DNA of 64,000 nt from Bacillota bacterium (lineage in GTDB: Bacteria > Bacillota > Clostridia > Peptostreptococcales > Anaerovoracaceae): assembly GCA_017443515.1 (NCBI GenBank), contig JAFRXM010000054.1, positions 1 through 64,000 of the forward strand. Direction: 5' to 3'. The position numbers and the translations under genes are program-made. Below the pieces are notes generated by a model, which was not told the origin of the DNA, ran no database searches, and saw only the letters and a program-made list of their open reading frames with translations. Positions 1-64,000 of the stretch are shown here, in pieces. The number at the start of each line of letters is the position of its first letter. The stretch's first letter is position 1.

Positions 1-53
1 ATTGTATGTCATGGTGCTTTTTGCAATTTCTTTCTACAAGCGATACAAACACG

Positions 54-401
54 TCATGCTGAACAATGTTTCTGCGCCATTGATTTCCAATAGGAGATTA
101 GTGGCGCAGCTGTTTTAGGAAATGAGCCTTTAAGCCACTTTCTATCAGGGAAAATGCTTTTGAAAATAAAACCTGCAACTTTGCAGGGGCTGCCAAGAAT
201 CTGGAATTTGCGTTTCAGAGATTGCTTAAATGTAAGTTTTGGCATAGGCGTGCCGCAGTGTGTGAGCATCGTTGGAGTAATTTCACGCCCTTCAAGAACA
301 GAACTCTGATACTGAACGGGGATGGTGGTGCTGAACAGCTTGTTTACGCAGTTGAGACCAAGCACCATAGCACTGCGCATCGAGGTGTCAGAAGACTGCA
401 T
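54..401 (-). pseudogene. Degraded ORF fragment at the end of the exopolysaccharide locus
   Basis: An open frame of about 115 codons in AT-rich DNA, with no convincing ribosome binding site. It overlaps the end of the preceding EpsG-like fragment. The C-terminal half (an IFPDRKWL segment followed by a WKS segment) faintly recalls the ending of uncharacterised nucleotidyltransferases found in capsule loci, but I cannot name it. Its position directly after a truncated polymerase-like fragment suggests that a deletion joined two broken genes. It could also be non-coding. Confidence 0.25.
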
Positions 402-615
402 TTTGTTTCAAAGTATCATTTCCTACCGAACTATCATGGAACATGGTCATTATTGCAAGAATCCCCAAGGCTAAGAAAAGGTATACCCTCTTATTCCTTT
501 TCAGCTTATCCATGTTGGAAAAGGCTGAGAATCCATATGCTAGTATGATTTCTATTCCAACTAATACTGTGTAGTGAATACAACCCAGATAATTCATCCT
601 TTGCTCCTTCGTCAC
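388..615 (-). pseudogene. Truncated EpsG-like polysaccharide polymerase N-terminus
   Basis: A 75-codon frame with two hydrophobic segments (about residues 9-33 and 43-60), then a short HDSSVGNDT segment. EpsG/Wzy-type polymerases typically have a few N-terminal membrane helices followed by an extracellular loop with a VGxDT-like motif, and run to more than 300 residues. This copy stops right after that motif, so it is probably a 5' remnant of the repeat-unit polymerase. It follows two glycosyltransferase genes in the same direction, the usual place for such a gene. The assignment rests on pattern memory only. Confidence 0.35.
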
Positions 616-682
616 TGTCAGAAGCAGTTATCTCCAAGTTTTTATCTAGACAAATACCAAATATTATATATATTATATAGAA

Positions 683-700
683 AATGATATAAATATCATT
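683..700 (-). terminator. AT-rich perfect inverted repeat after the last glycosyltransferase
   Basis: Two 8-bp arms (AATGATAT and ATATCATT) with a 2-base centre lie just beyond the stop codon of the glycosyltransferase ending at 705. On the minus strand the hairpin is followed by a T/A-rich run. It may act as a weak terminator. It also superficially resembles a Fur box, but its position after a gene makes an operator unlikely. Confidence 0.35.
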
Positions 701-704
701 CTCA

Positions 705-1814
705 TTATTCTAAATCAAGATAGAAAGCCTCTAATCTTTGTGATTCCCTTTTTATATCGAAACCGTGACTAACCAACTCTGATTGATCTGAACGATTCGT
801 TTTATGACGTTCTTCCAATACGGTTATAACTTTGTCTGCCCATTTCATTGGCTCTTCTGTTATTGGAAGGTAATATACTCCTTTTACATCAACACTTTTA
901 GTAATAGTATCACTTATTATGCACGGTAAACCAGAAGCAAGGGCTTCTATGGCTGCAACTGGAGCACCTTCGAAAAGAGATGGCATAAGAAAAACATCTA
1001 AAGCTGAGAGAATTGCTTTGATATCTCTTCTTTTTCCTGTCATAATAACACTATCTGTTAAACTTAGTTCCTCTACTCTTTTTTCAAGCTGCCTCCGGAG
1101 GCTCCCATCTCCGACGATCATCATTTTTGATTTTGGAATTTTTAAGTGGAACTCATTAAACACATCTAAGGCGTATAACTGGTTTTTTTGTATACACATT
1201 CTCCCAATATTCCCAACAACAATAGTATCACTCGAAAAATTAAATTCTTTCCTAACAATCTCTCTTAATGAGACGTCAAACGAATAGTTGGCAAGTTCTA
1301 TTGCGTTCGGCAAAATATGAACTCTCCCCCGGTCAACTCGGTGTTTTCCAAAGAGATAAGCCGCCTCTGGCGAACATGCCATATAATCTGTAGCAAAAAG
1401 GCCCACAAACTTTATCAAAATACCGTTCCTGATTGCATTTAGTTTCTTGTCTGCAAATTTAGTGGAATGACTATGTTGAATTACATGCGAAATGCCACTC
1501 TTCTTTGCTTCAATCCCAACTATTTCTGCCCCCCAAATAGGATGGCAATGAACCGCTATATACTCACCTTGATGTTCACTAAAAAACAGATGCAATTTCT
1601 TTTGATCTGCTATTTTGAATGTTGGATATGGGATAAAAAAAGATCTTCCACCCAATTCTGTTATCTCATCAAGATGTGACTCTGCAACTTCTTCAAAATA
1701 CAAAAAATCAAACTGCAATATATTTCTATCAATGTGTCGATAGTAGTTCATGATAACGCTCATGACCCCTGCATTGATATTTAGACTAGAAACGACATGC
1801 AATATTCTTTTCAT
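705..1814 (-). CDS. Glycosyltransferase, GT4/GT1 fold, exopolysaccharide synthesis
   Basis: A 369-residue GT-B glycosyltransferase that would transfer a sugar from a nucleotide donor to the lipid-linked repeat unit on the cytoplasmic face. The N-terminus (HVVSSLNINAGVMSVIMNYY) is the usual glycine-containing start of the acceptor domain. The C-terminal donor domain has GNIGRMCIQKN near residue 200 and the EGAPVAAIEALASGLP motif near residue 280, whose glutamates are typical of GT4 enzymes. Length is normal. It lies 26 bp after the GT2 gene in the same operon. It is markedly AT-richer than the core cps genes, which suggests serotype-type exchange. The sugar specificity cannot be read. Confidence 0.85.
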   Translation of the reverse strand: MKRILHVVSSLNINAGVMSVIMNYYRHIDRNILQFDFLYFEEVAESHLDEITELGGRSFFIPYPTFKIADQKKLHLFFSEHQGEYIAVHCHPIWGAEIVGIEAKKSGISHVIQHSHSTKFADKKLNAIRNGILIKFVGLFATDYMACSPEAAYLFGKHRVDRGRVHILPNAIELANYSFDVSLREIVRKEFNFSSDTIVVGNIGRMCIQKNQLYALDVFNEFHLKIPKSKMMIVGDGSLRRQLEKRVEELSLTDSVIMTGKRRDIKAILSALDVFLMPSLFEGAPVAAIEALASGLPCIISDTITKSVDVKGVYYLPITEEPMKWADKVITVLEERHKTNRSDQSELVSHGFDIKRESQRLEAFYLDLE

Positions 1815-1840
1815 CGGCGTAGTATCTCCATCAACTTTTG

Positions 1841-2665
1841 TCAGCCTTTACTCTTCGATCTGAGCTTTGTCTTATATAGATACCCTCTGAGAGAGTTCGG
1901 CATATTGGCCAAGCACAATCTAATTGCCAAATTCAGTAAATACTGAAAATGATTTACCACTCCAAGCTCGAGTATCTTTTTCTGAAAACCTGTAATGGCT
2001 TCGTTATAGGCTTTCCCACCACGTCTTTGATACATCCCTTCGCCAGTTCGAACATTTACAAGCACAGAATCTAGATTATGAAACTTATATCCCGCTTTAA
2101 TCATCCGGCACCAAAGGTAATAGTCTTCAAAATACGGACAGTGCTGATAGTTTCCCGCTGTCAGCACTGCTGACTTTTTATACATCACGGTGACATGATT
2201 CATTCCATTTCTGACACGCATCTTATTAGCTATATCATCTGACGAAAGAGGCACTAGGCGAACAGCTAATTCATTTTTCATAGTTGAATCATACTCAGCA
2301 ATCTGTCCACCTAACACGGCGATTTCTGGATGTGCTTCTAAGAAAGATACTTGCTTTTCAAAGCGGTCTGGCAATGAATAGTCATCCGAGTCCATCCGTG
2401 CAACATATTCGTATTGACAATACATCAGACCTATAGATAGTGCTTTTCCCAAACCGACATTCTCCTCTAGAGGAACTACATCAACTATTTTTTCATTGTT
2501 TGCATATCTAAGAATTAGTTCATGTAGCTCATCTGAAACAGACCCATCAATAACAAGAACAATCTGAGCCGGTCTATTCGTCTGGTTTAAAACACTATCA
2601 ATAGCATACGCTACTTCATCTGCCTTGTCATTCTTATACACTGACATCAATACTGAAAATAGCAT
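1841..2665 (-). CDS. Glycosyltransferase family 2 (GT-A)
   Basis: I place the start at the ATG ending at 2665 (MLFSVLMSVYKND), because GT2 enzymes begin directly with this beta strand. The longer frame to 2713 adds 16 unlikely residues. The protein has about 274 residues. VLVIDGS near residue 37 and the metal-binding DSD triad in MDSDDYSLPDRFE near residue 92 identify the GT-A donor site. The C-terminal part has only weak hydrophobicity. It should add a sugar to the undecaprenyl-linked exopolysaccharide unit. Like its downstream neighbour it is AT-rich compared with the upstream cps genes. Confidence 0.85.
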   Translation of the reverse strand: MLFSVLMSVYKNDKADEVAYAIDSVLNQTNRPAQIVLVIDGSVSDELHELILRYANNEKIVDVVPLEENVGLGKALSIGLMYCQYEYVARMDSDDYSLPDRFEKQVSFLEAHPEIAVLGGQIAEYDSTMKNELAVRLVPLSSDDIANKMRVRNGMNHVTVMYKKSAVLTAGNYQHCPYFEDYYLWCRMIKAGYKFHNLDSVLVNVRTGEGMYQRRGGKAYNEAITGFQKKILELGVVNHFQYLLNLAIRLCLANMPNSLRGYLYKTKLRSKSKG

Positions 2666-2757
2666 TATTCTACTCCCAAAAAAGTTCAAATCACACGAAA
2701 AACAATGTATCAATAATTATAGACAAAGAAGGACTTAAAGGTTTTTCTCCAAAAAAA

Positions 2758-4095
2758 TTATTTAGCAGCTGTTGTCTGTCCCTCTGCAATACCTTCTGTA
2801 CTATCTTTGACAAACAATATCTTTACCGTTGCAAAGCAAATGCGTAAATCCTCGATAATGCTTGGATTTGCTATGTACATAAGATCCATAAGCAGTTTAT
2901 CGTAAGGTGTAGTATTGTACTTTCCATACACCTGCGCATATCCTGTAAGGCCGGCCTTTGCCTGCAGGCGCAGGCGGAATTCAGGCATCTCAGCTTCATA
3001 CTGAGCAGCTATCTCAGGGCGTTCCGGACGAGGGCCTACTATGCTCATATCGCCGCGGAAAATGTTTATAAGTTGCGGCAATTCGTCTATTCTGAGTGCT
3101 CTTATCTTGCGTCCTACGGGCGTTATGCGGTCGTCATGGTCTCCGGTGGAAAGCCTGGCTACTCCGTCCTTTTCAGCATCCACTCGCATGGATCGGAACT
3201 TCAGGACGTAGAATTCCTTGCCGTCCTTTGTAAGGCGCTTCTGCTTATAGAAAGCAGGGCCTCCATCCTTTTTTACGGCTATAGCGGTAACAATGAATAT
3301 GGGGCTTGTGATTATAAGGCCTAAGCCGCTGCAAACTATGTCAAACAGCCTCTTAAGGAACACGTATTCCGGGTTTGGTGCATACCTGGATACTCTAAGA
3401 ACAGGCAGGTGGAACATATGCATCTTTGTAGCACCGCTCATTATAACGTCGCCAACTCTTGGGATAACGAATACCTGAATATTGTTGGCGATACAATACT
3501 TAAGAATAACGTTTCTGTGTTTGCTGTGTATGCCTCTGAGGAATACTACTTCCATACCGGAAATCAGATTTAGATCCTTAAGAACTTCTCTTACGTTGTA
3601 AGAGGCAGTGAGTTCAAATTTCTTTTCGAATCCGTAATCATCTATAAGGCTTTCCATCTCCGTTACGGATTCGTATATTACTGCAGACTTTTTAGGCGGT
3701 GTGAATCGGAAATACAGGGATCTTGCAGTAAACACCCAGAACCCTGAGATAATGATCTGAATAAAGAAAATGGCAAGCCCCGGGATAAGGTTGGGTATGC
3801 CTTTTGTAAGGATGGATATAACTATATACAGAGCCACGTCTGCTACAAGGAAGGCCAGGGTCTGGCTGTATATCAGCTCAGATATACGGCTGTAGGAAAT
3901 CAGCAGGGCATCGTAAACTCTGCAGAGAACTGCATATAGGAGGAAGAACAGGCCTATCACAAGAGTGTGCATTCTTTCGCCGGTCTCCATTACCACTCTG
4001 TTGGAATAGTAGAACAGCCAGCAAGCGGCAAATGCAGCTGTTATTAGTACTACGTTAAGTAGTTTGTATGCTCTTGTCCAGATAGCATGTTTCAT
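2758..4095 (-). CDS. Exopolysaccharide initiating sugar (phosphoglycosyl) transferase
   Basis: A 445-residue polyprenyl glycosylphosphotransferase that starts repeat-unit synthesis by moving a sugar-1-phosphate onto undecaprenyl phosphate. The N-terminal half has about four to five membrane helices. A central soluble domain with a Rossmann-like character follows. The C-terminal catalytic domain begins with the re-entrant helix (KRLFDIVCSGLGLIIT, about residue 260). It then has the KRLTKDGKEFYVLKFRSM segment, DELPQLINIF and DMSIVGPRPERPE, all standard for WbaP/EpsL-type enzymes. It starts 6 bp after the LoaP-like gene. Base composition matches the upstream core genes, so the composition change occurs downstream of it. 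Confidence 0.93.
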   Translation of the reverse strand: MKHAIWTRAYKLLNVVLITAAFAACWLFYYSNRVVMETGERMHTLVIGLFFLLYAVLCRVYDALLISYSRISELIYSQTLAFLVADVALYIVISILTKGIPNLIPGLAIFFIQIIISGFWVFTARSLYFRFTPPKKSAVIYESVTEMESLIDDYGFEKKFELTASYNVREVLKDLNLISGMEVVFLRGIHSKHRNVILKYCIANNIQVFVIPRVGDVIMSGATKMHMFHLPVLRVSRYAPNPEYVFLKRLFDIVCSGLGLIITSPIFIVTAIAVKKDGGPAFYKQKRLTKDGKEFYVLKFRSMRVDAEKDGVARLSTGDHDDRITPVGRKIRALRIDELPQLINIFRGDMSIVGPRPERPEIAAQYEAEMPEFRLRLQAKAGLTGYAQVYGKYNTTPYDKLLMDLMYIANPSIIEDLRICFATVKILFVKDSTEGIAEGQTTAAK

Positions 4096-4101
4096 GGCGG
4101 T

Positions 4102-4611
4102 CTACTCTTTCTTCTCTACTATCTCCAGGCCAACTTTTACGTCGGTGGTCCTGTCGAACATGGTCATCTGTAGGATGGCGATGCGGCGGTGGCGGTCTAT
4201 CTTCTTTATTTGGCCTTCAAGGCCCTTAAGGGGCCCGTAGGTGATCGAAACTGTGTCGCCTGTAAGAAATCCCGTCGAGATGTCTACAACATCCGTAGAG
4301 CCTATCAGGCGGCTCAGGATGTATTCTTCGTGTGGGGCCAAGGGCTGGAAAAAGTCCCCGGTGTGGAGCACCACGGTAAAGCCCGGGATGCGGTGCAGGG
4401 CGTCGGCGAATTCGTCTATGTGGTCCGTGAGGACGAATACGTAGGAGGGGAACAGGAGCTTTTCTACCTTTACGCGTATGCCGCCGTGCTTTTCTATCTT
4501 TGCCATGTAGGGTATGGCGCAGCGGGAATAGAGGCTCGGATCCACGAACCTTTCTATGTAGCCTCTTGTCTTTTCTTCCTGGCCGGTGTAGGTCCAGATG
4601 ACGTACCACAT
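4102..4611 (-). CDS. loaP: LoaP/NusG-paralogue processive antiterminator
   Basis: A 169-residue NusG-family protein. I choose the ATG ending at 4611 because MWYVIWTYTGQEEK is the canonical NGN start and an AAGGAA ribosome site lies just upstream. The longer frame to 4659 adds 16 residues without homology. The NGN domain covers roughly residues 1-100 (LLFPSYVFVLT is the typical beta segment). A KOW domain follows (GDTVSITYGPLKGLEGQIKKID). NusG paralogues inside exopolysaccharide operons (LoaP, UpxY, RfaH types) suppress termination in their own long operon. Here the gene lies between cpsD and the transferase, and a strong hairpin precedes it. RNA binding is inferred, not shown. Confidence 0.85.
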   Translation of the reverse strand: MWYVIWTYTGQEEKTRGYIERFVDPSLYSRCAIPYMAKIEKHGGIRVKVEKLLFPSYVFVLTDHIDEFADALHRIPGFTVVLHTGDFFQPLAPHEEYILSRLIGSTDVVDISTGFLTGDTVSITYGPLKGLEGQIKKIDRHRRIAILQMTMFDRTTDVKVGLEIVEKKE

Positions 4612-4621
4612 GATGTTCCTT

Positions 4622-4768
4622 GCCCGTATGCGGGCGGCGATTTGAGTAGCTTTAGCCATCCTGGGAAGACGTGCAAAAAAGCACGCACCTCCCGGTGTGG
4701 CGTGTTCCTGTATGCCCCCTGCCCTGCTTTGGAACGCGCGCGGAGGCGACGATCCCTGCAGCTGCAGG
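4622..4768 (-). promoter_or_regulatory. Structured intercistronic leader before the LoaP-like gene
   Basis: Between the cpsD stop and the LoaP start the transcript can form three hairpins. A 14-bp palindrome (CCTGCAGCTGCAGG) lies at 4755-4768. A hairpin with a six-T loop and CGTGC/GCACG core lies at 4670-4685, and it extends outward through partly paired GGGA/TCCC arms. A short GCCCG/CGGGC hairpin at 4622-4635 abuts the ribosome site. LoaP proteins are known to need an RNA hairpin in the leader, so one of these could be an autoregulatory or loading site. Function is inferred from structure only. Confidence 0.4.
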
Positions 4769-4782
4769 TTCCTTATATATAG

Positions 4783-5547
4783 CTAGTCCTTCTTAGCGGG
4801 CTTGCTGTCTGTTTCTGCCGGCTTTCCGTACTTACCGTAGCCGTACTTTCCGTACTTGCCGTAGCCGTACTTGCCGTATTTGCCGTACTTTCCGTAGTGG
4901 CCGTAGTACTTGCCATTTGCGCTGTAGCCCACCTTGTTGAGTATCACGCCGAGGATCGGGCAGCTGGTGTTGCGCATCTTGTCCACTATTTCCTGGGCGA
5001 GGCGGTACTTTACTTCCCCTGCTTCTATTACAAGCATTGCGCCGTCGCAAAGGGGCGCAACTACAGCGGCGTCTACCACCATGCCAAGCGGCGGGCAGTC
5101 TATTACTATGTAATCGCAGTATTTTGTGCAGGTATCTATGAGGGTCTTCATGGCGGGACGCGCCAGAAGCTCTGCGGGGTTGGGCGGCACTTTGCCGCTG
5201 ACTATTACGGAGAGGTTCTTTATGTCGGAGCTGCAGATCATCTCGTCCATCTCGCACTGGCCGGAGAGGTAGTGCGAAAGACCGAAGACGGGGGCGGAGC
5301 CCTTGAGCATCTTCATAAAGCCGGAGTTGCGCATGTCTGCGTCCACCAGCAGGACGCGCTTGCCGAGCTCAGTAAAAGAACGGCACAGGTTGAGCGCCGT
5401 GGTGGATTTGCCTTCGCCGGAGAAAGCACTGGTTATAAGAAGGATCTTTCTGTCAGCACCTGAAAACTGGATGTTGGTGCGCAGCATCTTTAATTCTTCG
5501 TCTATCTCGTATGGCAGTTCTTCCTGCTTAAGCATCACGCTCTGCAT
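4783..5547 (-). CDS. cpsD: CpsD/CapB-type bacterial tyrosine kinase
   Basis: A 254-residue cytoplasmic BY-kinase that pairs with the Wzz-like CpsC activator to control polymer length. It carries Walker A SAFSGEGKSTT (about residues 40-50), Walker A' VLLVDADMR (66-73) and Walker B YIVIDCPP (146-153). The C-terminal tyrosine cluster, the autophosphorylation target, is unusually long and regular. It has 11 tyrosines in repeating GKYGKYG units over about 30 residues, encoded by a repetitive stretch at 4826-4906. It overlaps the end of cpsB, so the two are translationally coupled. Most CpsD tails have three to seven tyrosines. Confidence 0.93.
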   Translation of the reverse strand: MQSVMLKQEELPYEIDEELKMLRTNIQFSGADRKILLITSAFSGEGKSTTALNLCRSFTELGKRVLLVDADMRNSGFMKMLKGSAPVFGLSHYLSGQCEMDEMICSSDIKNLSVIVSGKVPPNPAELLARPAMKTLIDTCTKYCDYIVIDCPPLGMVVDAAVVAPLCDGAMLVIEAGEVKYRLAQEIVDKMRNTSCPILGVILNKVGYSANGKYYGHYGKYGKYGKYGYGKYGKYGYGKYGKPAETDSKPAKKD

Positions 5548-6274
5548 GCTGGGATCCTCCGTGGGGGTTTAGTATATCTGATGGGTTGGTGTGCATAAGC
5601 AGTTCTGCGTATGCGGACCCGTACTTGCGTTCTAAGTGTGCGGCGCATTCGGACAGCTGCGGAGGGCGGTCCTCCGGGTCGTGTGCGTCCGAGGCCACGA
5701 CGTGCACCAGCTGCGCTTTTAGCAGCTTTTTGCACCAGGATGCGCGCTTTCTGCCTTCTCCTCCGAGTATGGCAGTGGCGTTCATCTGTATTTTGGCGCC
5801 CATTTCTATGAGAGCTGCAACCTGCTCTGTTTCCTGAAGAGAGCTGCAGCGCTCTATGTGAGCTATAAGCGGCGTAAAGCCGCTGTCCTGTATGGTTTTT
5901 ATGAAGTAGTGTATGTCTTCTTCCGGGGCTCCGTAGGAGAACTCCGAAAGTATGCATCTGCCGTTTCCAAGGGGGCGGACCGTGCCGGATCTTAAGGCTT
6001 CCAAAAGCAGGCTGTCGCAGTGGTATTCCCGCGAAAGAAAAAGAGCCACATCAAGACCTTTAGCCTGTGCACGCTCTTTAAGGCGCTCGAACTGGAGCAC
6101 TATTTTCTCGTCCGGGGTCTCGAACATGCCCCTTCTAAGGTGCGGCGTGGTGCAGATCGTACGTACCCCCTGCTGGTACTGCATTTCCAGAAGTTCTTCG
6201 GATTCCTGGGCGCGCAAAGCACCGTCGTCTACATATGGAAGTATGTGGCAGTGGATATCGACCAGGTCTTTCAT
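5528..6274 (-). CDS. cpsB: CpsB/CapC/YwqE-type tyrosine phosphatase (PHP family)
   Basis: A 248-residue metal-dependent phosphatase that dephosphorylates the CpsD tyrosine tail. The N-terminus DIHCHILPYVDDGA holds the HxH metal ligands of the PHP fold. Further conserved parts are TPHLRRG near residue 43, AHIERC near 141 and SDAHD near 194. Length matches the family. Its gene overlaps cpsD by about 20 bp, the standard order in Firmicute capsule operons. A hairpin at 6294-6334 lies just ahead of the start, and no strong ribosome site is visible, which may limit translation. Confidence 0.93.
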   Translation of the reverse strand: MKDLVDIHCHILPYVDDGALRAQESEELLEMQYQQGVRTICTTPHLRRGMFETPDEKIVLQFERLKERAQAKGLDVALFLSREYHCDSLLLEALRSGTVRPLGNGRCILSEFSYGAPEEDIHYFIKTIQDSGFTPLIAHIERCSSLQETEQVAALIEMGAKIQMNATAILGGEGRKRASWCKKLLKAQLVHVVASDAHDPEDRPPQLSECAAHLERKYGSAYAELLMHTNPSDILNPHGGSQHAERDA

Positions 6275-6293
6275 TTCGTAAACATGCGGAAAC

Positions 6294-6334
6294 AGAACCC
6301 CTCCGGAGCGGCATTTGTGCCCCGGAAGAGTTCT
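6294..6334. other. Hairpin between the surface-protein gene and cpsB
   Basis: Arms of 13 bases match at 11 positions (AGAACCCCTCCGG and CCGGAAGAGTTCT). In plus-strand orientation it is followed by a run of seven T, so it looks like an intrinsic terminator for plus-strand transcripts. On the sense (minus) strand no T-run follows. There it is better viewed as a processing or attenuation hairpin in the operon. Confidence 0.4.
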
Positions 6335-6356
6335 ATATGCATTTTTTTAAAAAGGA

Positions 6357-6935
6357 TTATGACTTCTTTGTGCGCTTCTTGCCGTATACTACGGTGCCAA
6401 CAGCACCAGCTGCTGCTACTACAAGGATGCCAGCCCAGATAGCGATGTTGCTGTCGCCGGTCTTGGGGGTGTCGCCGCCGGAGGAGCCGCCGGTCTTGCC
6501 GACAACGATTCCGCCCGGGGAGAGGCTGTTGAATGTAGCGTCTACGTTGGGAGCTGTTCCCTTAGCGACAAATTCCCAGTCGCCCTTTTCTGCGCTGTAG
6601 TGATAAACATACAGCGGTGTTCCGTTTGCTACGGAGCAGTTGAATGTGAAGGTTGCCGGTGTCTTGTCTGCCTTCAGTTCTGCCTGCCAGAGGACGTAGT
6701 CCAGATCCTTGACTTCTACGCCGTCGGTGACCTGAGCGGCCTTCTCAACGGTGAGGTTGGGAACTGCGGCGTCCTTAGCGGATACTGTGTAGCCGATCTC
6801 TGCGCCGCCGCTGGTGACCTTAACTACGTCAACAACGGAAGTCTTGCTGCCGGCTGCGCAAGCTACGCTGACCATGCCCAGAACCATGATGCATGCAAGC
6901 ACCAGAACAGTGCATGTTTTGAGTACTTTTCTCAT
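6357..6935 (-). CDS. Small secreted protein with PKTG-type cell-wall sorting signal
   Basis: A 192-residue exported protein inside the exopolysaccharide operon. A signal peptide occupies about residues 1-27 (hydrophobic core VLVLACIMVLGMVSVACA). The mature part is a beta-rich domain of unknown function. A glycine-rich linker follows, then TPKTGDS, a hydrophobic helix and a basic tail (GKKRTKKS), the layout of a sortase substrate. The motif is PKTG without the usual leading leucine. It lies between the LCP ligase gene and cpsB, so it may be a surface partner of the polymer, but I recognise no specific family. Confidence 0.75.
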   Translation of the reverse strand: MRKVLKTCTVLVLACIMVLGMVSVACAAGSKTSVVDVVKVTSGGAEIGYTVSAKDAAVPNLTVEKAAQVTDGVEVKDLDYVLWQAELKADKTPATFTFNCSVANGTPLYVYHYSAEKGDWEFVAKGTAPNVDATFNSLSPGGIVVGKTGGSSGGDTPKTGDSNIAIWAGILVVAAAGAVGTVVYGKKRTKKS

Positions 6936-6994
6936 TTTTTCATTCTCCTTTTCAAATAATTGACTGAATGGTTTTATATCTATAAGTCTGCATT

Positions 6995-7978
6995 TTAAGC
7001 GGGCTCATAAAACAGATCTATAAGCAGCTGCTGCAGTGCGTCGTCGTCCACGTAGAATTCGTCGTGGAGCTGGCCTATGACGTTCTTTCCGGGAAGGGAG
7101 AGCCTTTCGGGGTCCATGGCGTACTGCGAGAGCTTTTTTATCGTGTCTGCGTCTATATCGTTTTCTATGTACTTGCCGGCTTTGTCCAGGATCTGGTCCG
7201 TTAAGGAGCCGATGCCTTTAGAGCCGAACATGTCGAACAGCTGGCCCAGGAGCCATTCCTGGCGGCGCATGCGCGCGTTGTTGCTGCCGTGTTCGTTAAG
7301 ATCCCTGTAGCGGATGAAGCGCTCTGTTTGGGGGCCGTCCAGCGTTACCGTTGCGCCCTTTGCCCAGGCAGGATCTATGTCCGTGTAGTCCTCCTCGAAA
7401 GTGATCGTTATGCCGCCGAGGATGTCCGCTATGGCTGGGATGCCGTCTATAGTTACGGATGCGCAGCCGTCTATGCGCCTTCCGTGCAGGAGCCTTCCAA
7501 CCGTCCTTTTGGTGAGGAAGCACGAGCGCCTTGCGCTGTCGCCGAAGGCGTACTGCATGTTTATCTGCACCGGGTTGGTACTGAGGTAAGTGCCTTGTTT
7601 ATCGTAGTAGTCCACATCCGTGATGGTATCCCTTGAGATGGTGACTACTTTTGTTGTCTTGGTCTTGTCGTCCAGGACCAGCAGTATCAGCGCGTCCGAG
7701 CGGCCTGCTGTGCCTATGTTGGCGGACGTGTCGGAGTAATCCCCTTCGTCTATTCCCAGCAGCAGCACGGTGGTAAGACCGTCCTTTTGCGTATACTTCT
7801 TGTCCTTGTATGTGACTGTTACGCCCCAGTCGTTGTCCGCTATGTTGTGGATGTTGTCCTGTGGGGCGCTGCTGTTTCTTCCCAAAAGGCCCTTTATGAG
7901 CATCCCTGCGGAGACCAGCGCCACACATATCAGAACAGCGGCTATTATCGTAAGAGCCGACGGTTTGCGGGGACCCAT
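6995..7978 (-). CDS. LytR-CpsA-Psr (LCP) family polymer ligase
   Basis: A 327-residue membrane-anchored LCP protein, which would transfer the finished exopolysaccharide from its lipid carrier to peptidoglycan outside the cell. One N-terminal helix (ALTIIAAVLICVALVSAGML) is followed by the LCP domain. Visible are LLGIDEGD near residue 73, GRSDALILLVLDDKTKTTKVVTISRDT around 92-118, a DGIPAIADILGGI segment and an RYRDLNEHGSNNARMRRQE segment with the conserved arginines. Length is normal. It starts 1 bp after the Wzz-like gene, so the two are translated together. Confidence 0.92.
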   Translation of the reverse strand: MGPRKPSALTIIAAVLICVALVSAGMLIKGLLGRNSSAPQDNIHNIADNDWGVTVTYKDKKYTQKDGLTTVLLLGIDEGDYSDTSANIGTAGRSDALILLVLDDKTKTTKVVTISRDTITDVDYYDKQGTYLSTNPVQINMQYAFGDSARRSCFLTKRTVGRLLHGRRIDGCASVTIDGIPAIADILGGITITFEEDYTDIDPAWAKGATVTLDGPQTERFIRYRDLNEHGSNNARMRRQEWLLGQLFDMFGSKGIGSLTDQILDKAGKYIENDIDADTIKKLSQYAMDPERLSLPGKNVIGQLHDEFYVDDDALQQLLIDLFYEPA

Positions 7979-7979
7979 G

Positions 7980-8756
7980 CTAGCGCCTTCCGCGGCGGAC
8001 GTTTGCCTTGGTCTTCTTATCCTTGGAAGACTCGTCCTGCGCCTTTATGTACGGGAACGCGGCCAGCGTATCCAGCTGCAGGTACTTGGTGACGTCCTCG
8101 TCTGTCTTGATGGTGTCGTCAAGCATGTAGCGGATGACCACCCAGGCGACGACCAGAAGAGCGCCTGCCAGCGCACCGATCTCGGTGTTGCGCGTGGTGT
8201 TGGGGCTGCTCTTTTTTACCGGCACCACTGCCCTTTGTACCACGGACGGCTTGTCAGTGCTCATGATGTCGGCTATGCGCTCGCGGAGGTGCTCCGAGAG
8301 CACGTTGCTGATGTTGGCGGAGCGGATGGGATCCTCGTCCGTAACGGAGATCCTAAGCAGGTGCGAGTTGCTGGGGTTTACGATGGAGATCCGCTTTGAG
8401 AGCTCTTCGTAGGTGGTGTCCAGATGTAGCTCGTTGATGACCGACTCGACTACGTCCCTTGTGCCGCCGATTATCTTGAAGTCCTCTGTGAGCGTGCTGC
8501 CCAGGTTGATGTCCGCAAGCTGCGTGATGCTTGTGGTCTTGGAGAACACGTAGATTATGGACTCCGCTTTGTAGAGCGGCGTGATGAGGAACTTTGTTAC
8601 CGAGAACAGCAGCGCAGCGCCTATAACGAAGCCTATGACGACATACCAGATATGACCCCATATGACCCTTGCGAGCTCCACGAGATCTATGGTCTGATCG
8701 TCGTAGTCGTTTGCCCTGTTTTTATTCTGCTGTCCGGTTACGGTATTCGGTTCCAT
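7980..8756 (-). CDS. cpsC: CpsC/Wzz-type chain-length determinant and kinase activator
   Basis: A 258-residue membrane protein with two helices (about residues 38-60 and 195-213) flanking an extracellular domain, typical of Firmicute CpsC/CapA. It regulates chain length and activates the separately encoded CpsD kinase. The cytoplasmic tail is basic (KANVRRGRR). It is the first gene of the operon. An AGGAGAG ribosome site precedes the ATG at 8756, and a consensus promoter lies about 30 bp further upstream. Confidence 0.9.
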   Translation of the reverse strand: MEPNTVTGQQNKNRANDYDDQTIDLVELARVIWGHIWYVVIGFVIGAALLFSVTKFLITPLYKAESIIYVFSKTTSITQLADINLGSTLTEDFKIIGGTRDVVESVINELHLDTTYEELSKRISIVNPSNSHLLRISVTDEDPIRSANISNVLSEHLRERIADIMSTDKPSVVQRAVVPVKKSSPNTTRNTEIGALAGALLVVAWVVIRYMLDDTIKTDEDVTKYLQLDTLAAFPYIKAQDESSKDKKTKANVRRGRR

Positions 8757-8785
8757 ATACCTCTCCTATATTATAGATATCGGTT

Positions 8786-8814
8786 ATTATATACCCCGAG
8801 TTTGGGCATTGCAA
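8786..8814 (-). promoter_or_regulatory. Sigma-A promoter of the exopolysaccharide operon
   Basis: On the minus strand a TTGCAA -35 box (8809-8814) and a perfect TATAAT -10 box (8786-8791) are separated by 17 bp. The start of transcription would fall about 20 bp before the cpsC start codon, so there is little room for a long leader at this end. Confidence 0.75.
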
Positions 8815-8968
8815 GTTTATAATATACTTTTTTACAGGATTTTTGCGACTCTTTTTTCACAATTGTTAAAACGGCACAAACGGGCGAACGATCTTTGTCA
8901 GATTTGTTAGTAATGATCGGCAAAAGGTCGGAAAAAGGGCACGGGTGCGGGGCGGCCCCGCTGCCTTC

Positions 8969-9310
8969 TTACTCGTACCTTGCGTCGCGCAGGGGCTTGT
9001 CCCAGAACACCTTGCCGCCGGCCTGCTCTGCCAGCTTGTCGATGTGCTCCCTGAGGACTTCCAGATAAGTCTTGTCGCGCTTTTTCGAGCGGCGGCCTGC
9101 CGTGTCGCAGAGGACCTCGCTGAAATACGCATCGTATGAGACCGCGAAGTCGTCCTCGCTGTTGTGAGGGAAGAATGTTGCCGCTGCCTCGTAGCGTATG
9201 CGGCCTGCCTCGGAATCGGCGATCAGCATCACCAGCGCTGCGTGGCGGTCCACGCCGTTTGCGGTAAGCTCCGCTTCGAAATACTGTTCATAAATGTTTA
9301 TAGTAGCCAT
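8969..9310 (-). CDS. Hypothetical protein, 113 residues
   Basis: I set the start at MATINIYEQYFEAE, the ATG ending at 9310, preceded by an aggAGG-like site overlapping the end of the upstream gene region. The protein is soluble and acidic at the start and ends in basic, helix-forming segments (RRSKKRDKTYLEVLREHI). No family is recognised. It lies 16 bp after the LOG-family gene in the same direction and is probably co-transcribed with it. Confidence 0.65.
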   Translation of the reverse strand: MATINIYEQYFEAELTANGVDRHAALVMLIADSEAGRIRYEAAATFFPHNSEDDFAVSYDAYFSEVLCDTAGRRSKKRDKTYLEVLREHIDKLAEQAGGKVFWDKPLRDARYE

Positions 9311-9326
9311 TTTGCCTCCTGTCCTT

Positions 9327-9881
9327 TTAGCGCCCTTCCACCGCGGCCCGGATCTCCTCCAGGGTCCTGGCAAAGCAGATCTGCCGCTGCTGCGAGACGT
9401 TCGAAAGCCCCGTTTCCGCCATTTTGGCCAGCTGGATGCGCAGGCCTTCGTAATAGCCGTCCAGGTCGTAGACTATGCAGGGCACGTCCATGTGCCCCAG
9501 GTAGACCGCCGACATGACCTCTGCGATCTCCTCCAGGGTGCCGGTGCCGCCCGGAAAAGCTATGAACGCGTCGCCAAGCTCTATCATTTTGGCTTTGCGC
9601 TCCGCCATGGTCTCAGTTACGATCAGCTCGTCGATGTCGTCGTAAACGAGCCCCATCTCCACGAAAAAGCGCGGCTCCACGCCGGTGACCCTGCCGCCGG
9701 CAGCAAGCACGCTTTCGGCAAGCACGCCCATCAGGCCGCACTTTGAGCCGCCGTAGACCAGGCGGCGCCCGCTTTTCCCTATCCAGGTGCCAAGCTCGCG
9801 CGCGGCTTTCTCAAAACGCGGGTCCAGGCTTTCGTTGGCGCCCAGGTATACTGTTATAGTCTGATGTTTGATTTCCGGCAT
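9327..9881 (-). CDS. LOG/TIGR00730-family nucleoside 5'-monophosphate phosphoribohydrolase
   Basis: A 184-residue Rossmann-fold protein of the lysine-decarboxylase-like (LOG) family. These enzymes cleave the N-glycosidic bond of (modified) AMP. The PGGTGTLEE motif near residue 108 is the family hallmark, and the YGGSKCGLMGVLAE segment near residue 43 is also typical. Length is normal. It is not linked to the exopolysaccharide operon. It appears to head a two-gene unit with the 113-residue protein. In bacteria its true substrate is often unknown. Confidence 0.9.
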   Translation of the reverse strand: MPEIKHQTITVYLGANESLDPRFEKAARELGTWIGKSGRRLVYGGSKCGLMGVLAESVLAAGGRVTGVEPRFFVEMGLVYDDIDELIVTETMAERKAKMIELGDAFIAFPGGTGTLEEIAEVMSAVYLGHMDVPCIVYDLDGYYEGLRIQLAKMAETGLSNVSQQRQICFARTLEEIRAAVEGR

Positions 9882-10009
9882 GTTAGTCTCCCTGCAGCCT
9901 TATTTCTAATAGTATATCACACCTGCCTGCAAAAAAACTGCGGCAACTGTAAAAAACCGCTTTTCAAGTCCCGGGTTTTGTGTTATCATAATCAAGCGCA
10001 ATTAAATTT

Positions 10010-10085
10010 GGTCCATTAGCTCAGCTGGGAGAGCGTCTGGGTGACAACCAGAAGGTCACAAGTTCAAGTCTTGTATGGGCCACCA
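10010..10085 (+). tRNA. tRNA-Val (anticodon GAC)
   Basis: A complete cloverleaf: acceptor GGTCCAT pairs with ATGGGCC, the D stem is GCTC/GAGC, and the anticodon stem TCTGG/CCAGA encloses loop GTGACAA with anticodon GAC. The T arm has TTCAAGT. An encoded ACCA end is present at 10082-10085. A plausible promoter lies at 9961-9989 (TTTTCA, 17 bp, TATCAT). A strong terminator follows immediately. Confidence 0.95.
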
Positions 10086-10090
10086 AAAAA

Positions 10091-10127
10091 GACCCCGGGA
10101 TGAATGCATTTCGGGGTCTATATTTTT
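10091..10127 (+). terminator. Intrinsic terminator after tRNA-Val
   Basis: Arms GACCCCG and CGGGGTC enclose a loop of about 14 bases, followed by TATATTTTTT. The XRE-type gene starts only 20 bp beyond, so it needs its own promoter or read-through. Confidence 0.8.
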
Positions 10128-10146
10128 TGCAAAGGAGGCGATAGCA

Positions 10147-10494
10147 TTGAAAATGAAAGAGTTTCCAGTCATCGACCCTGCGGCCACGGGTGAGAACATC
10201 CGAAGGCTGCGCCAGATGCGCGGGCTTACTGTTCGCGACCTCCAGAGCTTCTTCGGCTTCGAAGAGCCGCAGGCCATCTACAAATGGCAGAGGGGCGACA
10301 GCCTCCCCACGGTAGATAACCTCTACGCGCTCGGAAGCCTTCTGGAAGTGCCGCTGGAGCAGATAATCATCCCTATACGCAGACCCCTGAAAATAACAGA
10401 GCAGCAGGAAAGGACCTGCTGCTCTGAGCGTTTTTGGAGGAGGCTTCCGCCATTTTTCCCGCTGCCCGGCTCCGGCATTCTGCAGTCTGCCTGA
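10147..10494 (+). CDS. XRE-family helix-turn-helix regulator
   Basis: A 116-residue DNA-binding protein. I favour the TTG at 10147, which sits 8 bp from a perfect AAAGGAGG site; the ATG at 10153 is the alternative. The helix-turn-helix spans about residues 18-70 (ENIRRLRQMRGLTVRDLQSF, then the recognition-helix region EEPQAIYKWQRGD, then LPTVDNLYALGSLLEVP). The C-terminus is short and cysteine-containing, with no ligand domain. It stands alone between a tRNA and minus-strand genes, and its target is unknown. Confidence 0.8.
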   Translation: MKMKEFPVIDPAATGENIRRLRQMRGLTVRDLQSFFGFEEPQAIYKWQRGDSLPTVDNLYALGSLLEVPLEQIIIPIRRPLKITEQQERTCCSERFWRRLPPFFPLPGSGILQSA

Positions 10495-10793
10495 TCCCGG
10501 CGTTCTGCAGCCCGGCGGGCTTTGGGAGAGTATAGATCATTCACTGCCTGCAAAAGCAGGCCGGTTTCTCACCCTGGATAGAGACGTTTTTTGCTTTTTC
10601 GCTTCTGCGGCGGTGGCGTTTTTTGCGGATCTGCGCTCTTGCGCCTTGCGCTTTGCGATCCGGTCAGCGTGTCGGGATCATCTGACATTCTGTTTCCGGC
10701 AATCATATGCTTGTACCTTTTGGTACGCTGTGCAGCTTTATAGTTCATCTGCACCTGAACCGGCTTTTGCCTCCTCTGTTTTATGCCGGGGTC
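10495..10793. other. Intergenic stretch without a supported gene
   Basis: This stretch holds only a 61-codon minus-strand frame (10569-10754) starting with GTG, with a GGAGG-like site 15 bp upstream. Its product would be very basic and low-complexity, so I do not call it a gene. No clear RNA structure or repeat was seen. Confidence 0.4.
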
Positions 10794-11432
10794 TTAAGCC
10801 CCGGCGCCGCTGACGTAGTTTTCGAAGGCCTCGGCAAAACTGCTGTTGACGTCGAAGGGCGGGTCGTACTCCACCTTCGAGGTCACAAGGCACAGGTCCA
10901 GCTGCGCCGAAGTCTCGTCGGACTTTTTATTGAGTTTTGCAAGCTCCTTTCTTACCAGATTCCTGTCGTAGTTGATGGTCACCACCCGCTTTACATCGCA
11001 GCGGTAGCTCACCTGGTTGCCGTCGGCGTTGAAACGGTAGCCCGTCCCGCCGTTCGATATCACCTGCTCGCTGCTGCGAAGGTCGTTCATGTGCCGAAGC
11101 GTGCGGGCGACGCTCTGCCGAAGAGCGTTGAGGCTCACCTCGCTGTCAAGGTCTATGGGCAGCTGCTCTTTGGCCTTCCTTACGGCCATAAACAGGCGCT
11201 GCTTTTCAGCCAGGAGCCACAGCAGGAACTCCGCGAGCTTTGTTATCTGCGCGTGGTACTCGCTGTCGGGCGCGACCCTTACGGTCTCGTCCATGGCGTC
11301 GGCCATGACCTTGTGGCGCAGGTTGGTGTTCTCCACCTTTGTGATGTTGGAATCGTTTGCCAGTATGCACTGTATCTCGTCCATGAAGGACTGCAGTTTG
11401 TTCTGATAACGGAACGCTTCTTTCAGATTCAT
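10794..11432 (-). CDS. Hypothetical soluble helical protein, 212 residues
   Basis: A largely helical, charged protein (LKEAFRYQNKLQSFMDEIQC at the start, several heptad-like stretches up to about residue 120). The middle has a polar YRFNADGNQVSYR segment and the end is FAEAFENYVSGAGA. There is no signal peptide or membrane segment. I do not recognise the family. The ribosome site AGGAGG at 11439-11444 is one arm of an 11-bp inverted repeat (see the separate entry), so its translation may be controlled by RNA folding. It appears monocistronic. Confidence 0.7.
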   Translation of the reverse strand: MNLKEAFRYQNKLQSFMDEIQCILANDSNITKVENTNLRHKVMADAMDETVRVAPDSEYHAQITKLAEFLLWLLAEKQRLFMAVRKAKEQLPIDLDSEVSLNALRQSVARTLRHMNDLRSSEQVISNGGTGYRFNADGNQVSYRCDVKRVVTINYDRNLVRKELAKLNKKSDETSAQLDLCLVTSKVEYDPPFDVNSSFAEAFENYVSGAGA

Positions 11433-11435
11433 ATA

Positions 11436-11485
11436 AATACCTCCTGTTGATCACGTGAGTTGTTTTCGTGTCTGCAGGAGGTATT
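11436..11485 (-). promoter_or_regulatory. Ribosome-site-sequestering inverted repeat
   Basis: An 11-bp perfect inverted repeat (AATACCTCCTG at 11436-11446 and CAGGAGGTATT at 11475-11485) spans the leader of the 212-residue gene. In the minus-strand transcript the Shine-Dalgarno sequence pairs with an upstream anti-Shine-Dalgarno copy. The 28-base loop contains the 8-bp palindrome TCACGTGA (11451-11458). No T-run follows, so translational control is more likely than termination. Confidence 0.5.
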
Positions 11486-11523
11486 ATAGCGTTCGCTTAT
11501 TCAGCTGTCATTGAACTGCTGGT

Positions 11524-14500
11524 TTAATCCTTCTTTTTCTTCTTTTTTCCGGAGATCACTATGCCGCCGATGGCTGCAAGGGCTGCCACGCAGATGCCGC
11601 CGTAGAGCCACAGGCTGTTGTCGTCGCCGGTCTTCGGGTCGTCGTCCGGCTCATCCGGAGTATCCGGTTCGGGCGCTGCCTTTGCTTCGGCAGTCACCTT
11701 GAATTCTATGGTCTTTCCGTCTTCGCTTATCGTAACGGTGCCGGTAAATTCCGCGGTGCAGCCTTCGGGCGCGCCCTCGAGTTTGACGGTGTACTCGCCG
11801 TACGGAAGATCGCTCAGCTCGTACACGCCGGCCGAGGTCTCAGTAAGCTCGCCCACCTTATTGCCGTCCTTGTCGTATACCGTAAACTTCGCGCCGGAGA
11901 GCATCTTCGAAGGATCAGCCGAATCGGTAAGGCTTACCCTTACGCCGCCCTTTACCGGCTCGTTTTTGATCTCGACCTTAAAGACCTCGCCCTCACCTTT
12001 GGAGCTGACCGGATACCCGGCCTTATCAGGCACGTAGCCTTCGACAGCCTTGATCTGCCTTACGGTGTATTCGCCGGCCTCTGCTATGCTGAAGCTGAAG
12101 ACGCCTTCCGCGTCGGATACAGCGGTCATAAGAGGCTCATCCAAGCCTTCCTTGTACAGCCCGAATTCCGCGCCTTCCAGAGGATCGCCTTTCTCATCCA
12201 GGACCTTTCCTACCACTGAATCCTGCTGCTTCTCAGCCGGGTTAGTCAGGTAGATCGCCTCGTTGGACTGCTGGGTGCCGTCCTTATCCACCAAAGATAC
12301 GTATGCTCCGCGAAGGCCTTTGCCCAGGCCTTCCTTCCAGACGCTGTCCATGTCTATGTCGAAGTGGTAGATCTGTCCGGTGAGCGCCTCGTCGCCCTCG
12401 TCATACTGAACTATCATCTCGTCCGTGGGCAGGCTGAAGTGCAGCTGTCCGGAACTTCCGCCCGCTTTTACATCGTTGACTCCAAGGCTTGCCGTAAGCA
12501 CCGGTCTTATCGTGCTTCCGGTCTGCGTTCCGGAGTCCTGATCATCCACATAATCCAGGACTATCTTCACCATCGGAGCCTCTTCACCCATAAAGGTGTT
12601 GTTCTCAAAGCTGGTGCTTATGTAATGCTTGCCGCCGATAAGGATGTTCTCCGCGGTAAGGGTCATGTTGTCGGATGCCACCGGAGCGGTATTTACAACG
12701 TCCTCTATGGATCCGTTGTACTCGTAGCCGCCGGTGACCGTGACTTTTATCTCGTGCTCCTTGTTTATCGTCCAGCTGGGGTTGGGCCTTATAAGCATCC
12801 TGTCAACTCGGGAATCTCCGGTGTACATATCCTCGCCGCTGAAGAAGTAGCTGCTCGGATAGTAATCGTTATTGCCGTTGGTGAGCATGAGGACTGTGCC
12901 GTTCTCATCCACGATCTGGTAAGGAACAGAGTTCTCCACGCCGTAGCCGTAGTTTCTTACGGTAACGAAGAGCTCGATCGCCTTCTGGTCAGAAAGCACA
13001 AGGTAATCCGGGATCCTGACGTCTGTTACCAGAAGGCCCCTGTCCGCGCTCTGAAGCCACATGCGTATCTTTTCCGCGTAGCGGTCGGGGTTGCTGGGCT
13101 TTGTGCTGTAGACTATGGTAAGTCCGCTGGCTTCGCATTCATCAGGGTTATAGGCCGCAGCAAAGGTGCGCACCTCATCGCCGTAGGCAAACCTTATATC
13201 CAAAGGCCCGTGCAGCTTTGTGGAAAGCTTTCCGGAAGCATCCTTATCCGTTGTTATAGTGTAGATCTTGGCGATGTTATAACCTTTTTCGCTCTTTCCT
13301 GTTTCGAAATCGGTCTCGTAATCACCTACCACGCCGATAAGATACACGGCGGAGTCGTTATTGTTGGTGATCATGGCGTAGCTGTTGTCAGCGTTTATGA
13401 CGCCGGAACCGTTCTCCACCTTGTCCGCGGACCACTCGTAGCCGCCTGAGGTGGGCACCTTGTTCATCCAGTAGACGTTGCTGCCCACGACGAAATAGCT
13501 GCAGCCGTTCATGTACTGCCAGTTGGTGATCATCGAATCGTGCTTGATGATGCCTTTTCTGACATCTTCGGTGGCGATCATGCCGTCTATGTCGATGCGG
13601 ACGTTGCACTTTAAGCTCTCTTCGTAGTAGCCGTTTGCTCCGTAGCCTCTTGCGTAGATGTACTTGTCCGAAGACTTAAGGTTGTCGACCACCCAGTAGG
13701 TGGGTTCATCCGAAACGATTACGCCCGTGGACTGCACCTTGCTGTCTCCTATGTTCCTGAAGGAGCGGTTCTCGGGATGCCCTTCCTCGCCCCAGGATAT
13801 ATACCAGCTGGTGTAGCTTAAAGACGCGCCCAGCGCTCCTTTAAGACTTATCTTTCCGTCGCTGTCGACACATTCTTTGATGTACGTAGCCGCGTACGCA
13901 ACAGAGCAGAGATCTCCGCTTCCTGCGGGCTTGGGAGCGCTGTAAAGATACTCGCCTTTTTGGCTCTGGTCGCTTGCCAGGACCGCACTTACGGTCTTTT
14001 CTTGGTCCAGATCCACGACTATGGCGTATACGTCCGTGCTGCGAAGCCTTGCTTCCTCGTCCGTAAGCTTATCGTCCACCACGACAGCGCCTATATAGAT
14101 CTTGTTGGATCCTGCTTCTGTCTTGTTCGGGACCACCACGTATTCAGATACCGACCTGGTCTCGTCCTCCGGCAGGCGCACTCTGTAAAGCCCGCTCCAA
14201 AGGTTTCCGGTATCGGGGTTCTGAAGCTGATAGTATATGTCGGTCCGGGATCCGTTGTAACCGAGCCTTACGAGGGCTGTATAGTCTGCCGTAGACGCAA
14301 ACTGCAGCTGGGAATCCGGAAGAACCGTGGCGTCTACGTCTATTATCCTGGACTGTCCTTCCACGCCTTCACCGGCCTCAAGCGCTGCTGTCCCCGCGTC
14401 GCTTCCTACGGTCTCGCCTGGCCTTAGGAAGAAATCGTCGTGATCTTTTCCGTCATCTGTAAGCGCCGGGATCAGCCCCTCTTCGAACTCTGTCATGTCC

Positions 14501-16647
14501 ATGGGCTTGAACTCGATGCTCTCAAGCAGCAGCTTTTCCAGCTCCTCTTTCTTCCAGTTGCTGTCGTCGAGCCGCTTTGCGCCCTGCGTGCAGTCCATGC
14601 TGACGACTCCGGAGTAGAAGAGCAGATAGTATTCGAACCTGAGGCCGAAGAGGATATCTATGAAGCTGTGCGGAGGATCGGTAAACATGTTGGCCTTGCC
14701 CTTTGCAAGCACTGCCGCGATGTCAAAATCCACGTAGCCCACGGCGGCTCCGCCCAGCACGCCTTTTACGCCTACGCCTCCGAACACGGAAAGGCCTATT
14801 AAGACTTCGATCCTGGCACTGACGTCTGTTCCGTCTCCTGCGGCGTACTTCCACTCCTTATCCTGGTCATGGCCTGTGGGGGGAGTCTTCATCGCAAAGC
14901 TTACGGCGATCTGGGAATTGATCTTCAGGTGCCCTTCGAATCCGAGATAGAACGGGATCACGATGGGCCCTGCGGGTATGAGGAAATACTCGGTAAGCCC
15001 TGCTGAAAGCGAGTGCGAAAACAGCATGCCGCCGGTTCCGAATTTGTCGTTGGTCTCCTTGTTGTGGTTGGCGCGAAGGAACACCGAGAAGTTCATGGAA
15101 AAGTCGTAGTTCGCGTTAAGAACGTGCTTGAGTTTGTTAGGAGATTCCAGTATCGCATCGCCTTTTTTTACTTTTTCCGCGTTCTCCCAGAAACTCTTCT
15201 GGAAGACCTCGAACGGTTTATCGAGGTTTTTGAAAGCCTTCGGGTTCCAGGAGCTTGCAAACAGCGAGCTGAACTTGCTCTGGACATCCGGAGCGAGCCT
15301 GGTGAAATCGTAGGACGCCATCAGTATGAACGTTCCGTCAGGGTATATTCCGAAAGATACCGGGATCGAGAGTATCTGCATGCTCTGGTTGAGCCATCCG
15401 CCGCCGCTGAGCATGTCCTCGGTGTCGCCGTCGAGGTTTCTTTCGGTAACTGGGGCTTCGGTCTCGCCGGATCCGGGCTTATTTACCATGTTTTCGACAG
15501 TTACATGATCCAGGGCGACTGAAGTGCTGCCCAGGCTTATGCTTACCTTATCGTCTTCTTTAAAGAGGCCCGCGCTCTGCTCCACCCATCTCTTCTTTGC
15601 GGAATAGACCCTGGTGTCGGGATCCAGCTCAAAGGAGGAGCCCTGGCTCAGTTCCAGAACGGTCTTGCCTCTGTTGTCTGCGTTGATCTCGATGGTCTCG
15701 GGGAACTGGGCGTTTCCGGTCTTTGTCACGAGCACCTTAAGCTCAAGGTCGGCGGTGTCCATGTCGCAAAGGACCAGCTTGGTCTCTTCGTTTACCATGT
15801 CTTTTCCGGAAAGGTCGACTCCGCGGATGTATACTTCGTTCTCCTCGGATTCTTCAAGTTCTATGGTCTCGTGAAGACCTTTGCCCATCTGTCTGTCAAG
15901 TATCGTTACGGCGCGGTATCCCGGGGCCTGGATATCTATTATTCCGAAGAAATTGTCCGGGATCTTGTCGAATACAGCGATTCCCGGGGTGTTTCCGCTT
16001 GATGCCGGTGTGCTTTGGGTGACGCGCGCACCGGACTCGTCCAGATAGGATATGGTAACCAGGGCGTTGGGGATGCCTGTGCCGTCCTTATCGCGCACCC
16101 ACCAGCTCATGGCGTCCTTGTCGACCACGAACACCCAGCTGCTGGCGTTGGTGTCGGCGCCCAGCACTCTTACTTTTTCCATCTTATTGCGGACGAGTCC
16201 GAATTCGGCGCCCTGGAGCAGATCGCCGCTCTTAAGGTAGGCCTCGAGCTTGCCGCTTGTTATAAAGTCATTGGCGCGGCCGACCACCTTCGAGACGGTA
16301 TCACGGGATACAGGCTCGAATCCGGCTGCGACGTTTATTGCCGCCGAGAATTCATCAATAGCCTCGGCCGAGATGAGGGATCCCAACACTTCCGCCCCTT
16401 CGTTCTCCATGACGCCGTAGTAGTCGGTCAGTTCGGACAGAGCCTCGCGCCTTGGCAGCTTGCTGGAATCCGTTGTGTTGCCGGACGCCTCTGCGCCTGT
16501 TAACGGAAAGCCCGTGACCCCTTCCGGGTTGGGACCGTCAGCAGGCAGCGGCTCCATAGCCTCGTCCTGAGCAAAGACTGAAATGGGGCCTGCAAGGGCC
16601 ATCGTCAGGGCCATCAGCAGGCAGATGATCTTTCTTGGTAAGTTCAT
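11524..16647 (-). CDS. Giant cell-wall-anchored surface protein with SpaA/CnaB-like repeats
   Basis: A 1707-residue exported protein. A signal peptide covers about residues 1-27. Near residue 145 a LLQGAEFGLVRNK segment resembles the start of a SpaA-type beta-sandwich, followed by a carboxypeptidase-regulatory-like segment. A long central region of mixed beta character follows with no recognised domain. Two CnaB/SpaA-like modules lie near the C-terminus (VVGKVLDEKGDPLEGAEFGL and KMLSGAKFTVYDKDGNKVGE). An acidic PDTPDEPDDD linker precedes the sorting signal DPKTGDD, a hydrophobic helix and a poly-lysine tail. It probably acts as an adhesin or pilin-like scaffold. It sits downstream of an ECF sigma/DUF4179 pair but beyond a terminator. 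Confidence 0.85.
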   Translation of the reverse strand: MNLPRKIICLLMALTMALAGPISVFAQDEAMEPLPADGPNPEGVTGFPLTGAEASGNTTDSSKLPRREALSELTDYYGVMENEGAEVLGSLISAEAIDEFSAAINVAAGFEPVSRDTVSKVVGRANDFITSGKLEAYLKSGDLLQGAEFGLVRNKMEKVRVLGADTNASSWVFVVDKDAMSWWVRDKDGTGIPNALVTISYLDESGARVTQSTPASSGNTPGIAVFDKIPDNFFGIIDIQAPGYRAVTILDRQMGKGLHETIELEESEENEVYIRGVDLSGKDMVNEETKLVLCDMDTADLELKVLVTKTGNAQFPETIEINADNRGKTVLELSQGSSFELDPDTRVYSAKKRWVEQSAGLFKEDDKVSISLGSTSVALDHVTVENMVNKPGSGETEAPVTERNLDGDTEDMLSGGGWLNQSMQILSIPVSFGIYPDGTFILMASYDFTRLAPDVQSKFSSLFASSWNPKAFKNLDKPFEVFQKSFWENAEKVKKGDAILESPNKLKHVLNANYDFSMNFSVFLRANHNKETNDKFGTGGMLFSHSLSAGLTEYFLIPAGPIVIPFYLGFEGHLKINSQIAVSFAMKTPPTGHDQDKEWKYAAGDGTDVSARIEVLIGLSVFGGVGVKGVLGGAAVGYVDFDIAAVLAKGKANMFTDPPHSFIDILFGLRFEYYLLFYSGVVSMDCTQGAKRLDDSNWKKEELEKLLLESIEFKPMDMTEFEEGLIPALTDDGKDHDDFFLRPGETVGSDAGTAALEAGEGVEGQSRIIDVDATVLPDSQLQFASTADYTALVRLGYNGSRTDIYYQLQNPDTGNLWSGLYRVRLPEDETRSVSEYVVVPNKTEAGSNKIYIGAVVVDDKLTDEEARLRSTDVYAIVVDLDQEKTVSAVLASDQSQKGEYLYSAPKPAGSGDLCSVAYAATYIKECVDSDGKISLKGALGASLSYTSWYISWGEEGHPENRSFRNIGDSKVQSTGVIVSDEPTYWVVDNLKSSDKYIYARGYGANGYYEESLKCNVRIDIDGMIATEDVRKGIIKHDSMITNWQYMNGCSYFVVGSNVYWMNKVPTSGGYEWSADKVENGSGVINADNSYAMITNNNDSAVYLIGVVGDYETDFETGKSEKGYNIAKIYTITTDKDASGKLSTKLHGPLDIRFAYGDEVRTFAAAYNPDECEASGLTIVYSTKPSNPDRYAEKIRMWLQSADRGLLVTDVRIPDYLVLSDQKAIELFVTVRNYGYGVENSVPYQIVDENGTVLMLTNGNNDYYPSSYFFSGEDMYTGDSRVDRMLIRPNPSWTINKEHEIKVTVTGGYEYNGSIEDVVNTAPVASDNMTLTAENILIGGKHYISTSFENNTFMGEEAPMVKIVLDYVDDQDSGTQTGSTIRPVLTASLGVNDVKAGGSSGQLHFSLPTDEMIVQYDEGDEALTGQIYHFDIDMDSVWKEGLGKGLRGAYVSLVDKDGTQQSNEAIYLTNPAEKQQDSVVGKVLDEKGDPLEGAEFGLYKEGLDEPLMTAVSDAEGVFSFSIAEAGEYTVRQIKAVEGYVPDKAGYPVSSKGEGEVFKVEIKNEPVKGGVRVSLTDSADPSKMLSGAKFTVYDKDGNKVGELTETSAGVYELSDLPYGEYTVKLEGAPEGCTAEFTGTVTISEDGKTIEFKVTAEAKAAPEPDTPDEPDDDPKTGDDNSLWLYGGICVAALAAIGGIVISGKKKKKKD

Positions 16648-16743
16648 GGTGTATTCCTTTCCGCGTACGGGGCGTGGATATGATACTATGAATAAGGTTT
16701 TATAATTTTAAAGTATAACACATGTGTTAATATTATGTCATCC

Positions 16744-16780
16744 AAAAAACGCCCCTTGCGCATACTGCGAAGAGACGTTT
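16744..16780 (-). terminator. Intrinsic terminator after the DUF4179 gene
   Basis: On the minus strand an imperfect stem (AACGTCTCTTCGCA with TGCGCAAGGGGCGTT) is followed by TTTTTT. It separates the sigma/anti-sigma unit from the giant surface-protein gene. Confidence 0.7.
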
Positions 16781-16799
16781 TTTTGCGTCGATTACCGGT

Positions 16800-18152
16800 T
16801 CAGTCGGCAGATCTTAGGTCTATGGTGATCTCCAGCTGCGTTTCAGCCTGCCAGGTGTATGAGATATTGACGGGCAGCTTTACCGTATCGTACGGGCAGT
16901 CCTCGATCAGGCAGTCGATGTAGCAGTATCCCGCCGGAGCTTCTTTGCCGTTGTGATCGCTGCGCCACATCTGCCAGAAGACGGTATAGTATCCACCTTC
17001 GCAGGGCTCGGCGACGCCGCCGGAATAATCGCTTTTACGCGCTTCCGGCACCCTAAGGGTGACCAGCCAGGCGTCTTTACCGTTGACGTCGGTGCGGCTC
17101 ACATCGGCCAGCGTGACTCCTTCGGGAAGGCCATTTGCGCTGCGGCCTGCAAGATCCACCTCAATATGTTCTTTACCCTTTTCAAGCCAGCCGGCGGAGC
17201 TGATGAAGAGCTTCAGATCTTTTGCGTTGTAGAAGTATGGGCTGTCCAGACGGTAGTTGCTGATCTCGTAGCCTGTATTGGAGCTGTATGATCTTACGCT
17301 TACGCCTTCTGGAACATCGAAGCGCTCGCCCTTGTCGGAAAGGACATAGAGATCCAGGCTCCGCAGCCAGGCGCTGTTTTCTGGTGTGCTTTCAGTGGCC
17401 ACCGTCATGTAGCTCGGGTAGATATCCACGCTTTTAATTATGACGGTCTGGTCACCGAGGCGTACGCTCTGGCCGAGCTCTATGTGCTTGCCGCGGCTGG
17501 TGAATTCGGGATCGAAACTGAGTTCAAACTCCAGATCCGAGACGCTTTTTGGCATCTGCGTGATATCTGCCTCGGGGGCATAGAAGCTCAGCTTCATAAG
17601 CACAGTCGATGGCATATCGCCTTCGCCGAGCAGTTCCAACGACGCGAAGTACAGCTGTCTGCCGTCACCGCTTACTGCATTGCTGCTTCCTGTCACCGTC
17701 GAAGAGAAGGCTTTGCCGTCTGTCGTAGAGAAAAGCGGGCTTACAAGAAGCTCTTCGTATTTATCCGACTTTGCGCGGTAGAACACCGTAACAGTCTTCT
17801 GATCGACTATCAGGTATTCCACGCTGACGCTGACGTTTTCGTCCGACTGCTTTATGTCCACGAGCTGGGCGTAACCGTTTGAGACCGCGTCCTTAAGGGA
17901 GCGTGAGAACGTTACAGCCGAGGCCAGGTCTCTTAGGACCGGCACCCTGGACGCCGCGAAAGCGACCTTCATGCTGACGTTCACGAGCACCGTGAAAGCC
18001 GCAAACACCACTGCGATGCCTGCCAGTGGGCGGACCAGGTACTTGTTGATCTTGTACCTGCGCACGGAGCGTTTTACTGTATTTTCCGGGGCTTTGAGGG
18101 TATCGAGCTGCCCCAGCATCTGCATGTATTCTTCGTTTCTGTTCATGATCAC
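16800..18152 (-). CDS. DUF4179-type membrane anti-sigma-like protein
   Basis: A 450-residue protein with a short cytoplasmic N-terminus, one membrane helix (about residues 40-62, GIAVVFAAFTVLVNVSMKVAF) and a large extracytoplasmic beta-rich part. This is the layout of DUF4179 proteins, which are regularly encoded right after an ECF sigma factor. Its ATG overlaps the sigma stop codon by 4 bp (ATGA), so synthesis of the two is coupled. It probably holds the sigma factor inactive until an envelope signal is sensed. There is no zinc-binding anti-sigma motif. Confidence 0.8.
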   Translation of the reverse strand: MIMNRNEEYMQMLGQLDTLKAPENTVKRSVRRYKINKYLVRPLAGIAVVFAAFTVLVNVSMKVAFAASRVPVLRDLASAVTFSRSLKDAVSNGYAQLVDIKQSDENVSVSVEYLIVDQKTVTVFYRAKSDKYEELLVSPLFSTTDGKAFSSTVTGSSNAVSGDGRQLYFASLELLGEGDMPSTVLMKLSFYAPEADITQMPKSVSDLEFELSFDPEFTSRGKHIELGQSVRLGDQTVIIKSVDIYPSYMTVATESTPENSAWLRSLDLYVLSDKGERFDVPEGVSVRSYSSNTGYEISNYRLDSPYFYNAKDLKLFISSAGWLEKGKEHIEVDLAGRSANGLPEGVTLADVSRTDVNGKDAWLVTLRVPEARKSDYSGGVAEPCEGGYYTVFWQMWRSDHNGKEAPAGYCYIDCLIEDCPYDTVKLPVNISYTWQAETQLEITIDLRSAD

Positions 18153-18610
18153 ACCTCTTCGAGTTCCAGCCTCAGCAGAGCAAGAGCCCTGCGCTGGCGC
18201 GTTGCAGCGGTACCCTGCGGTATGCCGAGAATGTCCGCGGTCTCCTTAAGGCCATAGCCGCTGAAATAGCGTAGCACTATGACGTCCTTGAGCTCTTTGG
18301 GCAGCCGGCAGACTGCATCCCTAAGGGGCAGTGAGTCGTATTTTTCTGCGGCGTCCTCCGGTATCTCATCTACGCTGGACTGCCGTTTGCGGCGCTTCAG
18401 TTCGTCGCAGCAGGCGTTGATGAGTATCCTGGTCATCCAGGTGTCAAAAAGCCCCGGATCCTTCAGCTTTCCGCAGGCTTTTACACCACGGTAGACAGCT
18501 TCGGCCAGGGCCTCCTCCGCCGCGTCAGGGTCCTGCAGGTATACTATCGCTGTTTTATACAATCTGCCTTTGATCTCCTCGGAGCGCCGGGCAAATTCGT
18601 CCATTTTCAT
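18149..18610 (-). CDS. ECF-type RNA polymerase sigma factor
   Basis: A 153-residue sigma-70-family protein. Region 2 runs from about residue 15 to 75 (DPDAAEEALAEAVYRGVKAC and DTWMTRILINACCDELKRR). Region 4 lies at about 95-150 (LPKELKDVIVLRYFSGYGL, ETADILGIPQGTAATRQRRA). There is no region 1.1 or 3, and length is normal for ECF factors. A good AAAGGAG site precedes the ATG. The 12-bp palindrome TGATCGCGATCA at 18629-18640 lies just upstream and could be an operator. It is followed directly by its likely anti-sigma gene. Confidence 0.92.
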   Translation of the reverse strand: MKMDEFARRSEEIKGRLYKTAIVYLQDPDAAEEALAEAVYRGVKACGKLKDPGLFDTWMTRILINACCDELKRRKRQSSVDEIPEDAAEKYDSLPLRDAVCRLPKELKDVIVLRYFSGYGLKETADILGIPQGTAATRQRRALALLRLELEEV

Positions 18611-18628
18611 ATGAGTTGGACTCCTTTC

Positions 18629-18640
18629 TGATCGCGATCA
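18629..18640. promoter_or_regulatory. 12-bp palindrome upstream of the ECF sigma gene
   Basis: The perfect palindrome TGATCGCGATCA lies directly upstream of the ribosome site of the sigma gene. It may be an operator; no -35/-10 pair is obvious around it. Confidence 0.3.
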
Positions 18641-18680
18641 CCTGTTAGACTTGCGAAGACGGTGTTTTTATTTTTGCATT

Positions 18681-19310
18681 TCATCTTCCGAGCATGTAAA
18701 GCAGCGCGTTGACTATGCAGGCGGCCACGTTGCTGCCGCCTTTGCGGCCGCGGGCCACGATGTAGGGCACGGGCTCTTTCATGATCATCTCCTTGGACTG
18801 CACGACGTTTACGAAGCCCACGGGAACGCCGATGACCAGCTTGGGGTCGAGCTTTCCCTCTTCTATCAGCTCGCAAATGCGGACCAGCGCCGTGGGAGCG
18901 TTTCCGATCGCAAAGATCAGCGGTCTTCCAAGGGCCGCGGCTTTATCCATGGAGGCTGCGGATCGGGTCGTTCCCTGCTCTTTTGCGGCCTTTGCCACGT
19001 CCTCATCGGCTATGAAGCAGTAGACCTCGCCGCCGTAGCGGGCAAGGTTCTTCTTGTTGATTCCGGCTTTTGCCATCTGGGTGTCGGTGACTATGCACGC
19101 TCCGGCCTTTATAGCCTCGTGGGCCTTTGCCACCACGCCATCGGAAAAACAGAGATTATCCGCGTAGTCGAAGTCCGCGCTGGTGTGGATGACGCGCTTT
19201 ATTATCGGCGCCAGGGCCGGGTCTATGGGGTGCGGCAGCTCGGACTCGATTATCTCGAAGCTGCGCTTTTCAATCTCCATCGGGAGCACTCTTTCGAGTT
19301 CAGTATTCAT
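18681..19310 (-). CDS. cbiC: Precorrin-8 / cobalt-precorrin-8 methylmutase
   Basis: A 209-residue enzyme that shifts a methyl group from C-11 to C-12 to make (cob)yrinate. The RVIHTSADFDYADNL segment holds the catalytic histidine (about residue 42). AIGNAPTAL and a GVPVGFVNVVQSKE segment are also family-typical. Length is normal. It is the last gene of the long cbi operon that starts at cbiD. A ~200-bp gap with two inverted palindromic repeats separates it from cbiP, so it may depend on read-through. A good AAGGAGA site precedes the start. Confidence 0.95.
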   Translation of the reverse strand: MNTELERVLPMEIEKRSFEIIESELPHPIDPALAPIIKRVIHTSADFDYADNLCFSDGVVAKAHEAIKAGACIVTDTQMAKAGINKKNLARYGGEVYCFIADEDVAKAAKEQGTTRSAASMDKAAALGRPLIFAIGNAPTALVRICELIEEGKLDPKLVIGVPVGFVNVVQSKEMIMKEPVPYIVARGRKGGSNVAACIVNALLYMLGR

Positions 19311-19324
19311 GGTATTCTCCTTTT

Positions 19325-19351
19325 GGTGGAGAGGGACGGTTCTCCTCCACC
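19325..19351 (+). repeat. Palindromic repeat copy A (GGGACGGTTCT core)
   Basis: A 27-bp element with 7-bp complementary ends GGTGGAG and CTCCACC and the core GGGACGGTTCT. Identical copies lie at 29901-29927 and, inverted, at 19465-19491. A one-mismatch copy lies at 46748-46774. It resembles REP-type elements of Clostridia. Confidence 0.85.
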
Positions 19352-19464
19352 GTTATAGCTGCGGGTGACGCCAGGAGGGGCACCCACGCCCTGAGCATTT
19401 CAGCGAAGGGATGTGGGGAGATGTCCTGGCGGCAGGACCCGCTGCAATATCAATACATTGATCT

Positions 19465-19491
19465 GGTGGAGGAGAACCGTCCCTCTCCACC
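19465..19491 (-). repeat. Palindromic repeat copy B (inverted)
   Basis: The exact reverse complement of copy A, 113 bp away in the cbiP-cbiC gap. A partial second GGTGGAGAGG unit adjoins it at about 19490-19503. The pair could fold into one long cruciform or hairpin, like a small MITE. Confidence 0.85.
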
Positions 19492-19507
19492 ACCTCTCCA
19501 CCAAAAA

Positions 19508-20995
19508 CTAAATACCTTTGTTCAGGATATCGTAGATCATGGGCATGTTGAGGTTGTTCCTGACGCCGTCGGCCAGGATGTCGAACTGCTTTTCCTTGTA
19601 GGCCCTGTAGTCGAAGACCGCAAGCTCCGAGGGGTCTATACCCTTCTGCCTGCATAGCACCTCAAGGACCGCCTTCCTGCACTCGGCTGAATCAAAGAAC
19701 CCGTGCAGATAGCTTCCAAGAACGTTTCCTGCCGCGCAGCCGTCGGCATGGCCGTTGTCCAGCGCCGCAAGGGGCTTTGATCCGTCCAGCAGGACCGTTT
19801 CGCCCATATGGATCTCGTAGCCTTCCAGTTCTATACCGGAAAGCGGCGCCCAGAATCCTTCGGCAGACACCCTTCCGCCCACACGGGTGCGGTGTTTTTC
19901 CTCGGCAAACTCGGTCTCAGTTGGAAGAAGTCCCATGCCGGCAACGCTTCCGCCGCCTTCGACTCCGGACGTATCGGTAACTCTTCTGCCCAGCATCTGG
20001 TAGCCTCCGCAGATGCCTATCACGGGAACGCCATCAGCGTTCAGGTGCTTTATCGCTGCCTCAAGGCCGCTTTGCCTAAGCCACAGCAGGTCGGAGATGG
20101 TGTTCTTGGTGCCTGGAAGTATGATAAGATCAGGTTTTTTCAGTTCCCTTTCGCTTCCCACGTAGCGCACTCCTACGCCGTCGGTAGCCTCGAGCACGGT
20201 AAAATCGGTGAAATTCGAAAGCCTCGGCAGGCGTATGACCGCGATGTCGATCTTGGCGGCCTTGCTGCGCACCAGCCTTTCTGAGAGGCTGTCCTCGTCC
20301 TCGATGTCTACCTTAAGGTAAGGCAGTACGCCCGCTACCGGCCTGTGCGTAAGATCCTCCAGCTGCTTAAGGCCTGGCTTTAAGATCTCCACGTCGCCGC
20401 GGAACTTGTTGATTATCGTGGCTTTTACGTATTCCTTTTCGTCCGGGTCCAGAAGCTCTATTGTGCCGTAGAGCTGGGCGAACACGCCGCCGCGGTCTAT
20501 GTCGCCAACCAGCAGCACCGGCGCCTTGGCCATCTTGGCCATGCCCATGTTTACGAAGTCGTCGGCCTTCAGATTGATCTCAGCCGGGCTTCCTGCGCCC
20601 TCGATCACGATGATATCGTTCTGCTCTGAGAGCGTGTCGAAGGCTTTTTGTATCGCAGGGCGCAGGGTATGCTTCATCTTGTAGTATTCCTGCGCGTGGT
20701 AGTTGCCCAAAACCTCGCCGTTTACGATGACCTGCGAGCCCATGTTGGTGACGGGCTTTAAAAGTATCGGATTCATGAGTACCGATGGCTCAACGCCCGC
20801 CGCCTCGGCCTGCACAACCTGGGCGCGGCCCATCTCAAGGCCGTCCTTTGTGATAAAGGAGTTAAGAGCCATGTTCTGGCTCTTAAAAGGCGCCACGCGG
20901 TAGCCGTCCTGCATAAAGACGCGGCAAAGGCCCGCTACCACTATGCTCTTTCCGGCGTTGGACATGGTGCCCTGTACCATTATTGCTTTAGCCAT
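19508..20995 (-). CDS. cbiP: Cobyric acid synthase
   Basis: A 495-residue glutamine-dependent amidotransferase that amidates side chains b, d, e and g of adenosylcobyrinate a,c-diamide. The N-terminal ATP-binding domain starts with [39 protein letters not shown] near residue 160 is typical. The C-terminal class I glutaminase domain has the nucleophile cysteine in [13 protein letters not shown] (about residue 328) and the histidine in GSYLHGFFD (about residue 430). Length matches CbiP/CobQ. The start overlaps the end of the cobD-like gene by 8 bp. Confidence 0.96.
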
Positions 20996-22094
20996 ATATA
21001 TCCTCCAAAGCGCTTATTAGCGCGCTGTTTTCCTCTGTTGTGCGAACGCCGACGCGTATGTAGCTGTCGGAAAGGCCGGTAAAGCTGCGGCAGTCACGCA
21101 CCCTGATGCCGCGTTCTGAAAGAGCCTGGCGAAGGTTCTTAGTGTCCGCCTTTTTTCCTGCGGGGCCTTCTGCGGCCTTTACGAGCAGGAAATTAGCTTC
21201 CGACGGGAATACTTTAAGGCCATAGCTTTCGAAGGCTGAAACGAGCCGTTTTCGCTCTTCTGTGATGTACCTTCGCGACTTCGAAAGAAAAGCTGTCTCT
21301 TCGCAGCACGCAGCGCCGGAAGCCTGAGCCGGAGCCGAAACGCTCCAGGGAGTGCCAAAGCTGTAGATGCGGTCCAAAAGTCCAGTGTCCGCTGCGAACA
21401 TAAAGCCAAGCCTGAGCCCTGCCAGGGCGTAGGTCTTGGTGAAGGCGTTTAAGACCAAGACGTTGCTGAAGCGGTCTAAAAGCGCAAGAGCGCTTGTAGC
21501 TCCGGTGAATTCCAGGAAGCACTCGTCGACGGCAAGAATGGCGCCGATCTGTTTGCAAAACTCCGCGGTATCGCGAAGTTCATCCAGGCCCACCAGGCTT
21601 CCGTCCGGGTTATTGGGGCGGCAGATAAAGACTATGTTAGGACGGTACTCAGAAAGCGCCTCCTTTAGCGGAAGAAAAGCGCCGTCTTTGGATCCGGCAG
21701 ATACTAGGCCACCAGCTTCCTGCTGCCCTCTGAAAGGCCCAGCCGCGTACTCGAAGATCTCTGCGTTAAAAAGCGCGGCAGACCTTGCGTACTCGGAAAA
21801 ACCAGGTGCCGGGACCAGCACTTTTTCTGGTCTTACGGCCGCGCATAACCTTAAGATGAGGTCCGATGCGCCGTTTCCGCAGACTATGTTCTCTTCGAGA
21901 AGGCCGTATCGCCCCGAAAGCGCAGCGGTGAGCTTTCTGCAGAAAGGATCCGGGTAGGAAGTCTCGTGCTCCACTGCATAAAGCGCAGCGTCGCGGACAT
22001 GCTGCGGCATGCCCAGCGGGTTGATATTTACCGAAAAGTCCAGTATTTTTCTTTCTTCGGCGAAGATGTCCCCGCCGTGTTCGTATTTACGCAT
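20988..22094 (-). CDS. cobD: Threonine-phosphate decarboxylase (CobD-type aminotransferase)
   Basis: A 368-residue fold-type I PLP enzyme. In cobalamin operons this family decarboxylates L-threonine phosphate to aminopropanol phosphate, the linker of the nucleotide loop. The N-terminus YEHGGDIF and [10 protein letters not shown] are characteristic of CobD rather than HisC. NPDGSLVG near residue 195 and the PLP lysine in [17 protein letters not shown] (about residue 241) are seen. It is flanked by cbiB, whose product uses this metabolite, and cbiP. The HisC alternative is unlikely here. Confidence 0.9.
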
Positions 22095-22121
22095 GTTTGT
22101 TTTTTCGGGCAGCGCCCTTTC

Positions 22122-23075
22122 CTATAAGATCCACACCAGAAGGCGCAGCACGACCGCCAGGCCTAAAGCCAAAAGCGATGTGATCATCAGCATCCTGTGG
22201 GAACGGTGTATATCCTCGGCTTCTATGGGGCGTATGTCGTCCCCTATGTACTCTTTCCTGTGCACAACGCCGCCGTAGACAGCATCGCCTGCAAGGCGAA
22301 CCTGAAGGGCCCCGGCCATGACTGACTCGGTCTGAGCCGAGTTGGGGCTCGCGTGCTTGTAGCGGTCGCGGCGGAAGATGCGCCACGCGCCGTCCGAATC
22401 GAATCCGCCCAGTTTTGCGGCAAGTATCATAAGAAGCGCCGCAAGACGCGCGGGTATGAAGTTGAAGACATCGTCGGTGCGGGCAGCTGCGGTGCCGAAA
22501 TCCGCGTAGCGCCTGTTTTTATAGCCGACCATGGAATCCATGGTATTGACCGCCTTGTAAAGGCAGCCGCCCACAGGCCCGAAAAGCGCGATGTAGAACA
22601 TTGGCGCGATCTCCCCGTCTGAGGTATTTTCGGCCACAGTCTCTACCGCGGCGCGAACGACCCCTGCCTCGTCCAGGACTTCCGTGTCGCGGCCTACTAT
22701 CATGGAGACCGCATGGCGCCCGGCTTCAAGGCCGCTTACCTCGAGCTCGTAGTAGACGTTTTCGCTCTCGTCCTTAAGAGACCTTGCGGCGAGGCACTGC
22801 CACACCAGTATGGTGCCGGCGATGACATAGACCGCCGGGTGCACTTTCCAGCAGAGCCAGAGCACAAGGAGCGGAACGCCGGCGCTGATGATCAGCATGT
22901 AGAGCACCAGCAGAAGGCCCCCCAGCTTTTTATTGAATCTGTCGTAGGTTGCCTTTTCAAAGAGGCTGATGAGCTTTCCGTAGAGGATGACCAGATGCGG
23001 CCAGCCGTGAGGGTCCCCTATCAGCATGTCCAGACAAAAGCCCAGCACCAGGCAGAGCGTGCTATAAAGGATCAT
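22122..23075 (-). CDS. cbiB: Adenosylcobinamide-phosphate synthase
   Basis: A 317-residue integral membrane protein joining aminopropanol (phosphate) to adenosylcobyric acid. The start LGFCLDMLIGDPHGWPHLV is the family signature. Several hydrophobic helices follow. VAENTSDGEIAPMFY near residue 147, the DSMVGYKNRRYADFGTAAAR segment and HASPNSAQTESVMAGAL near 240 are conserved CbiB blocks. It overlaps the end of cbiA by 14 bp. Confidence 0.95.
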   Translation of the reverse strand: MILYSTLCLVLGFCLDMLIGDPHGWPHLVILYGKLISLFEKATYDRFNKKLGGLLLVLYMLIISAGVPLLVLWLCWKVHPAVYVIAGTILVWQCLAARSLKDESENVYYELEVSGLEAGRHAVSMIVGRDTEVLDEAGVVRAAVETVAENTSDGEIAPMFYIALFGPVGGCLYKAVNTMDSMVGYKNRRYADFGTAAARTDDVFNFIPARLAALLMILAAKLGGFDSDGAWRIFRRDRYKHASPNSAQTESVMAGALQVRLAGDAVYGGVVHRKEYIGDDIRPIEAEDIHRSHRMLMITSLLALGLAVVLRLLVWIL

Positions 23076-24420
23076 ATTCGCTTGCCCTCCTGGCGAAGTT
23101 TAACGCAAATTCCGGGTTTGCCGGAAGGTAGAGATGGGGGTAGCCGGCGTAAAGAGAAGGACCCGCGTGGACGCAGTCCCAGCCGCGTTTGCCGCTCGGT
23201 TTTTCGGCGCGGAAACCGCTGCCCGGGTCGTCGCTTTCGTAATAGTGGAACTCGTGGGCGCGTATGGATCCGCCCACGCCGCAGAAGAGATTGTCCTCCT
23301 TTGCGGTGATGGTTATGTATCCGAAGCGCTGCAGGCGGTCCGTCTTAAAGCACCTTCCGGGGATGGCTCCGGCCATGGGATGGCCGTCCAGCTGCTCGTG
23401 AAGGTACATGAAACCGCCGCATTCGGCAAATGTCGGAAGTCCGCTGTTTACAGCACTCTTTACAGAATGCAGCATTCTGTCGTTTTCTGATAATTCTGCG
23501 GCATACAGCTCCGGGTAGCCTCCCGGAAGATACAGCGCTTTTACGCCCTTTGGAAGCTCTTTATCGCGCAGCGGGCTGAACCAGATGGGCTTAAACCCCG
23601 CCGCCTCAAGAGCCTCTATGTTCTCCTCGTAGATGAAGCAGAATGCCTCATCGCGGGCAATGGCGATGGGTATGCCAAAAGCCTCAGATCCTGATACTTC
23701 CGCCTGCGATGCTTTTACCGCAGGTTCTTCGCATTCAAGCTCTATCGCGCTGCCTGCCAGCTCCAGAAGTCCGTCTATGTCAAGGCACTCGGAAGCTTTT
23801 GCGCCAAGCGCAGCTATCCTCGCCTGAAGGTCTTCTATCTCCGCCGCGGTAATAAGCCCAAGGTGGCGCGAGCCTATCTCGGCCTCAGCAACTTTTGGCA
23901 TAGAGCCGTAAGCCCTGACGCCTTCCCTTTCGGCTATGGCTTTAAGGTCTTTATACAGCATCGCTGACGCACCGTTGAATATGACGCCCTTTATGCCGCT
24001 GTCCTCTCTGAAGGACTTAAAGCCGCGTATTATCGCTCCGGCGGAGGTGTACATACCGCGCACGTTCACCACAAGTACGACCGGAGTTTTTGTTGCGGAT
24101 GCAACAGAGTACGTGCTGGCGTCCCCTTCAGTTCCTATGCCGTCGTAGTAGCCCATCACGCCCTCCGCAACAGAAAGAGCCCTCGCGTGGCCCGATAGCA
24201 CAGCGCAAAGCTGCTTAGGCGTACAGAAGAACGGGTCCAGATTGTAGGACGGTATGCCGATGACTGCCCTGTGGAACATGGGGTCTATGTAGTCCGGGCC
24301 GCACTTAAAAGCGCAAAGATCCAGCCCGCGGTCCTTAAATGCCTTCATCAGCGCGATGCTGACCGTGGTCTTTCCGCAGCCCGAATTGGTGCCGGCTATA
24401 AGCAGTCTGGGGCTATTCAT
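23062..24420 (-). CDS. cbiA: Cobyrinate a,c-diamide synthase
   Basis: A 452-residue glutamine amidotransferase acting on side chains a and c. The P-loop-like GTNSGCGKTTVSIALM (residues 8-23) opens the synthetase domain, followed by FKCGPDYIDPMFH. The C-terminal glutaminase has PGGYPELYAAELSEN and the nucleophile cysteine in FAECGGFMYLHEQL. AHEFHYY near residue 395 is typical. Its start overlaps cbiET by 8 bp. Length is normal. Confidence 0.96.
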   Translation of the reverse strand: MNSPRLLIAGTNSGCGKTTVSIALMKAFKDRGLDLCAFKCGPDYIDPMFHRAVIGIPSYNLDPFFCTPKQLCAVLSGHARALSVAEGVMGYYDGIGTEGDASTYSVASATKTPVVLVVNVRGMYTSAGAIIRGFKSFREDSGIKGVIFNGASAMLYKDLKAIAEREGVRAYGSMPKVAEAEIGSRHLGLITAAEIEDLQARIAALGAKASECLDIDGLLELAGSAIELECEEPAVKASQAEVSGSEAFGIPIAIARDEAFCFIYEENIEALEAAGFKPIWFSPLRDKELPKGVKALYLPGGYPELYAAELSENDRMLHSVKSAVNSGLPTFAECGGFMYLHEQLDGHPMAGAIPGRCFKTDRLQRFGYITITAKEDNLFCGVGGSIRAHEFHYYESDDPGSGFRAEKPSGKRGWDCVHAGPSLYAGYPHLYLPANPEFALNFARRASEYDPL

Positions 24421-25630
24421 GTTTTCCGCCTCCGCTTACGAGGAATATAGGGTTCTTTGCCATAAGCATGTCGAGCCCGGCCACTCTTTTGGCTGAGGAC
24501 GCCTGTACCTGCACCACCTCCGGCTCAATTCCGAAAGCCGCGAACGCTTCCAATGCAGCCGAAAGAGTCTGGACCGCTATGGCGCTTACCACTATGCGGC
24601 AGTGCGGGTTCTTTCCCAGGATCTCTTTGAATATCCCTTCCATCCTGCCTTTGCTGCCGCCGATAAAAGCAGCGTCCAGGGGCGGAAAGTCCCTGATATC
24701 ATCGGGCGCAAGGCCTTCGCGGGCTTCGACGTTTCCTATGTGGAACTTTCTGCAGTTTTCCTTTATAAGAGATACGGCTTCGGGGTTGGGATCTATCGCG
24801 TAGACCTTCCCGTTCCACGCAGCCAGTGCCATCTCCACGGTGCACGAGCCTGTGCCAGCGCCTATGTCCGCGCAGACCATGTCGGGCCTTATGCAAAGCT
24901 TGCTCATCAGCACAGCGCGCACCTCGGATTTAGTCATCGGGACTTTGCCCCTCACGAAGTGCTCGTCGTCTATGCCGCAATAGACCGCAGCGTCTGCGTG
25001 CGGGTTTTCCGCGACCACGACTGTAAGCGACGAGAGCTGCATCTTTGAAAGCTGGCCCGCGGTGCAGACAGTTATCTTCTGCTGCGGGCTTCCAAGGTCC
25101 TCGCCCACATAAAGCTTTATATCTTCAAAGCCCGCCGCGCAGAGCTTTTCTGACAGCTGCGCGGTGTTCTTTCCGGTAAGGAAGAACGTGAGCCTGTTTC
25201 TTCTTACGTATTCCGCCGCGTTGGCGTCTTTTCCGTGCATGCTGCAAAGCGCCGCGTCCTGCCAGGGCAGCTTAAGTGCCGCGAACATCGCGTTAAGCGA
25301 CGAGATGCCAGGGATGACTGTGACTTCACGGTCTTTTCTGTCCTCAAAGGCTCTGCAGATCTTAAGAGCTGCGCTGTAAAAGCCCGGATCGCCTGAAACC
25401 AGCACCGAAACATCACCCTGCGCTAAGGCCGCATCCTGTTCGTCTGATGCAGCCAGCACGTCTTCTGCGGCGTATTTTGCCACGCAGCGCTTGCCCTTAA
25501 GAAAGGCCCCGTACTCAGCCAGCAGCCTTTCGGCTCCAAGTACGGCAAAGCTTTGCTCAAGCGCTTTTTTTGCGTCTTCTGTTATGCTTCCGGCGCCCAA
25601 TCCAGCGCCGATTATATATATTTTTTTCAT
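24413..25630 (-). CDS. cbiET: Cobalt-precorrin-7 C5/C15-methyltransferase, CbiE-CbiT fusion
   Basis: A ~405-residue fusion. The start is the ATG ending at 25630 (MKKIYIIGAGLGAGS); the longer frame overlaps cbiJ in sequence without homology. The N-terminal CbiE domain (about 1-200) is a tetrapyrrole methylase with GDPGFYSAALKI and IPGISSLNAMFA. The C-terminal CbiT domain has the SAM site DIGAGTGSCTVEMA near residue 245 and performs decarboxylation and C15 methylation. Such fusions are also called CobL. It lies in the expected place between cbiJ and cbiA. Confidence 0.95.
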   Translation of the reverse strand: MKKIYIIGAGLGAGSITEDAKKALEQSFAVLGAERLLAEYGAFLKGKRCVAKYAAEDVLAASDEQDAALAQGDVSVLVSGDPGFYSAALKICRAFEDRKDREVTVIPGISSLNAMFAALKLPWQDAALCSMHGKDANAAEYVRRNRLTFFLTGKNTAQLSEKLCAAGFEDIKLYVGEDLGSPQQKITVCTAGQLSKMQLSSLTVVVAENPHADAAVYCGIDDEHFVRGKVPMTKSEVRAVLMSKLCIRPDMVCADIGAGTGSCTVEMALAAWNGKVYAIDPNPEAVSLIKENCRKFHIGNVEAREGLAPDDIRDFPPLDAAFIGGSKGRMEGIFKEILGKNPHCRIVVSAIAVQTLSAALEAFAAFGIEPEVVQVQASSAKRVAGLDMLMAKNPIFLVSGGGKHE

Positions 25631-25664
25631 GTGAGCGGACCTCCATGATGTGTTTTTAAGACTT

Positions 25665-26417
25665 TTAGTATTTTCCTGAAGTAAGCTTTTCTTTCCAGAC
25701 CTCAAGACTTTCGCCGGGGATGTCCTGCGGGCGCTTTATGACGAAGACCTGCATGCCGCAGCGCCTTGCAGCTTCGAGCTTTTCGGGAAAACCTCCCGCG
25801 CTTCCGGTGTCCTTGGTAAGAAGGATCTTAGCCCCGACTGCCTTAAACATAGCTTCGTTGAGCTCTTCGGAGAACGGCCCCTGCATGCATATGATGTGCT
25901 TTGCAGGAAACCCTGCGCTAAGGCACATATTAAGGCCGTCAACAGACGGCAGCACCCTGAGCCATATGCGCTCCGCAGCGCCCGAAACGCCTGAAAGCCC
26001 AGCGGATTCCTTGGTTCCAAGCGACGAGAACACCACTCCTGGCGTCTTATCCAGATGCTCCGCCAGCGCCGCAAGGTCCGGAAATTCAAGGCATCCTTCG
26101 TGGCTCTCTGCCTCGCGCTGCACCCTGCCGTACCTGGCGCCTGTGGCTTTGCAGGCCGCAACTATTGTCCGGCTCACGACGTCGGCGTACGGATGAGTGG
26201 CGTCCAGCACCAGTTTGGGCATCTCGGCGCGGATCAGATCTTCCATGGCTTCCTCGCCTAGCCTTCCCATGTTAACTCTAAGGCTTCCGCCCTCCTCTAT
26301 GAGGGACTCGCCGTAGTCCGTAGCAACGCAGGCCACTGTTTTAATGCCAAGTCCGCGGGCCAGCTCTGCCAGCTCGCGGCCTTCTGTAGTTCCTGCAAAT
26401 AGGATCAGATCAGCCAA
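25665..26417 (-). CDS. cbiJ: Cobalt-precorrin-6A reductase
   Basis: A 250-residue NAD(P)H-dependent reductase of the corrin ring. LILFAGTTEGRELAEL at the N-terminus is the family signature, with VLDATHPYADVVSRTI near residue 70 and LLTKDTGSAGGFPEKLEAA near 200. It overlaps the upstream cbiH end by 8 bp. Length is normal. Confidence 0.95.
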   Translation of the reverse strand: MADLILFAGTTEGRELAELARGLGIKTVACVATDYGESLIEEGGSLRVNMGRLGEEAMEDLIRAEMPKLVLDATHPYADVVSRTIVAACKATGARYGRVQREAESHEGCLEFPDLAALAEHLDKTPGVVFSSLGTKESAGLSGVSGAAERIWLRVLPSVDGLNMCLSAGFPAKHIICMQGPFSEELNEAMFKAVGAKILLTKDTGSAGGFPEKLEAARRCGMQVFVIKRPQDIPGESLEVWKEKLTSGKY

Positions 26418-27141
26418 TCCTGTACCCCCTCGGAGTCACCATCTTTCCGTCTATGATCTTAGTTGCGCTGTTTCCGATAAACACCGTGGTGAACATGTCC
26501 ACCGGGGTGTCGCGAAGCTCGGCAAGAGTCATGGTCTTTGCGCACTGGCCCTCGCGGCCGATGTTGTTTACCGTGCCACAGACAGTTTCAGGCGCCTTGT
26601 GGCGCAGCAGCACGTCGCAGGCTTTCTTAAGATAGTCCGTGCGCTTGTGGCTTCCGGGGTTATACAGCGCTATGCACATATCGGCCATGGCGCAGGCATC
26701 TAGCCTTTTTACTATAAGCTCCCAAGGAGTGAGAAGATCCGAAAGGCTTATGACCGCAAAATCGTGTCCTAAAGCTGCGCCCAGCACCGAACTTCCCGAG
26801 AGGGCTGCCGTAACGCCGGGAATAGCTGAAACTTCAACGTTTTCGAACTCCGGAGCAAGCTGGTAGACAAGGCCTGCCATGCCGTAGACGCAGCTGTCGC
26901 CGGAGCAGACCAGCGCAACGTCTTTTCCCTCGGAAGCCATCTTAAGAGCCTCGCGGCAGCGGACTTCCTCCTGGCGCATGCCGTTGTCGAAGAACTCCTT
27001 GCCCTCGTAGTGCGGCATCACCAGCTCAACATACTTCTTGTAACCGACGATTATATCGGCTTTTCTTATGGCCTCATCGGCCTCCATGGTCATGCCCTCG
27101 AACTTTCCGGGGCCTATGCCGACTACCGTTACCTTACCCAT
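26410..27141 (-). CDS. cbiH: Cobalt-precorrin-3B C17-methyltransferase
   Basis: A 243-residue SAM-dependent tetrapyrrole methylase that drives ring contraction in the anaerobic pathway. It shows VVGIGPGKFEGMT at the N-terminus, VCSGDSCVYGMAGLVYQL near residue 78, IPGVTAALSGSSVLGAALGH near 105 and YNPGSHKRTDYL near 160. It overlaps cbiG by 8 bp. There is no fused ferredoxin or NIR-like extension. Confidence 0.95.
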   Translation of the reverse strand: MGKVTVVGIGPGKFEGMTMEADEAIRKADIIVGYKKYVELVMPHYEGKEFFDNGMRQEEVRCREALKMASEGKDVALVCSGDSCVYGMAGLVYQLAPEFENVEVSAIPGVTAALSGSSVLGAALGHDFAVISLSDLLTPWELIVKRLDACAMADMCIALYNPGSHKRTDYLKKACDVLLRHKAPETVCGTVNNIGREGQCAKTMTLAELRDTPVDMFTTVFIGNSATKIIDGKMVTPRGYRIG

Positions 27142-28159
27142 TTATAGCTCCATTCCAGCTTAAGACCGGCTCTTTTAGCGCAAGAGCCATCGTAACTCCG
27201 TTTCCTGCTTCCTTCTTGTTTATGAGCCTTCCGCCCGAAGCGAGCACCGCAGCCCTCTCGCAGACGTTGTCGACTCCTGTTATCTTCTTTACGAATTCCG
27301 AACCCGAATAGTCCCCCGGAACTGCCGCAAGCTCCGCCGCGGTGTATGTTATGAAGGGGAACCCGTGCCTTTTGCAGAATTCCAGAAGCGCCGGCTCGTT
27401 CTTCTTAAGGTCCAGGCTCGCAGCCTGGAATATGGACAGCCTGTGGCAGCCGCTTTTAGCCAGCACCGCCTCGAACGCCGCCTCGAGCGCCTCAAGCTCT
27501 ATGTTCCTGTGGCAGCCCACGCCAAGCGTTACTATGCGGGGCACCAGCCTTAAGGCATCCGAACTTCCGCGCGACCTGTGCGATACCAGTATGTCGTAGC
27601 CGGTATCCGCTGTCTCAAGGCACGAAGGCATCTGCCCTTCTATCTCGTAGAGGCTCTTAAAGCCAAGCTTTTCACCTGCAAGAAGCCTTGATGCGACCCA
27701 CTTTATGCGGTCAGGGTTGGCCACGACGAGCCCCTGGCTTCTTGCCCAGTCGTCTGCCGCGAAGACTCCGTTGATATCCGTCGCTGTGGTGACCACAGGA
27801 ATAGCCCCCGCAGCCCTAGCTATGTGCACGGCAAGCTCGTTGGCACCGCCTATGTGCCCGGAAAGCAGCGGTATCGAATAGGTGCCGAGCTCGTCCATGA
27901 CTATCACGGCGGGGTCTACGGTCTTTTTCTTTACATGCGGCGCTATGGCGCGCACGGCTATGCCGCACGAGCCTATGAAAAGCAGCGCGTCAGCGGTATT
28001 CCAGGCGCTTTCGGTCCAGGCAGCAAGCCCCCCTTCGCTGCAGCGCTCAAGTTCGAACCCTGCCTGCTGCAGATCTAAAGGCCCTTCCTTAAGTTTTAAG
28101 GAAAGCTCCATTCCCAGATCCATGCCCCGCTTTGAAAAAGCTAAAGCTTTTATTATCAT
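27134..28159 (-). CDS. cbiG: Cobalt-precorrin-5A hydrolase
   Basis: A 341-residue protein that opens the delta-lactone and releases acetaldehyde. The N-terminal part has FIGSCGIAVRAIAPHVKKKT near residue 60, PLLSGHIGGANELA near 97 and TATDINGVFAADDWA near 125. The C-terminal domain has LGVGCHRNIELEALEAAFEA near 212. All are CbiG blocks, and both domains are complete. It overlaps cbiF and cbiH at its ends. Confidence 0.95.
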   Translation of the reverse strand: MIIKALAFSKRGMDLGMELSLKLKEGPLDLQQAGFELERCSEGGLAAWTESAWNTADALLFIGSCGIAVRAIAPHVKKKTVDPAVIVMDELGTYSIPLLSGHIGGANELAVHIARAAGAIPVVTTATDINGVFAADDWARSQGLVVANPDRIKWVASRLLAGEKLGFKSLYEIEGQMPSCLETADTGYDILVSHRSRGSSDALRLVPRIVTLGVGCHRNIELEALEAAFEAVLAKSGCHRLSIFQAASLDLKKNEPALLEFCKRHGFPFITYTAAELAAVPGDYSGSEFVKKITGVDNVCERAAVLASGGRLINKKEAGNGVTMALALKEPVLSWNGAING

Positions 28160-28911
28160 TTGCTGGCCTTTCTGAACTCAGTGGAAAAATCAGGCGCATA
28201 CAGCCTCGAAAGCTCGTAGTCGCTTCCAAGGCAGTCGCCTATCACCATCAGAGCGGTCTTTGTGATGTGGTTTTCGGCAGCGGTCTTGGCGAGCGTTCCC
28301 ACCGTGCAGCGGAAGACCTTCTCGTCCGGCCAGGTGGCCTTGTAGACGATAGCAGCCGGGGTATCCTCGCTGTAGCCGCCGGCGATGAGCTCTGCCGAAA
28401 GCTCCTTTAAAAGACCTGTGGACAGGAACACCACCATGGTGGCATGATGCGCCGCGAAGCTTCTTATGCTCTCGCGCTCCAAAACAGGCGTGCGCCCCGC
28501 CATGCGGGTTATTATTACGGACTGGGACACGTTGGGCAGGGTGTACTCCGCCTTAAGAGCCGCGGCAGCTCCGCAAAAGCTCGAAACTCCGGGGCAGACG
28601 TCGTACTCTATGCCCTGAGGGATGAGCCTGTCCATCTGCTCCCTGATAGCGCCGTAAACGCAAGGGTCTCCGGTGTGCAGGCGCACTGTGGTCTTTCCTG
28701 CTTTTTCGGCCTTCTCGATCTCGGCTATGACCTCGTCCAGCGTCATCTTAGCGCTGTCGAAGATCTCGCAGCCGGGCTTTGCGTAGTCCAGAAGCGCCGG
28801 GTTTACCAGCGAACCTGCGTAGATTATAACGTCCGCTTCTTCAAGAAGCTTCTTTCCTCTTACTGTGATCAGATCAGGGGCACCGCTGCCCGCTCCGACA
28901 AAATGTACCAT
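28156..28911 (-). CDS. cbiF: Cobalt-precorrin-4 C11-methyltransferase
   Basis: A ~251-residue SAM-dependent methylase. I take the ATG ending at 28911 (MVHFVGAGSGAPDLITVRG), the family's usual start, which has a GGACTTG-type leader inside the cbiD end; the longer frame adds 16 residues. Conserved blocks are YAGSLVNPALLDYA, LHTGDPCVYGAIREQMDRL near residue 78 and CPGVSSFCGAAAALKAEYTL near 105. It is the second gene after the riboswitch. Confidence 0.95.
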   Translation of the reverse strand: MVHFVGAGSGAPDLITVRGKKLLEEADVIIYAGSLVNPALLDYAKPGCEIFDSAKMTLDEVIAEIEKAEKAGKTTVRLHTGDPCVYGAIREQMDRLIPQGIEYDVCPGVSSFCGAAAALKAEYTLPNVSQSVIITRMAGRTPVLERESIRSFAAHHATMVVFLSTGLLKELSAELIAGGYSEDTPAAIVYKATWPDEKVFRCTVGTLAKTAAENHITKTALMVIGDCLGSDYELSRLYAPDFSTEFRKASK

Positions 28912-28912
28912 G

Positions 28913-30118
28913 TCAAGTCCTTTCTCTATTATTCCAGATTTCTGAAAGCTCCGCGGCACCTGCGCTCTGGCAGAGGATGCCGCCGAGGCCTTCGTGGTTG
29001 GTAAAACAAATGTATTCTATCTGAACGTCGTCCGGGACTTTGCGAAGAAGCGTGGCTTCTATGCGTTTTCCCAGTATCTTAAGCGTTTCCTTAAGTAATC
29101 CCGCGTCTTTTATGATGTCCAGCGCGGCGTCTGTTGTGGCACAGGGAAGCACTTTTTTTAGGGTATCAAGATCTGCGCCTGCTTCAAGAGCGCAGGCAAG
29201 AAGCGTCTCCATGCGTCCGTCGCCTCCGGACGAATGCGTGAAGGTCTGCCCTATCCCAAGCTTGACCATCTTGCCTATGTGCCCTACGATGAGTATGCGC
29301 TTAAAGCCGCACTCCACCGCGGAGTTGATGGCGTCGCCTATGAAGTTGGACATCGCTATGCACTCGCTCACATCCAGTCCCAGTACGTCCCTGGAAAAAT
29401 CGCGGCCATAGTTGCCCGGAACCAGGAAGATGTCCGTCCTGCCCTTGGCGGCAAGCTGGCGTATCTCCACCTTTGTGGTATCCACCAGGGCCTGGTTGCT
29501 CATGGGCTCCACTATGCCTGTGGTCCCGATGACGGAGATACCGCCTATTATCCCTATGCGCGGGTTGAAGGTCTTGTTGGCGAGTCTTTCGCCCTCGGGA
29601 AGGCTTATGATGACCTTAAGGCCGCCGCTGTAGCCGCACTTTCTGCAGACCTCAGAGAGCTCCTCTTTTATCATGCGGCGCGGCGTGGAGTTGATGGCCG
29701 CGTTGCCAACAGGCTGGTCCAGCCCGGGCTTTGTGACCCTTCCTACACCGAAGCCGCCGTCTATTACTATGCGGCTTCCCGGCTCGGCCTTTTCAAGCTC
29801 AGATTCCTCGCAAAAGCTGACCTTCGCGTACACCGGCATGCCGTTCGTAACATCCGGATCGTCCCCCGAATCCTTCCTCACAGCGCAGGAGACCCAGCTT
29901 GGTGGAGAGGGACGGTTCTCCTCCACCGGGCTGCCTTCAGTAATATCCAGAATATCCAGGTGTAGCATCTCCCCAGCCGGGGTCATAAGGTCTACCTTTT
30001 CGACCCTCTCCCCGGACAGCAGCATCATCGCCGCAGCCTTGGAAGCCCCGGCGGCGCACGATCCTGTGGTGTAGCCGCACCTCATTATTTTTCCGTTTAC
30101 GTACCTTGTAAGTTCCAT
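28913..30118 (-). CDS. cbiD: Cobalt-precorrin-5B C1-methyltransferase with a repeat-encoded insertion
   Basis: I start at the ATG ending at 30118 (MELTRYVNGKIMRCGYTTGS), giving 401 residues, because upstream codons lie inside the riboswitch hairpin. RCGYTTGSCAAGASKAAA (residues 13-30) is the CbiD signature, and KDSGDDPDVTNG follows near residue 82. Between them, residues 65-73 (VEENRPSPP) are encoded exactly by palindromic repeat copy C, which adds nine codons without breaking the frame. Later blocks are typical (GGISVIGTTGIVEPMS, VGHIGKMVKLG). It is the first gene of the long cbi operon. A GGAG lies 15 bp upstream in the hairpin arm, so riboswitch folding may hide it. Confidence 0.95.
   Translation of the reverse strand: MELTRYVNGKIMRCGYTTGSCAAGASKAAAMMLLSGERVEKVDLMTPAGEMLHLDILDITEGSPVEENRPSPPSWVSCAVRKDSGDDPDVTNGMPVYAKVSFCEESELEKAEPGSRIVIDGGFGVGRVTKPGLDQPVGNAAINSTPRRMIKEELSEVCRKCGYSGGLKVIISLPEGERLANKTFNPRIGIIGGISVIGTTGIVEPMSNQALVDTTKVEIRQLAAKGRTDIFLVPGNYGRDFSRDVLGLDVSECIAMSNFIGDAINSAVECGFKRILIVGHIGKMVKLGIGQTFTHSSGGDGRMETLLACALEAGADLDTLKKVLPCATTDAALDIIKDAGLLKETLKILGKRIEATLLRKVPDDVQIEYICFTNHEGLGGILCQSAGAAELSEIWNNRERT
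29901..29927 (+). repeat. Palindromic repeat copy C inside cbiD
   Basis: An exact 27-bp copy of the GGGACGGTTCT-core element. It lies in frame in cbiD and encodes nine residues on the minus strand. Identical intergenic copies show it is mobile or recombining rather than ancestral cbiD sequence. Confidence 0.9.
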
Positions 30119-30120
30119 GT

Positions 30121-30154
30121 CAAAAATAAAATGCTCCGGCATCGTTTGCCGGAG
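30121..30154 (-). terminator. Riboswitch-linked hairpin ahead of cbiD
   Basis: Stem CTCCGGCA/TGCCGGAG (30134-30154) is followed on the minus strand by CATTTTATTTTT. The T-run is imperfect. The 3' arm contains the only GGAG near the cbiD start, so the hairpin may act by hiding the ribosome site as well as by termination. Confidence 0.65.
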
Positions 30155-30159
30155 TTTAC

Positions 30160-30281
30160 TGCACGCAAAAAGCTGCTGTTCAGCTTCCCGGTGTCCGCAG
30201 GAAGGCTGATATCCCGGCACCCGACTTTCACGGCAACGTACTTGCGAGGGAATTGCACCCTACTTTCCCGTTCTGTATTCG
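30160..30281 (-). ncRNA. Cobalamin riboswitch controlling the cbiD operon
   Basis: The minus-strand leader carries a GGGTGCAATTCCCTCGCAAG stretch, then GTTGCCGTGAAAGTCGG and TGCCGGGATAT, matching the B12-box layout. A CCTGCGGACACC segment near 30190 and the hairpin entry follow. It is closely similar to the leader at 37090-37207, which indicates a duplicated control region. It should repress the cbiD to cbiC genes when adenosylcobalamin is abundant. Confidence 0.85.
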
Positions 30282-30286
30282 ATTTG

Positions 30287-30315
30287 ATTATAGTTTCAAA
30301 AGCAGGCTGTGTCAA
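30287..30315 (-). promoter_or_regulatory. Promoter of the cbiD riboswitch leader
   Basis: Perfect TTGACA (30310-30315) and TATAAT (30287-30292) on the minus strand, 17 bp apart. It shares the TTTTGAAAC spacer end with the cbiL leader promoter. Confidence 0.85.
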
Positions 30316-30334
30316 CTTCAAACAGCTGGCGCGC

Positions 30335-31093
30335 CTACTTTGTCACATAGCAGTGCAGACCGTCTTCCGCCTCAAAAAACCTGGGCACTATCCCGAACGC
30401 AGAAGCAAGCGCGGGGTCTTTGAGGACCTCCTCGGCGCTGCCTTCGGCCTGTGCTTTTCCGCTGTCCATAAGCACCACGTGGTCCGCGTAGCGAAGCACC
30501 GCATCCAGGTCGTGCAGTATCATGACTATGGTCTTGCCCGAATCCGCCAGCATACGCGAGCGCTCCAGAAGCTCGATCTGGTTCCTTATATCAAGGAAGG
30601 TCGTAGGCTCGTCCATAAGTATGATGTCCGTGTCCTGCGCCAGAGCCATGGCAAGATAGGCTTTCTGCCTCTGCCCGCCCGAAAGATCGTCCATGCGTCG
30701 GTGCCTTAAGTCCGTGATACCCATCCATTCTAAGGCCTGGTCCACCTTCTCGTAATCCTCCCTGCGGTACCTTCTGGGGTAGCTGAGGTACGGAAAGCGC
30801 CCGTGCATCACAAGCCTTGCCACGCTTATCCCTGAAATGCTGTGGCTTTGGGGCAGATACGCAGCCTTTCTGGCAAGCTCCTGCGCGGAGAGCCCGTCTA
30901 TATCCGTTCCGTCTATCTTTATCGTGCCGCGGGCATCCTCCGTAAGGCGCACTATGGACCTGATAGTGGTGCTCTTGCCGCAGCCATTGGGGCCTATCAG
31001 CACCGAGATCTTACCGGTAGGAAAAGACATCCCGACGCCGTGCAGCACCTCTTCTCCGTCGTACGATACGCAAAGATCAGAGATCTCTATCAT
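30335..31093 (-). CDS. FecE/BtuD-family ABC transporter ATPase
   Basis: A 252-residue ATPase for a siderophore/heme/corrinoid-type importer. Walker A is GPNGCGKSTT (about residues 33-42), the Q-loop is YLPQSHS, the signature is LSGGQRQK (about 138), and Walker B is IILMDEPT. It overlaps the permease gene by 4 bp. It ends the cbiL-led operon, with the cbiD promoter starting 20 bp beyond. Riboswitch control suggests corrinoid or cobalt chelate as substrate, but iron chelates cannot be excluded. Confidence 0.9.
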   Translation of the reverse strand: MIEISDLCVSYDGEEVLHGVGMSFPTGKISVLIGPNGCGKSTTIRSIVRLTEDARGTIKIDGTDIDGLSAQELARKAAYLPQSHSISGISVARLVMHGRFPYLSYPRRYRREDYEKVDQALEWMGITDLRHRRMDDLSGGQRQKAYLAMALAQDTDIILMDEPTTFLDIRNQIELLERSRMLADSGKTIVMILHDLDAVLRYADHVVLMDSGKAQAEGSAEEVLKDPALASAFGIVPRFFEAEDGLHCYVTK

Positions 31094-32103
31094 GACTTCT
31101 TCCCCCTTCTCTTATGCAGCAGCCAGATGAAGAACGGTCCGCCGAGTATGCTGAGTATGATACCCGTGGGAAGCTCATACGGCGCGAAGATCATCCTCGC
31201 GATAAGGTCGCATACAGCGACGAATCCAGCCCCGGAAAGCGCGCAGAACGGCAGCAGAGTTCCGCTTTCGGTACCTGCTATACGCCTTGCCATGTGAGGA
31301 ACGATCAGTCCCACGAATCCGAGAACCCCGGCAAAGCTGACGCTGGCTCCTGCAAGAAGCGCCGCAAGAGCCAGCAGGCCGTTTCTGACCAACGACACGT
31401 TGAGCCCAAGGGAATGCGCCGTGTCGTCGCCTAAAGAAAGCACGTCCAGTTCGTTGGAAAGAGTGCACACGAAGATTATGCCGGCTATTATCAGGATCGC
31501 AGCCGGTATCAGCCTGTCGCGGTTTACCGAGGAGAATCCTCCTATCCTGAAATCCCTGCTGGAAAGCGCCGCGTCGGGGACTATCGTAAGCACAGTTTCC
31601 GTTAGCGCATTGAGACAGGCCGTTACAGCGACGCCGCCCAAAACCACAGTAGTCTTGGACGCCTTGCTCTTCCTGCCCGCGGCCACCACTAAAGCCGTAG
31701 CAATCATGGCGCCTGCAAAGGATGAGCCTGCAACAGCCCAGGCGGAAAACACTCCGAACGCGCAGCATATCGTTACCGCAAGTCCGGCTCCGGCGTTGAC
31801 GCCTATGATTCCAGGCGACGCCAGGTCGTTGGCCAGTACCTTCTGTATGATAGCTCCGGACACCGCAAGACCTGCCCCTGCGAGGAGGCAGGCCAGAGTG
31901 CGCGGAAAACGCACATACCACAGTATACGCTGGTTTGCCGAACTTCCCGGCCCTGCCATAAGGGCAGACCAGAGCTTAGCAAGACTCATCCCGGAAGCAC
32001 CCAGACATATATTCATCACCGCGGCAACGATGACGAACACAGCGGCGCCGATGATGAGCAGCGGCGTTTTACTTTTCGTAGATAGTCTTTTCGAGTTTTT
32101 CAT
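31090..32103 (-). CDS. FecCD-family ABC transporter permease
   Basis: A BtuC/FecCD-type permease of about 337 residues with roughly ten membrane helices. Typical blocks are RFPRTLACLLAGAGLAVSGAIIQ near residue 60, NDLASPGIIGVNAGAGLA near 85, and GFVGLIVPHMARRIAGTE near 255, the coupling region to the ATPase. I choose the ATG ending at 32103; an upstream ATG at 32124 is possible. The start lies inside the end of the binding-protein gene, so expression is coupled. Confidence 0.9.
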   Translation of the reverse strand: MKNSKRLSTKSKTPLLIIGAAVFVIVAAVMNICLGASGMSLAKLWSALMAGPGSSANQRILWYVRFPRTLACLLAGAGLAVSGAIIQKVLANDLASPGIIGVNAGAGLAVTICCAFGVFSAWAVAGSSFAGAMIATALVVAAGRKSKASKTTVVLGGVAVTACLNALTETVLTIVPDAALSSRDFRIGGFSSVNRDRLIPAAILIIAGIIFVCTLSNELDVLSLGDDTAHSLGLNVSLVRNGLLALAALLAGASVSFAGVLGFVGLIVPHMARRIAGTESGTLLPFCALSGAGFVAVCDLIARMIFAPYELPTGIILSILGGPFFIWLLHKRRGKKS

Positions 32104-33061
32104 AGGCTTCGCCCCAGAGCGCATTAGGCTTCAGCTGATACAGCTTCTTTTCGAGGTAATACACGCGGCCTTCCTTAACAGCGGTAAGGCCGGACCACGC
32201 GGGATTGCCTGTAAGGGCATCCTTAAGAGCTTTCTGCGTACCTTCGTGGTCGCTTCCCTGCTCGGTTATGAAGATCATATCAGGGTCCTCAGCTATTATC
32301 TTTTCTATGCTGAGGTTTTCAAGAAGGTCGTTTCCGTCCGCGATGTTAACGCAGCCGAGGTCCTTGAGCATGATACCAAGAACTGTGTCTTCAGAGCCCT
32401 TGGCCTTGATGACCGAAGCTGCGGCTCGGATGAAGAGGACCTTGGGAGCTCCTTTGGAGGTGGCTTCCTGACCGGCCTTCTTCGCGGCCTCGACCCTTGC
32501 CGCTACGGCGGTGCCGTTCTTTTCGTACAGGTCCGCTCTTCCGGTTATCTGTGTGCAGATCTTGAGCGTGCGCAGGTAATCTTCAAAGCTGTTGACGTTG
32601 AAATACAGGACCTTGACGCCGGCCTTTTCGAGGGTATCCTTTATATCCACCTGCTTCTTGGTGTTGGCGCTTGCGATCACCAGATCCGGCTCGGCGGAGA
32701 ACAGCTGCTCCAGGTTTATAGCGTTGTACTTCCCGAGGTTTACTACGTCCTTTCCAAGGTCCAGGCCGAAATCCTCCCAGGCGTCATTTACGGCAGCCTT
32801 AAGTGTACCGCCGGCGAGCACCCAGGTATCGGCAAAGCTTCCCATGATGGCAGCTACGGACCTTGGCATCTCCTCAAAAGTGACCTTGTTGCCGAGGTCA
32901 TCCGTTACGGTGACCGGCTTGTAGGCGTCCGCGGAATTCTCCGTATTCGTGTTGTTCGCCGCGTTGGAATTGTTCGCGGCGTTTCCGCTTCCCGCTCCGC
33001 AACCGGCAAGGACCGCCAGGCAGAGGATCAGCGCGATCACAGAAAGAAATCTTTTACTCAT
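32069..33061 (-). CDS. Lipoprotein substrate-binding protein of a BtuF/FepB-type importer
   Basis: A 330-residue lipoprotein. The signal peptide ends in LAVLAGCG, with the lipidated cysteine at about residue 21, followed by an asparagine-rich spacer. The class III (helical backbone) binding domain includes KVTFEEMPRSVAAIMGS, EPDLVIASANTKKQVDIKDTLEKA and ADPDMIFI-like segments. It delivers its ligand to the FecCD permease encoded next. Cobalamin control and neighbours suggest a corrinoid or cobalt-tetrapyrrole ligand. Binding residues cannot be read from sequence. Confidence 0.88.
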   Translation of the reverse strand: MSKRFLSVIALILCLAVLAGCGAGSGNAANNSNAANNTNTENSADAYKPVTVTDDLGNKVTFEEMPRSVAAIMGSFADTWVLAGGTLKAAVNDAWEDFGLDLGKDVVNLGKYNAINLEQLFSAEPDLVIASANTKKQVDIKDTLEKAGVKVLYFNVNSFEDYLRTLKICTQITGRADLYEKNGTAVAARVEAAKKAGQEATSKGAPKVLFIRAAASVIKAKGSEDTVLGIMLKDLGCVNIADGNDLLENLSIEKIIAEDPDMIFITEQGSDHEGTQKALKDALTGNPAWSGLTAVKEGRVYYLEKKLYQLKPNALWGEAYEKLEKTIYEK

Positions 33062-33066
33062 TACTT

Positions 33067-33690
33067 TTACTCCTCAAATTCTTTCTTTATTGTTTCTCTT
33101 ATTCTGAGTTCATCAGCATCGGTAAGCAGTGCCCCGCTTTTAAGCATCTTAGCAAGGCACCTGTGCAGGTATTCCCGCCTTACAGGCTGGGAGCTGAAGC
33201 TCTCCCTGGAGATGATCCGAACTTCAGCCATGCGCTCCAGTATCTCGTCCATATTTTCAGGAACGCGCGCGGCAAGCTCGTCCCTAAGCCACGCGCTTGC
33301 CGGAGGGCTTGCCCCCTGGCTCGAGACCGCTACGACGGTCCTTCCTTTTCTGAATACTGCCGGAAACATCGCCGTGCAGGAATCTCCGTGCCCCGCGCAG
33401 TTGCAAGGTATTCCAAGCTTTCGGCACGCTTCTGAAAGCAGCGCTTCGGCCTCAGGACTTCCGCTCGCGTCTACAACAAGCATCTTTCCTTCGGCGTCTT
33501 CGGCTGCGACTTTCCGCAGCACCGTCCGCACGGGAATAGCCTTTATTTCATCGCAGATCTGGGGCGCCACGACGGTGACGTCCGCGCCCTGCTCTATAAG
33601 GAGCTTTGCCTTGTGCAGCGCTATCTGTCCGCCCCCTGCCACAAGGCAGGAAGCGCCGTCAAATTCTATAAGAACAGGATAAAAAGCCAT
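33067..33690 (-). CDS. Precorrin-2 dehydrogenase / sirohydrochlorin chelatase (Met8/CysG-N type)
   Basis: A 207-residue NAD-dependent dehydrogenase converting precorrin-2 to sirohydrochlorin, the substrate for CbiK and for siroheme. CLVAGGGQIALHKAKLLIEQ (about residues 15-34) is the nucleotide-binding start. NCAGHGDSCTAMFPAVFRKG near residue 108 and SSQGASPPASAWLRDELA near 128 are family blocks. Its place beside cbiL and the cobaltochelatases fits the cobalt-early pathway. The same product would supply siroheme to the reductase encoded at 54.6 kb. Confidence 0.92.
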   Translation of the reverse strand: MAFYPVLIEFDGASCLVAGGGQIALHKAKLLIEQGADVTVVAPQICDEIKAIPVRTVLRKVAAEDAEGKMLVVDASGSPEAEALLSEACRKLGIPCNCAGHGDSCTAMFPAVFRKGRTVVAVSSQGASPPASAWLRDELAARVPENMDEILERMAEVRIISRESFSSQPVRREYLHRCLAKMLKSGALLTDADELRIRETIKKEFEE

Positions 33691-34775
33691 TACTTTGCCC
33701 TCCTCTTCTTTATGAACCAGTTGAGTATGCCGCCAATAACGATTATGGCAGCAGCAAGCACTATCACCAGCTTTGCCGCCTCCTGCGGTATGCGCCCCTT
33801 GTCGCCCACCGAATCCGCGTAGAACGTGAGCGTGTACTCTATCTCAAGAGGATCGCCCATCGCGGTGGTATCGCCTATGAGGGTCACAGGCTCGTCCAGC
33901 GCGGTAATGGGTATGTCGAAGGTGGAATTGCCGCCGTCGGTCGTCTGGTTGTAGAAGACCTGTCCGTCCAGGACCACGTAGTCGTAGTAAGCGCTGCTCC
34001 AGAGTAGCCTTGCGTAAGCCTTGCCGTCCTTTACCGTAAGCAGCGTAGGAGAGCTCAGGCTTGCCCTGCCGCTTCCGCCCGCCATATCGAGCTCTATGGA
34101 GTATTCTCCGTCGGCAAGCTCCACCGATACGGGCACGGCAACGGCGCCTTCTGTTCCGGGGCCGTCGTCCGGAAGAGGCATGTCTTCCGGCATGAGGTTC
34201 CAAAGCACGTCTTCTATAAGCTCGTAGTCCGGAATGTCTATTTTGAGAGCATCTTCGGGCAGTGATGATGCCACGAACAGTATCTTTCTGTCGTACCATC
34301 TCTTGCGGGCCTTGCTGTACGCCGCGCAGTCGATCTCGCTGTCAAGAGCTTCTATGGGAAAGGTGAAGGTCGTAAACCCGTTCTCAATTTTTGGTGAGAC
34401 CCAGCTGCTGCTGTCGGCTTTTTCGGCTTCTCTTTTGGTGCCAAGGTACACGTATTTGTAGCTGGTGCTGGCTATGGTTATGCTGCCTGTCATCCTGCCG
34501 TCCTCGACAGTTATCTGCGCCTTGCGCACCTTGAAGAACGCGGAGTTCGAATCCACGGTGATATCGTAGGTGCCGTCCTTGATATCCCTCGGATATATGG
34601 GGACCATGCCGTACTTTCCGACCTTGCGGCTAACTATTTTTTCGCGTATCTCAGAAAACCTTTCCTCCGCGGTCTTATCCGAAGAGGCAAAGGCCGGGAC
34701 CGCAGTGCAGAACACCACAGCAAGAGCCATCAGCGCCGGAAGAAGTTTTTTTATGAAAAACATTTCTTTCTTCAT
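33690..34775 (-). CDS. Exported membrane-anchored protein with two NEAT-like repeat domains
   Basis: A ~361-residue protein starting at the ATG ending at 34775 (MKKEMFFIKKLLPALM). It has a signal peptide to about residue 30 and a C-terminal helix (about 336-355) with a KKRRAK tail. Domain 1 (about 67-168) has DGTYDITVD, EDGRMTGSITIASTSYKYVY, FPIEALDSEIDCA and KRWYDRK. Domain 2 (about 222-325) repeats the pattern (ADGEYSIELD, SAYYDYVVLDG, IPITALDE, LTFYADSVG). The pattern recalls NEAT heme-binding domains. Domain 1 matches the lipoprotein at 38954-39442. It probably captures a tetrapyrrole or metal chelate for the neighbouring importer. Function is inferred. Confidence 0.7.
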   Translation of the reverse strand: MKKEMFFIKKLLPALMALAVVFCTAVPAFASSDKTAEERFSEIREKIVSRKVGKYGMVPIYPRDIKDGTYDITVDSNSAFFKVRKAQITVEDGRMTGSITIASTSYKYVYLGTKREAEKADSSSWVSPKIENGFTTFTFPIEALDSEIDCAAYSKARKRWYDRKILFVASSLPEDALKIDIPDYELIEDVLWNLMPEDMPLPDDGPGTEGAVAVPVSVELADGEYSIELDMAGGSGRASLSSPTLLTVKDGKAYARLLWSSAYYDYVVLDGQVFYNQTTDGGNSTFDIPITALDEPVTLIGDTTAMGDPLEIEYTLTFYADSVGDKGRIPQEAAKLVIVLAAAIIVIGGILNWFIKKRRAK

Positions 34776-34785
34776 ACCGGCCGCC

Positions 34786-35517
34786 TCACAGATTCTTTTT
34801 CTTGTAGATGAACACCACGGATATAGCCCCGAACACCGCAAGGTACGCGAACAGGACGATAAAACCGAACGCCTCCGGAGCCTCGCCGTTAGCGATGCCT
34901 CTTATCATGGCGCTGGCCTGCGAAAGCGGCAGCATCGAGATGACCTGCCTAAAGCCCGCCGGCATCTGGTCTGTTGAGAAGAATGTGTTGCACAAAAACG
35001 ACATCGGTGTGATTATATACGCGGTAAAACGCGGAGCGTCCGTATAGCTCTTTGCCAGGAAAGACAGCGTCAGCGCTATCGTGGAGAACACCGTGCCGTT
35101 AAGAAACATTATGAATATGGAAAGCCCGTTGAACACGAGGTCTGTCCTTATAGGCAGCGTCAGCAGAAGTATGACTCCGCCCGCGTACAGCCCGCGAAGG
35201 CTTCCGCCTATGACCTGCCCCAGTATGAACTGCCAAAGAGGCGTAGGCGATACCATCACCTGATCCAGAGCCTTCTCGTAGAGCCTCTGCACGCTCATGT
35301 TCTGTGCTATCGCCGAAAAGCTGCCCGTCATCGTAGCCATGGCGACTATTCCCGGTATCAGAAAGTGCAGATAAGGCTCGCCGTGCGAGGTGGTCTGTAT
35401 GCCCATGCCGAAGATTATCAGGTACATCAGAGGCGAGATCATGGCCGCTACTGTTATTTTGTAGAAGTCCCTGCGGAACTCCACCCATTTTTCCCAAAGT
35501 ACAGTAAGTATGCCCAT
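34786..35517 (-). CDS. ABC-2 type transporter permease
   Basis: A ~243-residue membrane protein with about six helices, of the ABC-2 export family (MISPLMYLIIFGMGIQTT and LFAYLAVFGAISVVFIYKKK). The ATG ending at 35517 overlaps the ATPase stop codon (ATGA), so the two are coupled. It makes an exporter with the next gene, embedded between cbiL and the NEAT-like gene under a cobalamin riboswitch. The cargo is unknown; it could move a tetrapyrrole or help place the surface protein. Confidence 0.88.
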   Translation of the reverse strand: MGILTVLWEKWVEFRRDFYKITVAAMISPLMYLIIFGMGIQTTSHGEPYLHFLIPGIVAMATMTGSFSAIAQNMSVQRLYEKALDQVMVSPTPLWQFILGQVIGGSLRGLYAGGVILLLTLPIRTDLVFNGLSIFIMFLNGTVFSTIALTLSFLAKSYTDAPRFTAYIITPMSFLCNTFFSTDQMPAGFRQVISMLPLSQASAMIRGIANGEAPEAFGFIVLFAYLAVFGAISVVFIYKKKNL

Positions 35518-36359
35518 CAGCTCTGCCCCAGCTTTCTGCCCGCGCATTCCACGAACACATCTTCGAGCGTCGTTGCCCTGAAAGACGCCTGGCTGCCCGC
35601 CGCCGTAAGGTAGTCGATAGCCTCCTGCCTTTGGTGGAAGTACTTAGTTACCAGGCCGTTTTCGGTAGTTTCGTCCACCGCGAAGGCTCCCAGCTCCGAG
35701 ATCAGAGCGTCCGGGCTGTCCAGCTTCTGAAGCTTTCCGCGGTTTATGAGGGCTACACGGTCGCAAAGGGCCTGAGCCTCTTCTATGTAGTGGGTCGTAA
35801 GGACTATGGTCATGTTCCTGCCGTTGACCTGGCGCAGGAGGTTCCACATCTGGCGCCTTGAAAGCGCGTCCATGCCCGCGGTGGGCTCGTCAAGGAGCAG
35901 GATCTCGGGTTCTATCATAAGGGCGCGGCATATCATCAGCTTTCTTTTCATGCCGCCCGAAAGGTGCCTTACGGTGCGCTTCCTGAACTCGGTAAGCCCC
36001 GCGAATTCAAGCAGTTCAGCGGTTTTTTCCTTTATGACCTTTTTTGGCATGTAGTACAGCCTTCCCTGGTATTCCATGACCTCGTCCATGGTCATGTCCT
36101 GGCGCATGGAGTATTCCTGGGTTATGACGGAAAGCTTGCGTTTTTGCGCTGAAGCCTTGCGGTCAAGCACCTGCCCGTCCACCAGTATCTGTCCTTCCGA
36201 CGGAAGCAGCACGGTGGACATCATGCTTATCGTAGTGGTCTTACCTGCTCCGTTCGGCCCGAGCAGCCCAAAAAACTCACCTGTATTTATGGTGAGGTCC
36301 AGATGGTCCACTGCCGTAAAGTCTCCGAAGCGCTTTGTAAGTCCTTTGATCTCTATCAT
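35517..36359 (-). CDS. ABC-2 exporter ATPase
   Basis: A 280-residue ATPase: Walker A GPNGAGKTTT (about residues 33-42), signature HLSGGMKRK near residue 133, Walker B ILLLDEPTAGMD and a TTHYIEEAQALCDR switch histidine. The C-terminal extension of about 60 residues is typical of drug or polysaccharide export ATPases. It overlaps the end of cbiL by 4 bp, so it belongs to the cobalamin-regulated unit. Confidence 0.92.
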   Translation of the reverse strand: MIEIKGLTKRFGDFTAVDHLDLTINTGEFFGLLGPNGAGKTTTISMMSTVLLPSEGQILVDGQVLDRKASAQKRKLSVITQEYSMRQDMTMDEVMEYQGRLYYMPKKVIKEKTAELLEFAGLTEFRKRTVRHLSGGMKRKLMICRALMIEPEILLLDEPTAGMDALSRRQMWNLLRQVNGRNMTIVLTTHYIEEAQALCDRVALINRGKLQKLDSPDALISELGAFAVDETTENGLVTKYFHQRQEAIDYLTAAGSQASFRATTLEDVFVECAGRKLGQS

Positions 36360-37039
36360 TTTTCTTTTGCGATTATAAGCGAGAAGTATCCGGCGTCGTC
36401 CGGGATCTCTTCAAGATCGTTGTATATCTTCTCAGTTTCCATGCTGCAGTTCTCTACGGCCTTTACGCTGCGGCCGCTCTTCCTTAGCATGTCCTTTACT
36501 TCCTTCATGTGGCTCGCGGACTTCATAAGAACGTAGTTCCCGGGAAGCTCCAGAAGGTCTTCCGTCTTGTGCACCGCGGGAAGGATGTGGAGCATCTCGT
36601 CCCACTCGGTAAGCGAGACCCCAAGCCTTGCCGCCGCCGCGCAGAACGACGGGATGCCGCTTACGAGTTCAACCTTATATCCGTCCGCCTCCAGTATGTG
36701 CTGAAGGTAGCTGAAAGTGCAGTAAACGGTAGAATCGCCGAGCGTGAGGAACACCACGTTTTTACCCTGGTCAAGATAACTTTCGATAGTCCTGGCACCT
36801 TTTAAATGCTCCTTTTCGATCAGCTCCCTGTCCTTTACCATGGGCATATAGATGGGGACCAGCTCCTTTTCCGCTATCTCAGGCACGGCGCCCGCGGCTA
36901 TCTTATACGCTACGGTCTCTTTAGGCTCCCTGCCCGGGACCGCTATAACTTCGTTTTCCTTTATGAGCCTTACGGCTTTGAGCGTCATCAGCTCCGGATC
37001 TCCGGGGCCTACCCCTACTCCGTAAGCGATACCTTTCAT
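36356..37039 (-). CDS. cbiL: Cobalt-precorrin-2 C20-methyltransferase
   Basis: A 227-residue SAM-dependent tetrapyrrole methylase, the first committed methylation after cobalt insertion. Blocks are GVGVGPGDPELMTLKAVRLI at the N-terminus, VFLTLGDSTVYCTFSYLQH near residue 95 and SGIPSFCAAAARLGVSL near 125. It is the first gene behind its own cobalamin riboswitch, with an AGGAGG ribosome site. It is separated from the other methylases, which sit in the cbiD operon. Confidence 0.95.
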   Translation of the reverse strand: MKGIAYGVGVGPGDPELMTLKAVRLIKENEVIAVPGREPKETVAYKIAAGAVPEIAEKELVPIYMPMVKDRELIEKEHLKGARTIESYLDQGKNVVFLTLGDSTVYCTFSYLQHILEADGYKVELVSGIPSFCAAAARLGVSLTEWDEMLHILPAVHKTEDLLELPGNYVLMKSASHMKEVKDMLRKSGRSVKAVENCSMETEKIYNDLEEIPDDAGYFSLIIAKEK

Positions 37040-37049
37040 ACATACCTCC

Positions 37050-37083
37050 TAAAAACTAAAAACTCCGGCACTGCTGCCGGAGT
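37050..37083 (-). terminator. Riboswitch terminator ahead of cbiL
   Basis: Stem ACTCCGGCA/TGCCGGAGT (37062-37083) is followed on the minus strand by TTTTTAGTTTTT. It is the expression platform of the upstream riboswitch. The cbiL ribosome site lies beyond it and is not paired, so transcriptional control is likely here. Confidence 0.8.
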
Positions 37084-37089
37084 GATACA

Positions 37090-37207
37090 CGCTAAAAAAG
37101 CTTTTGTTTCTCCGGTGTCCGCAGAGAAAACACATACCCGGCATTCCGACTGTCACGGCAACGCACTTGCGAGGGATTTTCACCCTTCTTTCCCGTTTGG
37201 TTTTCGC
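37090..37207 (-). ncRNA. Cobalamin riboswitch controlling the cbiL operon
   Basis: The minus-strand leader contains AAGGGTGAAAATCCCTCGCA, then GTTGCCGTGACAGTCGG and ATGCCGGGTAT, and a CTCTGCGGACACCGGAG segment. It is highly similar to the cbiD leader, including the terminator stem and the promoter. It controls cbiL, the exporter, the NEAT-like protein, the dehydrogenase and the importer. Confidence 0.88.
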
Positions 37208-37211
37208 CTAG

Positions 37212-37240
37212 ATTATAGTTTCAAAACATTCCTGTGTCAA
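37212..37240 (-). promoter_or_regulatory. Promoter of the cbiL riboswitch leader
   Basis: Perfect TTGACA (37235-37240) and TATAAT (37212-37217) with a 17-bp spacer on the minus strand. Confidence 0.87.
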
Positions 37241-37344
37241 TATGAAAGAACAACTGAACAGAAAACAACGATCCAAAAACACAGACCTTTTTTTGTAGGA
37301 AGGCACAAAAAATCTGCACATTATTCAAAATTGTTTTTATTTAA

Positions 37345-37376
37345 TTGACATTATTAATCGCCTCGTGTAGTATATT
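37345..37376 (+). promoter_or_regulatory. Promoter of the plus-strand cobalamin-regulated operon
   Basis: TTGACA at 37345-37350. The -10 is TAGTAT at 37368-37373 (17-bp spacing) or the overlapping TATATT at 37371-37376. It diverges from the cbiL promoter, with about 100 bp between the two -35 boxes. Confidence 0.65.
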
Positions 37377-37382
37377 AAGGAT

Positions 37383-37586
37383 AAAACTTGATCGGAAGCA
37401 GAGGCGTGGAAGTCGGGTGAGAATCCCGCGCAAGGCCGTTACTGTAAGCCGCCGTAAAAAGCGGTCAAGCCAGATACATCCCTGCTTTGGCCATAGGAAA
37501 CTATGGTGTGTTCAGCTCTGCGGACTACCGGAGCAATGGATATCCACTCAGAGGCCAACCTCTTAAGCTGCTTATCTTGTTTCTTC
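37383..37586 (+). ncRNA. Cobalamin riboswitch controlling the CbiK/importer operon
   Basis: A more classical B12 aptamer than the other two. It has GCAGAGGCGTGGAAGTCGGG, GTGAGAATCCCGCGCAAGGC, CGTTACTGTAAGCCGCC and CAAGCCAGATACATCCCTGC between 37398 and 37484. A CTCTGCGGACTACCGGAG segment (about 37515-37532) and an intrinsic terminator follow. Its sequence class differs from the two minus-strand leaders, suggesting a separate origin. Confidence 0.93.
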
Positions 37587-37612
37587 AGCCCGCATCACGC
37601 GGGCTTTTTTTA
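37587..37612 (+). terminator. Riboswitch terminator before the lipoprotein CbiK gene
   Basis: Stem AGCCCGC/GCGGGCT is followed by TTTTTTT. It is the expression platform of the plus-strand cobalamin riboswitch. Confidence 0.88.
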
Positions 37613-37701
37613 AAGCCGAAGAACAGAGTAACCACAGAGAACACTCAGACAGGTTTTACAAAAAAACAGGAGATCATTTTGCAGAAAGAGAGGTTTTAAC
37701 A

Positions 37702-38937
37702 ATGAAAAATGCAAAGATAATTCTCTCCCTTGTCGTAGTGCTTGCTATGCTCCTCAGCTTCGCAGCCTGCGGCACCACCCCGGCCAACAATACTCCGGCC
37801 AACAACACAACACCGGCAAATAACACAACACCGGCAAACAACACCGAGCCCGCCAAGCAGCCCACAGACGAGGAGCTTGCAAAGCAGGTGGACGAGCTCA
37901 TCGCAGCTATCCAGGTCCAGGAAAGGACTGACAAGACCGACGAGCAGTGCGCAGCAGCCAAGGCCGCATGGGACAAGCTCACCGACAAGCAGAAGGAGCT
38001 CGTAGAAGAGGCTGACTACTTCGGCCGCGACACCGGCGATACCAAGAAGGACGATCCCCGCAACGCAGACAACATCGGCGAGAAGGAGATCCTCGTAGTA
38101 TCCTTCGGTACTTCCTTCAACGACAGCCGCGTAGCTGACATCAAGTCTGTCGAAGACGCTATCGCAAAGGCTAACCCGGATTGGGCAGTTCGCAGGGCAT
38201 TCACCGCTCAGATCATCATCAACCACATCCAGGCCCGCGACGGCGAAAAGATCGACAACATGGACCAGGCTCTCGAAAGAGCAGTAAAGAACAACGTCAA
38301 GACCCTCGTTATCCAGCCGACTCACCTCATGCACGGCGCTGAGTACGACGAGCTTGCAGAAGCTGCAAAGAAGTACGAAGGCAAGATCGCAAAGATCGTC
38401 ATCGCTGAGCCCCTCCTCGGAGAAGTAGGCTCCGACGCCACCGTCATCAACGAGGACAAGGCCGCTGTAGCAAAGGCTCTTGCTGCCACCGCTGCATCCG
38501 CTGCAAAGTTCGATTCTGTTGACGCTGCTGACAAGGCAGGCACCGCACTCGTATTCATGGGACACGGCACCGCTCACACCGCTAAGGTCACCTACTCCCA
38601 GATGCAGACCCAGATGGAAAAGCTCGGATACAAGAACGTATTCGTAGGAACCGTTGAAGGCGAGCCCGAAGAGACCGCTCTCGAGAACGTCATCGCAAAG
38701 GTTGCTGATGCAGGCTACAAGAACGTAGTTCTCCGTCCGATGATGGTAGTTGCAGGCGATCACGCCAACAACGACATGGCAGATCCTGAAGATCCCGAAT
38801 CCTGGTTCTCCGGCTTTACCGCAAGCAAGAAGTTCGAGAAGGTAGACTGCCAGATCGAAGGTCTTGGCCGCATCGCAGAAGTACAGGATCTCTATCTTGC
38901 ACACACCGCTGCAGCCATCAAGGAAGCAACAAAGTAA
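37702..38937 (+). CDS. cbiK: Exported lipoprotein sirohydrochlorin cobaltochelatase (CbiK)
   Basis: A 411-residue protein. Residues 1-22 form a lipoprotein signal peptide ending LLSFAAC, with lipidation at C23. A low-complexity TPANN-rich spacer and a helical segment (about 60-105) follow. The CbiK domain covers about 128-405: EILVVSFGTSFNDSRVADI, IQPTHLMHG, FMGHGT with H288 and VVAGDHANNDMA with H354, matching the two metal-ligand histidines of the family. CbiK normally inserts cobalt into sirohydrochlorin in the cytosol. An exported copy suggests metal or tetrapyrrole handling outside the membrane, as known for the periplasmic CbiK of Desulfovibrio. Its codon use looks biased, as if highly expressed. 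Confidence 0.9.
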   Translation: MKNAKIILSLVVVLAMLLSFAACGTTPANNTPANNTTPANNTTPANNTEPAKQPTDEELAKQVDELIAAIQVQERTDKTDEQCAAAKAAWDKLTDKQKELVEEADYFGRDTGDTKKDDPRNADNIGEKEILVVSFGTSFNDSRVADIKSVEDAIAKANPDWAVRRAFTAQIIINHIQARDGEKIDNMDQALERAVKNNVKTLVIQPTHLMHGAEYDELAEAAKKYEGKIAKIVIAEPLLGEVGSDATVINEDKAAVAKALAATAASAAKFDSVDAADKAGTALVFMGHGTAHTAKVTYSQMQTQMEKLGYKNVFVGTVEGEPEETALENVIAKVADAGYKNVVLRPMMVVAGDHANNDMADPEDPESWFSGFTASKKFEKVDCQIEGLGRIAEVQDLYLAHTAAAIKEATK

Positions 38938-38953
38938 TTAAACAGGTAACATC

Positions 38954-39442
38954 ATGCGCACAAAAAGAATTCTGTTGATCCTTTTAGCACTCGCAATGAT
39001 CCTGCTGGCAGCAGGCTGCGGGCAAAAGGATACGGCGGCAAACAACAATACCGATACAACTCCTAAAGCTCCGATCGCCGACGGCGTGTACTCCGCTGAT
39101 TTCAAGACGGACAGCACCATGTTCCACGTCAACGAAGCGTACAAAGGCAAAGGAACGCTCACTGTCAAGGACGGCAGGATGGTGATCCATGTCACCCTCG
39201 CGTCCAAAAGCATCGTGAACCTCTTCCCGGGCACTGCTGAAGACGCTCAGAAAGACGGGGCAAAACTGCTGCAGCCCACCACGGACAGCGTCAAGTATTC
39301 CGACGGTACCACCGATGAGGCCTACGGCTTCGATATTGAAGTGCCCTTCCTCAACGATGAATTCGACTGCGCTATTCTGGGCAGCAAGGGCAAATGGTAC
39401 GACCACAAGGTCAGCGTATCCAACCCGGAACTGCTGAAATAA
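38954..39442 (+). CDS. Lipoprotein with a single NEAT-like domain
   Basis: A 162-residue lipoprotein (signal peptide ending LLAAGCG, lipidated cysteine at about residue 22). The mature part is one domain: DGVYSADF near residue 46, MFHVNEAYKGKGTLTVKDGRM, a FDIEVPFLNDEFDCA segment near 136 and KGKWYDHKVSV near 148. The order and motifs match domain 1 of the exported protein at 33690-34775 (FPIEALDSEIDCA, KRWYDRK). It sits between exported CbiK and the importer's binding protein. It is a likely ligand-relay protein, with the ligand unproven. Confidence 0.75.
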   Translation: MRTKRILLILLALAMILLAAGCGQKDTAANNNTDTTPKAPIADGVYSADFKTDSTMFHVNEAYKGKGTLTVKDGRMVIHVTLASKSIVNLFPGTAEDAQKDGAKLLQPTTDSVKYSDGTTDEAYGFDIEVPFLNDEFDCAILGSKGKWYDHKVSVSNPELLK

Positions 39443-39467
39443 TCAGTTACTGCAAAATTATACTCGG

Positions 39468-39503
39468 GGTCAGAGCCTGTTTTTCGGGTCCTGGCCCCGA
39501 AGT
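39468..39503 (+). repeat. Intergenic hairpin of REP-like type (TCGGGGTCAG arms)
   Basis: Arms TCGGGGTCAGAGCC and GGTCCTGGCCCCGA pair with a few wobbles around a short T-rich loop. It lies between the NEAT-like lipoprotein gene and the binding-protein gene. It may stabilise or attenuate the transcript. No second copy was noticed. Confidence 0.45.
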
Positions 39504-39518
39504 TCCATGGAGAACATT

Positions 39519-40709
39519 ATGAAAAAGCATCTGCTCAGATCGATAATATGCCTGCTGCTGTCTGCAGTTCTTATCCTTTCGCTCGCCGCCTGCGGAGGAA
39601 CGCCTTCGAATTCCTCCAACGCCGCGAACAACGACGCTAAAGACAGCGTCCCTGCTCTCGTAAAAAGCATGGAACTTCAGTACGCCACCGGTTTTTCGGT
39701 GGACTATTACGAGCAGGGATACAAGCTCATAACCGTAAAGGAAGGCCCTGACATCTATCTGGTCATCCCCGAAGGCGCGGACAGTAAGACTACGGACAAG
39801 CTCATAAGCTCGCTGGGCAAGAAGGTCGTAAAGCTTTATCAGCCCCTCAATAATATCTACCTGGCCGCTACAGCTACCATGTGCCTTTTTGACAGGATGG
39901 ATGCGCTGGCTAACGTCACGATGTCGAGCCTTAAGGTGGACGACTGGTACATAGACGGCGCCATCAAAGCCATGAACGACGGAAAGATGGTCTACGCCGG
40001 CAAGTACAGCGCTCCCGATTTTGAGCTTATACTGTCAAAGGGCTGCAAGCTGGCTCTGGAATCCATGATGATATACCATACCCCCGAGATCAAGGAAAAA
40101 CTCGAGACCCTTGGCATTCCCGTCTTCGTGGAAAAATCCACCTACGAGAGCCACCCTCTTGGGCGCACGGAATGGATAAAACTCTACGCCGCCATGCTCA
40201 ACCTGGAAGATAAGGCCGATTCCATCTTCGCGGAGCAGGTCGGATACCTCAAAGAGGCTGAAGGCAAAGCCCACACCGGCAAGACCGTGGCGTTCTTCTA
40301 CATCAATTCCTCCGGAAACGTAGTCGCAAGAAAGAGCGGTGACTACGTCTGCGGCATGATAGAGCTCGCCGGCGGCAAGTACATATTCGACGATCTGGGC
40401 AAGGATTCCGACAGCAACCTGTCCACCGTCAACCTGGATATGGAGACTTTCTACGCCACCGCAAAAGACGCGGACTTCATATTCTACAACAGCACCATCA
40501 TGGGCGAGATAAGCTCCGCCGAGAGCCTCAAGAGCCTCAGTCCCCTCCTGAAGGACTTCAAGGCAGTAAAGGAAAACAATATCTGGTGCACAGGTGAAAA
40601 CCTTTATCAGGAAACTACTGACCTCGGTCAGATGATACTCGAATTCAACCGCATCCTTTCCGGTGAAACGGACGGATCCGGACTTAAATACATGAAAAAA
40701 CTCAACTAA
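39519..40709 (+). CDS. Lipoprotein substrate-binding protein of the second FecBCD-type importer
   Basis: A ~396-residue lipoprotein. The start is the ATG at 39519, with GGAG six bases upstream. The signal peptide ends LILSLAACGG. The mature domain is a class III periplasmic-binding fold: GYKLITVKEGPDIYLVIPEG, a KVVKLYQPLNNIYLAATATM segment, YHTPEIKEKLETLGIPVFVE and EWIKLYAAML. It pairs with the permease and ATPase that follow. It is longer than the 330-residue paralogue in the cbiL operon and differs from it considerably, so the two importers probably bind different ligands. Confidence 0.87.
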   Translation: MKKHLLRSIICLLLSAVLILSLAACGGTPSNSSNAANNDAKDSVPALVKSMELQYATGFSVDYYEQGYKLITVKEGPDIYLVIPEGADSKTTDKLISSLGKKVVKLYQPLNNIYLAATATMCLFDRMDALANVTMSSLKVDDWYIDGAIKAMNDGKMVYAGKYSAPDFELILSKGCKLALESMMIYHTPEIKEKLETLGIPVFVEKSTYESHPLGRTEWIKLYAAMLNLEDKADSIFAEQVGYLKEAEGKAHTGKTVAFFYINSSGNVVARKSGDYVCGMIELAGGKYIFDDLGKDSDSNLSTVNLDMETFYATAKDADFIFYNSTIMGEISSAESLKSLSPLLKDFKAVKENNIWCTGENLYQETTDLGQMILEFNRILSGETDGSGLKYMKKLN

Positions 40710-40713
40710 AACC

Positions 40714-41751
40714 ATGCAGAAAGACAAAAGAAACGACCGCTGCGCAGCGGCACTGATAATACTGTTCATACTGATGGTTGTACTCGTGGTGCTGAATATA
40801 AGCATAGGAAGCTACAGCATTCCTTTCAATCAGATCATCAGCGTTTTCCGCGACGGCCCCACGGCTGAAGCCGGTTCGCAGATCGCCACAATGTTCGCGA
40901 TCCTGCATCAGATACGCCTTCCGAGGCTCCTGGCCTGCCTTATACTTGGCGGCGCGCTGGGGCTTGCGGGCTTTTTGCTGCAGACCTTCTTCGGCAATCC
41001 CATAGCAGGCCCCTACGTTCTTGGCATCTCCTCCGGAGCCAAGCTTACCGTTGCTCTTACCATGGTATTCGTGATGCAGGCTTCCGGCGGACTCTCCTCG
41101 GCGTTCACTATAATGGCGGCCTTCGTGGGCGCCATGATATCCATGGGCTTCGTCCTGGTTATATCGCAGAAGGTCAGCAACGCCTCAATGCTGATAGTAA
41201 GCGGTGTTATGGTAGGCTATATCTGCTCGGCTATTACGGATTTCGTTGTGACCTTCGCGAGCGACGCCAGCATAGTAAACCTGCACAACTGGTCCAAGGG
41301 AAGCTTTTCCGGCATATCCTGGGACAACGTTCACGTCATGACCGTGGTGGTCATCATCTGCGCGCTGTGCACATTCCTTATGGCAAAGCCCATAAGCGCC
41401 TACCAGCTGGGTGAGAACTACGCCATGAACATGGGCGTAAACATCAAGCGCTTCCGCTTCATGCTGGTGCTGTTCTCCAGCCTTCTTGCCGCGACGGTAA
41501 CAGCCTTCGCGGGGCCGATATCCTTTGTAGGCATAGCCGTGCCTCACATCGTAAAAAGAGTGCTCGGGACCGCAAAGCCGATAGTGGTCATCCCCGGATG
41601 TTTCCTCGGGGGCGCCATATTCTGCCTCTTGTGCGATCTTATAGCCAGGACGGTATTCGCACCCACCGAGCTGTCAATAAGCTCTGTAACAGCCATTTTC
41701 GGGGCTCCTATCGTTATATCCATCATGATCAGGAGAAGGAGGGAAGGCTGA
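40714..41751 (+). CDS. FecCD-family ABC permease (second importer)
   Basis: A 345-residue BtuC/FecCD-type permease with about ten helices. Blocks are IRLPRLLACLILGGALGLAG near residue 65, FFGNPIAGPYVLGISSGAKL near 92 and FVGIAVPHIVKRVLGTAKP near 272. It starts 4 bp after the binding-protein gene. Its TGA overlaps the ATPase ATG. Confidence 0.92.
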   Translation: MQKDKRNDRCAAALIILFILMVVLVVLNISIGSYSIPFNQIISVFRDGPTAEAGSQIATMFAILHQIRLPRLLACLILGGALGLAGFLLQTFFGNPIAGPYVLGISSGAKLTVALTMVFVMQASGGLSSAFTIMAAFVGAMISMGFVLVISQKVSNASMLIVSGVMVGYICSAITDFVVTFASDASIVNLHNWSKGSFSGISWDNVHVMTVVVIICALCTFLMAKPISAYQLGENYAMNMGVNIKRFRFMLVLFSSLLAATVTAFAGPISFVGIAVPHIVKRVLGTAKPIVVIPGCFLGGAIFCLLCDLIARTVFAPTELSISSVTAIFGAPIVISIMIRRRREG

Positions 41752-42863
41752 TGAGCGATCTTTATCTTAAAACATCGGACCTCTCCGTAGGATACGACGG
41801 GAAGACCCTCATACACGACATAAACATAGGCGTAAAGCGCGGCCAGGTGCTTACCCTTATCGGGCCCAATGGTTCTGGAAAATCCACGATCTTAAAGACC
41901 CTCACCAAGTACCTAAAGACCATCGCCGGCACCGTATACGTGGGCGAGCACCAGCTCGACACCATAAGCAACAGGGATCTTGCAAAGCAGGTCTCCGTGG
42001 TGCTGACGCAGCGCCTTAAGACCGAGATGATGACCTGCGAGGACGTTGTCGCAACAGGCCGCTACCCTCACACCGGAAGGCTCGGCATACTCAGCGAAGA
42101 CGACCGCCGCATAGTCCGCGAGACCATGGAGCAGGTCAACATCACCGAGCTAAAGGACCGCGACTACCGGCGAATCAGCGACGGACAGCGCCAGAGGGTG
42201 CTGCTCGCAAGGGCCATATGCCAGCAGCCGCAGGTAATAGTGCTCGACGAGCCCACATCGTACCTGGACGTGCGCTATAAGCTTGAGCTTTTAGGCACCA
42301 TGAGAAGGCTCGCGCAGGAGAAGAACATCGCAGTTGTTATGTCCCTCCACGAACTGGATATGGCAGAGCGCGTGTCCGACTACGTGATGTGTGTCAAGGG
42401 CGACACCATAGCGCACTACGGTCCCGCCGAAGAGATCTTCGGAAGCGACCTCATAACCGAACTTTACGGCCTTAAAGGCGGAAGCTACAATCCCCTCTTC
42501 GGCTGCCTTGAGATGCAGCGCACAGAAGGGACTCCGGAAGTCTTCGTGCTCTGCGGAGGCGGCAGCGGCGTGCATGTGATGCGAAGCCTTCAGAAAAAAC
42601 AGATACCCTTCGCGGCCGGGATCCTGCAGGAAAACGACGTCGACTGGCTGGTAGCAAACGCTCTTGCGGCAAAACTCATAAGTGTTCCGGCGTTTTCTGA
42701 AGTCGGGGAAGCTCCGGTCCAGGAAGCCATGGAATGCATCAAGGGATGCAGAAAGCTCATAGTCTGCAGCGGATTCGGACCGGCTAACAGGCGCTGCGAG
42801 GAACTGATAGCCTTCGCCGAAAAGCTCGGAAAAGACATTGAAGACAAGACCGTGCAGCACTGA
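41751..42863 (+). CDS. FecE-type ATPase with a 110-residue C-terminal extension
   Basis: A 370-residue protein starting at the ATG at 41751, which overlaps the permease stop codon. Residues 1-255 form the ATPase: Walker A GPNGSGKST, variant signature ISDGQRQR in place of LSGGQ, and Walker B VIVLDEPTSYLD. Residues about 261-370 are an added alpha/beta domain (VFVLCGGGSGVHVMRSLQKK, IPFAAGILQENDVDW and LIVCSGFGPANRR) that looks Rossmann-like. It may sense a nucleotide or ligand. The extension is absent from the paralogue at 30335-31093. Confidence 0.88.
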   Translation: MSDLYLKTSDLSVGYDGKTLIHDINIGVKRGQVLTLIGPNGSGKSTILKTLTKYLKTIAGTVYVGEHQLDTISNRDLAKQVSVVLTQRLKTEMMTCEDVVATGRYPHTGRLGILSEDDRRIVRETMEQVNITELKDRDYRRISDGQRQRVLLARAICQQPQVIVLDEPTSYLDVRYKLELLGTMRRLAQEKNIAVVMSLHELDMAERVSDYVMCVKGDTIAHYGPAEEIFGSDLITELYGLKGGSYNPLFGCLEMQRTEGTPEVFVLCGGGSGVHVMRSLQKKQIPFAAGILQENDVDWLVANALAAKLISVPAFSEVGEAPVQEAMECIKGCRKLIVCSGFGPANRRCEELIAFAEKLGKDIEDKTVQH

Positions 42864-42882
42864 CCGCCCGAAAGGAAGACCC

Positions 42883-43680
42883 ATGAACAAAAAAACAGAA
42901 AAAAGACCCGTTATACTCGTAGCCAGCTTCGGCACCACATTCAACAGTAGCCGCAGCATAACCATAGGCGCCATCGAGAGCACTCTGGCTGAGACCTTCC
43001 CGGATCACGAGATCCGCAGAGCTTTTACGTCGAACAACATACGCAGGATACTGCGCGAGCGCGACGGGATAAGCATCGACGGCATCCCCCAGGCGCTGGA
43101 AAAACTCGCAGAAGAAGGCGTAAAAGACGTAGTTATAATGCCAACGCACATGATGGAGGGCGACGAATACAATAATAAGATCGTGGCGGAAGCGCAGAAG
43201 TTCAAAACCAGGTTCGACAGCCTTAAGGTCGGCCACGCTCTGCTCACGACCGACGCGGACTACGACCTGCTGATCGATATTCTGCGCCGGACTGCGGACG
43301 CCCGCGACGCAGCTGCGACCGCGCTCGTATTCATGGGGCACGGGACCGAACACAGTGCCAACGAAGCTTACTCCAGGCTGCAGCGCACGATAAACGCCCG
43401 CGGAATAAAGAACATGTTCATAGGTACCGTCGAGGCCACCCCCACTGTTGAGGATGTGGTGGAGATGGTAAGAAAAAGCGGCGCAAAGGAAGTTGTCCTT
43501 TCACCGCTGATGATAGTTGCCGGCGACCACGCCACCAACGACATGGCAGGCAACGATCCGGACTCCTGGAAGAGCATTTTCGAACGCGCCGGCTTTGCGG
43601 TCCGCTGCCGCGTAACGGGCCTCGGCAGCATCTACGGCGTCCAGAAGATGATCGCCAATCACTGCCGCGAAATACTGTAA
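42883..43680 (+). CDS. cbiK: Cytosolic sirohydrochlorin cobaltochelatase (CbiK paralogue)
   Basis: A 265-residue CbiK without a signal peptide. The start is the ATG at 42883 after a GAAAGGAAG ribosome site; the longer frame has no support. VILVASFGTTFNSSRSITIG opens the domain. FMGHGTEHS with H153 and IVAGDHATNDMAG with H216 supply the metal-binding histidines. It inserts cobalt into sirohydrochlorin, feeding CbiL. It closes the operon that begins with the exported CbiK, so the two copies bracket the importer. Similarity between the copies is clear along the whole domain. Confidence 0.95.
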   Translation: MNKKTEKRPVILVASFGTTFNSSRSITIGAIESTLAETFPDHEIRRAFTSNNIRRILRERDGISIDGIPQALEKLAEEGVKDVVIMPTHMMEGDEYNNKIVAEAQKFKTRFDSLKVGHALLTTDADYDLLIDILRRTADARDAAATALVFMGHGTEHSANEAYSRLQRTINARGIKNMFIGTVEATPTVEDVVEMVRKSGAKEVVLSPLMIVAGDHATNDMAGNDPDSWKSIFERAGFAVRCRVTGLGSIYGVQKMIANHCREIL

Positions 43681-43713
43681 AACCGAAGACTGTCCAAGAT
43701 CTTCACTGATAAT

Positions 43714-43836
43714 AAAAGCGCAGAATACTTGCTCTTAAGCGAGACTTCGCTAGCGCTCGATTGAGATGAGGCTGACATCAGGATGCCTCAGCGAGATCGA
43801 AAAGCGGGCTCGCGAAGAGCATTATTCTGCGCTTTT
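43714..43836. terminator. Long bipartite hairpin between convergent genes
   Basis: Outer arms (AAAAGCGCAGAATA at 43714 and its complement TATTCTGCGCTTTT ending at 43836) enclose an inner GCTCTT/AAGAGC pairing and a smaller TGAGGC/GCCTCA hairpin near 43766-43789. Both ends have T/A runs, so it can serve as a bidirectional terminator for cbiK and the M20 peptidase gene. It is larger and more branched than a normal terminator. Confidence 0.7.
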
Positions 43837-43845
43837 ATATATTTC

Positions 43846-45285
43846 TCAGCACTGTTTCATGACGCGGATGAAGAATTCCACTGCGCGATGCAGTGCCTCC
43901 AGTCTTATGCGCTCGTTGTTTCCGTGTATCATCTTTCGCTCTTCGGAAGTCAGGTCCATGGCAGAGAACTTGAAGGTCCTGCCCGAGATCGCGTCATAAT
44001 GTCGGCTGTCGGAGCACTGCACCATCAGATAGGGCGACACCAGGCAGCCTTTCCAGGTGCCTTTTACCGCATTCACCACGCGTTCCCAGCCCGGACAATC
44101 CGTCGTGGCGATTCTGCTCGGCTCGGCTTCAACAAGGGCCTCGATCTTAATGTCGGGGTCTTTTATTATGCTCTTGTAGTATTCGATCACGCTCTTTGAG
44201 GTGTCGGCCGGATTGATTCGCACGTTCGCGGTCATGCTGGCCGAAGGCGGTATGACGTTGTTGGCCTTGCTGCCGCTCATCTGCGTGAAGGCTGTTGTGG
44301 TGCGTACCAGCGCGTTCAGCTCTCCGCCGCTCTTTTTGCATATAATGTCGAGCACCGGCCTGAAGCACCAGAGGTTCGCGAATATCATCCTGTAAAGGAA
44401 GGTAGAATGCCTTCCGAGTGTATCGAACATCTTAAGGACAGGCTCTGTAAAGTGGCTCGGAAGAGGTTTGTTCTCTATGGCGCAGCACGCCGCAGCAAGT
44501 CTTCCGACCGGAGTGTGAGGCGCAGGCGCGGAAGCGTGTCCGCCGTTGGTATCAAGCCTGAACGTAACATTCATCAAGCCCTTTTCAGCGATACCGATAA
44601 GTCCGCAGGCTCCCTTAACGCCCGGGAACACGTCCTCTACCACAGCTCCGCCTTCGTCGAGCACCAGCGAAGGTGTTATGCCTTTATCCTTGAACCAGTT
44701 TACGATATTGACAGCTCCGGTACCGTTTATCTCCTCCTGCCCGGAGAACGCGAAATATACGTCGTCTTCCGGGACGAAGCCCTGCCCTATGAGGGTCTCT
44801 GCCGCAAACAGTATGCCATTGAACGTGACCTTGGTATCAAGGGTCCCCCTGCCCCACATCACGCCGTCTATTATCTCAGCCCCGAAAGGATCGCGCTCCC
44901 ATTTATCCGGCTCTACCGGAACCACGTCGTAGTGCGCCATGAGCACTGCAGGGTCTGCCGCTCCGCCGGACCTGCCCTTCCAGCGGAAAAGTATGCCCCT
45001 GTCGGCAAGCTCCGTGTACTCGCAGATCTTAAAAACCTTCGGGTACAGCCCGGGCAGCAGGTCCAGAAGCTTTCTGAACTCGGCGTCGTCCTCCTTGCTG
45101 TGGTCGTCGAAGGACACCGTCCGGCAGCGCACCAGCTGCGCCAGAGCGTCCACTGCACCGTCCTTATCAAAGCTGATCTCCTCAAAGCTCTGTTCTTTTT
45201 CCGGCGCGGGCTTAAACGCCGCCGTCCTTATAAGGATGACCGCCAGCAGAACAACTATTATCCCTGATATAATATATCCTATCAT
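43846..45285 (-). CDS. Membrane-anchored M20 metallopeptidase (carboxypeptidase S / PM20D1-like)
   Basis: A 479-residue dizinc hydrolase with an N-terminal helix (about residues 4-20). The catalytic set is readable: LMAHYDVVP with H118 and D120, GRGTLD with D150, and FSGQEEINGTG with E184/E185. The dimerisation domain starts around residue 230 (NGGHASAP). SRHYDAISGRTFKFSAM near 440 gives the late histidine. Relatives cleave C-terminal residues from peptides or hydrolyse N-acyl amino acids. It follows three membrane-protein genes in the same direction, fitting uptake and breakdown of a small amide. Confidence 0.9.
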   Translation of the reverse strand: MIGYIISGIIVVLLAVILIRTAAFKPAPEKEQSFEEISFDKDGAVDALAQLVRCRTVSFDDHSKEDDAEFRKLLDLLPGLYPKVFKICEYTELADRGILFRWKGRSGGAADPAVLMAHYDVVPVEPDKWERDPFGAEIIDGVMWGRGTLDTKVTFNGILFAAETLIGQGFVPEDDVYFAFSGQEEINGTGAVNIVNWFKDKGITPSLVLDEGGAVVEDVFPGVKGACGLIGIAEKGLMNVTFRLDTNGGHASAPAPHTPVGRLAAACCAIENKPLPSHFTEPVLKMFDTLGRHSTFLYRMIFANLWCFRPVLDIICKKSGGELNALVRTTTAFTQMSGSKANNVIPPSASMTANVRINPADTSKSVIEYYKSIIKDPDIKIEALVEAEPSRIATTDCPGWERVVNAVKGTWKGCLVSPYLMVQCSDSRHYDAISGRTFKFSAMDLTSEERKMIHGNNERIRLEALHRAVEFFIRVMKQC

Positions 45286-45313
45286 TTTTTCGCCTCTTGG
45301 GATGCGCCGCAGG

Positions 45314-45979
45314 CTACAGCATTCCCTTCTTATACATGAGTCTCGACATGCCCAGGGTGAACAGCACGCCCACGGGCACCATTATACCTACTGTACCGCT
45401 GTTGAGAGCCGGCACCAGTATGAACAGCACCAGCATCAGGATGAGCGGAGCTATCGCAATCTTTACGTTCTTGGATATGAACACCACGCCAAGAGCTCCG
45501 AACAGCGCCGGGACCATCTGTGCGAACGCCGGCTCCAGAACCGGAGCGTTAAGCACAGGAGTAAGCGGCCTTATGAGCACCACGCCGATGATTATTATCA
45601 CCGTCGTAACGATGCTGGATACCGCTATGGATATGGTGGAGATGACCTCGCCTTCCTCGGAACTTGCCTTAACGTCGGCCTGCTCAAGAGCGTTGAGAGC
45701 CACCGGCAGCTTGAGGTTCGAAATATTACCCGTAACGAAGGACAGGTAAGAGCCGCCAGCGCCTAGCATGGGTACGTAGGTTATGGTCTCTACCACCGCC
45801 ACAGCCCAGTACATCGGGGCCGTTGCTACAAGCCCCAAAGCAAAGCCGTGCCAGTCCGGGCCAGTATTGAATATCAGCCCTACAGCAACCGGATAGGCTA
45901 TCAGCATTATCATGACGAATATGTTCCATTTGCGTCCGAAGCTGTGGACGCTGTCGATGTATGTCATTTCTTTTTTCAT
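45314..45979 (-). CDS. Six-helix membrane protein, partner of DUF5058
   Basis: A 221-residue integral membrane protein with about six hydrophobic stretches (for example IFVMIMLIAYPVAVGLIF and STISIAVSSIVTTVIIIIGV). It has a short charged cytoplasmic segment (LEQADVKASSEEGEV). I do not recognise a named family. It starts 16 bp after the DUF5058 gene, so the two probably form a two-subunit transporter or channel next to the M20 peptidase. Confidence 0.75.
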   Translation of the reverse strand: MKKEMTYIDSVHSFGRKWNIFVMIMLIAYPVAVGLIFNTGPDWHGFALGLVATAPMYWAVAVVETITYVPMLGAGGSYLSFVTGNISNLKLPVALNALEQADVKASSEEGEVISTISIAVSSIVTTVIIIIGVVLIRPLTPVLNAPVLEPAFAQMVPALFGALGVVFISKNVKIAIAPLILMLVLFILVPALNSGTVGIMVPVGVLFTLGMSRLMYKKGML

Positions 45980-45995
45980 CGCTTTGCCCTCCTTC

Positions 45996-46733
45996 CTAAG
46001 ACAGCCACGCCGTGATGGGTATCGCTGCGGCCATGCCCACGATCAGGCTTATCGGCAGCGCGTAATCCGCTATCCAGCGTTTGCCGGTCTTCTTCATCAG
46101 AAGGCCGCATACCGCCATCACTGCCGCCGCGATAAAGAACACGCACACCGGTATGAAGCCAGTAAAGTCGCCCTTCGTGACGTTAAGCACATCGCAGAAT
46201 ACGAAGCCCACGAAAGCTGATATCATGCCTATGAACATGGAGTTCTGGAAGATCTCTGCCCACTTTTTATCGCGCTTTTCGAGGTTGATGACGCCGGTGA
46301 GGAGCTTCTTGCCGATCAGAGGAACCAGCCAGATGCCCACCAGTATCGAGATCGTCATGACCCCTGCTATTGTCACGTACTGCGTGGCGGTAAGGCCGCT
46401 GACCTGCCCGAAGGAGAGCCCCATGGCACTTTCCGCGTTGCTGGCTGCGATGGTCTCATAGGAAAGGTTACCGACGACCGACAGCCTAAGCCACGGCAGC
46501 GGCAGGCCCAGGTCCTTGGAAAGAGTTATGACGCTGATGACGATAGCAACAGCAGGCGCGATGGTAAAGATCGCGGCTGTGCGCGCTATGCGTCTGAGCT
46601 TGGCGTTGTCCATTCCAAGCTGCTTTGCCCTCTTCCAGGCCTTCACCAGGAAGAAGACCGACTGCGCCAGCACCACCGCGACGATGACGCCGGCCAGCAC
46701 GAACAGCACCGGACTGTTGATAGAAAAATCCAT
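45996..46733 (-). CDS. DUF5058-family membrane protein
   Basis: A 245-residue integral membrane protein with about six helices. The N-terminus MDFSINSPVLFVLAGVIVA, the FLVKAWKRAKQLG loop and the SVVGNLSYETIAASNAESAM segment fit DUF5058. Function is unknown in the family. It has a good GGAGGTG ribosome site, preceded by palindromic repeat copy D. It is adjacent to a YfcC-type carrier and the M20 peptidase. Confidence 0.8.
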   Translation of the reverse strand: MDFSINSPVLFVLAGVIVAVVLAQSVFFLVKAWKRAKQLGMDNAKLRRIARTAAIFTIAPAVAIVISVITLSKDLGLPLPWLRLSVVGNLSYETIAASNAESAMGLSFGQVSGLTATQYVTIAGVMTISILVGIWLVPLIGKKLLTGVINLEKRDKKWAEIFQNSMFIGMISAFVGFVFCDVLNVTKGDFTGFIPVCVFFIAAAVMAVCGLLMKKTGKRWIADYALPISLIVGMAAAIPITAWLS

Positions 46734-46747
46734 ATTTCACCTCCGTT

Positions 46748-46774
46748 GGTGGAGAGGGACGGTTCTTCTCCACC
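46748..46774 (+). repeat. Palindromic repeat copy D
   Basis: The 27-bp element with one mismatch (CTTCTCC in place of CTCCTCC), in the gap between the YfcC-type gene and DUF5058. It lies 5' of the DUF5058 ribosome site. Confidence 0.8.
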
Positions 46775-46779
46775 GAAAA

Positions 46780-48189
46780 TCAATAGTTTATCGCAAGCCC
46801 AAATAGCAGCAGCGCGCAGGTCAGCACCAGATTAGCCAGCTGGAACTTCCAGGCCCACTTGAACCATCTGGTATAGCTCACATCTGCGAGCCCCAGGCTT
46901 ATAAGAAGGGCCGCGTTGGTCGGATAGAATACGTTCGAGAAGCCGTCGCCGAAGGCAAAGGCCAGTATGCAGAGCTGCGCTGAGATCCCGAAAGCCTGCG
47001 CGATCGGAACTATCAGCGGTATGAGCATTATCGCCTTGGCAGAACCCGAAGCGATGAAGAAATTCATCACGAGCACTATGAGATAAATGAAGAGCACCAC
47101 GCACCAGCGCGGCATGCCTGACGCCGCCCCCACTGCCCAGCCAAGCAGCAGGTCTATGACGCCGGCTTCGGTAAGCGTGTACTTGATAGACGCCGCCATG
47201 AGTATCATCAGGACCGCGGGAAGTATGCTGACAAGACCTCGCCAGAAGCTTTTTAGCATAGCGCGGCCGGGCATCCCGGAGGCCTTTACGGAAGCTATGC
47301 CCGCGGCCAGGAAAGCCAGCGCCACTATTATCATGGTGTAGTCCTGAAGGAAGGTCAGGAACGCGGAGCAGAGCACTATCACTATGCCCGCGCCGAGTAT
47401 TATCGCAAACAATCTCAGGCCTTTTGCAAGCTTTTCAGAGGATGAAAGCTCGCTGTCTGGATCTTCGGCTGACTGGCCGGAAATCCCGGTTTCATTCCCT
47501 TCCAAAGCGTCCGCAGAACGCCGGCCTGCAGCCTCCACCTTCTTTGCGTGCGCGCGGATGAACAGAAGAAGCAGCGGATAGATAAGCGCGAACGACAATA
47601 TCCTCATCCAGGCACCCGAAAACATCGGAAGACCAGCCAGTTTTTGCGCCACGCCTACGGTGAACGGATTGAACACGCCCGAAGCGAAGCCGCACCCCAC
47701 CGCCAGCATGCTCATGGAAAGCCCTGTAAGCCTGTCCCAGCCGAGTTTTACGGCCAGGGCGACAACTATAGGCACCAGCGGAACGCACTCCTCAAACGAG
47801 CCGATAAGGGCTCCCATGGCCATGAAGAAAAGTACCACTACAGCCATGAGTTTATAGCGGGTCTGAGAATAGCGCCGCGAGATGACCGACAGCATGTAGC
47901 GCATAAGCCCGCTGTCGTCCAGCATGGCAAAGATCCCGCCTATGACGAGAAGGAATATAAGGACCGCGATAAGCGTGCCGTTGCCCTCCGCGCCAAGCAC
48001 CAGCACGGGCGAAAGTATCCACTTCCAGAACGGTATGCCGTTTCCGGTAAAGCTCAGCGCGTATGCTATCACCATCAGCACGAAAATGACCGCTATGGAT
48101 GTTATGAACGACCTGACGCTGATGTTAAGACTGCCTTTGTTTCCGCTCTTTTCAGACATTTTGCCGCCTCGGTTTTGTTGCTTCGACAC
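46780..48189 (-). CDS. YfcC-family (DcuC-like) membrane carrier
   Basis: A 469-residue protein with about twelve helices. It resembles YfcC proteins, a DcuC-related group annotated as basic amino acid or C4-dicarboxylate carriers. Typical blocks are GIPFWKWILSPVLVLGAEGN near residue 50, SFEECVPLVPIVVALA near 130, GCGFASGVFNPFTVGVAQ near 164 and FIASGSAKAIMLIPLIVPIA near 390. A charged cytoplasmic loop is present near residues 215-255. The ATG at 48159 is an alternative start. It heads the unit leading to DUF5058 and the M20 peptidase, so it may import the peptidase's products or substrate. Confidence 0.85.
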   Translation of the reverse strand: MSKQQNRGGKMSEKSGNKGSLNISVRSFITSIAVIFVLMVIAYALSFTGNGIPFWKWILSPVLVLGAEGNGTLIAVLIFLLVIGGIFAMLDDSGLMRYMLSVISRRYSQTRYKLMAVVVLFFMAMGALIGSFEECVPLVPIVVALAVKLGWDRLTGLSMSMLAVGCGFASGVFNPFTVGVAQKLAGLPMFSGAWMRILSFALIYPLLLLFIRAHAKKVEAAGRRSADALEGNETGISGQSAEDPDSELSSSEKLAKGLRLFAIILGAGIVIVLCSAFLTFLQDYTMIIVALAFLAAGIASVKASGMPGRAMLKSFWRGLVSILPAVLMILMAASIKYTLTEAGVIDLLLGWAVGAASGMPRWCVVLFIYLIVLVMNFFIASGSAKAIMLIPLIVPIAQAFGISAQLCILAFAFGDGFSNVFYPTNAALLISLGLADVSYTRWFKWAWKFQLANLVLTCALLLFGLAINY

Positions 48190-48213
48190 ATTAAATCATT
48201 ACAGTATTTAGTA

Positions 48214-48263
48214 TAAAAAAACAACGTCCCCGCGTCAACATTTTTGTGCAACAAGGGGACGTT
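48214..48263 (-). terminator. Terminator after the aldehyde dehydrogenase gene
   Basis: On the minus strand AACGTCCCC and GGGGACGTT close a loop of about 23 bases, followed by GTTTTTTT. The GGGGACG arm recalls the core of the palindromic repeats elsewhere in the window. Confidence 0.8.
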
Positions 48264-48271
48264 TCAGATCT

Positions 48272-49690
48272 TCACTTCTCGAAGAGTTTGAGGAGTTTCA
48301 TCTTCCAACGATTCTTTTCGCCGCCGTAGGGGTGCTCGCGCAGAGGCAGGTTGAAGTGCGCAGAGCCGTAAAGGACCGTGGAGCGGTGCGTAAATTCGTC
48401 GAAGCCCCATTTTCCGTGGTAAGAGCCCATACCCGAATGGCCAGTTCCTCCGAATGGCGCTCCCTTTACCATCAGGTGCAGGCAGACCTCGTTGACACAG
48501 CCGCCTCCGTACTGCTGCGAAGCCATGGTCTTGTGCGCCCAGCGCTTATCCTTTGTGAATACGTAAAGAGCAAGGCCGTGCTCCCGGTCAGCTATAGTGT
48601 CCATCAGCTCGTCGATCCGCCCGTCATCGAACGGCACCACCGGAAGCAGCGGGCAGAACAGCTCGCGCATCACCACAGGCTCGTCCGTCCCTACCGGATA
48701 GATGATGGTCGGGGCGTACTTAAGCGCTGCTTCGTCCCCGAAACCTCCGTATACTATCCTGTCCCGGTACTGCTCCGCCTCAGCGGCGCACCTGGCGTAC
48801 GCTGCCTTCGTTATCATTTTGGGGTACTCCGGGTTCGCCGGTGCATTCTCCCCTATCTGTTTTTCAAACGCGGCCTTAAGCTCGGCTACGAACTCGTCCG
48901 CCCTCTCACGCGCCACGGCCACCTGATTGACATTTATACATATCTGACCGCTGTTGCAGAGCTTGAAGAACGCGATCTTCCTGGCGGCGTCCCTGATATC
49001 CGCGTCTTTTCTTATGACAGCCCAGTTGCCTGTCTCACCGCCGAGCTCCAGCGCCACAGGAGTGAGGTTCTTTGCCGCCATCTCCATGACGTGCTTTCCG
49101 ACCTTAGGCGAGCCGGTATAAAAGATCTTGTCGAAGCGCTCTTCAAGGCACAGGTCCGCCACGTCGTGGCCTCCGTCTACCACCGCAGCGAACTCGGGCG
49201 GATAGAGCTTGGAAACTATCTTCTTAAGCACCTCGGTGCAGGCCGGCGACTTGGAGCTTGCCTTTATGACCGCGGTGTTTCCACCGGCTATGCTTGCCGC
49301 AAGCACGCCGAAACTCAGCAGTATCGGGAAGTTGAACGGACTGATGATAAGCGACACCCCGTAGGGCATCTTGTACACCCTGGTAAAGACGCTCGGAAAG
49401 CATATAAGACCGCTGAAAAGCAGCTTCGGCCGCGCCCAGCGCCCAAGGCCTTTTATCATCTCGTTCGTCTCCAGGATCACCGTTCCTATATCGCAGAAAT
49501 ATGCCTCTTCGCGACTGCGCCCAAGGTCTTTGGCAAGCGCCGCCTCTATCTCTTCCTCGTGGGCAGTCATAGCGTCCCGCAGCTTTTTGAGCTGTTCCTT
49601 GCGCCACGAAACATCCAGAGTCCTGCCGCTTTTGAAAAACGCCCTCTGCTTTTCCACCAGTCCGTGGATATCGTCTTTTGTCCAGACCAT
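48272..49690 (-). CDS. Aldehyde dehydrogenase family protein (class 3-like)
   Basis: A 472-residue NAD(P)-dependent aldehyde dehydrogenase. The Rossmann and substrate parts show SPFNFPILLSFGVLAASIAG (about 117-136) and YTGSPKVGKHVMEMAA near 191. The general-base glutamate is in PVALELGGETG (E215), and the nucleophile is in NSGQICINVNQ (C251). GGETG replaces the common GGKSP/GGNNP motif. Length fits class 3 enzymes. It is monocistronic, with its own promoter and terminator, between the YfcC unit and the glycyl radical enzyme. The substrate is unknown. Confidence 0.9.
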   Translation of the reverse strand: MVWTKDDIHGLVEKQRAFFKSGRTLDVSWRKEQLKKLRDAMTAHEEEIEAALAKDLGRSREEAYFCDIGTVILETNEMIKGLGRWARPKLLFSGLICFPSVFTRVYKMPYGVSLIISPFNFPILLSFGVLAASIAGGNTAVIKASSKSPACTEVLKKIVSKLYPPEFAAVVDGGHDVADLCLEERFDKIFYTGSPKVGKHVMEMAAKNLTPVALELGGETGNWAVIRKDADIRDAARKIAFFKLCNSGQICINVNQVAVARERADEFVAELKAAFEKQIGENAPANPEYPKMITKAAYARCAAEAEQYRDRIVYGGFGDEAALKYAPTIIYPVGTDEPVVMRELFCPLLPVVPFDDGRIDELMDTIADREHGLALYVFTKDKRWAHKTMASQQYGGGCVNEVCLHLMVKGAPFGGTGHSGMGSYHGKWGFDEFTHRSTVLYGSAHFNLPLREHPYGGEKNRWKMKLLKLFEK

Positions 49691-49713
49691 GGCTCACCTC
49701 CGCTTTCATGTTC

Positions 49714-49742
49714 ATGCTAACACGTATCGATACGTATGTCAA
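49714..49742 (-). promoter_or_regulatory. Aldehyde dehydrogenase promoter with palindromic operator
   Basis: TTGACA (49737-49742) and TAGCAT (49714-49719) are 17 bp apart on the minus strand. The spacer is filled by a perfect 14-bp palindrome, ACGTATCGATACGT (49722-49735). A protein bound there would block RNA polymerase, so this is probably a repressor operator. Confidence 0.65.
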
Positions 49743-49748
49743 AACCAT

Positions 49749-49780
49749 ATAAAAGACCCCGGGCGTTTCTGCCCGGGATC
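49749..49780 (-). terminator. Terminator after the glycyl radical enzyme gene
   Basis: On the minus strand GATCCCGGGC and GCCCGGGGTC close a short loop, followed by TTTTATATGG. It separates the glycyl radical enzyme from the aldehyde dehydrogenase promoter. Confidence 0.8.
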
Positions 49781-49826
49781 CAGTTTATTTCAGGTCTGCC
49801 AAAGAAGGACTGTCCATCTTTTCAGC

Positions 49827-52232
49827 TTACAGGTGCTGCATGTTGCGGTTGATGACCTCTACCTGCATCTCGTTGTTGAGCTGTACGAAGTAAGCGCTGT
49901 AGCCTGCGATGCGGACCAGCAGCTCTCTGTGAGCTTCGGGGTGCTCGTGAGCATCCACCAGGGTCTCCTGGGTGACTACGTTGAACTGCACCTGCTTGCC
50001 GCCGTTCTTCAGGTAGGTGGTGATGAGCGCCGCGAACTTCTCCTTGTCGGCCTCGGTCTTGAGGTTGTTCGGGTCGAACTTCATGTTAAGCAGCGTTGCC
50101 TGCCACGGATCCTGATCGATGTTGAGAGCGGACTTCATTACCGCTACCGGACCGTTGAGGTCGCGGCCCTGCATCGGGCTCATGGTGCCGTCCGCAAGCA
50201 GTGTGCCTGCCTTGCGGCCGTCCGGGGTGGCTCCGGTGAGGAGTCCGCCGGGCTGGTGTGACGTAATGGATATTCCGCAGGGAACTGTGGTTCCGCCGGT
50301 GATGGTCGGCTTGGTAACTACGTAGTCAGCGAGCATCTTGTAAAGGTCCGCAACGATCTTGTCTACGTAGGGATCGTCGTTACCATACTTCGGAGCGGCA
50401 AGGAAGTCCTTCTGCATGTCTTCGTAGCCTACCCAGTCTGCTTCCAGAGCGTCGTAGAGCTGCTTCATGGTGTACTTCTTATCGTCGAATACGAGCTTCT
50501 TGATAGCTGCCATGGAATCGCCTACGTTTACCATACCTATGGAGCATACGGAAGCGGTGTTGTCGAACGGGATGTCGTGCCTGCACCAGATGTCCTTGCC
50601 GGACTCGATGCCGTTCTGCATCAGAGCAGCTCTGAACGGGTCGGGCAGTATCTCCTGGGTGATCTTGATCTCGACGTTGTTCCTCTCGATAACAGCGGAT
50701 ACGCAGTACTCGAACTGCTTTCTCCATGCCTCCCAGAGTTCCTCGAAGCTCTCGAACTTTGTGAAGTCGCCGGTCTGGATACCTACCATCTGGTTGGTGC
50801 GTGCGCCCCAGCCATTGTGGCGCATGATGTCGAAGATCATGGTCATGATGGTCATGGGGACCGGGCCTGTTCTGGACTTGCCGGGCAGGTTGGCGTCGAG
50901 ACAGCCTGTGATGGCGTACTCGCGCGCGTCTTCTATCTTTACACCGTGCATGGTGAAGAAGTTGGTGTAGGATGCGTCAGAGATGAAGGCCGGCATGGAC
51001 AGGCCTGCTACCTGGCACTCAACGCCCTTCATGATGAGGCTGTGCGGGGTGGAATCCGCGACGCACAGTGTGATGGTGTGATGCGGGGTCCTGGTGATCA
51101 GAGCAGCCTCGAGCAGCATGTAGGAGATGTCGTTGGTGGCGTCGGTGCCGTCTTCCTTGACGCCGCCGATGAGGAAGTTGTGCCACTTCGCAAAGCCCGC
51201 GTTCTTCTTGCGGTTCATCTTGCCGGATGTCCTGTTGAGCTCCATGTCCTTAAAGCGCAGCAGGCACAGAAGCTCAAGAGCTTCCTCGTAAGTGATGCGG
51301 CCTGCATCAAGGTCTGCTTTGTAGTACGGATACATCATCTGGTCGAAGCGTCCGCCGGGAAGCGTGGTGGACGGGGAAAGCATCAGCAGCTGGAACCACA
51401 TGCACTGAAGGGCCTCTCTGAAGGTCCTTGCCGGGTGCATCGGCACCCACGCACAGGTCTCGGAGATCAGCTGCAGCTCTGCCTTTCTCCTGGGATCGGC
51501 TTCCTTTTCAGCCATCTCGGCAGCCAGTTTCGAATATCTCTGAGCCAGGGTGTTTATAGCTTCGAAGGAGTAGATGACGCCCTGATAATATCTGAACTTG
51601 TCGATGCTCTCGGCGTCGAAGAACCTCAGCTCGGACTGCAGCTTTTTAGCCTGCTCGATAAGAGCCAGGGTCCCGTTCTTGAGGATCTTTTCGTAGTCGA
51701 TGCAAAGAAGCACCAGCGACGGTCCGAGGCCCAGACCGCTCTGAGCGTATCCGCCGCCGACGCCGCGGCCTTCGCCCTTTGCCTTCCACGGAGGAAGAAC
51801 GAGGCCTTCCTGAAGGAGCTTAATGATGTGCTCGTCAGCCTGCTCGTAGTAGATGTCTCCCTGCATGCCCATCTGGGTGGCCGGGTTGTGCTTCTTGTTG
51901 AGTTCCTGAAGATCCCTCTGATCCTCTTCTGTCATGAGGTAGCCGTCTTCCACCAGAGAATCGATCTCGTCCTGGCTCCAGATGCCGTAGTTGGGGTCGA
52001 TCTCAAGGCCCATGGGCTTGGAAGCGCCGATACCTACGATGAGCTCATCTTCTGCGATCTCGATCGGCATCCTTTCGGTCCATGCCTTGAGGATCTTTCC
52101 GCGCTGTACGATGAGAGCGTCGTGCTTGTTCTGCTCTACAACGTCTGCGTAGATCCTGTACTTCTCGATGCAGATGGGATAGTGGTCTACGAGGTACCTG
52201 GGTCTCATTCTTTCAACTCTTTCGAACTTCAT
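49827..52232 (-). CDS. Glycyl radical enzyme of unassigned substrate
   Basis: An 801-residue pyruvate-formate-lyase-like enzyme. The radical site is RIAGYSAYF, with G777 near the C-terminus. The thiyl cysteine is C444 in ITGCLDANLPGKSR. Dehydratase- and lyase-type relatives usually have GCxE there; this protein has GCLD (D446). WVPMHPARTFREALQCMWF near residue 262 and TGATPDGRKAGTLLADGTMS near 680 are typical. No activating radical-SAM gene is present in the window, so activation must come from elsewhere. It is divergent from a PucR-type regulator. It is not a canonical PFL, and I cannot name the substrate. Confidence 0.9.
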   Translation of the reverse strand: MKFERVERMRPRYLVDHYPICIEKYRIYADVVEQNKHDALIVQRGKILKAWTERMPIEIAEDELIVGIGASKPMGLEIDPNYGIWSQDEIDSLVEDGYLMTEEDQRDLQELNKKHNPATQMGMQGDIYYEQADEHIIKLLQEGLVLPPWKAKGEGRGVGGGYAQSGLGLGPSLVLLCIDYEKILKNGTLALIEQAKKLQSELRFFDAESIDKFRYYQGVIYSFEAINTLAQRYSKLAAEMAEKEADPRRKAELQLISETCAWVPMHPARTFREALQCMWFQLLMLSPSTTLPGGRFDQMMYPYYKADLDAGRITYEEALELLCLLRFKDMELNRTSGKMNRKKNAGFAKWHNFLIGGVKEDGTDATNDISYMLLEAALITRTPHHTITLCVADSTPHSLIMKGVECQVAGLSMPAFISDASYTNFFTMHGVKIEDAREYAITGCLDANLPGKSRTGPVPMTIMTMIFDIMRHNGWGARTNQMVGIQTGDFTKFESFEELWEAWRKQFEYCVSAVIERNNVEIKITQEILPDPFRAALMQNGIESGKDIWCRHDIPFDNTASVCSIGMVNVGDSMAAIKKLVFDDKKYTMKQLYDALEADWVGYEDMQKDFLAAPKYGNDDPYVDKIVADLYKMLADYVVTKPTITGGTTVPCGISITSHQPGGLLTGATPDGRKAGTLLADGTMSPMQGRDLNGPVAVMKSALNIDQDPWQATLLNMKFDPNNLKTEADKEKFAALITTYLKNGGKQVQFNVVTQETLVDAHEHPEAHRELLVRIAGYSAYFVQLNNEMQVEVINRNMQHL

Positions 52233-52318
52233 AGTTTCTCCTTTCAGGTTTGATTAATGTGTTATTTTTGGTATAATATTATAAGCTGTTTATTGATGTT
52301 TATCCGGAGGCCAGCGCA
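52233..52318. promoter_or_regulatory. Divergent promoter region, glycyl radical enzyme / PucR-type regulator
   Basis: In the plus direction TTGATT (52250-52255) and TATAAT (52272-52277) are 16 bp apart, with GGAGG before the regulator ATG. In the minus direction a second TATAAT-like box overlaps at about 52277-52283, and AAAGGAGA precedes the enzyme start. The overlapping -10 regions mean the two promoters probably compete or are jointly controlled by the regulator. Confidence 0.6.
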
Positions 52319-53374
52319 ATGTCTGATCTTACCAAACTGTTTGAAGAGCTGCAGCTTACTGCCGACCCTTCCGTGCCCGTAAAAGGCGTACTCATATCTG
52401 ACGATCCTTCCGCGGAGCCGGGCTACATATACACCGACAGCGCCGACGGGCTGCTGGATCTTCTTGAGTCCAGGCGGGCCGAGGACCGCGCTTCAGGAGC
52501 CGGCGCTCTTGCCGGAACTCCTTTCCAGGAGATAATTGCCGAAGCTTTCAGCAAGAACCCCAGGGATCTTTTCTCGCTCGATCAGAAGCTTTCCGCGCTT
52601 CCGGGGATGAAGCAGTTCAAGTGCGGTATGGTGATCCAGGCTCTCACCGACGACGGCCGCCCCTTCGTGGGCTTCAACCACGCTCCGGTAAACACTGTGG
52701 ACCGGATCAGGAAGTTCTTCCCCAAAGACTACATTGCCGTTCTGGGCGATGTGATCTACGTCCTTAAGACCTCCAACGAGATGATGCCCGGCTTTGAGAT
52801 CGAGGACGCGGACGGCTTTGAAAAGCTGCTGGCTTCCATAAACGCCTACGCCATGAAGGGCAACACTTCGCAGTGGATAAAAGGCCTCAGGATCCTGTTC
52901 AACCAGTGCCGCATAACCCTTCCGATAGCAGTTGCCGTAAGATACGGTTCTGAAGCCGGCAAACGCTGCCTCAACTACAACCGCTTCAATTTCTACTTCA
53001 GCATCTACCTTGCGGAGCGCTCCGCCGGACACACCATGGGCACAGGCGACGTGCTGTATCTGTGTGATGCCGCCGTGCTTACGCTTACGCGCTACGACCG
53101 CCAGTTCAACAGCGACCTGCGCGATACCCTCTTCGTCTACCTGATGAGGGACCGCAACATCAGCGCCGCCGCGCGCGACCTGCACGTGCACAGGAACACC
53201 GTCATCTACAAGCTGAACCAGATAAAGTCCCTGATCGGCGACAAGGCTGACGATCCTTATGTGCGCCACAACCTTATCTCCAGCTGCATGATAATCCGCT
53301 ACATAGAGAACTACCACCAGCGCGAGGTGGATCTGCCGCCAGTCGAAAAATCGCTGCTCAGAAAAAACACCTGA
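52319..53374 (+). CDS. PucR/CdaR-type transcriptional regulator
   Basis: A 351-residue regulator. The C-terminal PucR-type helix-turn-helix is clear (LFVYLMRDRNISAAARDLHV, then HRNTVIYKLNQIKSL, about residues 278-315). The N-terminal ~250 residues form an unrecognised sensory part. Such proteins often activate a neighbouring catabolic gene when they sense its substrate. It is divergent from the glycyl radical enzyme with overlapping promoters, so that enzyme is the likely target. Confidence 0.85.
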   Translation: MSDLTKLFEELQLTADPSVPVKGVLISDDPSAEPGYIYTDSADGLLDLLESRRAEDRASGAGALAGTPFQEIIAEAFSKNPRDLFSLDQKLSALPGMKQFKCGMVIQALTDDGRPFVGFNHAPVNTVDRIRKFFPKDYIAVLGDVIYVLKTSNEMMPGFEIEDADGFEKLLASINAYAMKGNTSQWIKGLRILFNQCRITLPIAVAVRYGSEAGKRCLNYNRFNFYFSIYLAERSAGHTMGTGDVLYLCDAAVLTLTRYDRQFNSDLRDTLFVYLMRDRNISAAARDLHVHRNTVIYKLNQIKSLIGDKADDPYVRHNLISSCMIIRYIENYHQREVDLPPVEKSLLRKNT

Positions 53375-53561
53375 TACCACGATTTTAAAGGAAAAACGCC
53401 CCGCTGGCAATGTACTTCATATTCAAAAGTACCAGTCACCTTTTGTGCACAGTATACAAAAGAAAAAAAGCCGCGATAATAAAAACATTTTGCTTGCTTT
53501 TGCGGCTCTCTTGTTGTAAACTTGTAGGGTCGAATTCAATATTGCAACAGAACTTTGACAC

Positions 53562-53649
53562 GGAGGGTTGACCGAGTGGCTAAGGAGCTCGCCTGGAAAG
53601 CGAGTAGGGCTGAAAGGCCTCGTGGGTTCGAGTCCCATGCCCTCCGCCA
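53562..53649 (+). tRNA. tRNA-Ser (anticodon GGA), island integration site
   Basis: An 88-base gene with acceptor GGAGGGT/GCCCTCC, discriminator G and encoded CCA. The anticodon stem CTCGC/GCGAG encloses loop CTGGAAA (anticodon GGA), and there is a long variable arm typical of serine tRNA. Its 3' part, 53632-53647, recurs at 63350-63365, marking it as the attachment site of the downstream island. Confidence 0.95.
53632..53647 (+). other. Putative attL core (tRNA-Ser 3' end)
   Basis: The 16-bp sequence GTCCCATGCCCTCCGC is the 3' end of the tRNA and is repeated exactly at 63350-63365 in the same orientation. An integrase fragment lies ~210 bp away, as expected for a tRNA-integrated element. Confidence 0.7.
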
Positions 53650-53653
53650 TCGA

Positions 53654-53680
53654 AACAGGATCGGAAACGATCCTGTTTTT
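53654..53680 (+). terminator. Terminator after tRNA-Ser
   Basis: AACAGGATCG and CGATCCTGTT flank a GAAA loop, followed by TTT. A textbook tRNA terminator, lying on the island side of the attachment core. Confidence 0.85.
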
Positions 53681-53768
53681 CGTTGGAATTTCAACGTTTT
53701 TCAGATGCGACCACAATTTCCAATTATTCTTTTTTTGTGTTTTTGTGTGACTTTTGGTGGTTACTACT

Positions 53769-53826
53769 GGTTACACATCCCCAAACCCGTTGGAATTACT
53801 GAGGTTTCGGGTTTGGGGGTGTAACC
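53769..53826. repeat. Long inverted repeat and GGTTAC repeats beside the integrase remnant
   Basis: Arms at 53769-53788 and 53809-53826 (GGTTACAC...CCCCAAACCC and GGGTTTGGGG...GTGTAACC) form an almost perfect stem. Further GGTTAC/GTAACC copies occur at 53758-53763 and 53833-53838. This may be the integrase gene terminator. The repeated GGTTAC units also look like integrase arm-binding sites near an attachment site. Confidence 0.6.
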
Positions 53827-53860
53827 AAAAGTGTAACCATTTTTGGTACAAATCAATTAG

Positions 53861-54178
53861 CTACTTACTTAACGCACGCTCAATAAGCGTTATTTTTTCG
53901 GTGCTTTCACTGCGGTCAAAACAGTAATTATGGAGAGTCGTTCTTTCATCAGTATGTCCTACAAGAGCTCTGATCGTGTTTGGATTGACACCTTCGCTGT
54001 ACAAAGATGAAATATACGTCTTACGTGCTTTATGCGAACTCTTTACTGGAATACCCATTTCTTTTGAGTATTTGTTGTAACAGTATCGCAAAGCATCATA
54101 GGATAACGGACCATCTGTCATTGAAAAGATATATCCATCATCGCTGACGCCACAACTTTTCTGACGTTCATTAGCCAT
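53861..54178 (-). pseudogene. Tyrosine recombinase (integrase), C-terminal fragment
   Basis: 105 residues of a phage-type integrase catalytic domain. SSHKARKTYISSLYSEGVNP holds the H-x-x-R pair, IRALVGHTDERTTLHNYCF holds the GH motif, and the tyrosine is in HNYCF. The N-terminal arm-binding and core-binding domains and the first catalytic arginine are missing. The frame runs out at an IS66 fragment, so insertion followed by deletion probably removed its 5' part. AT-rich compared with neighbours. It belongs to the element inserted at tRNA-Ser and is probably inactive. Confidence 0.85.
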
Positions 54179-54179
54179 C

Positions 54180-54535
54180 CTGATATGCAGGGCTCTGCGC
54201 TATGCCGTGCAGTAACTTATGCAAGAAACCAGAGACCGTATATGGAGAACTATCTTCTTGACGGGAGGCTGTCTATTTCAAACAATGCTGCCGAAAATGC
54301 CTTCAGACCGTTTACGGTGGGCAGGAAGAACTGGCTGTTTGCGGATACTCCGGCCGGTGCTGAAGCATCGGCTGCGATCTACAGCATAGTGGAGACGGCC
54401 AAGGCAAGCGGGCTGAATGTCTACTCGTATTTTGACCTTGGAGCAGCAGATCGCAGGAGCAGTGCAATAAAAATGCCTGACTAGGAGCCTTGTCGGAGAT
54501 ATCCTAAGCCAGACACCTGATTATTTGGCGTTTAC
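54180..54535 (+). mobile_element. IS66-family element remnant
   Basis: The right-hand part of an IS66-type element. It holds the C-terminal transposase fragment and ends at GGCGTTTAC (54527-54535), the complement of the GTAA-C-G-type terminus typical of the family. The left part is gone, and the junction abuts the broken integrase. Confidence 0.65.
54185..54484 (+). pseudogene. IS66 transposase (TnpC) C-terminal fragment
   Basis: About 99 codons matching the end of the IS66 DDE transposase. ENYLLDGRLSISNNAAENAF includes the catalytic glutamate region, followed by RPFTVGRKNWLFADTPAGAE and SIVETAKASGLNVYSYF. The first ~400 residues of the normal protein are absent. After YSYF the ending differs from the usual IS66 tail, hinting at a small frameshift. 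Not functional. Confidence 0.88.
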
Positions 54536-54604
54536 TTTATTATAACACAAACGGGCAGGTATATCCCGCCCGAAAGTATCGTTTTATTATGCCTCTGTTC
54601 TGTC

Positions 54605-55333
54605 TTACCCTATCAGGGCTTTCTGGACCTCTTCGAAGCCTATGCGCTCTATGGTCTTTGCAAAGCGCTCGCCCTTCTGACCGTTCTCCATGTAATAATC
54701 TATGATCTTCGCGATCATGTCGAGGACCTCGTCCTCAGTTGCAAAGGTCTTGTCGAGCAGCCTGCCCTTTCCGGTCTGCCTGCCCCAGTGGCCGCCTATG
54801 TACATTACGTAGCAGTTCACGCCCTTGCCATCGACAACTATGCGGTTTCCGCGCACGCCTATGTCGTTGAGCTCCGGCTTGATGCAGTTGTTTGGGCAGC
54901 CGCCCACGCCTATCTTGAATTTGGCGGGCAGGACAACGTCGTGCATGCCAACGTAGAACCTCTGGTGTATCTTTTCCGCAAGGCTGAATGTGTCTATCAG
55001 ACCGAACTGGCAGGATGTGCCCTTGCAGGACACGACAGGCCTTACCTTGGGGCCGGTGCCGCCGCTGTCGAGGCCGTGCTCATTCAGGAAGGCGCGCAGA
55101 GCGTCTATGTCCTCGTACTTTACCCCCTGTATCTCGAAGGTCTGCCTTGTTGTAAGCGTCACCATGCCGCTTCCGAACCTGTCCGCAGCGTCTGCTATGA
55201 CGCGCTGGGTATCCGTGGTGATGCGGCCGTAGCCGAGCGGCACCCTGACGTTGAAAACGCCCTCGTAGCGCTTGTCTTTAAGGCATCCCAGGCTTTTTAT
55301 CCTTTTTAAGTCTTCCGCTGAAATCTGAGCCAT
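54605..55333 (-). CDS. Siroheme [4Fe-4S] reductase half (nitrite/sulfite reductase-like)
   Basis: A 242-residue one-repeat siroheme protein. The N-terminal ferredoxin-like half has VRVPLGYGRITTDTQRV and LTTRQTFEIQGV. The cluster-siroheme cysteines are C103 and C108 in VSCKGTSCQFG, and C146 and C150 in GVGGCPNNCIKP. The first pair is spaced by four residues, not five as in CysI and NirB, as in a small clostridial subfamily I remember. Full enzymes have two repeats and a partner flavoprotein; neither is here. It is the last gene of the island operon. Substrates could be sulfite, nitrite or another small oxyanion. Confidence 0.85.
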   Translation of the reverse strand: MAQISAEDLKRIKSLGCLKDKRYEGVFNVRVPLGYGRITTDTQRVIADAADRFGSGMVTLTTRQTFEIQGVKYEDIDALRAFLNEHGLDSGGTGPKVRPVVSCKGTSCQFGLIDTFSLAEKIHQRFYVGMHDVVLPAKFKIGVGGCPNNCIKPELNDIGVRGNRIVVDGKGVNCYVMYIGGHWGRQTGKGRLLDKTFATEDEVLDMIAKIIDYYMENGQKGERFAKTIERIGFEEVQKALIG

Positions 55334-55350
55334 TTTAGAGTCTCCTGAAG

Positions 55351-55869
55351 CTATTTGTGAACCACTTCCGGGATATGGGTCGAAGGAGAAAGCTCCTTTC
55401 TCGAAGCCGACAGGCTTTCCATATCCACTTTTATCCTGAACACCATGGTCACCGCAAGGTAGGCGGACTCAAAGCTGAACTCGTCCCTTCCGGTCTGGTG
55501 CTTCATTATATTCTTGAAATATTCCAGTTTTTCCTCTTCGTTCTTTGCGTATTCAAGTACGCCTTCTCCCATCAGGGCCGAGAACGCCCTAGTGTACGTG
55601 TTCCCCAGGCTCCCTTGTCCCATGAGGCCCTCATCTATGTCCATCTCGAAGCAGATGAGAGCGCCCTCGGAAAGTGCCTGGGCTTTGCGGCCCTTAAAGC
55701 CGCTGTGCAGATATATGAAGAGCCCGTCTTCGTCCCAGCTGTATCCGAATACCATGGGGATTATGTACGGCTTTCCGTCCGCTATCATCCCCAGGCGCAG
55801 GCTCCTGCAGCGCTTGAATATAGCTTCTATGTTTTCTTTTCCTGTTACTTCAAGGTCTTTTCTTCTCAT
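55351..55869 (-). CDS. Pyridoxamine 5'-phosphate oxidase-family flavin-binding protein
   Basis: A ~172-residue split-barrel protein starting at the ATG ending at 55869 (MRRKDLEVTGKENIEAIF). LRLGMIADGKPYIIPMVFGY near residue 22 and LFIYLHSGFKGRKAQAL near 50 are typical of the NimA-like branch of this superfamily, which binds FMN or heme and reduces small molecules. A true PdxH role is unlikely. It sits 18 bp before the siroheme protein in the same operon, so it may supply or accept electrons there. Confidence 0.82.
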   Translation of the reverse strand: MRRKDLEVTGKENIEAIFKRCRSLRLGMIADGKPYIIPMVFGYSWDEDGLFIYLHSGFKGRKAQALSEGALICFEMDIDEGLMGQGSLGNTYTRAFSALMGEGVLEYAKNEEEKLEYFKNIMKHQTGRDEFSFESAYLAVTMVFRIKVDMESLSASRKELSPSTHIPEVVHK

Positions 55870-55898
55870 GTTACCACCCCGTACAGACAATGATGATA

Positions 55899-56843
55899 CT
55901 ACTGCAGCTCCCAGTTTTCAAGGACCCGCGTCCTGAATCCCGACAGCTGCTCTCCCGCGGATCTTCTCGATATGAAGAACAGGTAGGAGCTTCCCTTCCA
56001 TTCGCGTATCCTGCGCCACACGGTGCCCTGGAAAGGGCTTCCGCTGCAGAACGCAAGAGGAACCACACCATAACCGCCCGTGACCAGACCCATCAGATAG
56101 CACTCGTTGGTATAGTCTTCAAAGCAGAAACTGAAACGCTCTTCATCAAGTCCAAAGCTGTTGAAAAACGGGAGCTTGCGCTCTCTGCTCCACAGCGCAT
56201 GGTTTATGGACCACATATTGAGAATAAAACGCCTGTCCTGAAGTTCTGACATCGACACTTCCTTTTTTGCCGCAAGAGCATCCTTTTCAGAAAGGCATAC
56301 CCACAGCTTTTCTGTCTTTTCCAGAAGGCGTATTTCGTAGTTCGTCCCCGCAAACAGAGGCTTTATATCCGAAAGGTTGCCTCCCACGACATCGCTTATG
56401 AGGAAGCAGCAGTCTATGTCTCCGTTTATCATGTAGCGGACCAGCTCATCTGCGGTGCGGATGACCGTGACCAGCTCGCACTCCGGGTTCAGGAAGGCCT
56501 GCTCCGACATGACATGCCCAAGCCTTTCATAGCAGGGCATTGCAGGAACACCAATGCGCAGGGACTCCCGGCGCGCCCGTCCCAAAACCTCGCTCTGGTA
56601 CTTGATGTCAGAGTTGATCCCGAGTATTCTCTGGATGTGCGGGAAAAGCTCCCTGCCGAACTCAGTAAGCTGCAGCGAATTCTTTGCCGTAGTCCTGTAG
56701 AAGATCTCGGCTCCCAGCTCTTTTTCAAGGGAAGACAGCCTCTGCGAAAGCGTGGATACCCCGATCCCGGATATCTCGGATGCACGGCTGTAGCTGCGGT
56801 ATAGGTTGAGAAGGAATACAGTTTCCAGTTCTTCTGTAGTCAC
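55899..56843 (-). CDS. LysR-family transcriptional regulator 1
   Basis: A 314-residue LysR-type protein. The winged helix-turn-helix is at residues 5-64 (TVFLLNLYRSYSRASEISGI, STLSQRLSSLEKELGAEIFY). The effector-binding domain starts near residue 90. It overlaps the upstream LysR gene by 4 bp, an unusual tandem arrangement of two divergent paralogues inside a metabolic operon. Its ligand is probably a substrate of the reductases encoded upstream. Confidence 0.88.
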   Translation of the reverse strand: MTTEELETVFLLNLYRSYSRASEISGIGVSTLSQRLSSLEKELGAEIFYRTTAKNSLQLTEFGRELFPHIQRILGINSDIKYQSEVLGRARRESLRIGVPAMPCYERLGHVMSEQAFLNPECELVTVIRTADELVRYMINGDIDCCFLISDVVGGNLSDIKPLFAGTNYEIRLLEKTEKLWVCLSEKDALAAKKEVSMSELQDRRFILNMWSINHALWSRERKLPFFNSFGLDEERFSFCFEDYTNECYLMGLVTGGYGVVPLAFCSGSPFQGTVWRRIREWKGSSYLFFISRRSAGEQLSGFRTRVLENWELQ

Positions 56844-57790
56844 TGTTTTATCCCCCTTTCTGCCGCATAATCGACAGCTATATCAATGAGCTTTTCCAGT
56901 GCGGGAGTAATGTTGTCTGAGTTCCAGCACAGGTACCCTACAGAGTGGACCGTGGAATCTGCATCCCTTACGAAACTTATGCCTTCTATGTCTTCATCCG
57001 GTCTTTCGCAGGCCACAGGGCATACAGCCTTACCGCTCCTTATAGCATCTATGAGCATGCTGCGGTTGATGAAGTCTATGCGCCTGATTCTTTCGGGAGG
57101 AATGTTCCTGTCCGGCGTATTGAAAATAAAGCGCGTGTGGCCTCCCATAAGGTCGTAATGCTGGGGAGCTACGTTGAAGACGAACAGCTCATCCTTAAAG
57201 TCAGAAATATGTACGCTTTCGGCACCGGCCAGAGGATGATCAGCGCTCATAGCTATATAGGTACCTTTTCTTTCCATGATTTTTACCAGTCCAAGGCAGT
57301 CGTTCATGTTGCGCCACATATCGCTCATATCGGTATTGCTTATGTAAAACAAAAATGCCGCGTCGAGCTTGCCGTCTGAAACAAGCTGCTGCAGCATGTT
57401 GCCGAACCTTTTCACCTGCACAATGCGGACAGAGTCATCCTGCCTGCGCAGGCGCAGGAGCAACTCGTTTTCCCCTATGGTGCCAAGAAGAGGTGTGTAT
57501 CCAACCGTAAGGGTATTGCCGGCTTCCGAAGAGAGCATCCTGCGACCCGTCTCCTCAGCGCGCATATGCGCATCATGCATCTCGGCAAGAAGCGGAATAG
57601 CCTTTTCGCCAAAGGCTGTGACATGCATTCCGTTCCTTGAGCGCACAAACAGTTGGCCGCCTATCTCGGACTCCACCCTGCTGACGCACTTTGAGACCGC
57701 AGACAGCGACTGGAAGGTAAGGTATGCCGCCTCTGTAAAGCTGCTGTATTGGTAAACGGCAAGAACTGTGCTGATATCATTTAGATTCAT
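56840..57790 (-). CDS. LysR-family transcriptional regulator 2
   Basis: A ~316-residue LysR-type protein. I start at the ATG ending at 57790 (MNLNDISTVLAVYQYSSFTE). The helix-turn-helix spans residues 3-60, and the effector domain includes YTPLLGTIGENELLLRLRR. It overlaps the ferredoxin gene by 14 bp and the next LysR gene by 4 bp. Its place within the operon suggests autoregulation. Confidence 0.87.
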   Translation of the reverse strand: MNLNDISTVLAVYQYSSFTEAAYLTFQSLSAVSKCVSRVESEIGGQLFVRSRNGMHVTAFGEKAIPLLAEMHDAHMRAEETGRRMLSSEAGNTLTVGYTPLLGTIGENELLLRLRRQDDSVRIVQVKRFGNMLQQLVSDGKLDAAFLFYISNTDMSDMWRNMNDCLGLVKIMERKGTYIAMSADHPLAGAESVHISDFKDELFVFNVAPQHYDLMGGHTRFIFNTPDRNIPPERIRRIDFINRSMLIDAIRSGKAVCPVACERPDEDIEGISFVRDADSTVHSVGYLCWNSDNITPALEKLIDIAVDYAAERGIKQ

Positions 57791-57977
57791 CGTCTTCCCC
57801 ACCTGTCAGCACCAGCGCATGAAAAGGACAGGCTTTGGTACAGGTACCGCAGCCGACGCATTTGTCGCTGACGATGACACTGTCTACCCCAAGCTTAAGC
57901 AGGCCTTCCGGGCAGGCTCTTACGCAGCATCCGCAGACTCTGCACCACTTATCGGGATGTATCACTGCCTTTTTCAT
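57777..57977 (-). CDS. Two-cluster [4Fe-4S] ferredoxin
   Basis: A 66-residue bacterial ferredoxin. Two full motifs are seen, CRVCGCCVRACPEG (about residues 12-25) and CVGCGTCTKACPFH (about 40-53), so it should bind two [4Fe-4S] clusters. It lies downstream of the three RdhA/QueG-like genes, behind a hairpin, and overlaps the LysR gene. It is the likely electron donor to those reductases. Confidence 0.92.
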   Translation of the reverse strand: MKKAVIHPDKWCRVCGCCVRACPEGLLKLGVDSVIVSDKCVGCGTCTKACPFHALVLTGGEDDESK

Positions 57978-57993
57978 GTCCTCTCCTTTTTCA

Positions 57994-58027
57994 AACTGCC
58001 CTGCAGCAAGTAGAGCCGCAGGGCAGT
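57994..58027 (-). other. Intra-operon hairpin upstream of the ferredoxin gene
   Basis: AACTGCCCTGC and GCAGGGCAGTT arms enclose a ~13-base loop. On the minus strand it is followed by TGAAAAAGG, with no T-run, so it is more likely an RNA processing or stability element than a terminator. It lies between the reductase genes and the ferredoxin/regulator genes. Confidence 0.55.
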
Positions 58028-58109
58028 TATTGCTTGTCTTCAGTTTAACATAAAAACGTCCGGATAGCTACTTCAAACAGGCATCATGGCTTTATACAAG
58101 CTATGTCTG

Positions 58110-59102
58110 TCACATGTTGTTCAGAGTGCCGTATTTCTTGACGTTTTCGTCAAACTTTCCGGTATCCGGGTCAAAGCTGCTCTGATTGGTGTCGCGGAAC
58201 CTTTCCTTCCAGTTTCCTACCGGGCAGTAGACCAGGCAGCGGTCGCACATGTACCTTGGATAGTGGTCTACGTGCAGAGGATCCATAGGCTTTTTCTTAA
58301 AGGCTTCTATGAATTCCTCGTCGGTAGCCTCGTTGCCGAGGATCTGGTCTGGAACGGGAACTCTTCCCATGAACTGCTTTCTCATTGCCATCTCAGCTAT
58401 GTTGCAGCTGTTGATGTTAAGATCGCTTACCTTCTGGGACGCACCGTTTATTGAGATCTGCTTCGCAGCTTCCTTTATGGCCTGGGTCGGGCATATCTTG
58501 GCGCAGATACCGCACTTTTCAGGGTCGCAGAGCTTCGGACCGCTGTAGGGCTCGTCAGTATCGAAGTCCATCGTGGTAAGGATGGCGGATACGAGGACTC
58601 TGGGGCCGTCCTGAGGCGTCATGAAGCGGTTGTTCCAGCCGAACTCGCCGAGACCTGCAGCCCATGCTGCCTTGAAGATGTCTATAGGAAGGCCCTGGCC
58701 GTAGGGATCGCTCCAGATGGCACCAAGGTATTTTTCAGGCAGAGTGCTCTGCTGGATGTTAAACGGCAGAGGAACTGCCACTGCTCCGAAATCTTCTTCT
58801 ATGTCGCCGGCAATGTTGACTGTAGCATCTACGAGCATGAAGTTTGCCGCGTTGTTGCTTGCGTAGGCGGCGTAGCTGCTCTGCGCAGCGGTCTGCTTGT
58901 TCTCGTAGGTGCGGAAGAGGGACTGGATAGCGCCGTCGACTATCCTTCTTACCAGGACGACTATGGTCTTTGCTCCGGGGAGGACGTCCTGCGGACGGTG
59001 ATACTGAGGTTCGCTGTCCAGAGCACTGGCCTTGGCTATTCCCACATAGTCTATGTCGTACTCAGACTTGATGTATTCCTTGAATCTTTGTGTCTTATTC
59101 AT
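58110..59102 (-). CDS. Cytosolic RdhA/QueG-superfamily iron-sulfur protein A
   Basis: A 330-residue protein without a Tat signal or membrane segment. A central AAGLGEFGWNNRFMTPQDGP block (about 148-167) corresponds to the corrinoid-domain motif shared by reductive dehalogenases and QueG. The first cluster is C192-x4-C197-x2-C200-x3-C204P. The second uses C233 and C286-x2-C289-x3-C293P, ending CPVGNW. Length is far below respiratory RdhA (450-500) and close to QueG. Paralogues B and C lie upstream. A corrinoid-dependent reduction is likely; cobalamin binding is inferred from the family. Confidence 0.85.
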   Translation of the reverse strand: MNKTQRFKEYIKSEYDIDYVGIAKASALDSEPQYHRPQDVLPGAKTIVVLVRRIVDGAIQSLFRTYENKQTAAQSSYAAYASNNAANFMLVDATVNIAGDIEEDFGAVAVPLPFNIQQSTLPEKYLGAIWSDPYGQGLPIDIFKAAWAAGLGEFGWNNRFMTPQDGPRVLVSAILTTMDFDTDEPYSGPKLCDPEKCGICAKICPTQAIKEAAKQISINGASQKVSDLNINSCNIAEMAMRKQFMGRVPVPDQILGNEATDEEFIEAFKKKPMDPLHVDHYPRYMCDRCLVYCPVGNWKERFRDTNQSSFDPDTGKFDENVKKYGTLNNM

Positions 59103-59120
59103 CGTTTCACCTCCGGGCTA

Positions 59121-59456
59121 TTAAAGCAGACCTTTGGATCTGTCGACCCTGAGTATCATGAATCCGAGATCCTGGCGGGAAAGGACGTTTCCGGCATCGT
59201 CGTACTCGACTTCCTCCACCCTGCCCCAGCGCTCCTCGTCGGTCCAGTCTGTTACGTACTTTTCGTTGCCCAGGCCCTTTATCCAGGCGTTGTTGTCGAG
59301 CCTGTAGAAGGTGGTCTGGTCGTTGAGGTGAGCTCCGGTATGGAAATCCTTTCCCTCTACTCCGCCTCTTTCGTAGAGGACCTTGTGGATGTGTTCTCCG
59401 TTATATTCTCGCTTGACTTCCGGGTGGAAACCGTGATGAATGATTATCTTCTTCAT
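59121..59456 (-). CDS. Unknown 111-residue protein between two reductase genes
   Basis: A soluble protein starting MKKIIIHHGFHPEVKREYNG. It is rich in charged and aromatic residues (TTFYRLDNNAWIKGLGNEK, then TDWTDEERWGRVEEVEYDD) and ends SRQDLGFMILRVDRSKGLL. No motif or family is recognised. Its ATG overlaps the stop codon of paralogue B, and paralogue A starts 19 bp later, so it is tightly built into the operon. Possible roles are a small subunit, maturation factor or substrate-binding partner. It contains no cysteine, so it is not an iron-sulfur protein. Confidence 0.75.
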   Translation of the reverse strand: MKKIIIHHGFHPEVKREYNGEHIHKVLYERGGVEGKDFHTGAHLNDQTTFYRLDNNAWIKGLGNEKYVTDWTDEERWGRVEEVEYDDAGNVLSRQDLGFMILRVDRSKGLL

Positions 59457-60478
59457 TTCATGTACTCCTTTCCGTCAAACTTCGAAAGACCTCTGTCCGC
59501 GTACCTTTCCTTCCAGTTTCCTACCGGGCAGTAGAGCACGCACTTGTTGCAGTAGTGCTTGGGGAAGTGGTCGAGCGAGGTGTTGCTGAAGGCCTTCTTC
59601 AGATAGGCCTCGGAAAGCTCTTCGTCGCTGGGATCGTTGTTCATTATGAGGTCTTCGGTCTCGCCCTGGACGGAGAACTCCTTGCGGAAGGCCATGGACG
59701 CAACAGCGCATGCGTTGCTGTTGATGTGGGCTGTCCCGCAGGTCTTTCCGGCTACCATGTAGACATCGGCTATTTCCTTCTTGCCAGATGAGAGCTGGCT
59801 CTGCACGTAGTATGCTGACCAGTCCGGGGTCTGGGAAAGCTCCGACGCATCCGGGATGGCGTGCATCGGGCAGACTCCGCTGCAGATGCCGCACTTTTCG
59901 GGATCGCAGAGCTTTTCGCCGCTGTAGGGCTTATCGTAGTCCAGTTCCATGTTGGTCAGGACAAGTCCTATACCTACGCGCGGACCGTTCTCCGGTGTTA
60001 CGAGAAGATTGTTCCAGCCTATCTCTCCGAGGCCTGCAGCAACAGCTGCCCTCTCGGAGTTGATGAGGTACTGCACTCTTCTGGGGCCTACGAAGGCAGG
60101 CATCTTCTGGTTGGTCTGCGTTACATTGTGCATGGGGCCGGAAGGAACGGGAACCGCAGTGTACCCGAGATTTCTCTCTATAAACTGAGCTATGTTGAAC
60201 TGCATGAAGAACAGCTGCATGTTGGGAGTAAGGTCTGTCCCGAACGCTCCGTATATGCTCTGCGCGAACCTGTTGCCGTCCTCCATCCTTCTGAAGGCAG
60301 CCTGTATGACCCCGTCAGGGATCCTCTTTGTGAATACTATTATGCTCTTCGCGCCGGGAAGTATCCTTTCCGGGGTATGGAGAGCGTCCTCTTCAAGGGC
60401 TGAAACGGGGGCTATACCCACTGCATCCATCCTGCAGTCATGAAGTATGTAGTTTTTTATTGTCTGTGCAAAACTCAT
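59453..60478 (-). CDS. Cytosolic RdhA/QueG-superfamily iron-sulfur protein B
   Basis: A 341-residue paralogue of A. The AAGLGEIGWNNLLVTPENGP block lies at 147-166. The clusters are C191-x4-C196-x2-C199-x3-C203P, and C257 with C310-x2-C313-x3-C317PVGNW. It has a longer insertion between the two cluster motifs than A, with an extra cysteine (C247). It starts 10 bp after paralogue C. No signal peptide. The N-terminal half differs strongly from A and C, as expected if the substrates differ. Confidence 0.85.
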   Translation of the reverse strand: MSFAQTIKNYILHDCRMDAVGIAPVSALEEDALHTPERILPGAKSIIVFTKRIPDGVIQAAFRRMEDGNRFAQSIYGAFGTDLTPNMQLFFMQFNIAQFIERNLGYTAVPVPSGPMHNVTQTNQKMPAFVGPRRVQYLINSERAAVAAGLGEIGWNNLLVTPENGPRVGIGLVLTNMELDYDKPYSGEKLCDPEKCGICSGVCPMHAIPDASELSQTPDWSAYYVQSQLSSGKKEIADVYMVAGKTCGTAHINSNACAVASMAFRKEFSVQGETEDLIMNNDPSDEELSEAYLKKAFSNTSLDHFPKHYCNKCVLYCPVGNWKERYADRGLSKFDGKEYMK

Positions 60479-60488
60479 GGCATACCTC

Positions 60489-61427
60489 CTACTCGTCCTT
60501 GAACTGGTTGGTGTCTACTTCGGAAAGCCCCGTGTCGTAGAAGCGTTCCCTCCAGTTGCCTACCGGGCAGTAAGTGAGGCAGTTGCCGCACTTCCAGGTA
60601 GGATTGTGCTGGTGGAAGTTCTGACGTACGTTCTCGTGCTTTACAAAGTACCTTCCGATGTTGTCGAGGTCCTCGTTCAGGGGGTCTGTAACATCGCGCG
60701 GGATAATGTCTCCGCCGCTCTCGTTATATGCCTGGCGCGTTCCGTGGCACATGATCCTGCACTTTGCCCAGTTGGTCTGGCCGTATTCTACGGTCTTTCC
60801 GCCTGTAGTGACAAGCCTTCCCTGCCCTTCAACATACGGAGGGATGGCGCCTGTTGGGCACATCTTCTCGCAGATATGGCACTTGTCCGGCTCGCAGAGC
60901 TTGGGGCCATTGTACATCGGGTCCGGCGTCAGCTCGGCAGTGGTTAGGACTGCTCCGAAACGGTTTCTGGGACCGAACTCGGGCGTGAGCATTATGGAGC
61001 TCCAGCCGAATTCTCCAAGGCCTGCGGCAAACGCGCAGTGACGCATGCTCATCATCTTAGCGCCGTGGGTCGGGCCCGCGGTCTCGGGCATCGCGGTGCA
61101 TCCAGTGACCTTTTCAACGAATCTTGAGATCTTGTAATTAGCCCACATGAGGTTGTAGTTCGGGGCACCTACATAACCGTAAGCGCCGTAAATGCCGTGG
61201 ACGTCGTAATAGTTGTCCTCGAAGGTCCTGTAGGTGGAGTCTATCGCACCGTCAGGAAGCCTTGTGCAGAACGCAATTACCGATTTGCAGCCTGGGAGGA
61301 AATCCGTAGGGTGCATGCCTTCCGGCGATTCATTGAACCTTTCGATAGGAGCTATTCCTACCTTGTCCATGCGAGCTTCTGTCAGCACGAAACTCTTGAT
61401 CATCTGCGTGACGCTTGAAACTCTCAT
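60489..61427 (-). CDS. Cytosolic RdhA/QueG-superfamily iron-sulfur protein C
   Basis: A ~312-residue paralogue. I start at the ATG ending at 61427 with AGGTGA five bases ahead; a GTG nine bases upstream is possible. In the longer numbering the AAGLGEFGWSSIMLTPEFGP block lies at 137-156. The clusters are C181-x4-C186-x2-C189-x3-C193P, and C226 with C283-x2-C286-x3-C290PVGNW. It has an additional CRIMCHGTR segment near 226-234. It is the first reductase behind the permease gene. Confidence 0.85.
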   Translation of the reverse strand: MRVSSVTQMIKSFVLTEARMDKVGIAPIERFNESPEGMHPTDFLPGCKSVIAFCTRLPDGAIDSTYRTFEDNYYDVHGIYGAYGYVGAPNYNLMWANYKISRFVEKVTGCTAMPETAGPTHGAKMMSMRHCAFAAGLGEFGWSSIMLTPEFGPRNRFGAVLTTAELTPDPMYNGPKLCEPDKCHICEKMCPTGAIPPYVEGQGRLVTTGGKTVEYGQTNWAKCRIMCHGTRQAYNESGGDIIPRDVTDPLNEDLDNIGRYFVKHENVRQNFHQHNPTWKCGNCLTYCPVGNWRERFYDTGLSEVDTNQFKDE

Positions 61428-61517
61428 TTTGATCACCTATTTCTTTCTTTAACTTAGCAACAATACTCTTAGCAATAGTTTATGTGCGTGATCCTGCCGC
61501 TTTCTCGATCAGCCCTC

Positions 61518-61541
61518 CCGGGGCGGCAGTGCCCCGGGAAG
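61518..61541 (-). other. GC-rich hairpin between the permease and reductase C
   Basis: TCCCGGGGC and GCCCCGGGA close a 6-base loop in the 130-bp gap. No T-run follows, so it may partly attenuate transcription or protect the transcript rather than terminate it. Confidence 0.55.
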
Positions 61542-61558
61542 ACGTGAATCTTATGTTT

Positions 61559-62995
61559 TTACCAGAGTCCGAAGTTGCAGACGATCGGGATCCAGATAGC
61601 TGTAATGATCGAGATGAAGATACAGATTGGGATCGTGGACTTGACCTGTGTACCAACGGAGTAGTAACCATAGTTGTAAGCCATCAGCGGGAGAGTGTCG
61701 ATGGGGATCATGAATGCGCACAGTCCGCAGAACAGGAGCGGTACTACTACGATAACAGGATCCAGGCCAAGGCCGAGAGCTATGGCAATCAATGGTACTG
61801 ACAGCTGGTTCGTAAGGGAGTTTCCTATCGGCATCAGTAGCAGCAGTACCCACGCAACGATGGTGATGCAGAATGCAAGGATGAACGGGTTGATAGCGCC
61901 GACCTTGAGTCCACCGACGAAGCCTACGAGGGTCTTTACGACTCCGTTTGCTGTGAGGCGTCCGGCAAGTGTTGTCAGAGCGCCGAAGATGATGAACATG
62001 CTCCAGTTGACTTCCTTGAAGAACTGGGGAATGGTCATTACTCCTATGCCCGGGCAGATCAGCAGGAACAGACCGGCCATGGCTACGATGGTGGTGTTCA
62101 GGTACTTAAACCAAGTGGAGAGTATCCAGAGAGCGAACATCAGGAGAACGATGATGACGACGCGGATCTCAGCTGCGGACCACTTGTCGCTTACATCGAG
62201 AGAATCCATATAGTCCTGGACCTCTTCCTTGGAGAGCTGGGAAGGCTTGTAGACCTTGTTGAGGAAGAACCATCCGAAGAGAATGGTGAGTAATCCGAGC
62301 GGGAGGCCTATTACCATCCATGCGAGGAAGGTGATGTTGATGCCGGCAGCGCTTGCGAGACGCTCCATTACCATGACGTTGATGGCTGCGCCTGCAGGGG
62401 TTATAACGCCGCCTGCCATACCGGCGATAGGAACGCCGAGCATGAACGCGCAGGCTGTCCTTGTGCGCTTTTCGCCTTCAGGGAAGAGCAGTACGAACTG
62501 GTTTGCAAGAGGCAGGAAAGCTGCTACTACAGGCAGGTTGCTCATGATAGCGGAGAAGATACCTGCTACGAGCATGATAGCCAGAAGTACGCCTGCTGTG
62601 GTACGGCCGAAGGTCTTGATGACTCAGCGCATCATTCTCTTTGCGAGCGGTGTGTTGACGAGAGCTGCGGTGATACCGAAGGATGCGAAAATGAACCAGG
62701 TGGTGGCATTCGCATAGCCCGCGATAGCGTCGCCCACTGCCGGGGACACCTTTGTGAAGTAGAGCAGCGGAACAAGAAGGATACCGATGGTGGCTACCGG
62801 GAAGGTCCTGCAGATCATCAGTGCGATGGTTGCCACAAGAAGTCCGATAGTGTTGATGCCTGCGCGGGAGAGTCCGCCGGCGTCAGGGTTACCGGGGGCG
62901 ATCAGCCACATGCCGACGATGGCGATGATGGCTATGATCAGTCCGACAAACTGGGTGGTGTCGAACAGACCGAGGATTTTTTTCTTTTCAGCCAT
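61559..62995 (-). pseudogene. SLC13/DASS-type anion permease interrupted by an in-frame TGA
   Basis: One reading frame of 478 codons encodes a ~12-helix permease (SAIMSNLPVVAAFLPLANQF and LMPIGNSLTNQLSVPLIAIA resemble the two SN-T motifs of SLC13 carriers). Codon 124 is TGA (62624-62626), directly after KRMMR. The frame is otherwise uninterrupted and there is no frameshift. A CGA to TGA change at an arginine is the simplest explanation. Read-through, a restart at an internal ATG (62575) or a sequencing error remain possible. It would import an organic anion for the reductases encoded downstream. A good AGGAGGTAA site precedes the start. Confidence 0.7.
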
Positions 62996-63038
62996 TGAAT
63001 TACCTCCTGAAAGAAAATGAAGATTGCTTTGTAGCTTT

Positions 63039-63067
63039 TTACTAAAAAAAGCCTTTATCTATGTCAA
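63039..63067 (-). promoter_or_regulatory. Candidate promoter of the island operon
   Basis: TTGACA (63062-63067) with TAGTAA (63039-63044) at 17-bp spacing on the minus strand, about 45 bp from the permease start. The -10 box is imperfect, consistent with control by an activator such as one of the LysR proteins. Confidence 0.5.
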
Positions 63068-63305
63068 TTTTACCAAACATCACTGCCGTTTGTCATTTCT
63101 ACATAGAACTCAGCTTTTCAAAAACGGGAAATTAAACGGATTAACAAATATGCCGGAAATGCGGAAGTGTTTCTCCGCATAAATTATTGCCCGGCTTTGC
63201 GCTTACGGTGTATTTGCCCTGAGCCTATACTCGCTGTCTAAATAGTTCAATTAAATACGGCTCAAGCGCCTTTTGGTTCGTTTCTGGAAACGCCGGCGCC
63301 GCCAT

Positions 63306-63334
63306 GTAAAAAAGAGCACGAAAGTGCTCTTTTT
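63306..63334 (-). terminator. Intrinsic terminator facing the ANTAR gene
   Basis: AAAGAGCAC and GTGCTCTTT flank a GAAA/TTTC loop, with A/T runs on both sides, so it can work on both strands. It lies on the island side of the attachment core. Confidence 0.8.
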
Positions 63335-63349
63335 AGTGACAGGGTATGC

Positions 63350-63365
63350 GTCCCATGCCCTCCGC
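63350..63365 (+). other. Putative attR core, copy of the tRNA-Ser 3' end
   Basis: An exact 16-bp match to 53632-53647, ending immediately before the stop codon of the ANTAR gene. The rest of the tRNA is absent, as expected at the far end of a tRNA-integrated island. Confidence 0.7.
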
Positions 63366-63950
63366 TCAGCTATACGTCCTTATTATTTCTTCCGCTATTT
63401 CTTTTCTGGAGATGCAGCGGTCCATCGCCTGCTTTTCTATGTATCTGTGCGCCTGCGGCTCATCCATCTTCAGTTCTGAAATGAGCAGCCACTTGGCGCG
63501 GTTGACTATCCGGATCTCCTCCATCTTCTCCTCTACGGACAAGGTCTTCTTTTCCAGCCTTCTTAGCCGCTCACGCGCGCTTTCCATCCAGTCAAGAGCG
63601 ATCTCGATCACCTGGCGAGACAGGGGCTTGGACAGCATGAACACACCATGCTCGGACACTTTATCGAAGACCTCGTCGTATAATTCATTGCGCACCAAAA
63701 GCAATACCACAACACCTTTGGTATTACCCAGATCTATCGCAAATCTGATCCCAGGATCGTCCGGAAGCGGTGAGTTGATTATAACAAGGTCATACGATCT
63801 GTCGCTCCAGCACCGCTTCGCTGCGCTGATGTTAGACACTGTCTTCACCGGCCGGCAATGCGATCCCTCAAGAAGCTCAGAAAGCGCCGTATTCAGTTTT
63901 TCTGCCGCAGATACGACAAGAGCACTGTAAGTACGCTCTTTCAGATCCAT
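63366..63950 (-). CDS. ANTAR-domain response-regulator-like antiterminator
   Basis: A 194-residue protein. The N-terminal ~125 residues form a receiver-like domain (YDLVIINSPLPDDPGIRFAI). The canonical phospho-acceptor aspartate appears replaced (NSP), so it may be a pseudo-receiver. A short coiled coil follows. The C-terminal ANTAR domain (VNRAKWLLISELKMDEPQAH, RYIEKQAMDRCISRKEIAEE) binds paired RNA hairpins to prevent termination. In Clostridia such genes often follow glnA and control nitrogen genes. It lies outside the island. Confidence 0.88.
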   Translation of the reverse strand: MDLKERTYSALVVSAAEKLNTALSELLEGSHCRPVKTVSNISAAKRCWSDRSYDLVIINSPLPDDPGIRFAIDLGNTKGVVVLLLVRNELYDEVFDKVSEHGVFMLSKPLSRQVIEIALDWMESARERLRRLEKKTLSVEEKMEEIRIVNRAKWLLISELKMDEPQAHRYIEKQAMDRCISRKEIAEEIIRTYS

Positions 63951-63968
63951 ACAAGATCCTTCCTGTGT

Positions 63969-64000
63969 TTACCTTGCGCTGTAGATGTCGAGGATCTTCA
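63969..64000 (-). CDS. Partial C-terminus of the gene upstream of the ANTAR regulator
   Basis: The last codons read KILDIYSAR followed by TAA, about 18 bp before the ANTAR start. The remainder lies outside the window. Glutamine synthetase is a reasonable guess from known gene order, but these few residues cannot show it. Confidence 0.4.
   Translation of the reverse strand, partial: KILDIYSAR

What the first reader, a model, noticed from the sequence alone, without database searches (positions are those of the whole stretch)
29901..29927. A REP-like palindrome inserted in frame inside cbiD
The 27-bp element is identical to intergenic copies near 19.3-19.5 kb and adds exactly nine codons (VEENRPSPP) between two conserved CbiD blocks without breaking the frame. 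The element's length is a multiple of three and it is open in this frame. Protein-embedded repeats are rare, so this is a clear case of a small mobile palindrome creating protein sequence in a metabolic enzyme.
Basis: seen in the sequence. Interest (0 to 1): 0.65.

Follow-up and report, generated by a model that had tools for sequence, protein, structure and literature searches.

The report
REP palindrome inserted in CbiD protein
A small mobile DNA palindrome has jumped in frame into a surface loop of a vitamin B12 biosynthesis enzyme in an uncultured gut (probably rumen) Clostridia bacterium; relatives carry different palindromes in the same loop and other proteins carry them too, so this repeat family repeatedly adds short peptides to working proteins.

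Summary
The 27-bp palindrome at 29901-29927 lies in frame in cbiD (28913-30118, minus strand), matches two intergenic window copies exactly, and belongs to a family with 142 core copies in this 1.94-Mb genome. The loop it enters is exactly 34 residues long in 65 of 65 parseable distant CbiD proteins and 44 here: a net gain of ten residues, not nine. The genome holds one intact REP-associated tyrosine transposase (RAYT) gene, flanked by inverted copies of this same palindrome type. The case is not isolated: at least six other genes here (MutS, Fmt, ABC-F, RNase M5-like, FkbM-type, an FAD-dependent protein) carry in-frame copies; four gained the same peptide, DKGTVLCH. Two congeners carry their own, different palindromes in the same CbiD loop, and one also in the same linkers of RNase M5 and FkbM. 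Best reading: a RAYT-dispersed REP family that survives inside genes only where it stays in frame in a tolerant loop. In-frame REPs are known (Rickettsia RPEs; PMC3733652). What looks new is the constant-core, variable-stem REP class tied to these transposases across Clostridia, and repeated use of the same protein loops.

The parts
29900..29928 (-). Type-A REP palindrome inside cbiD, read on the coding (minus) strand as P-VEENRPSPP; core GGGACGGTTCT at 29909-29919 on the + strand
   Evidence: loop +10 aa versus 65/65 distant CbiD
28913..30118 (-). cbiD, cobalt-precorrin-5B C1-methyltransferase, 401 aa, open across the insertion
   Evidence: TIGR00312 391.5 bits (cut-off 200), PF01888 321 bits
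19325..19351 (+). Exact intergenic copy, left arm of a 167-bp composite element
19465..19491 (-). Exact intergenic copy, right (inverted) arm of the same composite element
46748..46774 (+). Fourth copy, 1 mismatch, in the gap between gene calls 45996-46733 and 46780-48159

Best explanation
The element is a REP (repetitive palindromic element) of a family dispersed by a REP-associated HUH tyrosine transposase. One copy inserted into cbiD at the tip of a beta-hairpin, added 30 bp (10 residues), and was kept because it stayed in frame and the loop is exposed and tolerant. The same process has hit other tolerant loops and linkers in this genome, and the same loops in sister species. Shown: in-frame copy, shorter loop in distant relatives, repeat family, intact transposase gene flanked by the same repeat type, other in-frame copies, and species-specific copies at the same sites. 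Inferred: that this transposase moved the copy, that CbiD still works, and that the same-site copies are independent insertions rather than an old insertion overwritten by newer REPs.
For: Loop length: 34 aa in 65/65 distant CbiD, 44 here; congeners range from 34 to 58. Family: 142 cores, 51 full copies at <=3 mismatches. Transposase at C12:39489-40259, NF047646 REP_Tyr_transpos 80.9 bits against cut-off 80, flanked by inverted type-A copies at 39446 and 40402; weak match to solved TnpArep 4er8. Own in-frame copies in MutS, Fmt, ABC-F, FkbM, RNase M5-like and an FAD protein, absent at those sites in most congeners. Strong depletion in genes: 14 of 134 cores inside gene calls against a fraction of 0.877 expected. 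G003 cbiD holds that species' own REP type (17 cores in the genome); G009 cbiD holds a 71-nt inverted pair like the other G009 copies nearby. The G009 REP type found in its RNase M5 matches the repeats flanking one of its transposase genes. REP-poor congeners G002, G006, G008 have no Y1 transposase hit. AlphaFold model puts the insert between strands 57-61 and 75-81.
Against: No empty-site allele of the same species is available. The congeners differ by about 15-20% in protein, so exact junctions cannot be read. Two congeners without a recognisable REP there (G002 +13 aa, G008 +6 aa) also have longer loops, so the loop may have been expanding before REPs arrived. Own types B and C have no transposase of their own in this 91% complete genome. 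G010 is REP-rich but showed no transposase hit in a 71% complete assembly.
Confidence: 0.88

Rival explanations
1. One ancestral REP insertion in the cbiD loop before the species split, then overwritten in each lineage by local REP turnover or gene conversion, and lost in G006.
For: G003 and G009 start the core at the same codon after LDI/LDM. All close congeners except G006 have a longer loop. The FkbM copies in own and G009 share site, strand and frame.
Against: Stems differ and match each species' own family. The own cbiD copy lies several codons downstream and reads the opposite strand to G003. The own copy is identical to the family consensus, which suggests recent arrival.
Confidence: 0.25
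2. The loop palindrome is kept because it does something, as an RNA hairpin in the cbiD transcript or as a useful peptide.
For: The RNA hairpin folds at -13.6 kcal/mol, better than all 200 shuffles. Own MutS, ABC-F, Fmt and FkbM all gained the same peptide in the same frame and strand.
Against: Any palindrome folds this way. Peptides and strands differ among species at the same site. Close relatives without it have intact CbiD.
Confidence: 0.08
3. Chance similarity or assembly artefact: ordinary loop sequence that happens to match the repeat.
For: The genome is a fragmented assembly of 73 contigs.
Against: A 27/27 match, 0.00 expected; the contig is 93.9 kb; independent genomes show the same kind of insert.
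Confidence: 0.01

Closest known systems
Rickettsia palindromic elements (RPE; Ogata et al. 2000, as summarised in PMC10969869)
   Same: Short palindromes inserted in frame in unrelated protein genes, adding peptide to proteins kept as open frames.
   Different: RPEs there are ~150 bp with a conserved encoded peptide and common in Rickettsia genes; here the unit is 26-29 bp, mostly intergenic, and a tyrosine transposase gene flanked by the repeat is present.
Intragenic GTAG/CGTC REPs (Di Nocera et al. 2013, PMC3733652)
   Same: REPs inside ORFs without frame loss, often in DNA repair genes (here MutS and the UvrC tail); different REPs at about the same site in recB of two Xanthomonas species.
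   Different: No GTAG tag at the foot of the stem was seen here; instead a constant GGGGACGGTTCT core with family-specific stems. CGTC repeats are reported as not linked to transposase genes; these are.
TIRYT / TIRtrons (PMC3733652) and TnpAY1 subclass 2.1 (PMC6006769)
   Same: HUH tyrosine transposase with NHIH, FQ and YVHWNP motifs and a longer C-terminus, flanked by inverted repeats; reported TIR motif GGGGWSAS is close to GGGGACGG.
   Different: Repeats here are short palindromes in high copy (142 and 378 cores in two genomes), whereas subclass 2.1 was reported without REP-like sequences and TIR families as moderately abundant; position 7 is G, not A.
REPINs (PMC3116915)
   Same: Inverted REP pairs as a unit, e.g. 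G009 cbiD and own RNase M5 copies.
   Different: Different sequence class and host group; most own type-A copies are single.

Membership tests
REP elements (general) | 20-40 bp palindrome in high copy, mainly intergenic | tested here: met
   29 bp, 142 cores; 14 of 134 inside gene calls against a fraction of 0.877 expected
REP elements (general) | Associated tyrosine transposase gene flanked by the repeat (REPtron) | tested here: met
   Inverted type-A copies at C12:39446 and 40402 around the transposase gene; NF047646 over cut-off
GTAG-class REPs | GTAG/GTGG tetranucleotide 0-2 nt 5' of the stem foot | tested here: not met
   Bases 5' of the type-A stem are not conserved beyond -1 Y
TIRYT / subclass 2.1 transposases | NHxH, FQ and YxHxNP motifs, C-terminal extension with HTH | tested here: inconclusive
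   Motifs and 257-aa length fit; HTH only as sub-threshold Pfam hits; no tree against reference subclasses
TIRYT / subclass 2.1 transposases | Flanking inverted repeats with GGGGWSAS | tested here: inconclusive
   Flanking core is GGGGACGG, 7 of 8 positions agree
RPE-like protein-coding palindromes | In-frame insertion in unrelated genes with insert-free homologues | tested here: met
   CbiD, Fmt +9 aa against five congeners of equal length, others
RPE-like protein-coding palindromes | Host protein expressed and functional with the insert | not testable with these tools
   Needs expression and assay

The most novel reading that the evidence does not exclude
A REP class of Clostridia has a constant 12-base core and stems specific to each transposase gene, is spread by transposases of a subclass previously reported to lack REPs, and lands again and again in the same few protein loops, so that sister species grow different peptide inserts at the same place in the same enzymes.
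Probability: 0.4. Interest if true: 0.7.

Novelty: new variant of a known kind. Interest (0 to 1): 0.52.

Why it matters
It is a clean natural experiment on how mobile DNA adds sequence to working enzymes. The canonical loop length is fixed (34 aa in 65 of 65), the donor family and a candidate transposase are known, and several sister species carry different inserts at the same site. It also gives a testable REP family and transposase pairing in a group and transposase subclass where REPs were reported missing.

Tried and rejected
Literature search for the core string found only unrelated papers. No Rfam family at gathering score in 18-38 kb. Simple codon-usage gene calling missed the transposase gene itself, probably because of its different composition, so the gene calls are approximate. 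A consistent target-site rule was not found: net insert is 30 bp in cbiD and 27 bp in fmt for 29- and 26-bp palindromes, too few cases. The same-gene recurrence of G009 (3 of 7 genes) was scored only with assumed per-gene rates of 2% and 5%, so its probability is a rough guide. The link between core count and transposase in 34 class genomes (15 of 18 core-rich against 7 of 16 core-free) rests on genomes picked by core count.

Full report
Observation. Shuffled sequence gives none. The host gene is a full-length CbiD by TIGR00312 and PF01888. An AdoCbl-II riboswitch-like hit just under the gathering score lies upstream at 30209-30285, which fits a B12-regulated operon.

Is it an insertion? Between the conserved TPxG and SGDDPD blocks the distance is 34 residues in all 65 distant CbiD proteins that could be parsed out of 80 fetched (14 fetched loci could not be parsed), 44 here and 58 in the MAG RUG13409. 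Contig length (29414) and the shared cbiD sequence indicate that RUG13409 is the same genome as handle G009. Close congeners read 34 (G006), 40 (G008), 47 (G002) and 50 (G003), counted from the alignment. The net gain here is ten residues. The palindrome proper is 29 bp, since the bases just outside are Y on one side and R on the other across copies, and it is open in all six frames.

The repeat family. The core GGGACGGTTCT occurs 142 times in the 1.94-Mb genome against 0 for the reversed control. Copies fall into types that share the core but differ in the stem: A (GGTGGAG), B (GTGACA), C (TGAAAA) and minor ones. Copies are strongly depleted from genes: 14 of 134 lie in gene calls where 88% would by random placement.

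The transposase. One Y1 transposase gene is present. Its 257-aa product scores 80.9 bits to NF047646, REP-associated tyrosine transposase (cut-off 80), and weakly matches the solved TnpArep 4er8. Inverted type-A copies flank it, so the cbiD copy belongs to the type linked to this gene. In the congener G009, five Y1 loci are each flanked by inverted repeats with the same core and their own stems. REP-poor congeners G002, G006 and G008 have no Y1 hit. Across 34 genomes of the class, many related transposase genes have the same arrangement, and the 12-base core is found in 142 of 391 class genomes, up to 239 copies.

Not an isolated case. In this genome in-frame copies also sit inside MutS, Fmt, an ABC-F-type ATPase, an FkbM-domain methyltransferase, an RNase M5-like TOPRIM protein (107.5 bits, just under the 110.65 cut-off) and an FAD-dependent protein, and at the C-terminus of UvrC and two others. 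MutS, ABC-F, Fmt and FkbM all gained DKGTVLCH from type B in the same strand and frame. Fmt shows a clean +9 residues against five congeners of equal length at that point.

Same loops in sister species. G003 has 17 cores in its genome and one of them, of its own species type TTGACATAGGGGACGGTTCTCTGTGTCAA, is in the same CbiD loop. G009 has a 71-nt inverted REP pair there. G009 also has REPs in the same linkers of RNase M5 and FkbM, and further copies in an RlmL-like methyltransferase (tandem) and DusB. The concatenated tree joins G003 to the G002/G004/G006/G008 group (support 92), while the placement of own, G009 and G010 is poorly supported. I favour repeated insertion in tolerant loops over one old insertion, because stems, strands and positions differ, but the second is not excluded.

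Mechanism. Shown: the copies, their frame, their absence in relatives, and the linked transposase gene. Inferred: single-strand transposition by the HUH transposase, then selection that removes intragenic copies except in-frame ones in exposed loops. The AlphaFold model places the insert in a turn between strands 57-61 and 75-81 with moderate confidence.

Known context. In-frame REPs were described in several species, with many in repair genes and with different REPs at about the same site of recB in two Xanthomonas (PMC3733652); RPEs in Rickettsia are the best known case (PMC10969869). A survey of TnpAY1 proteins reported in-frame REPs inside transposase genes and no REP-like sequences for subclass 2.1, which it equates with RAYT group 1 and, probably, with the TIRYTs whose terminal repeats carry GGGGWSAS (PMC6006769, PMC3733652). 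The transposase here has the subclass 2.1 motifs NHIH, FQ and YVHWNP, but no tree against reference groups was built.

Verdict. The event is a good example of a known kind; the constant-core, variable-stem repeat class and the reuse of the same loops make it a new variant.

Noticed in passing
window 19325-19491: The two exact intergenic copies are the arms of a 167-bp composite element with a conserved inner sequence of about 113 bp; five such elements were aligned (others at C55:9181, C67:62796, C71:75092, C72:1684), two with the inner part apparently in the other orientation.
   Followed up: partly
window 30209-30285 and 37133-37204, minus strand: AdoCbl-II riboswitch-like hits at 33.3 and 36.1 bits (gathering 36.5), the first one upstream of cbiD; a Cobalamin-like hit at 37383-37499 (+) at 26.5 bits (gathering 31.5).
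   Followed up: no
L303 (G010 mutS): The MutS linker that carries a type-B REP in this genome carries a different insert with CHPERSEGSSEG in G010, which resembles the translation of another common palindromic repeat.
   Followed up: no
L272:2040-2150 (G009, RlmL-like): Tandem in-frame REP units give the repeated peptide DIGDGSLSPFST close to the NPPY motif of an rRNA methyltransferase-like protein.
   Followed up: partly
L324-L353: In many families of the class, transposase genes of this kind are flanked by inverted GGGGACGGTTCT repeats with gene-specific stems.
   Followed up: partly
G000 genome, REP types B and C: These REP types have no transposase gene of their own in the 91% complete genome.
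   Followed up: no
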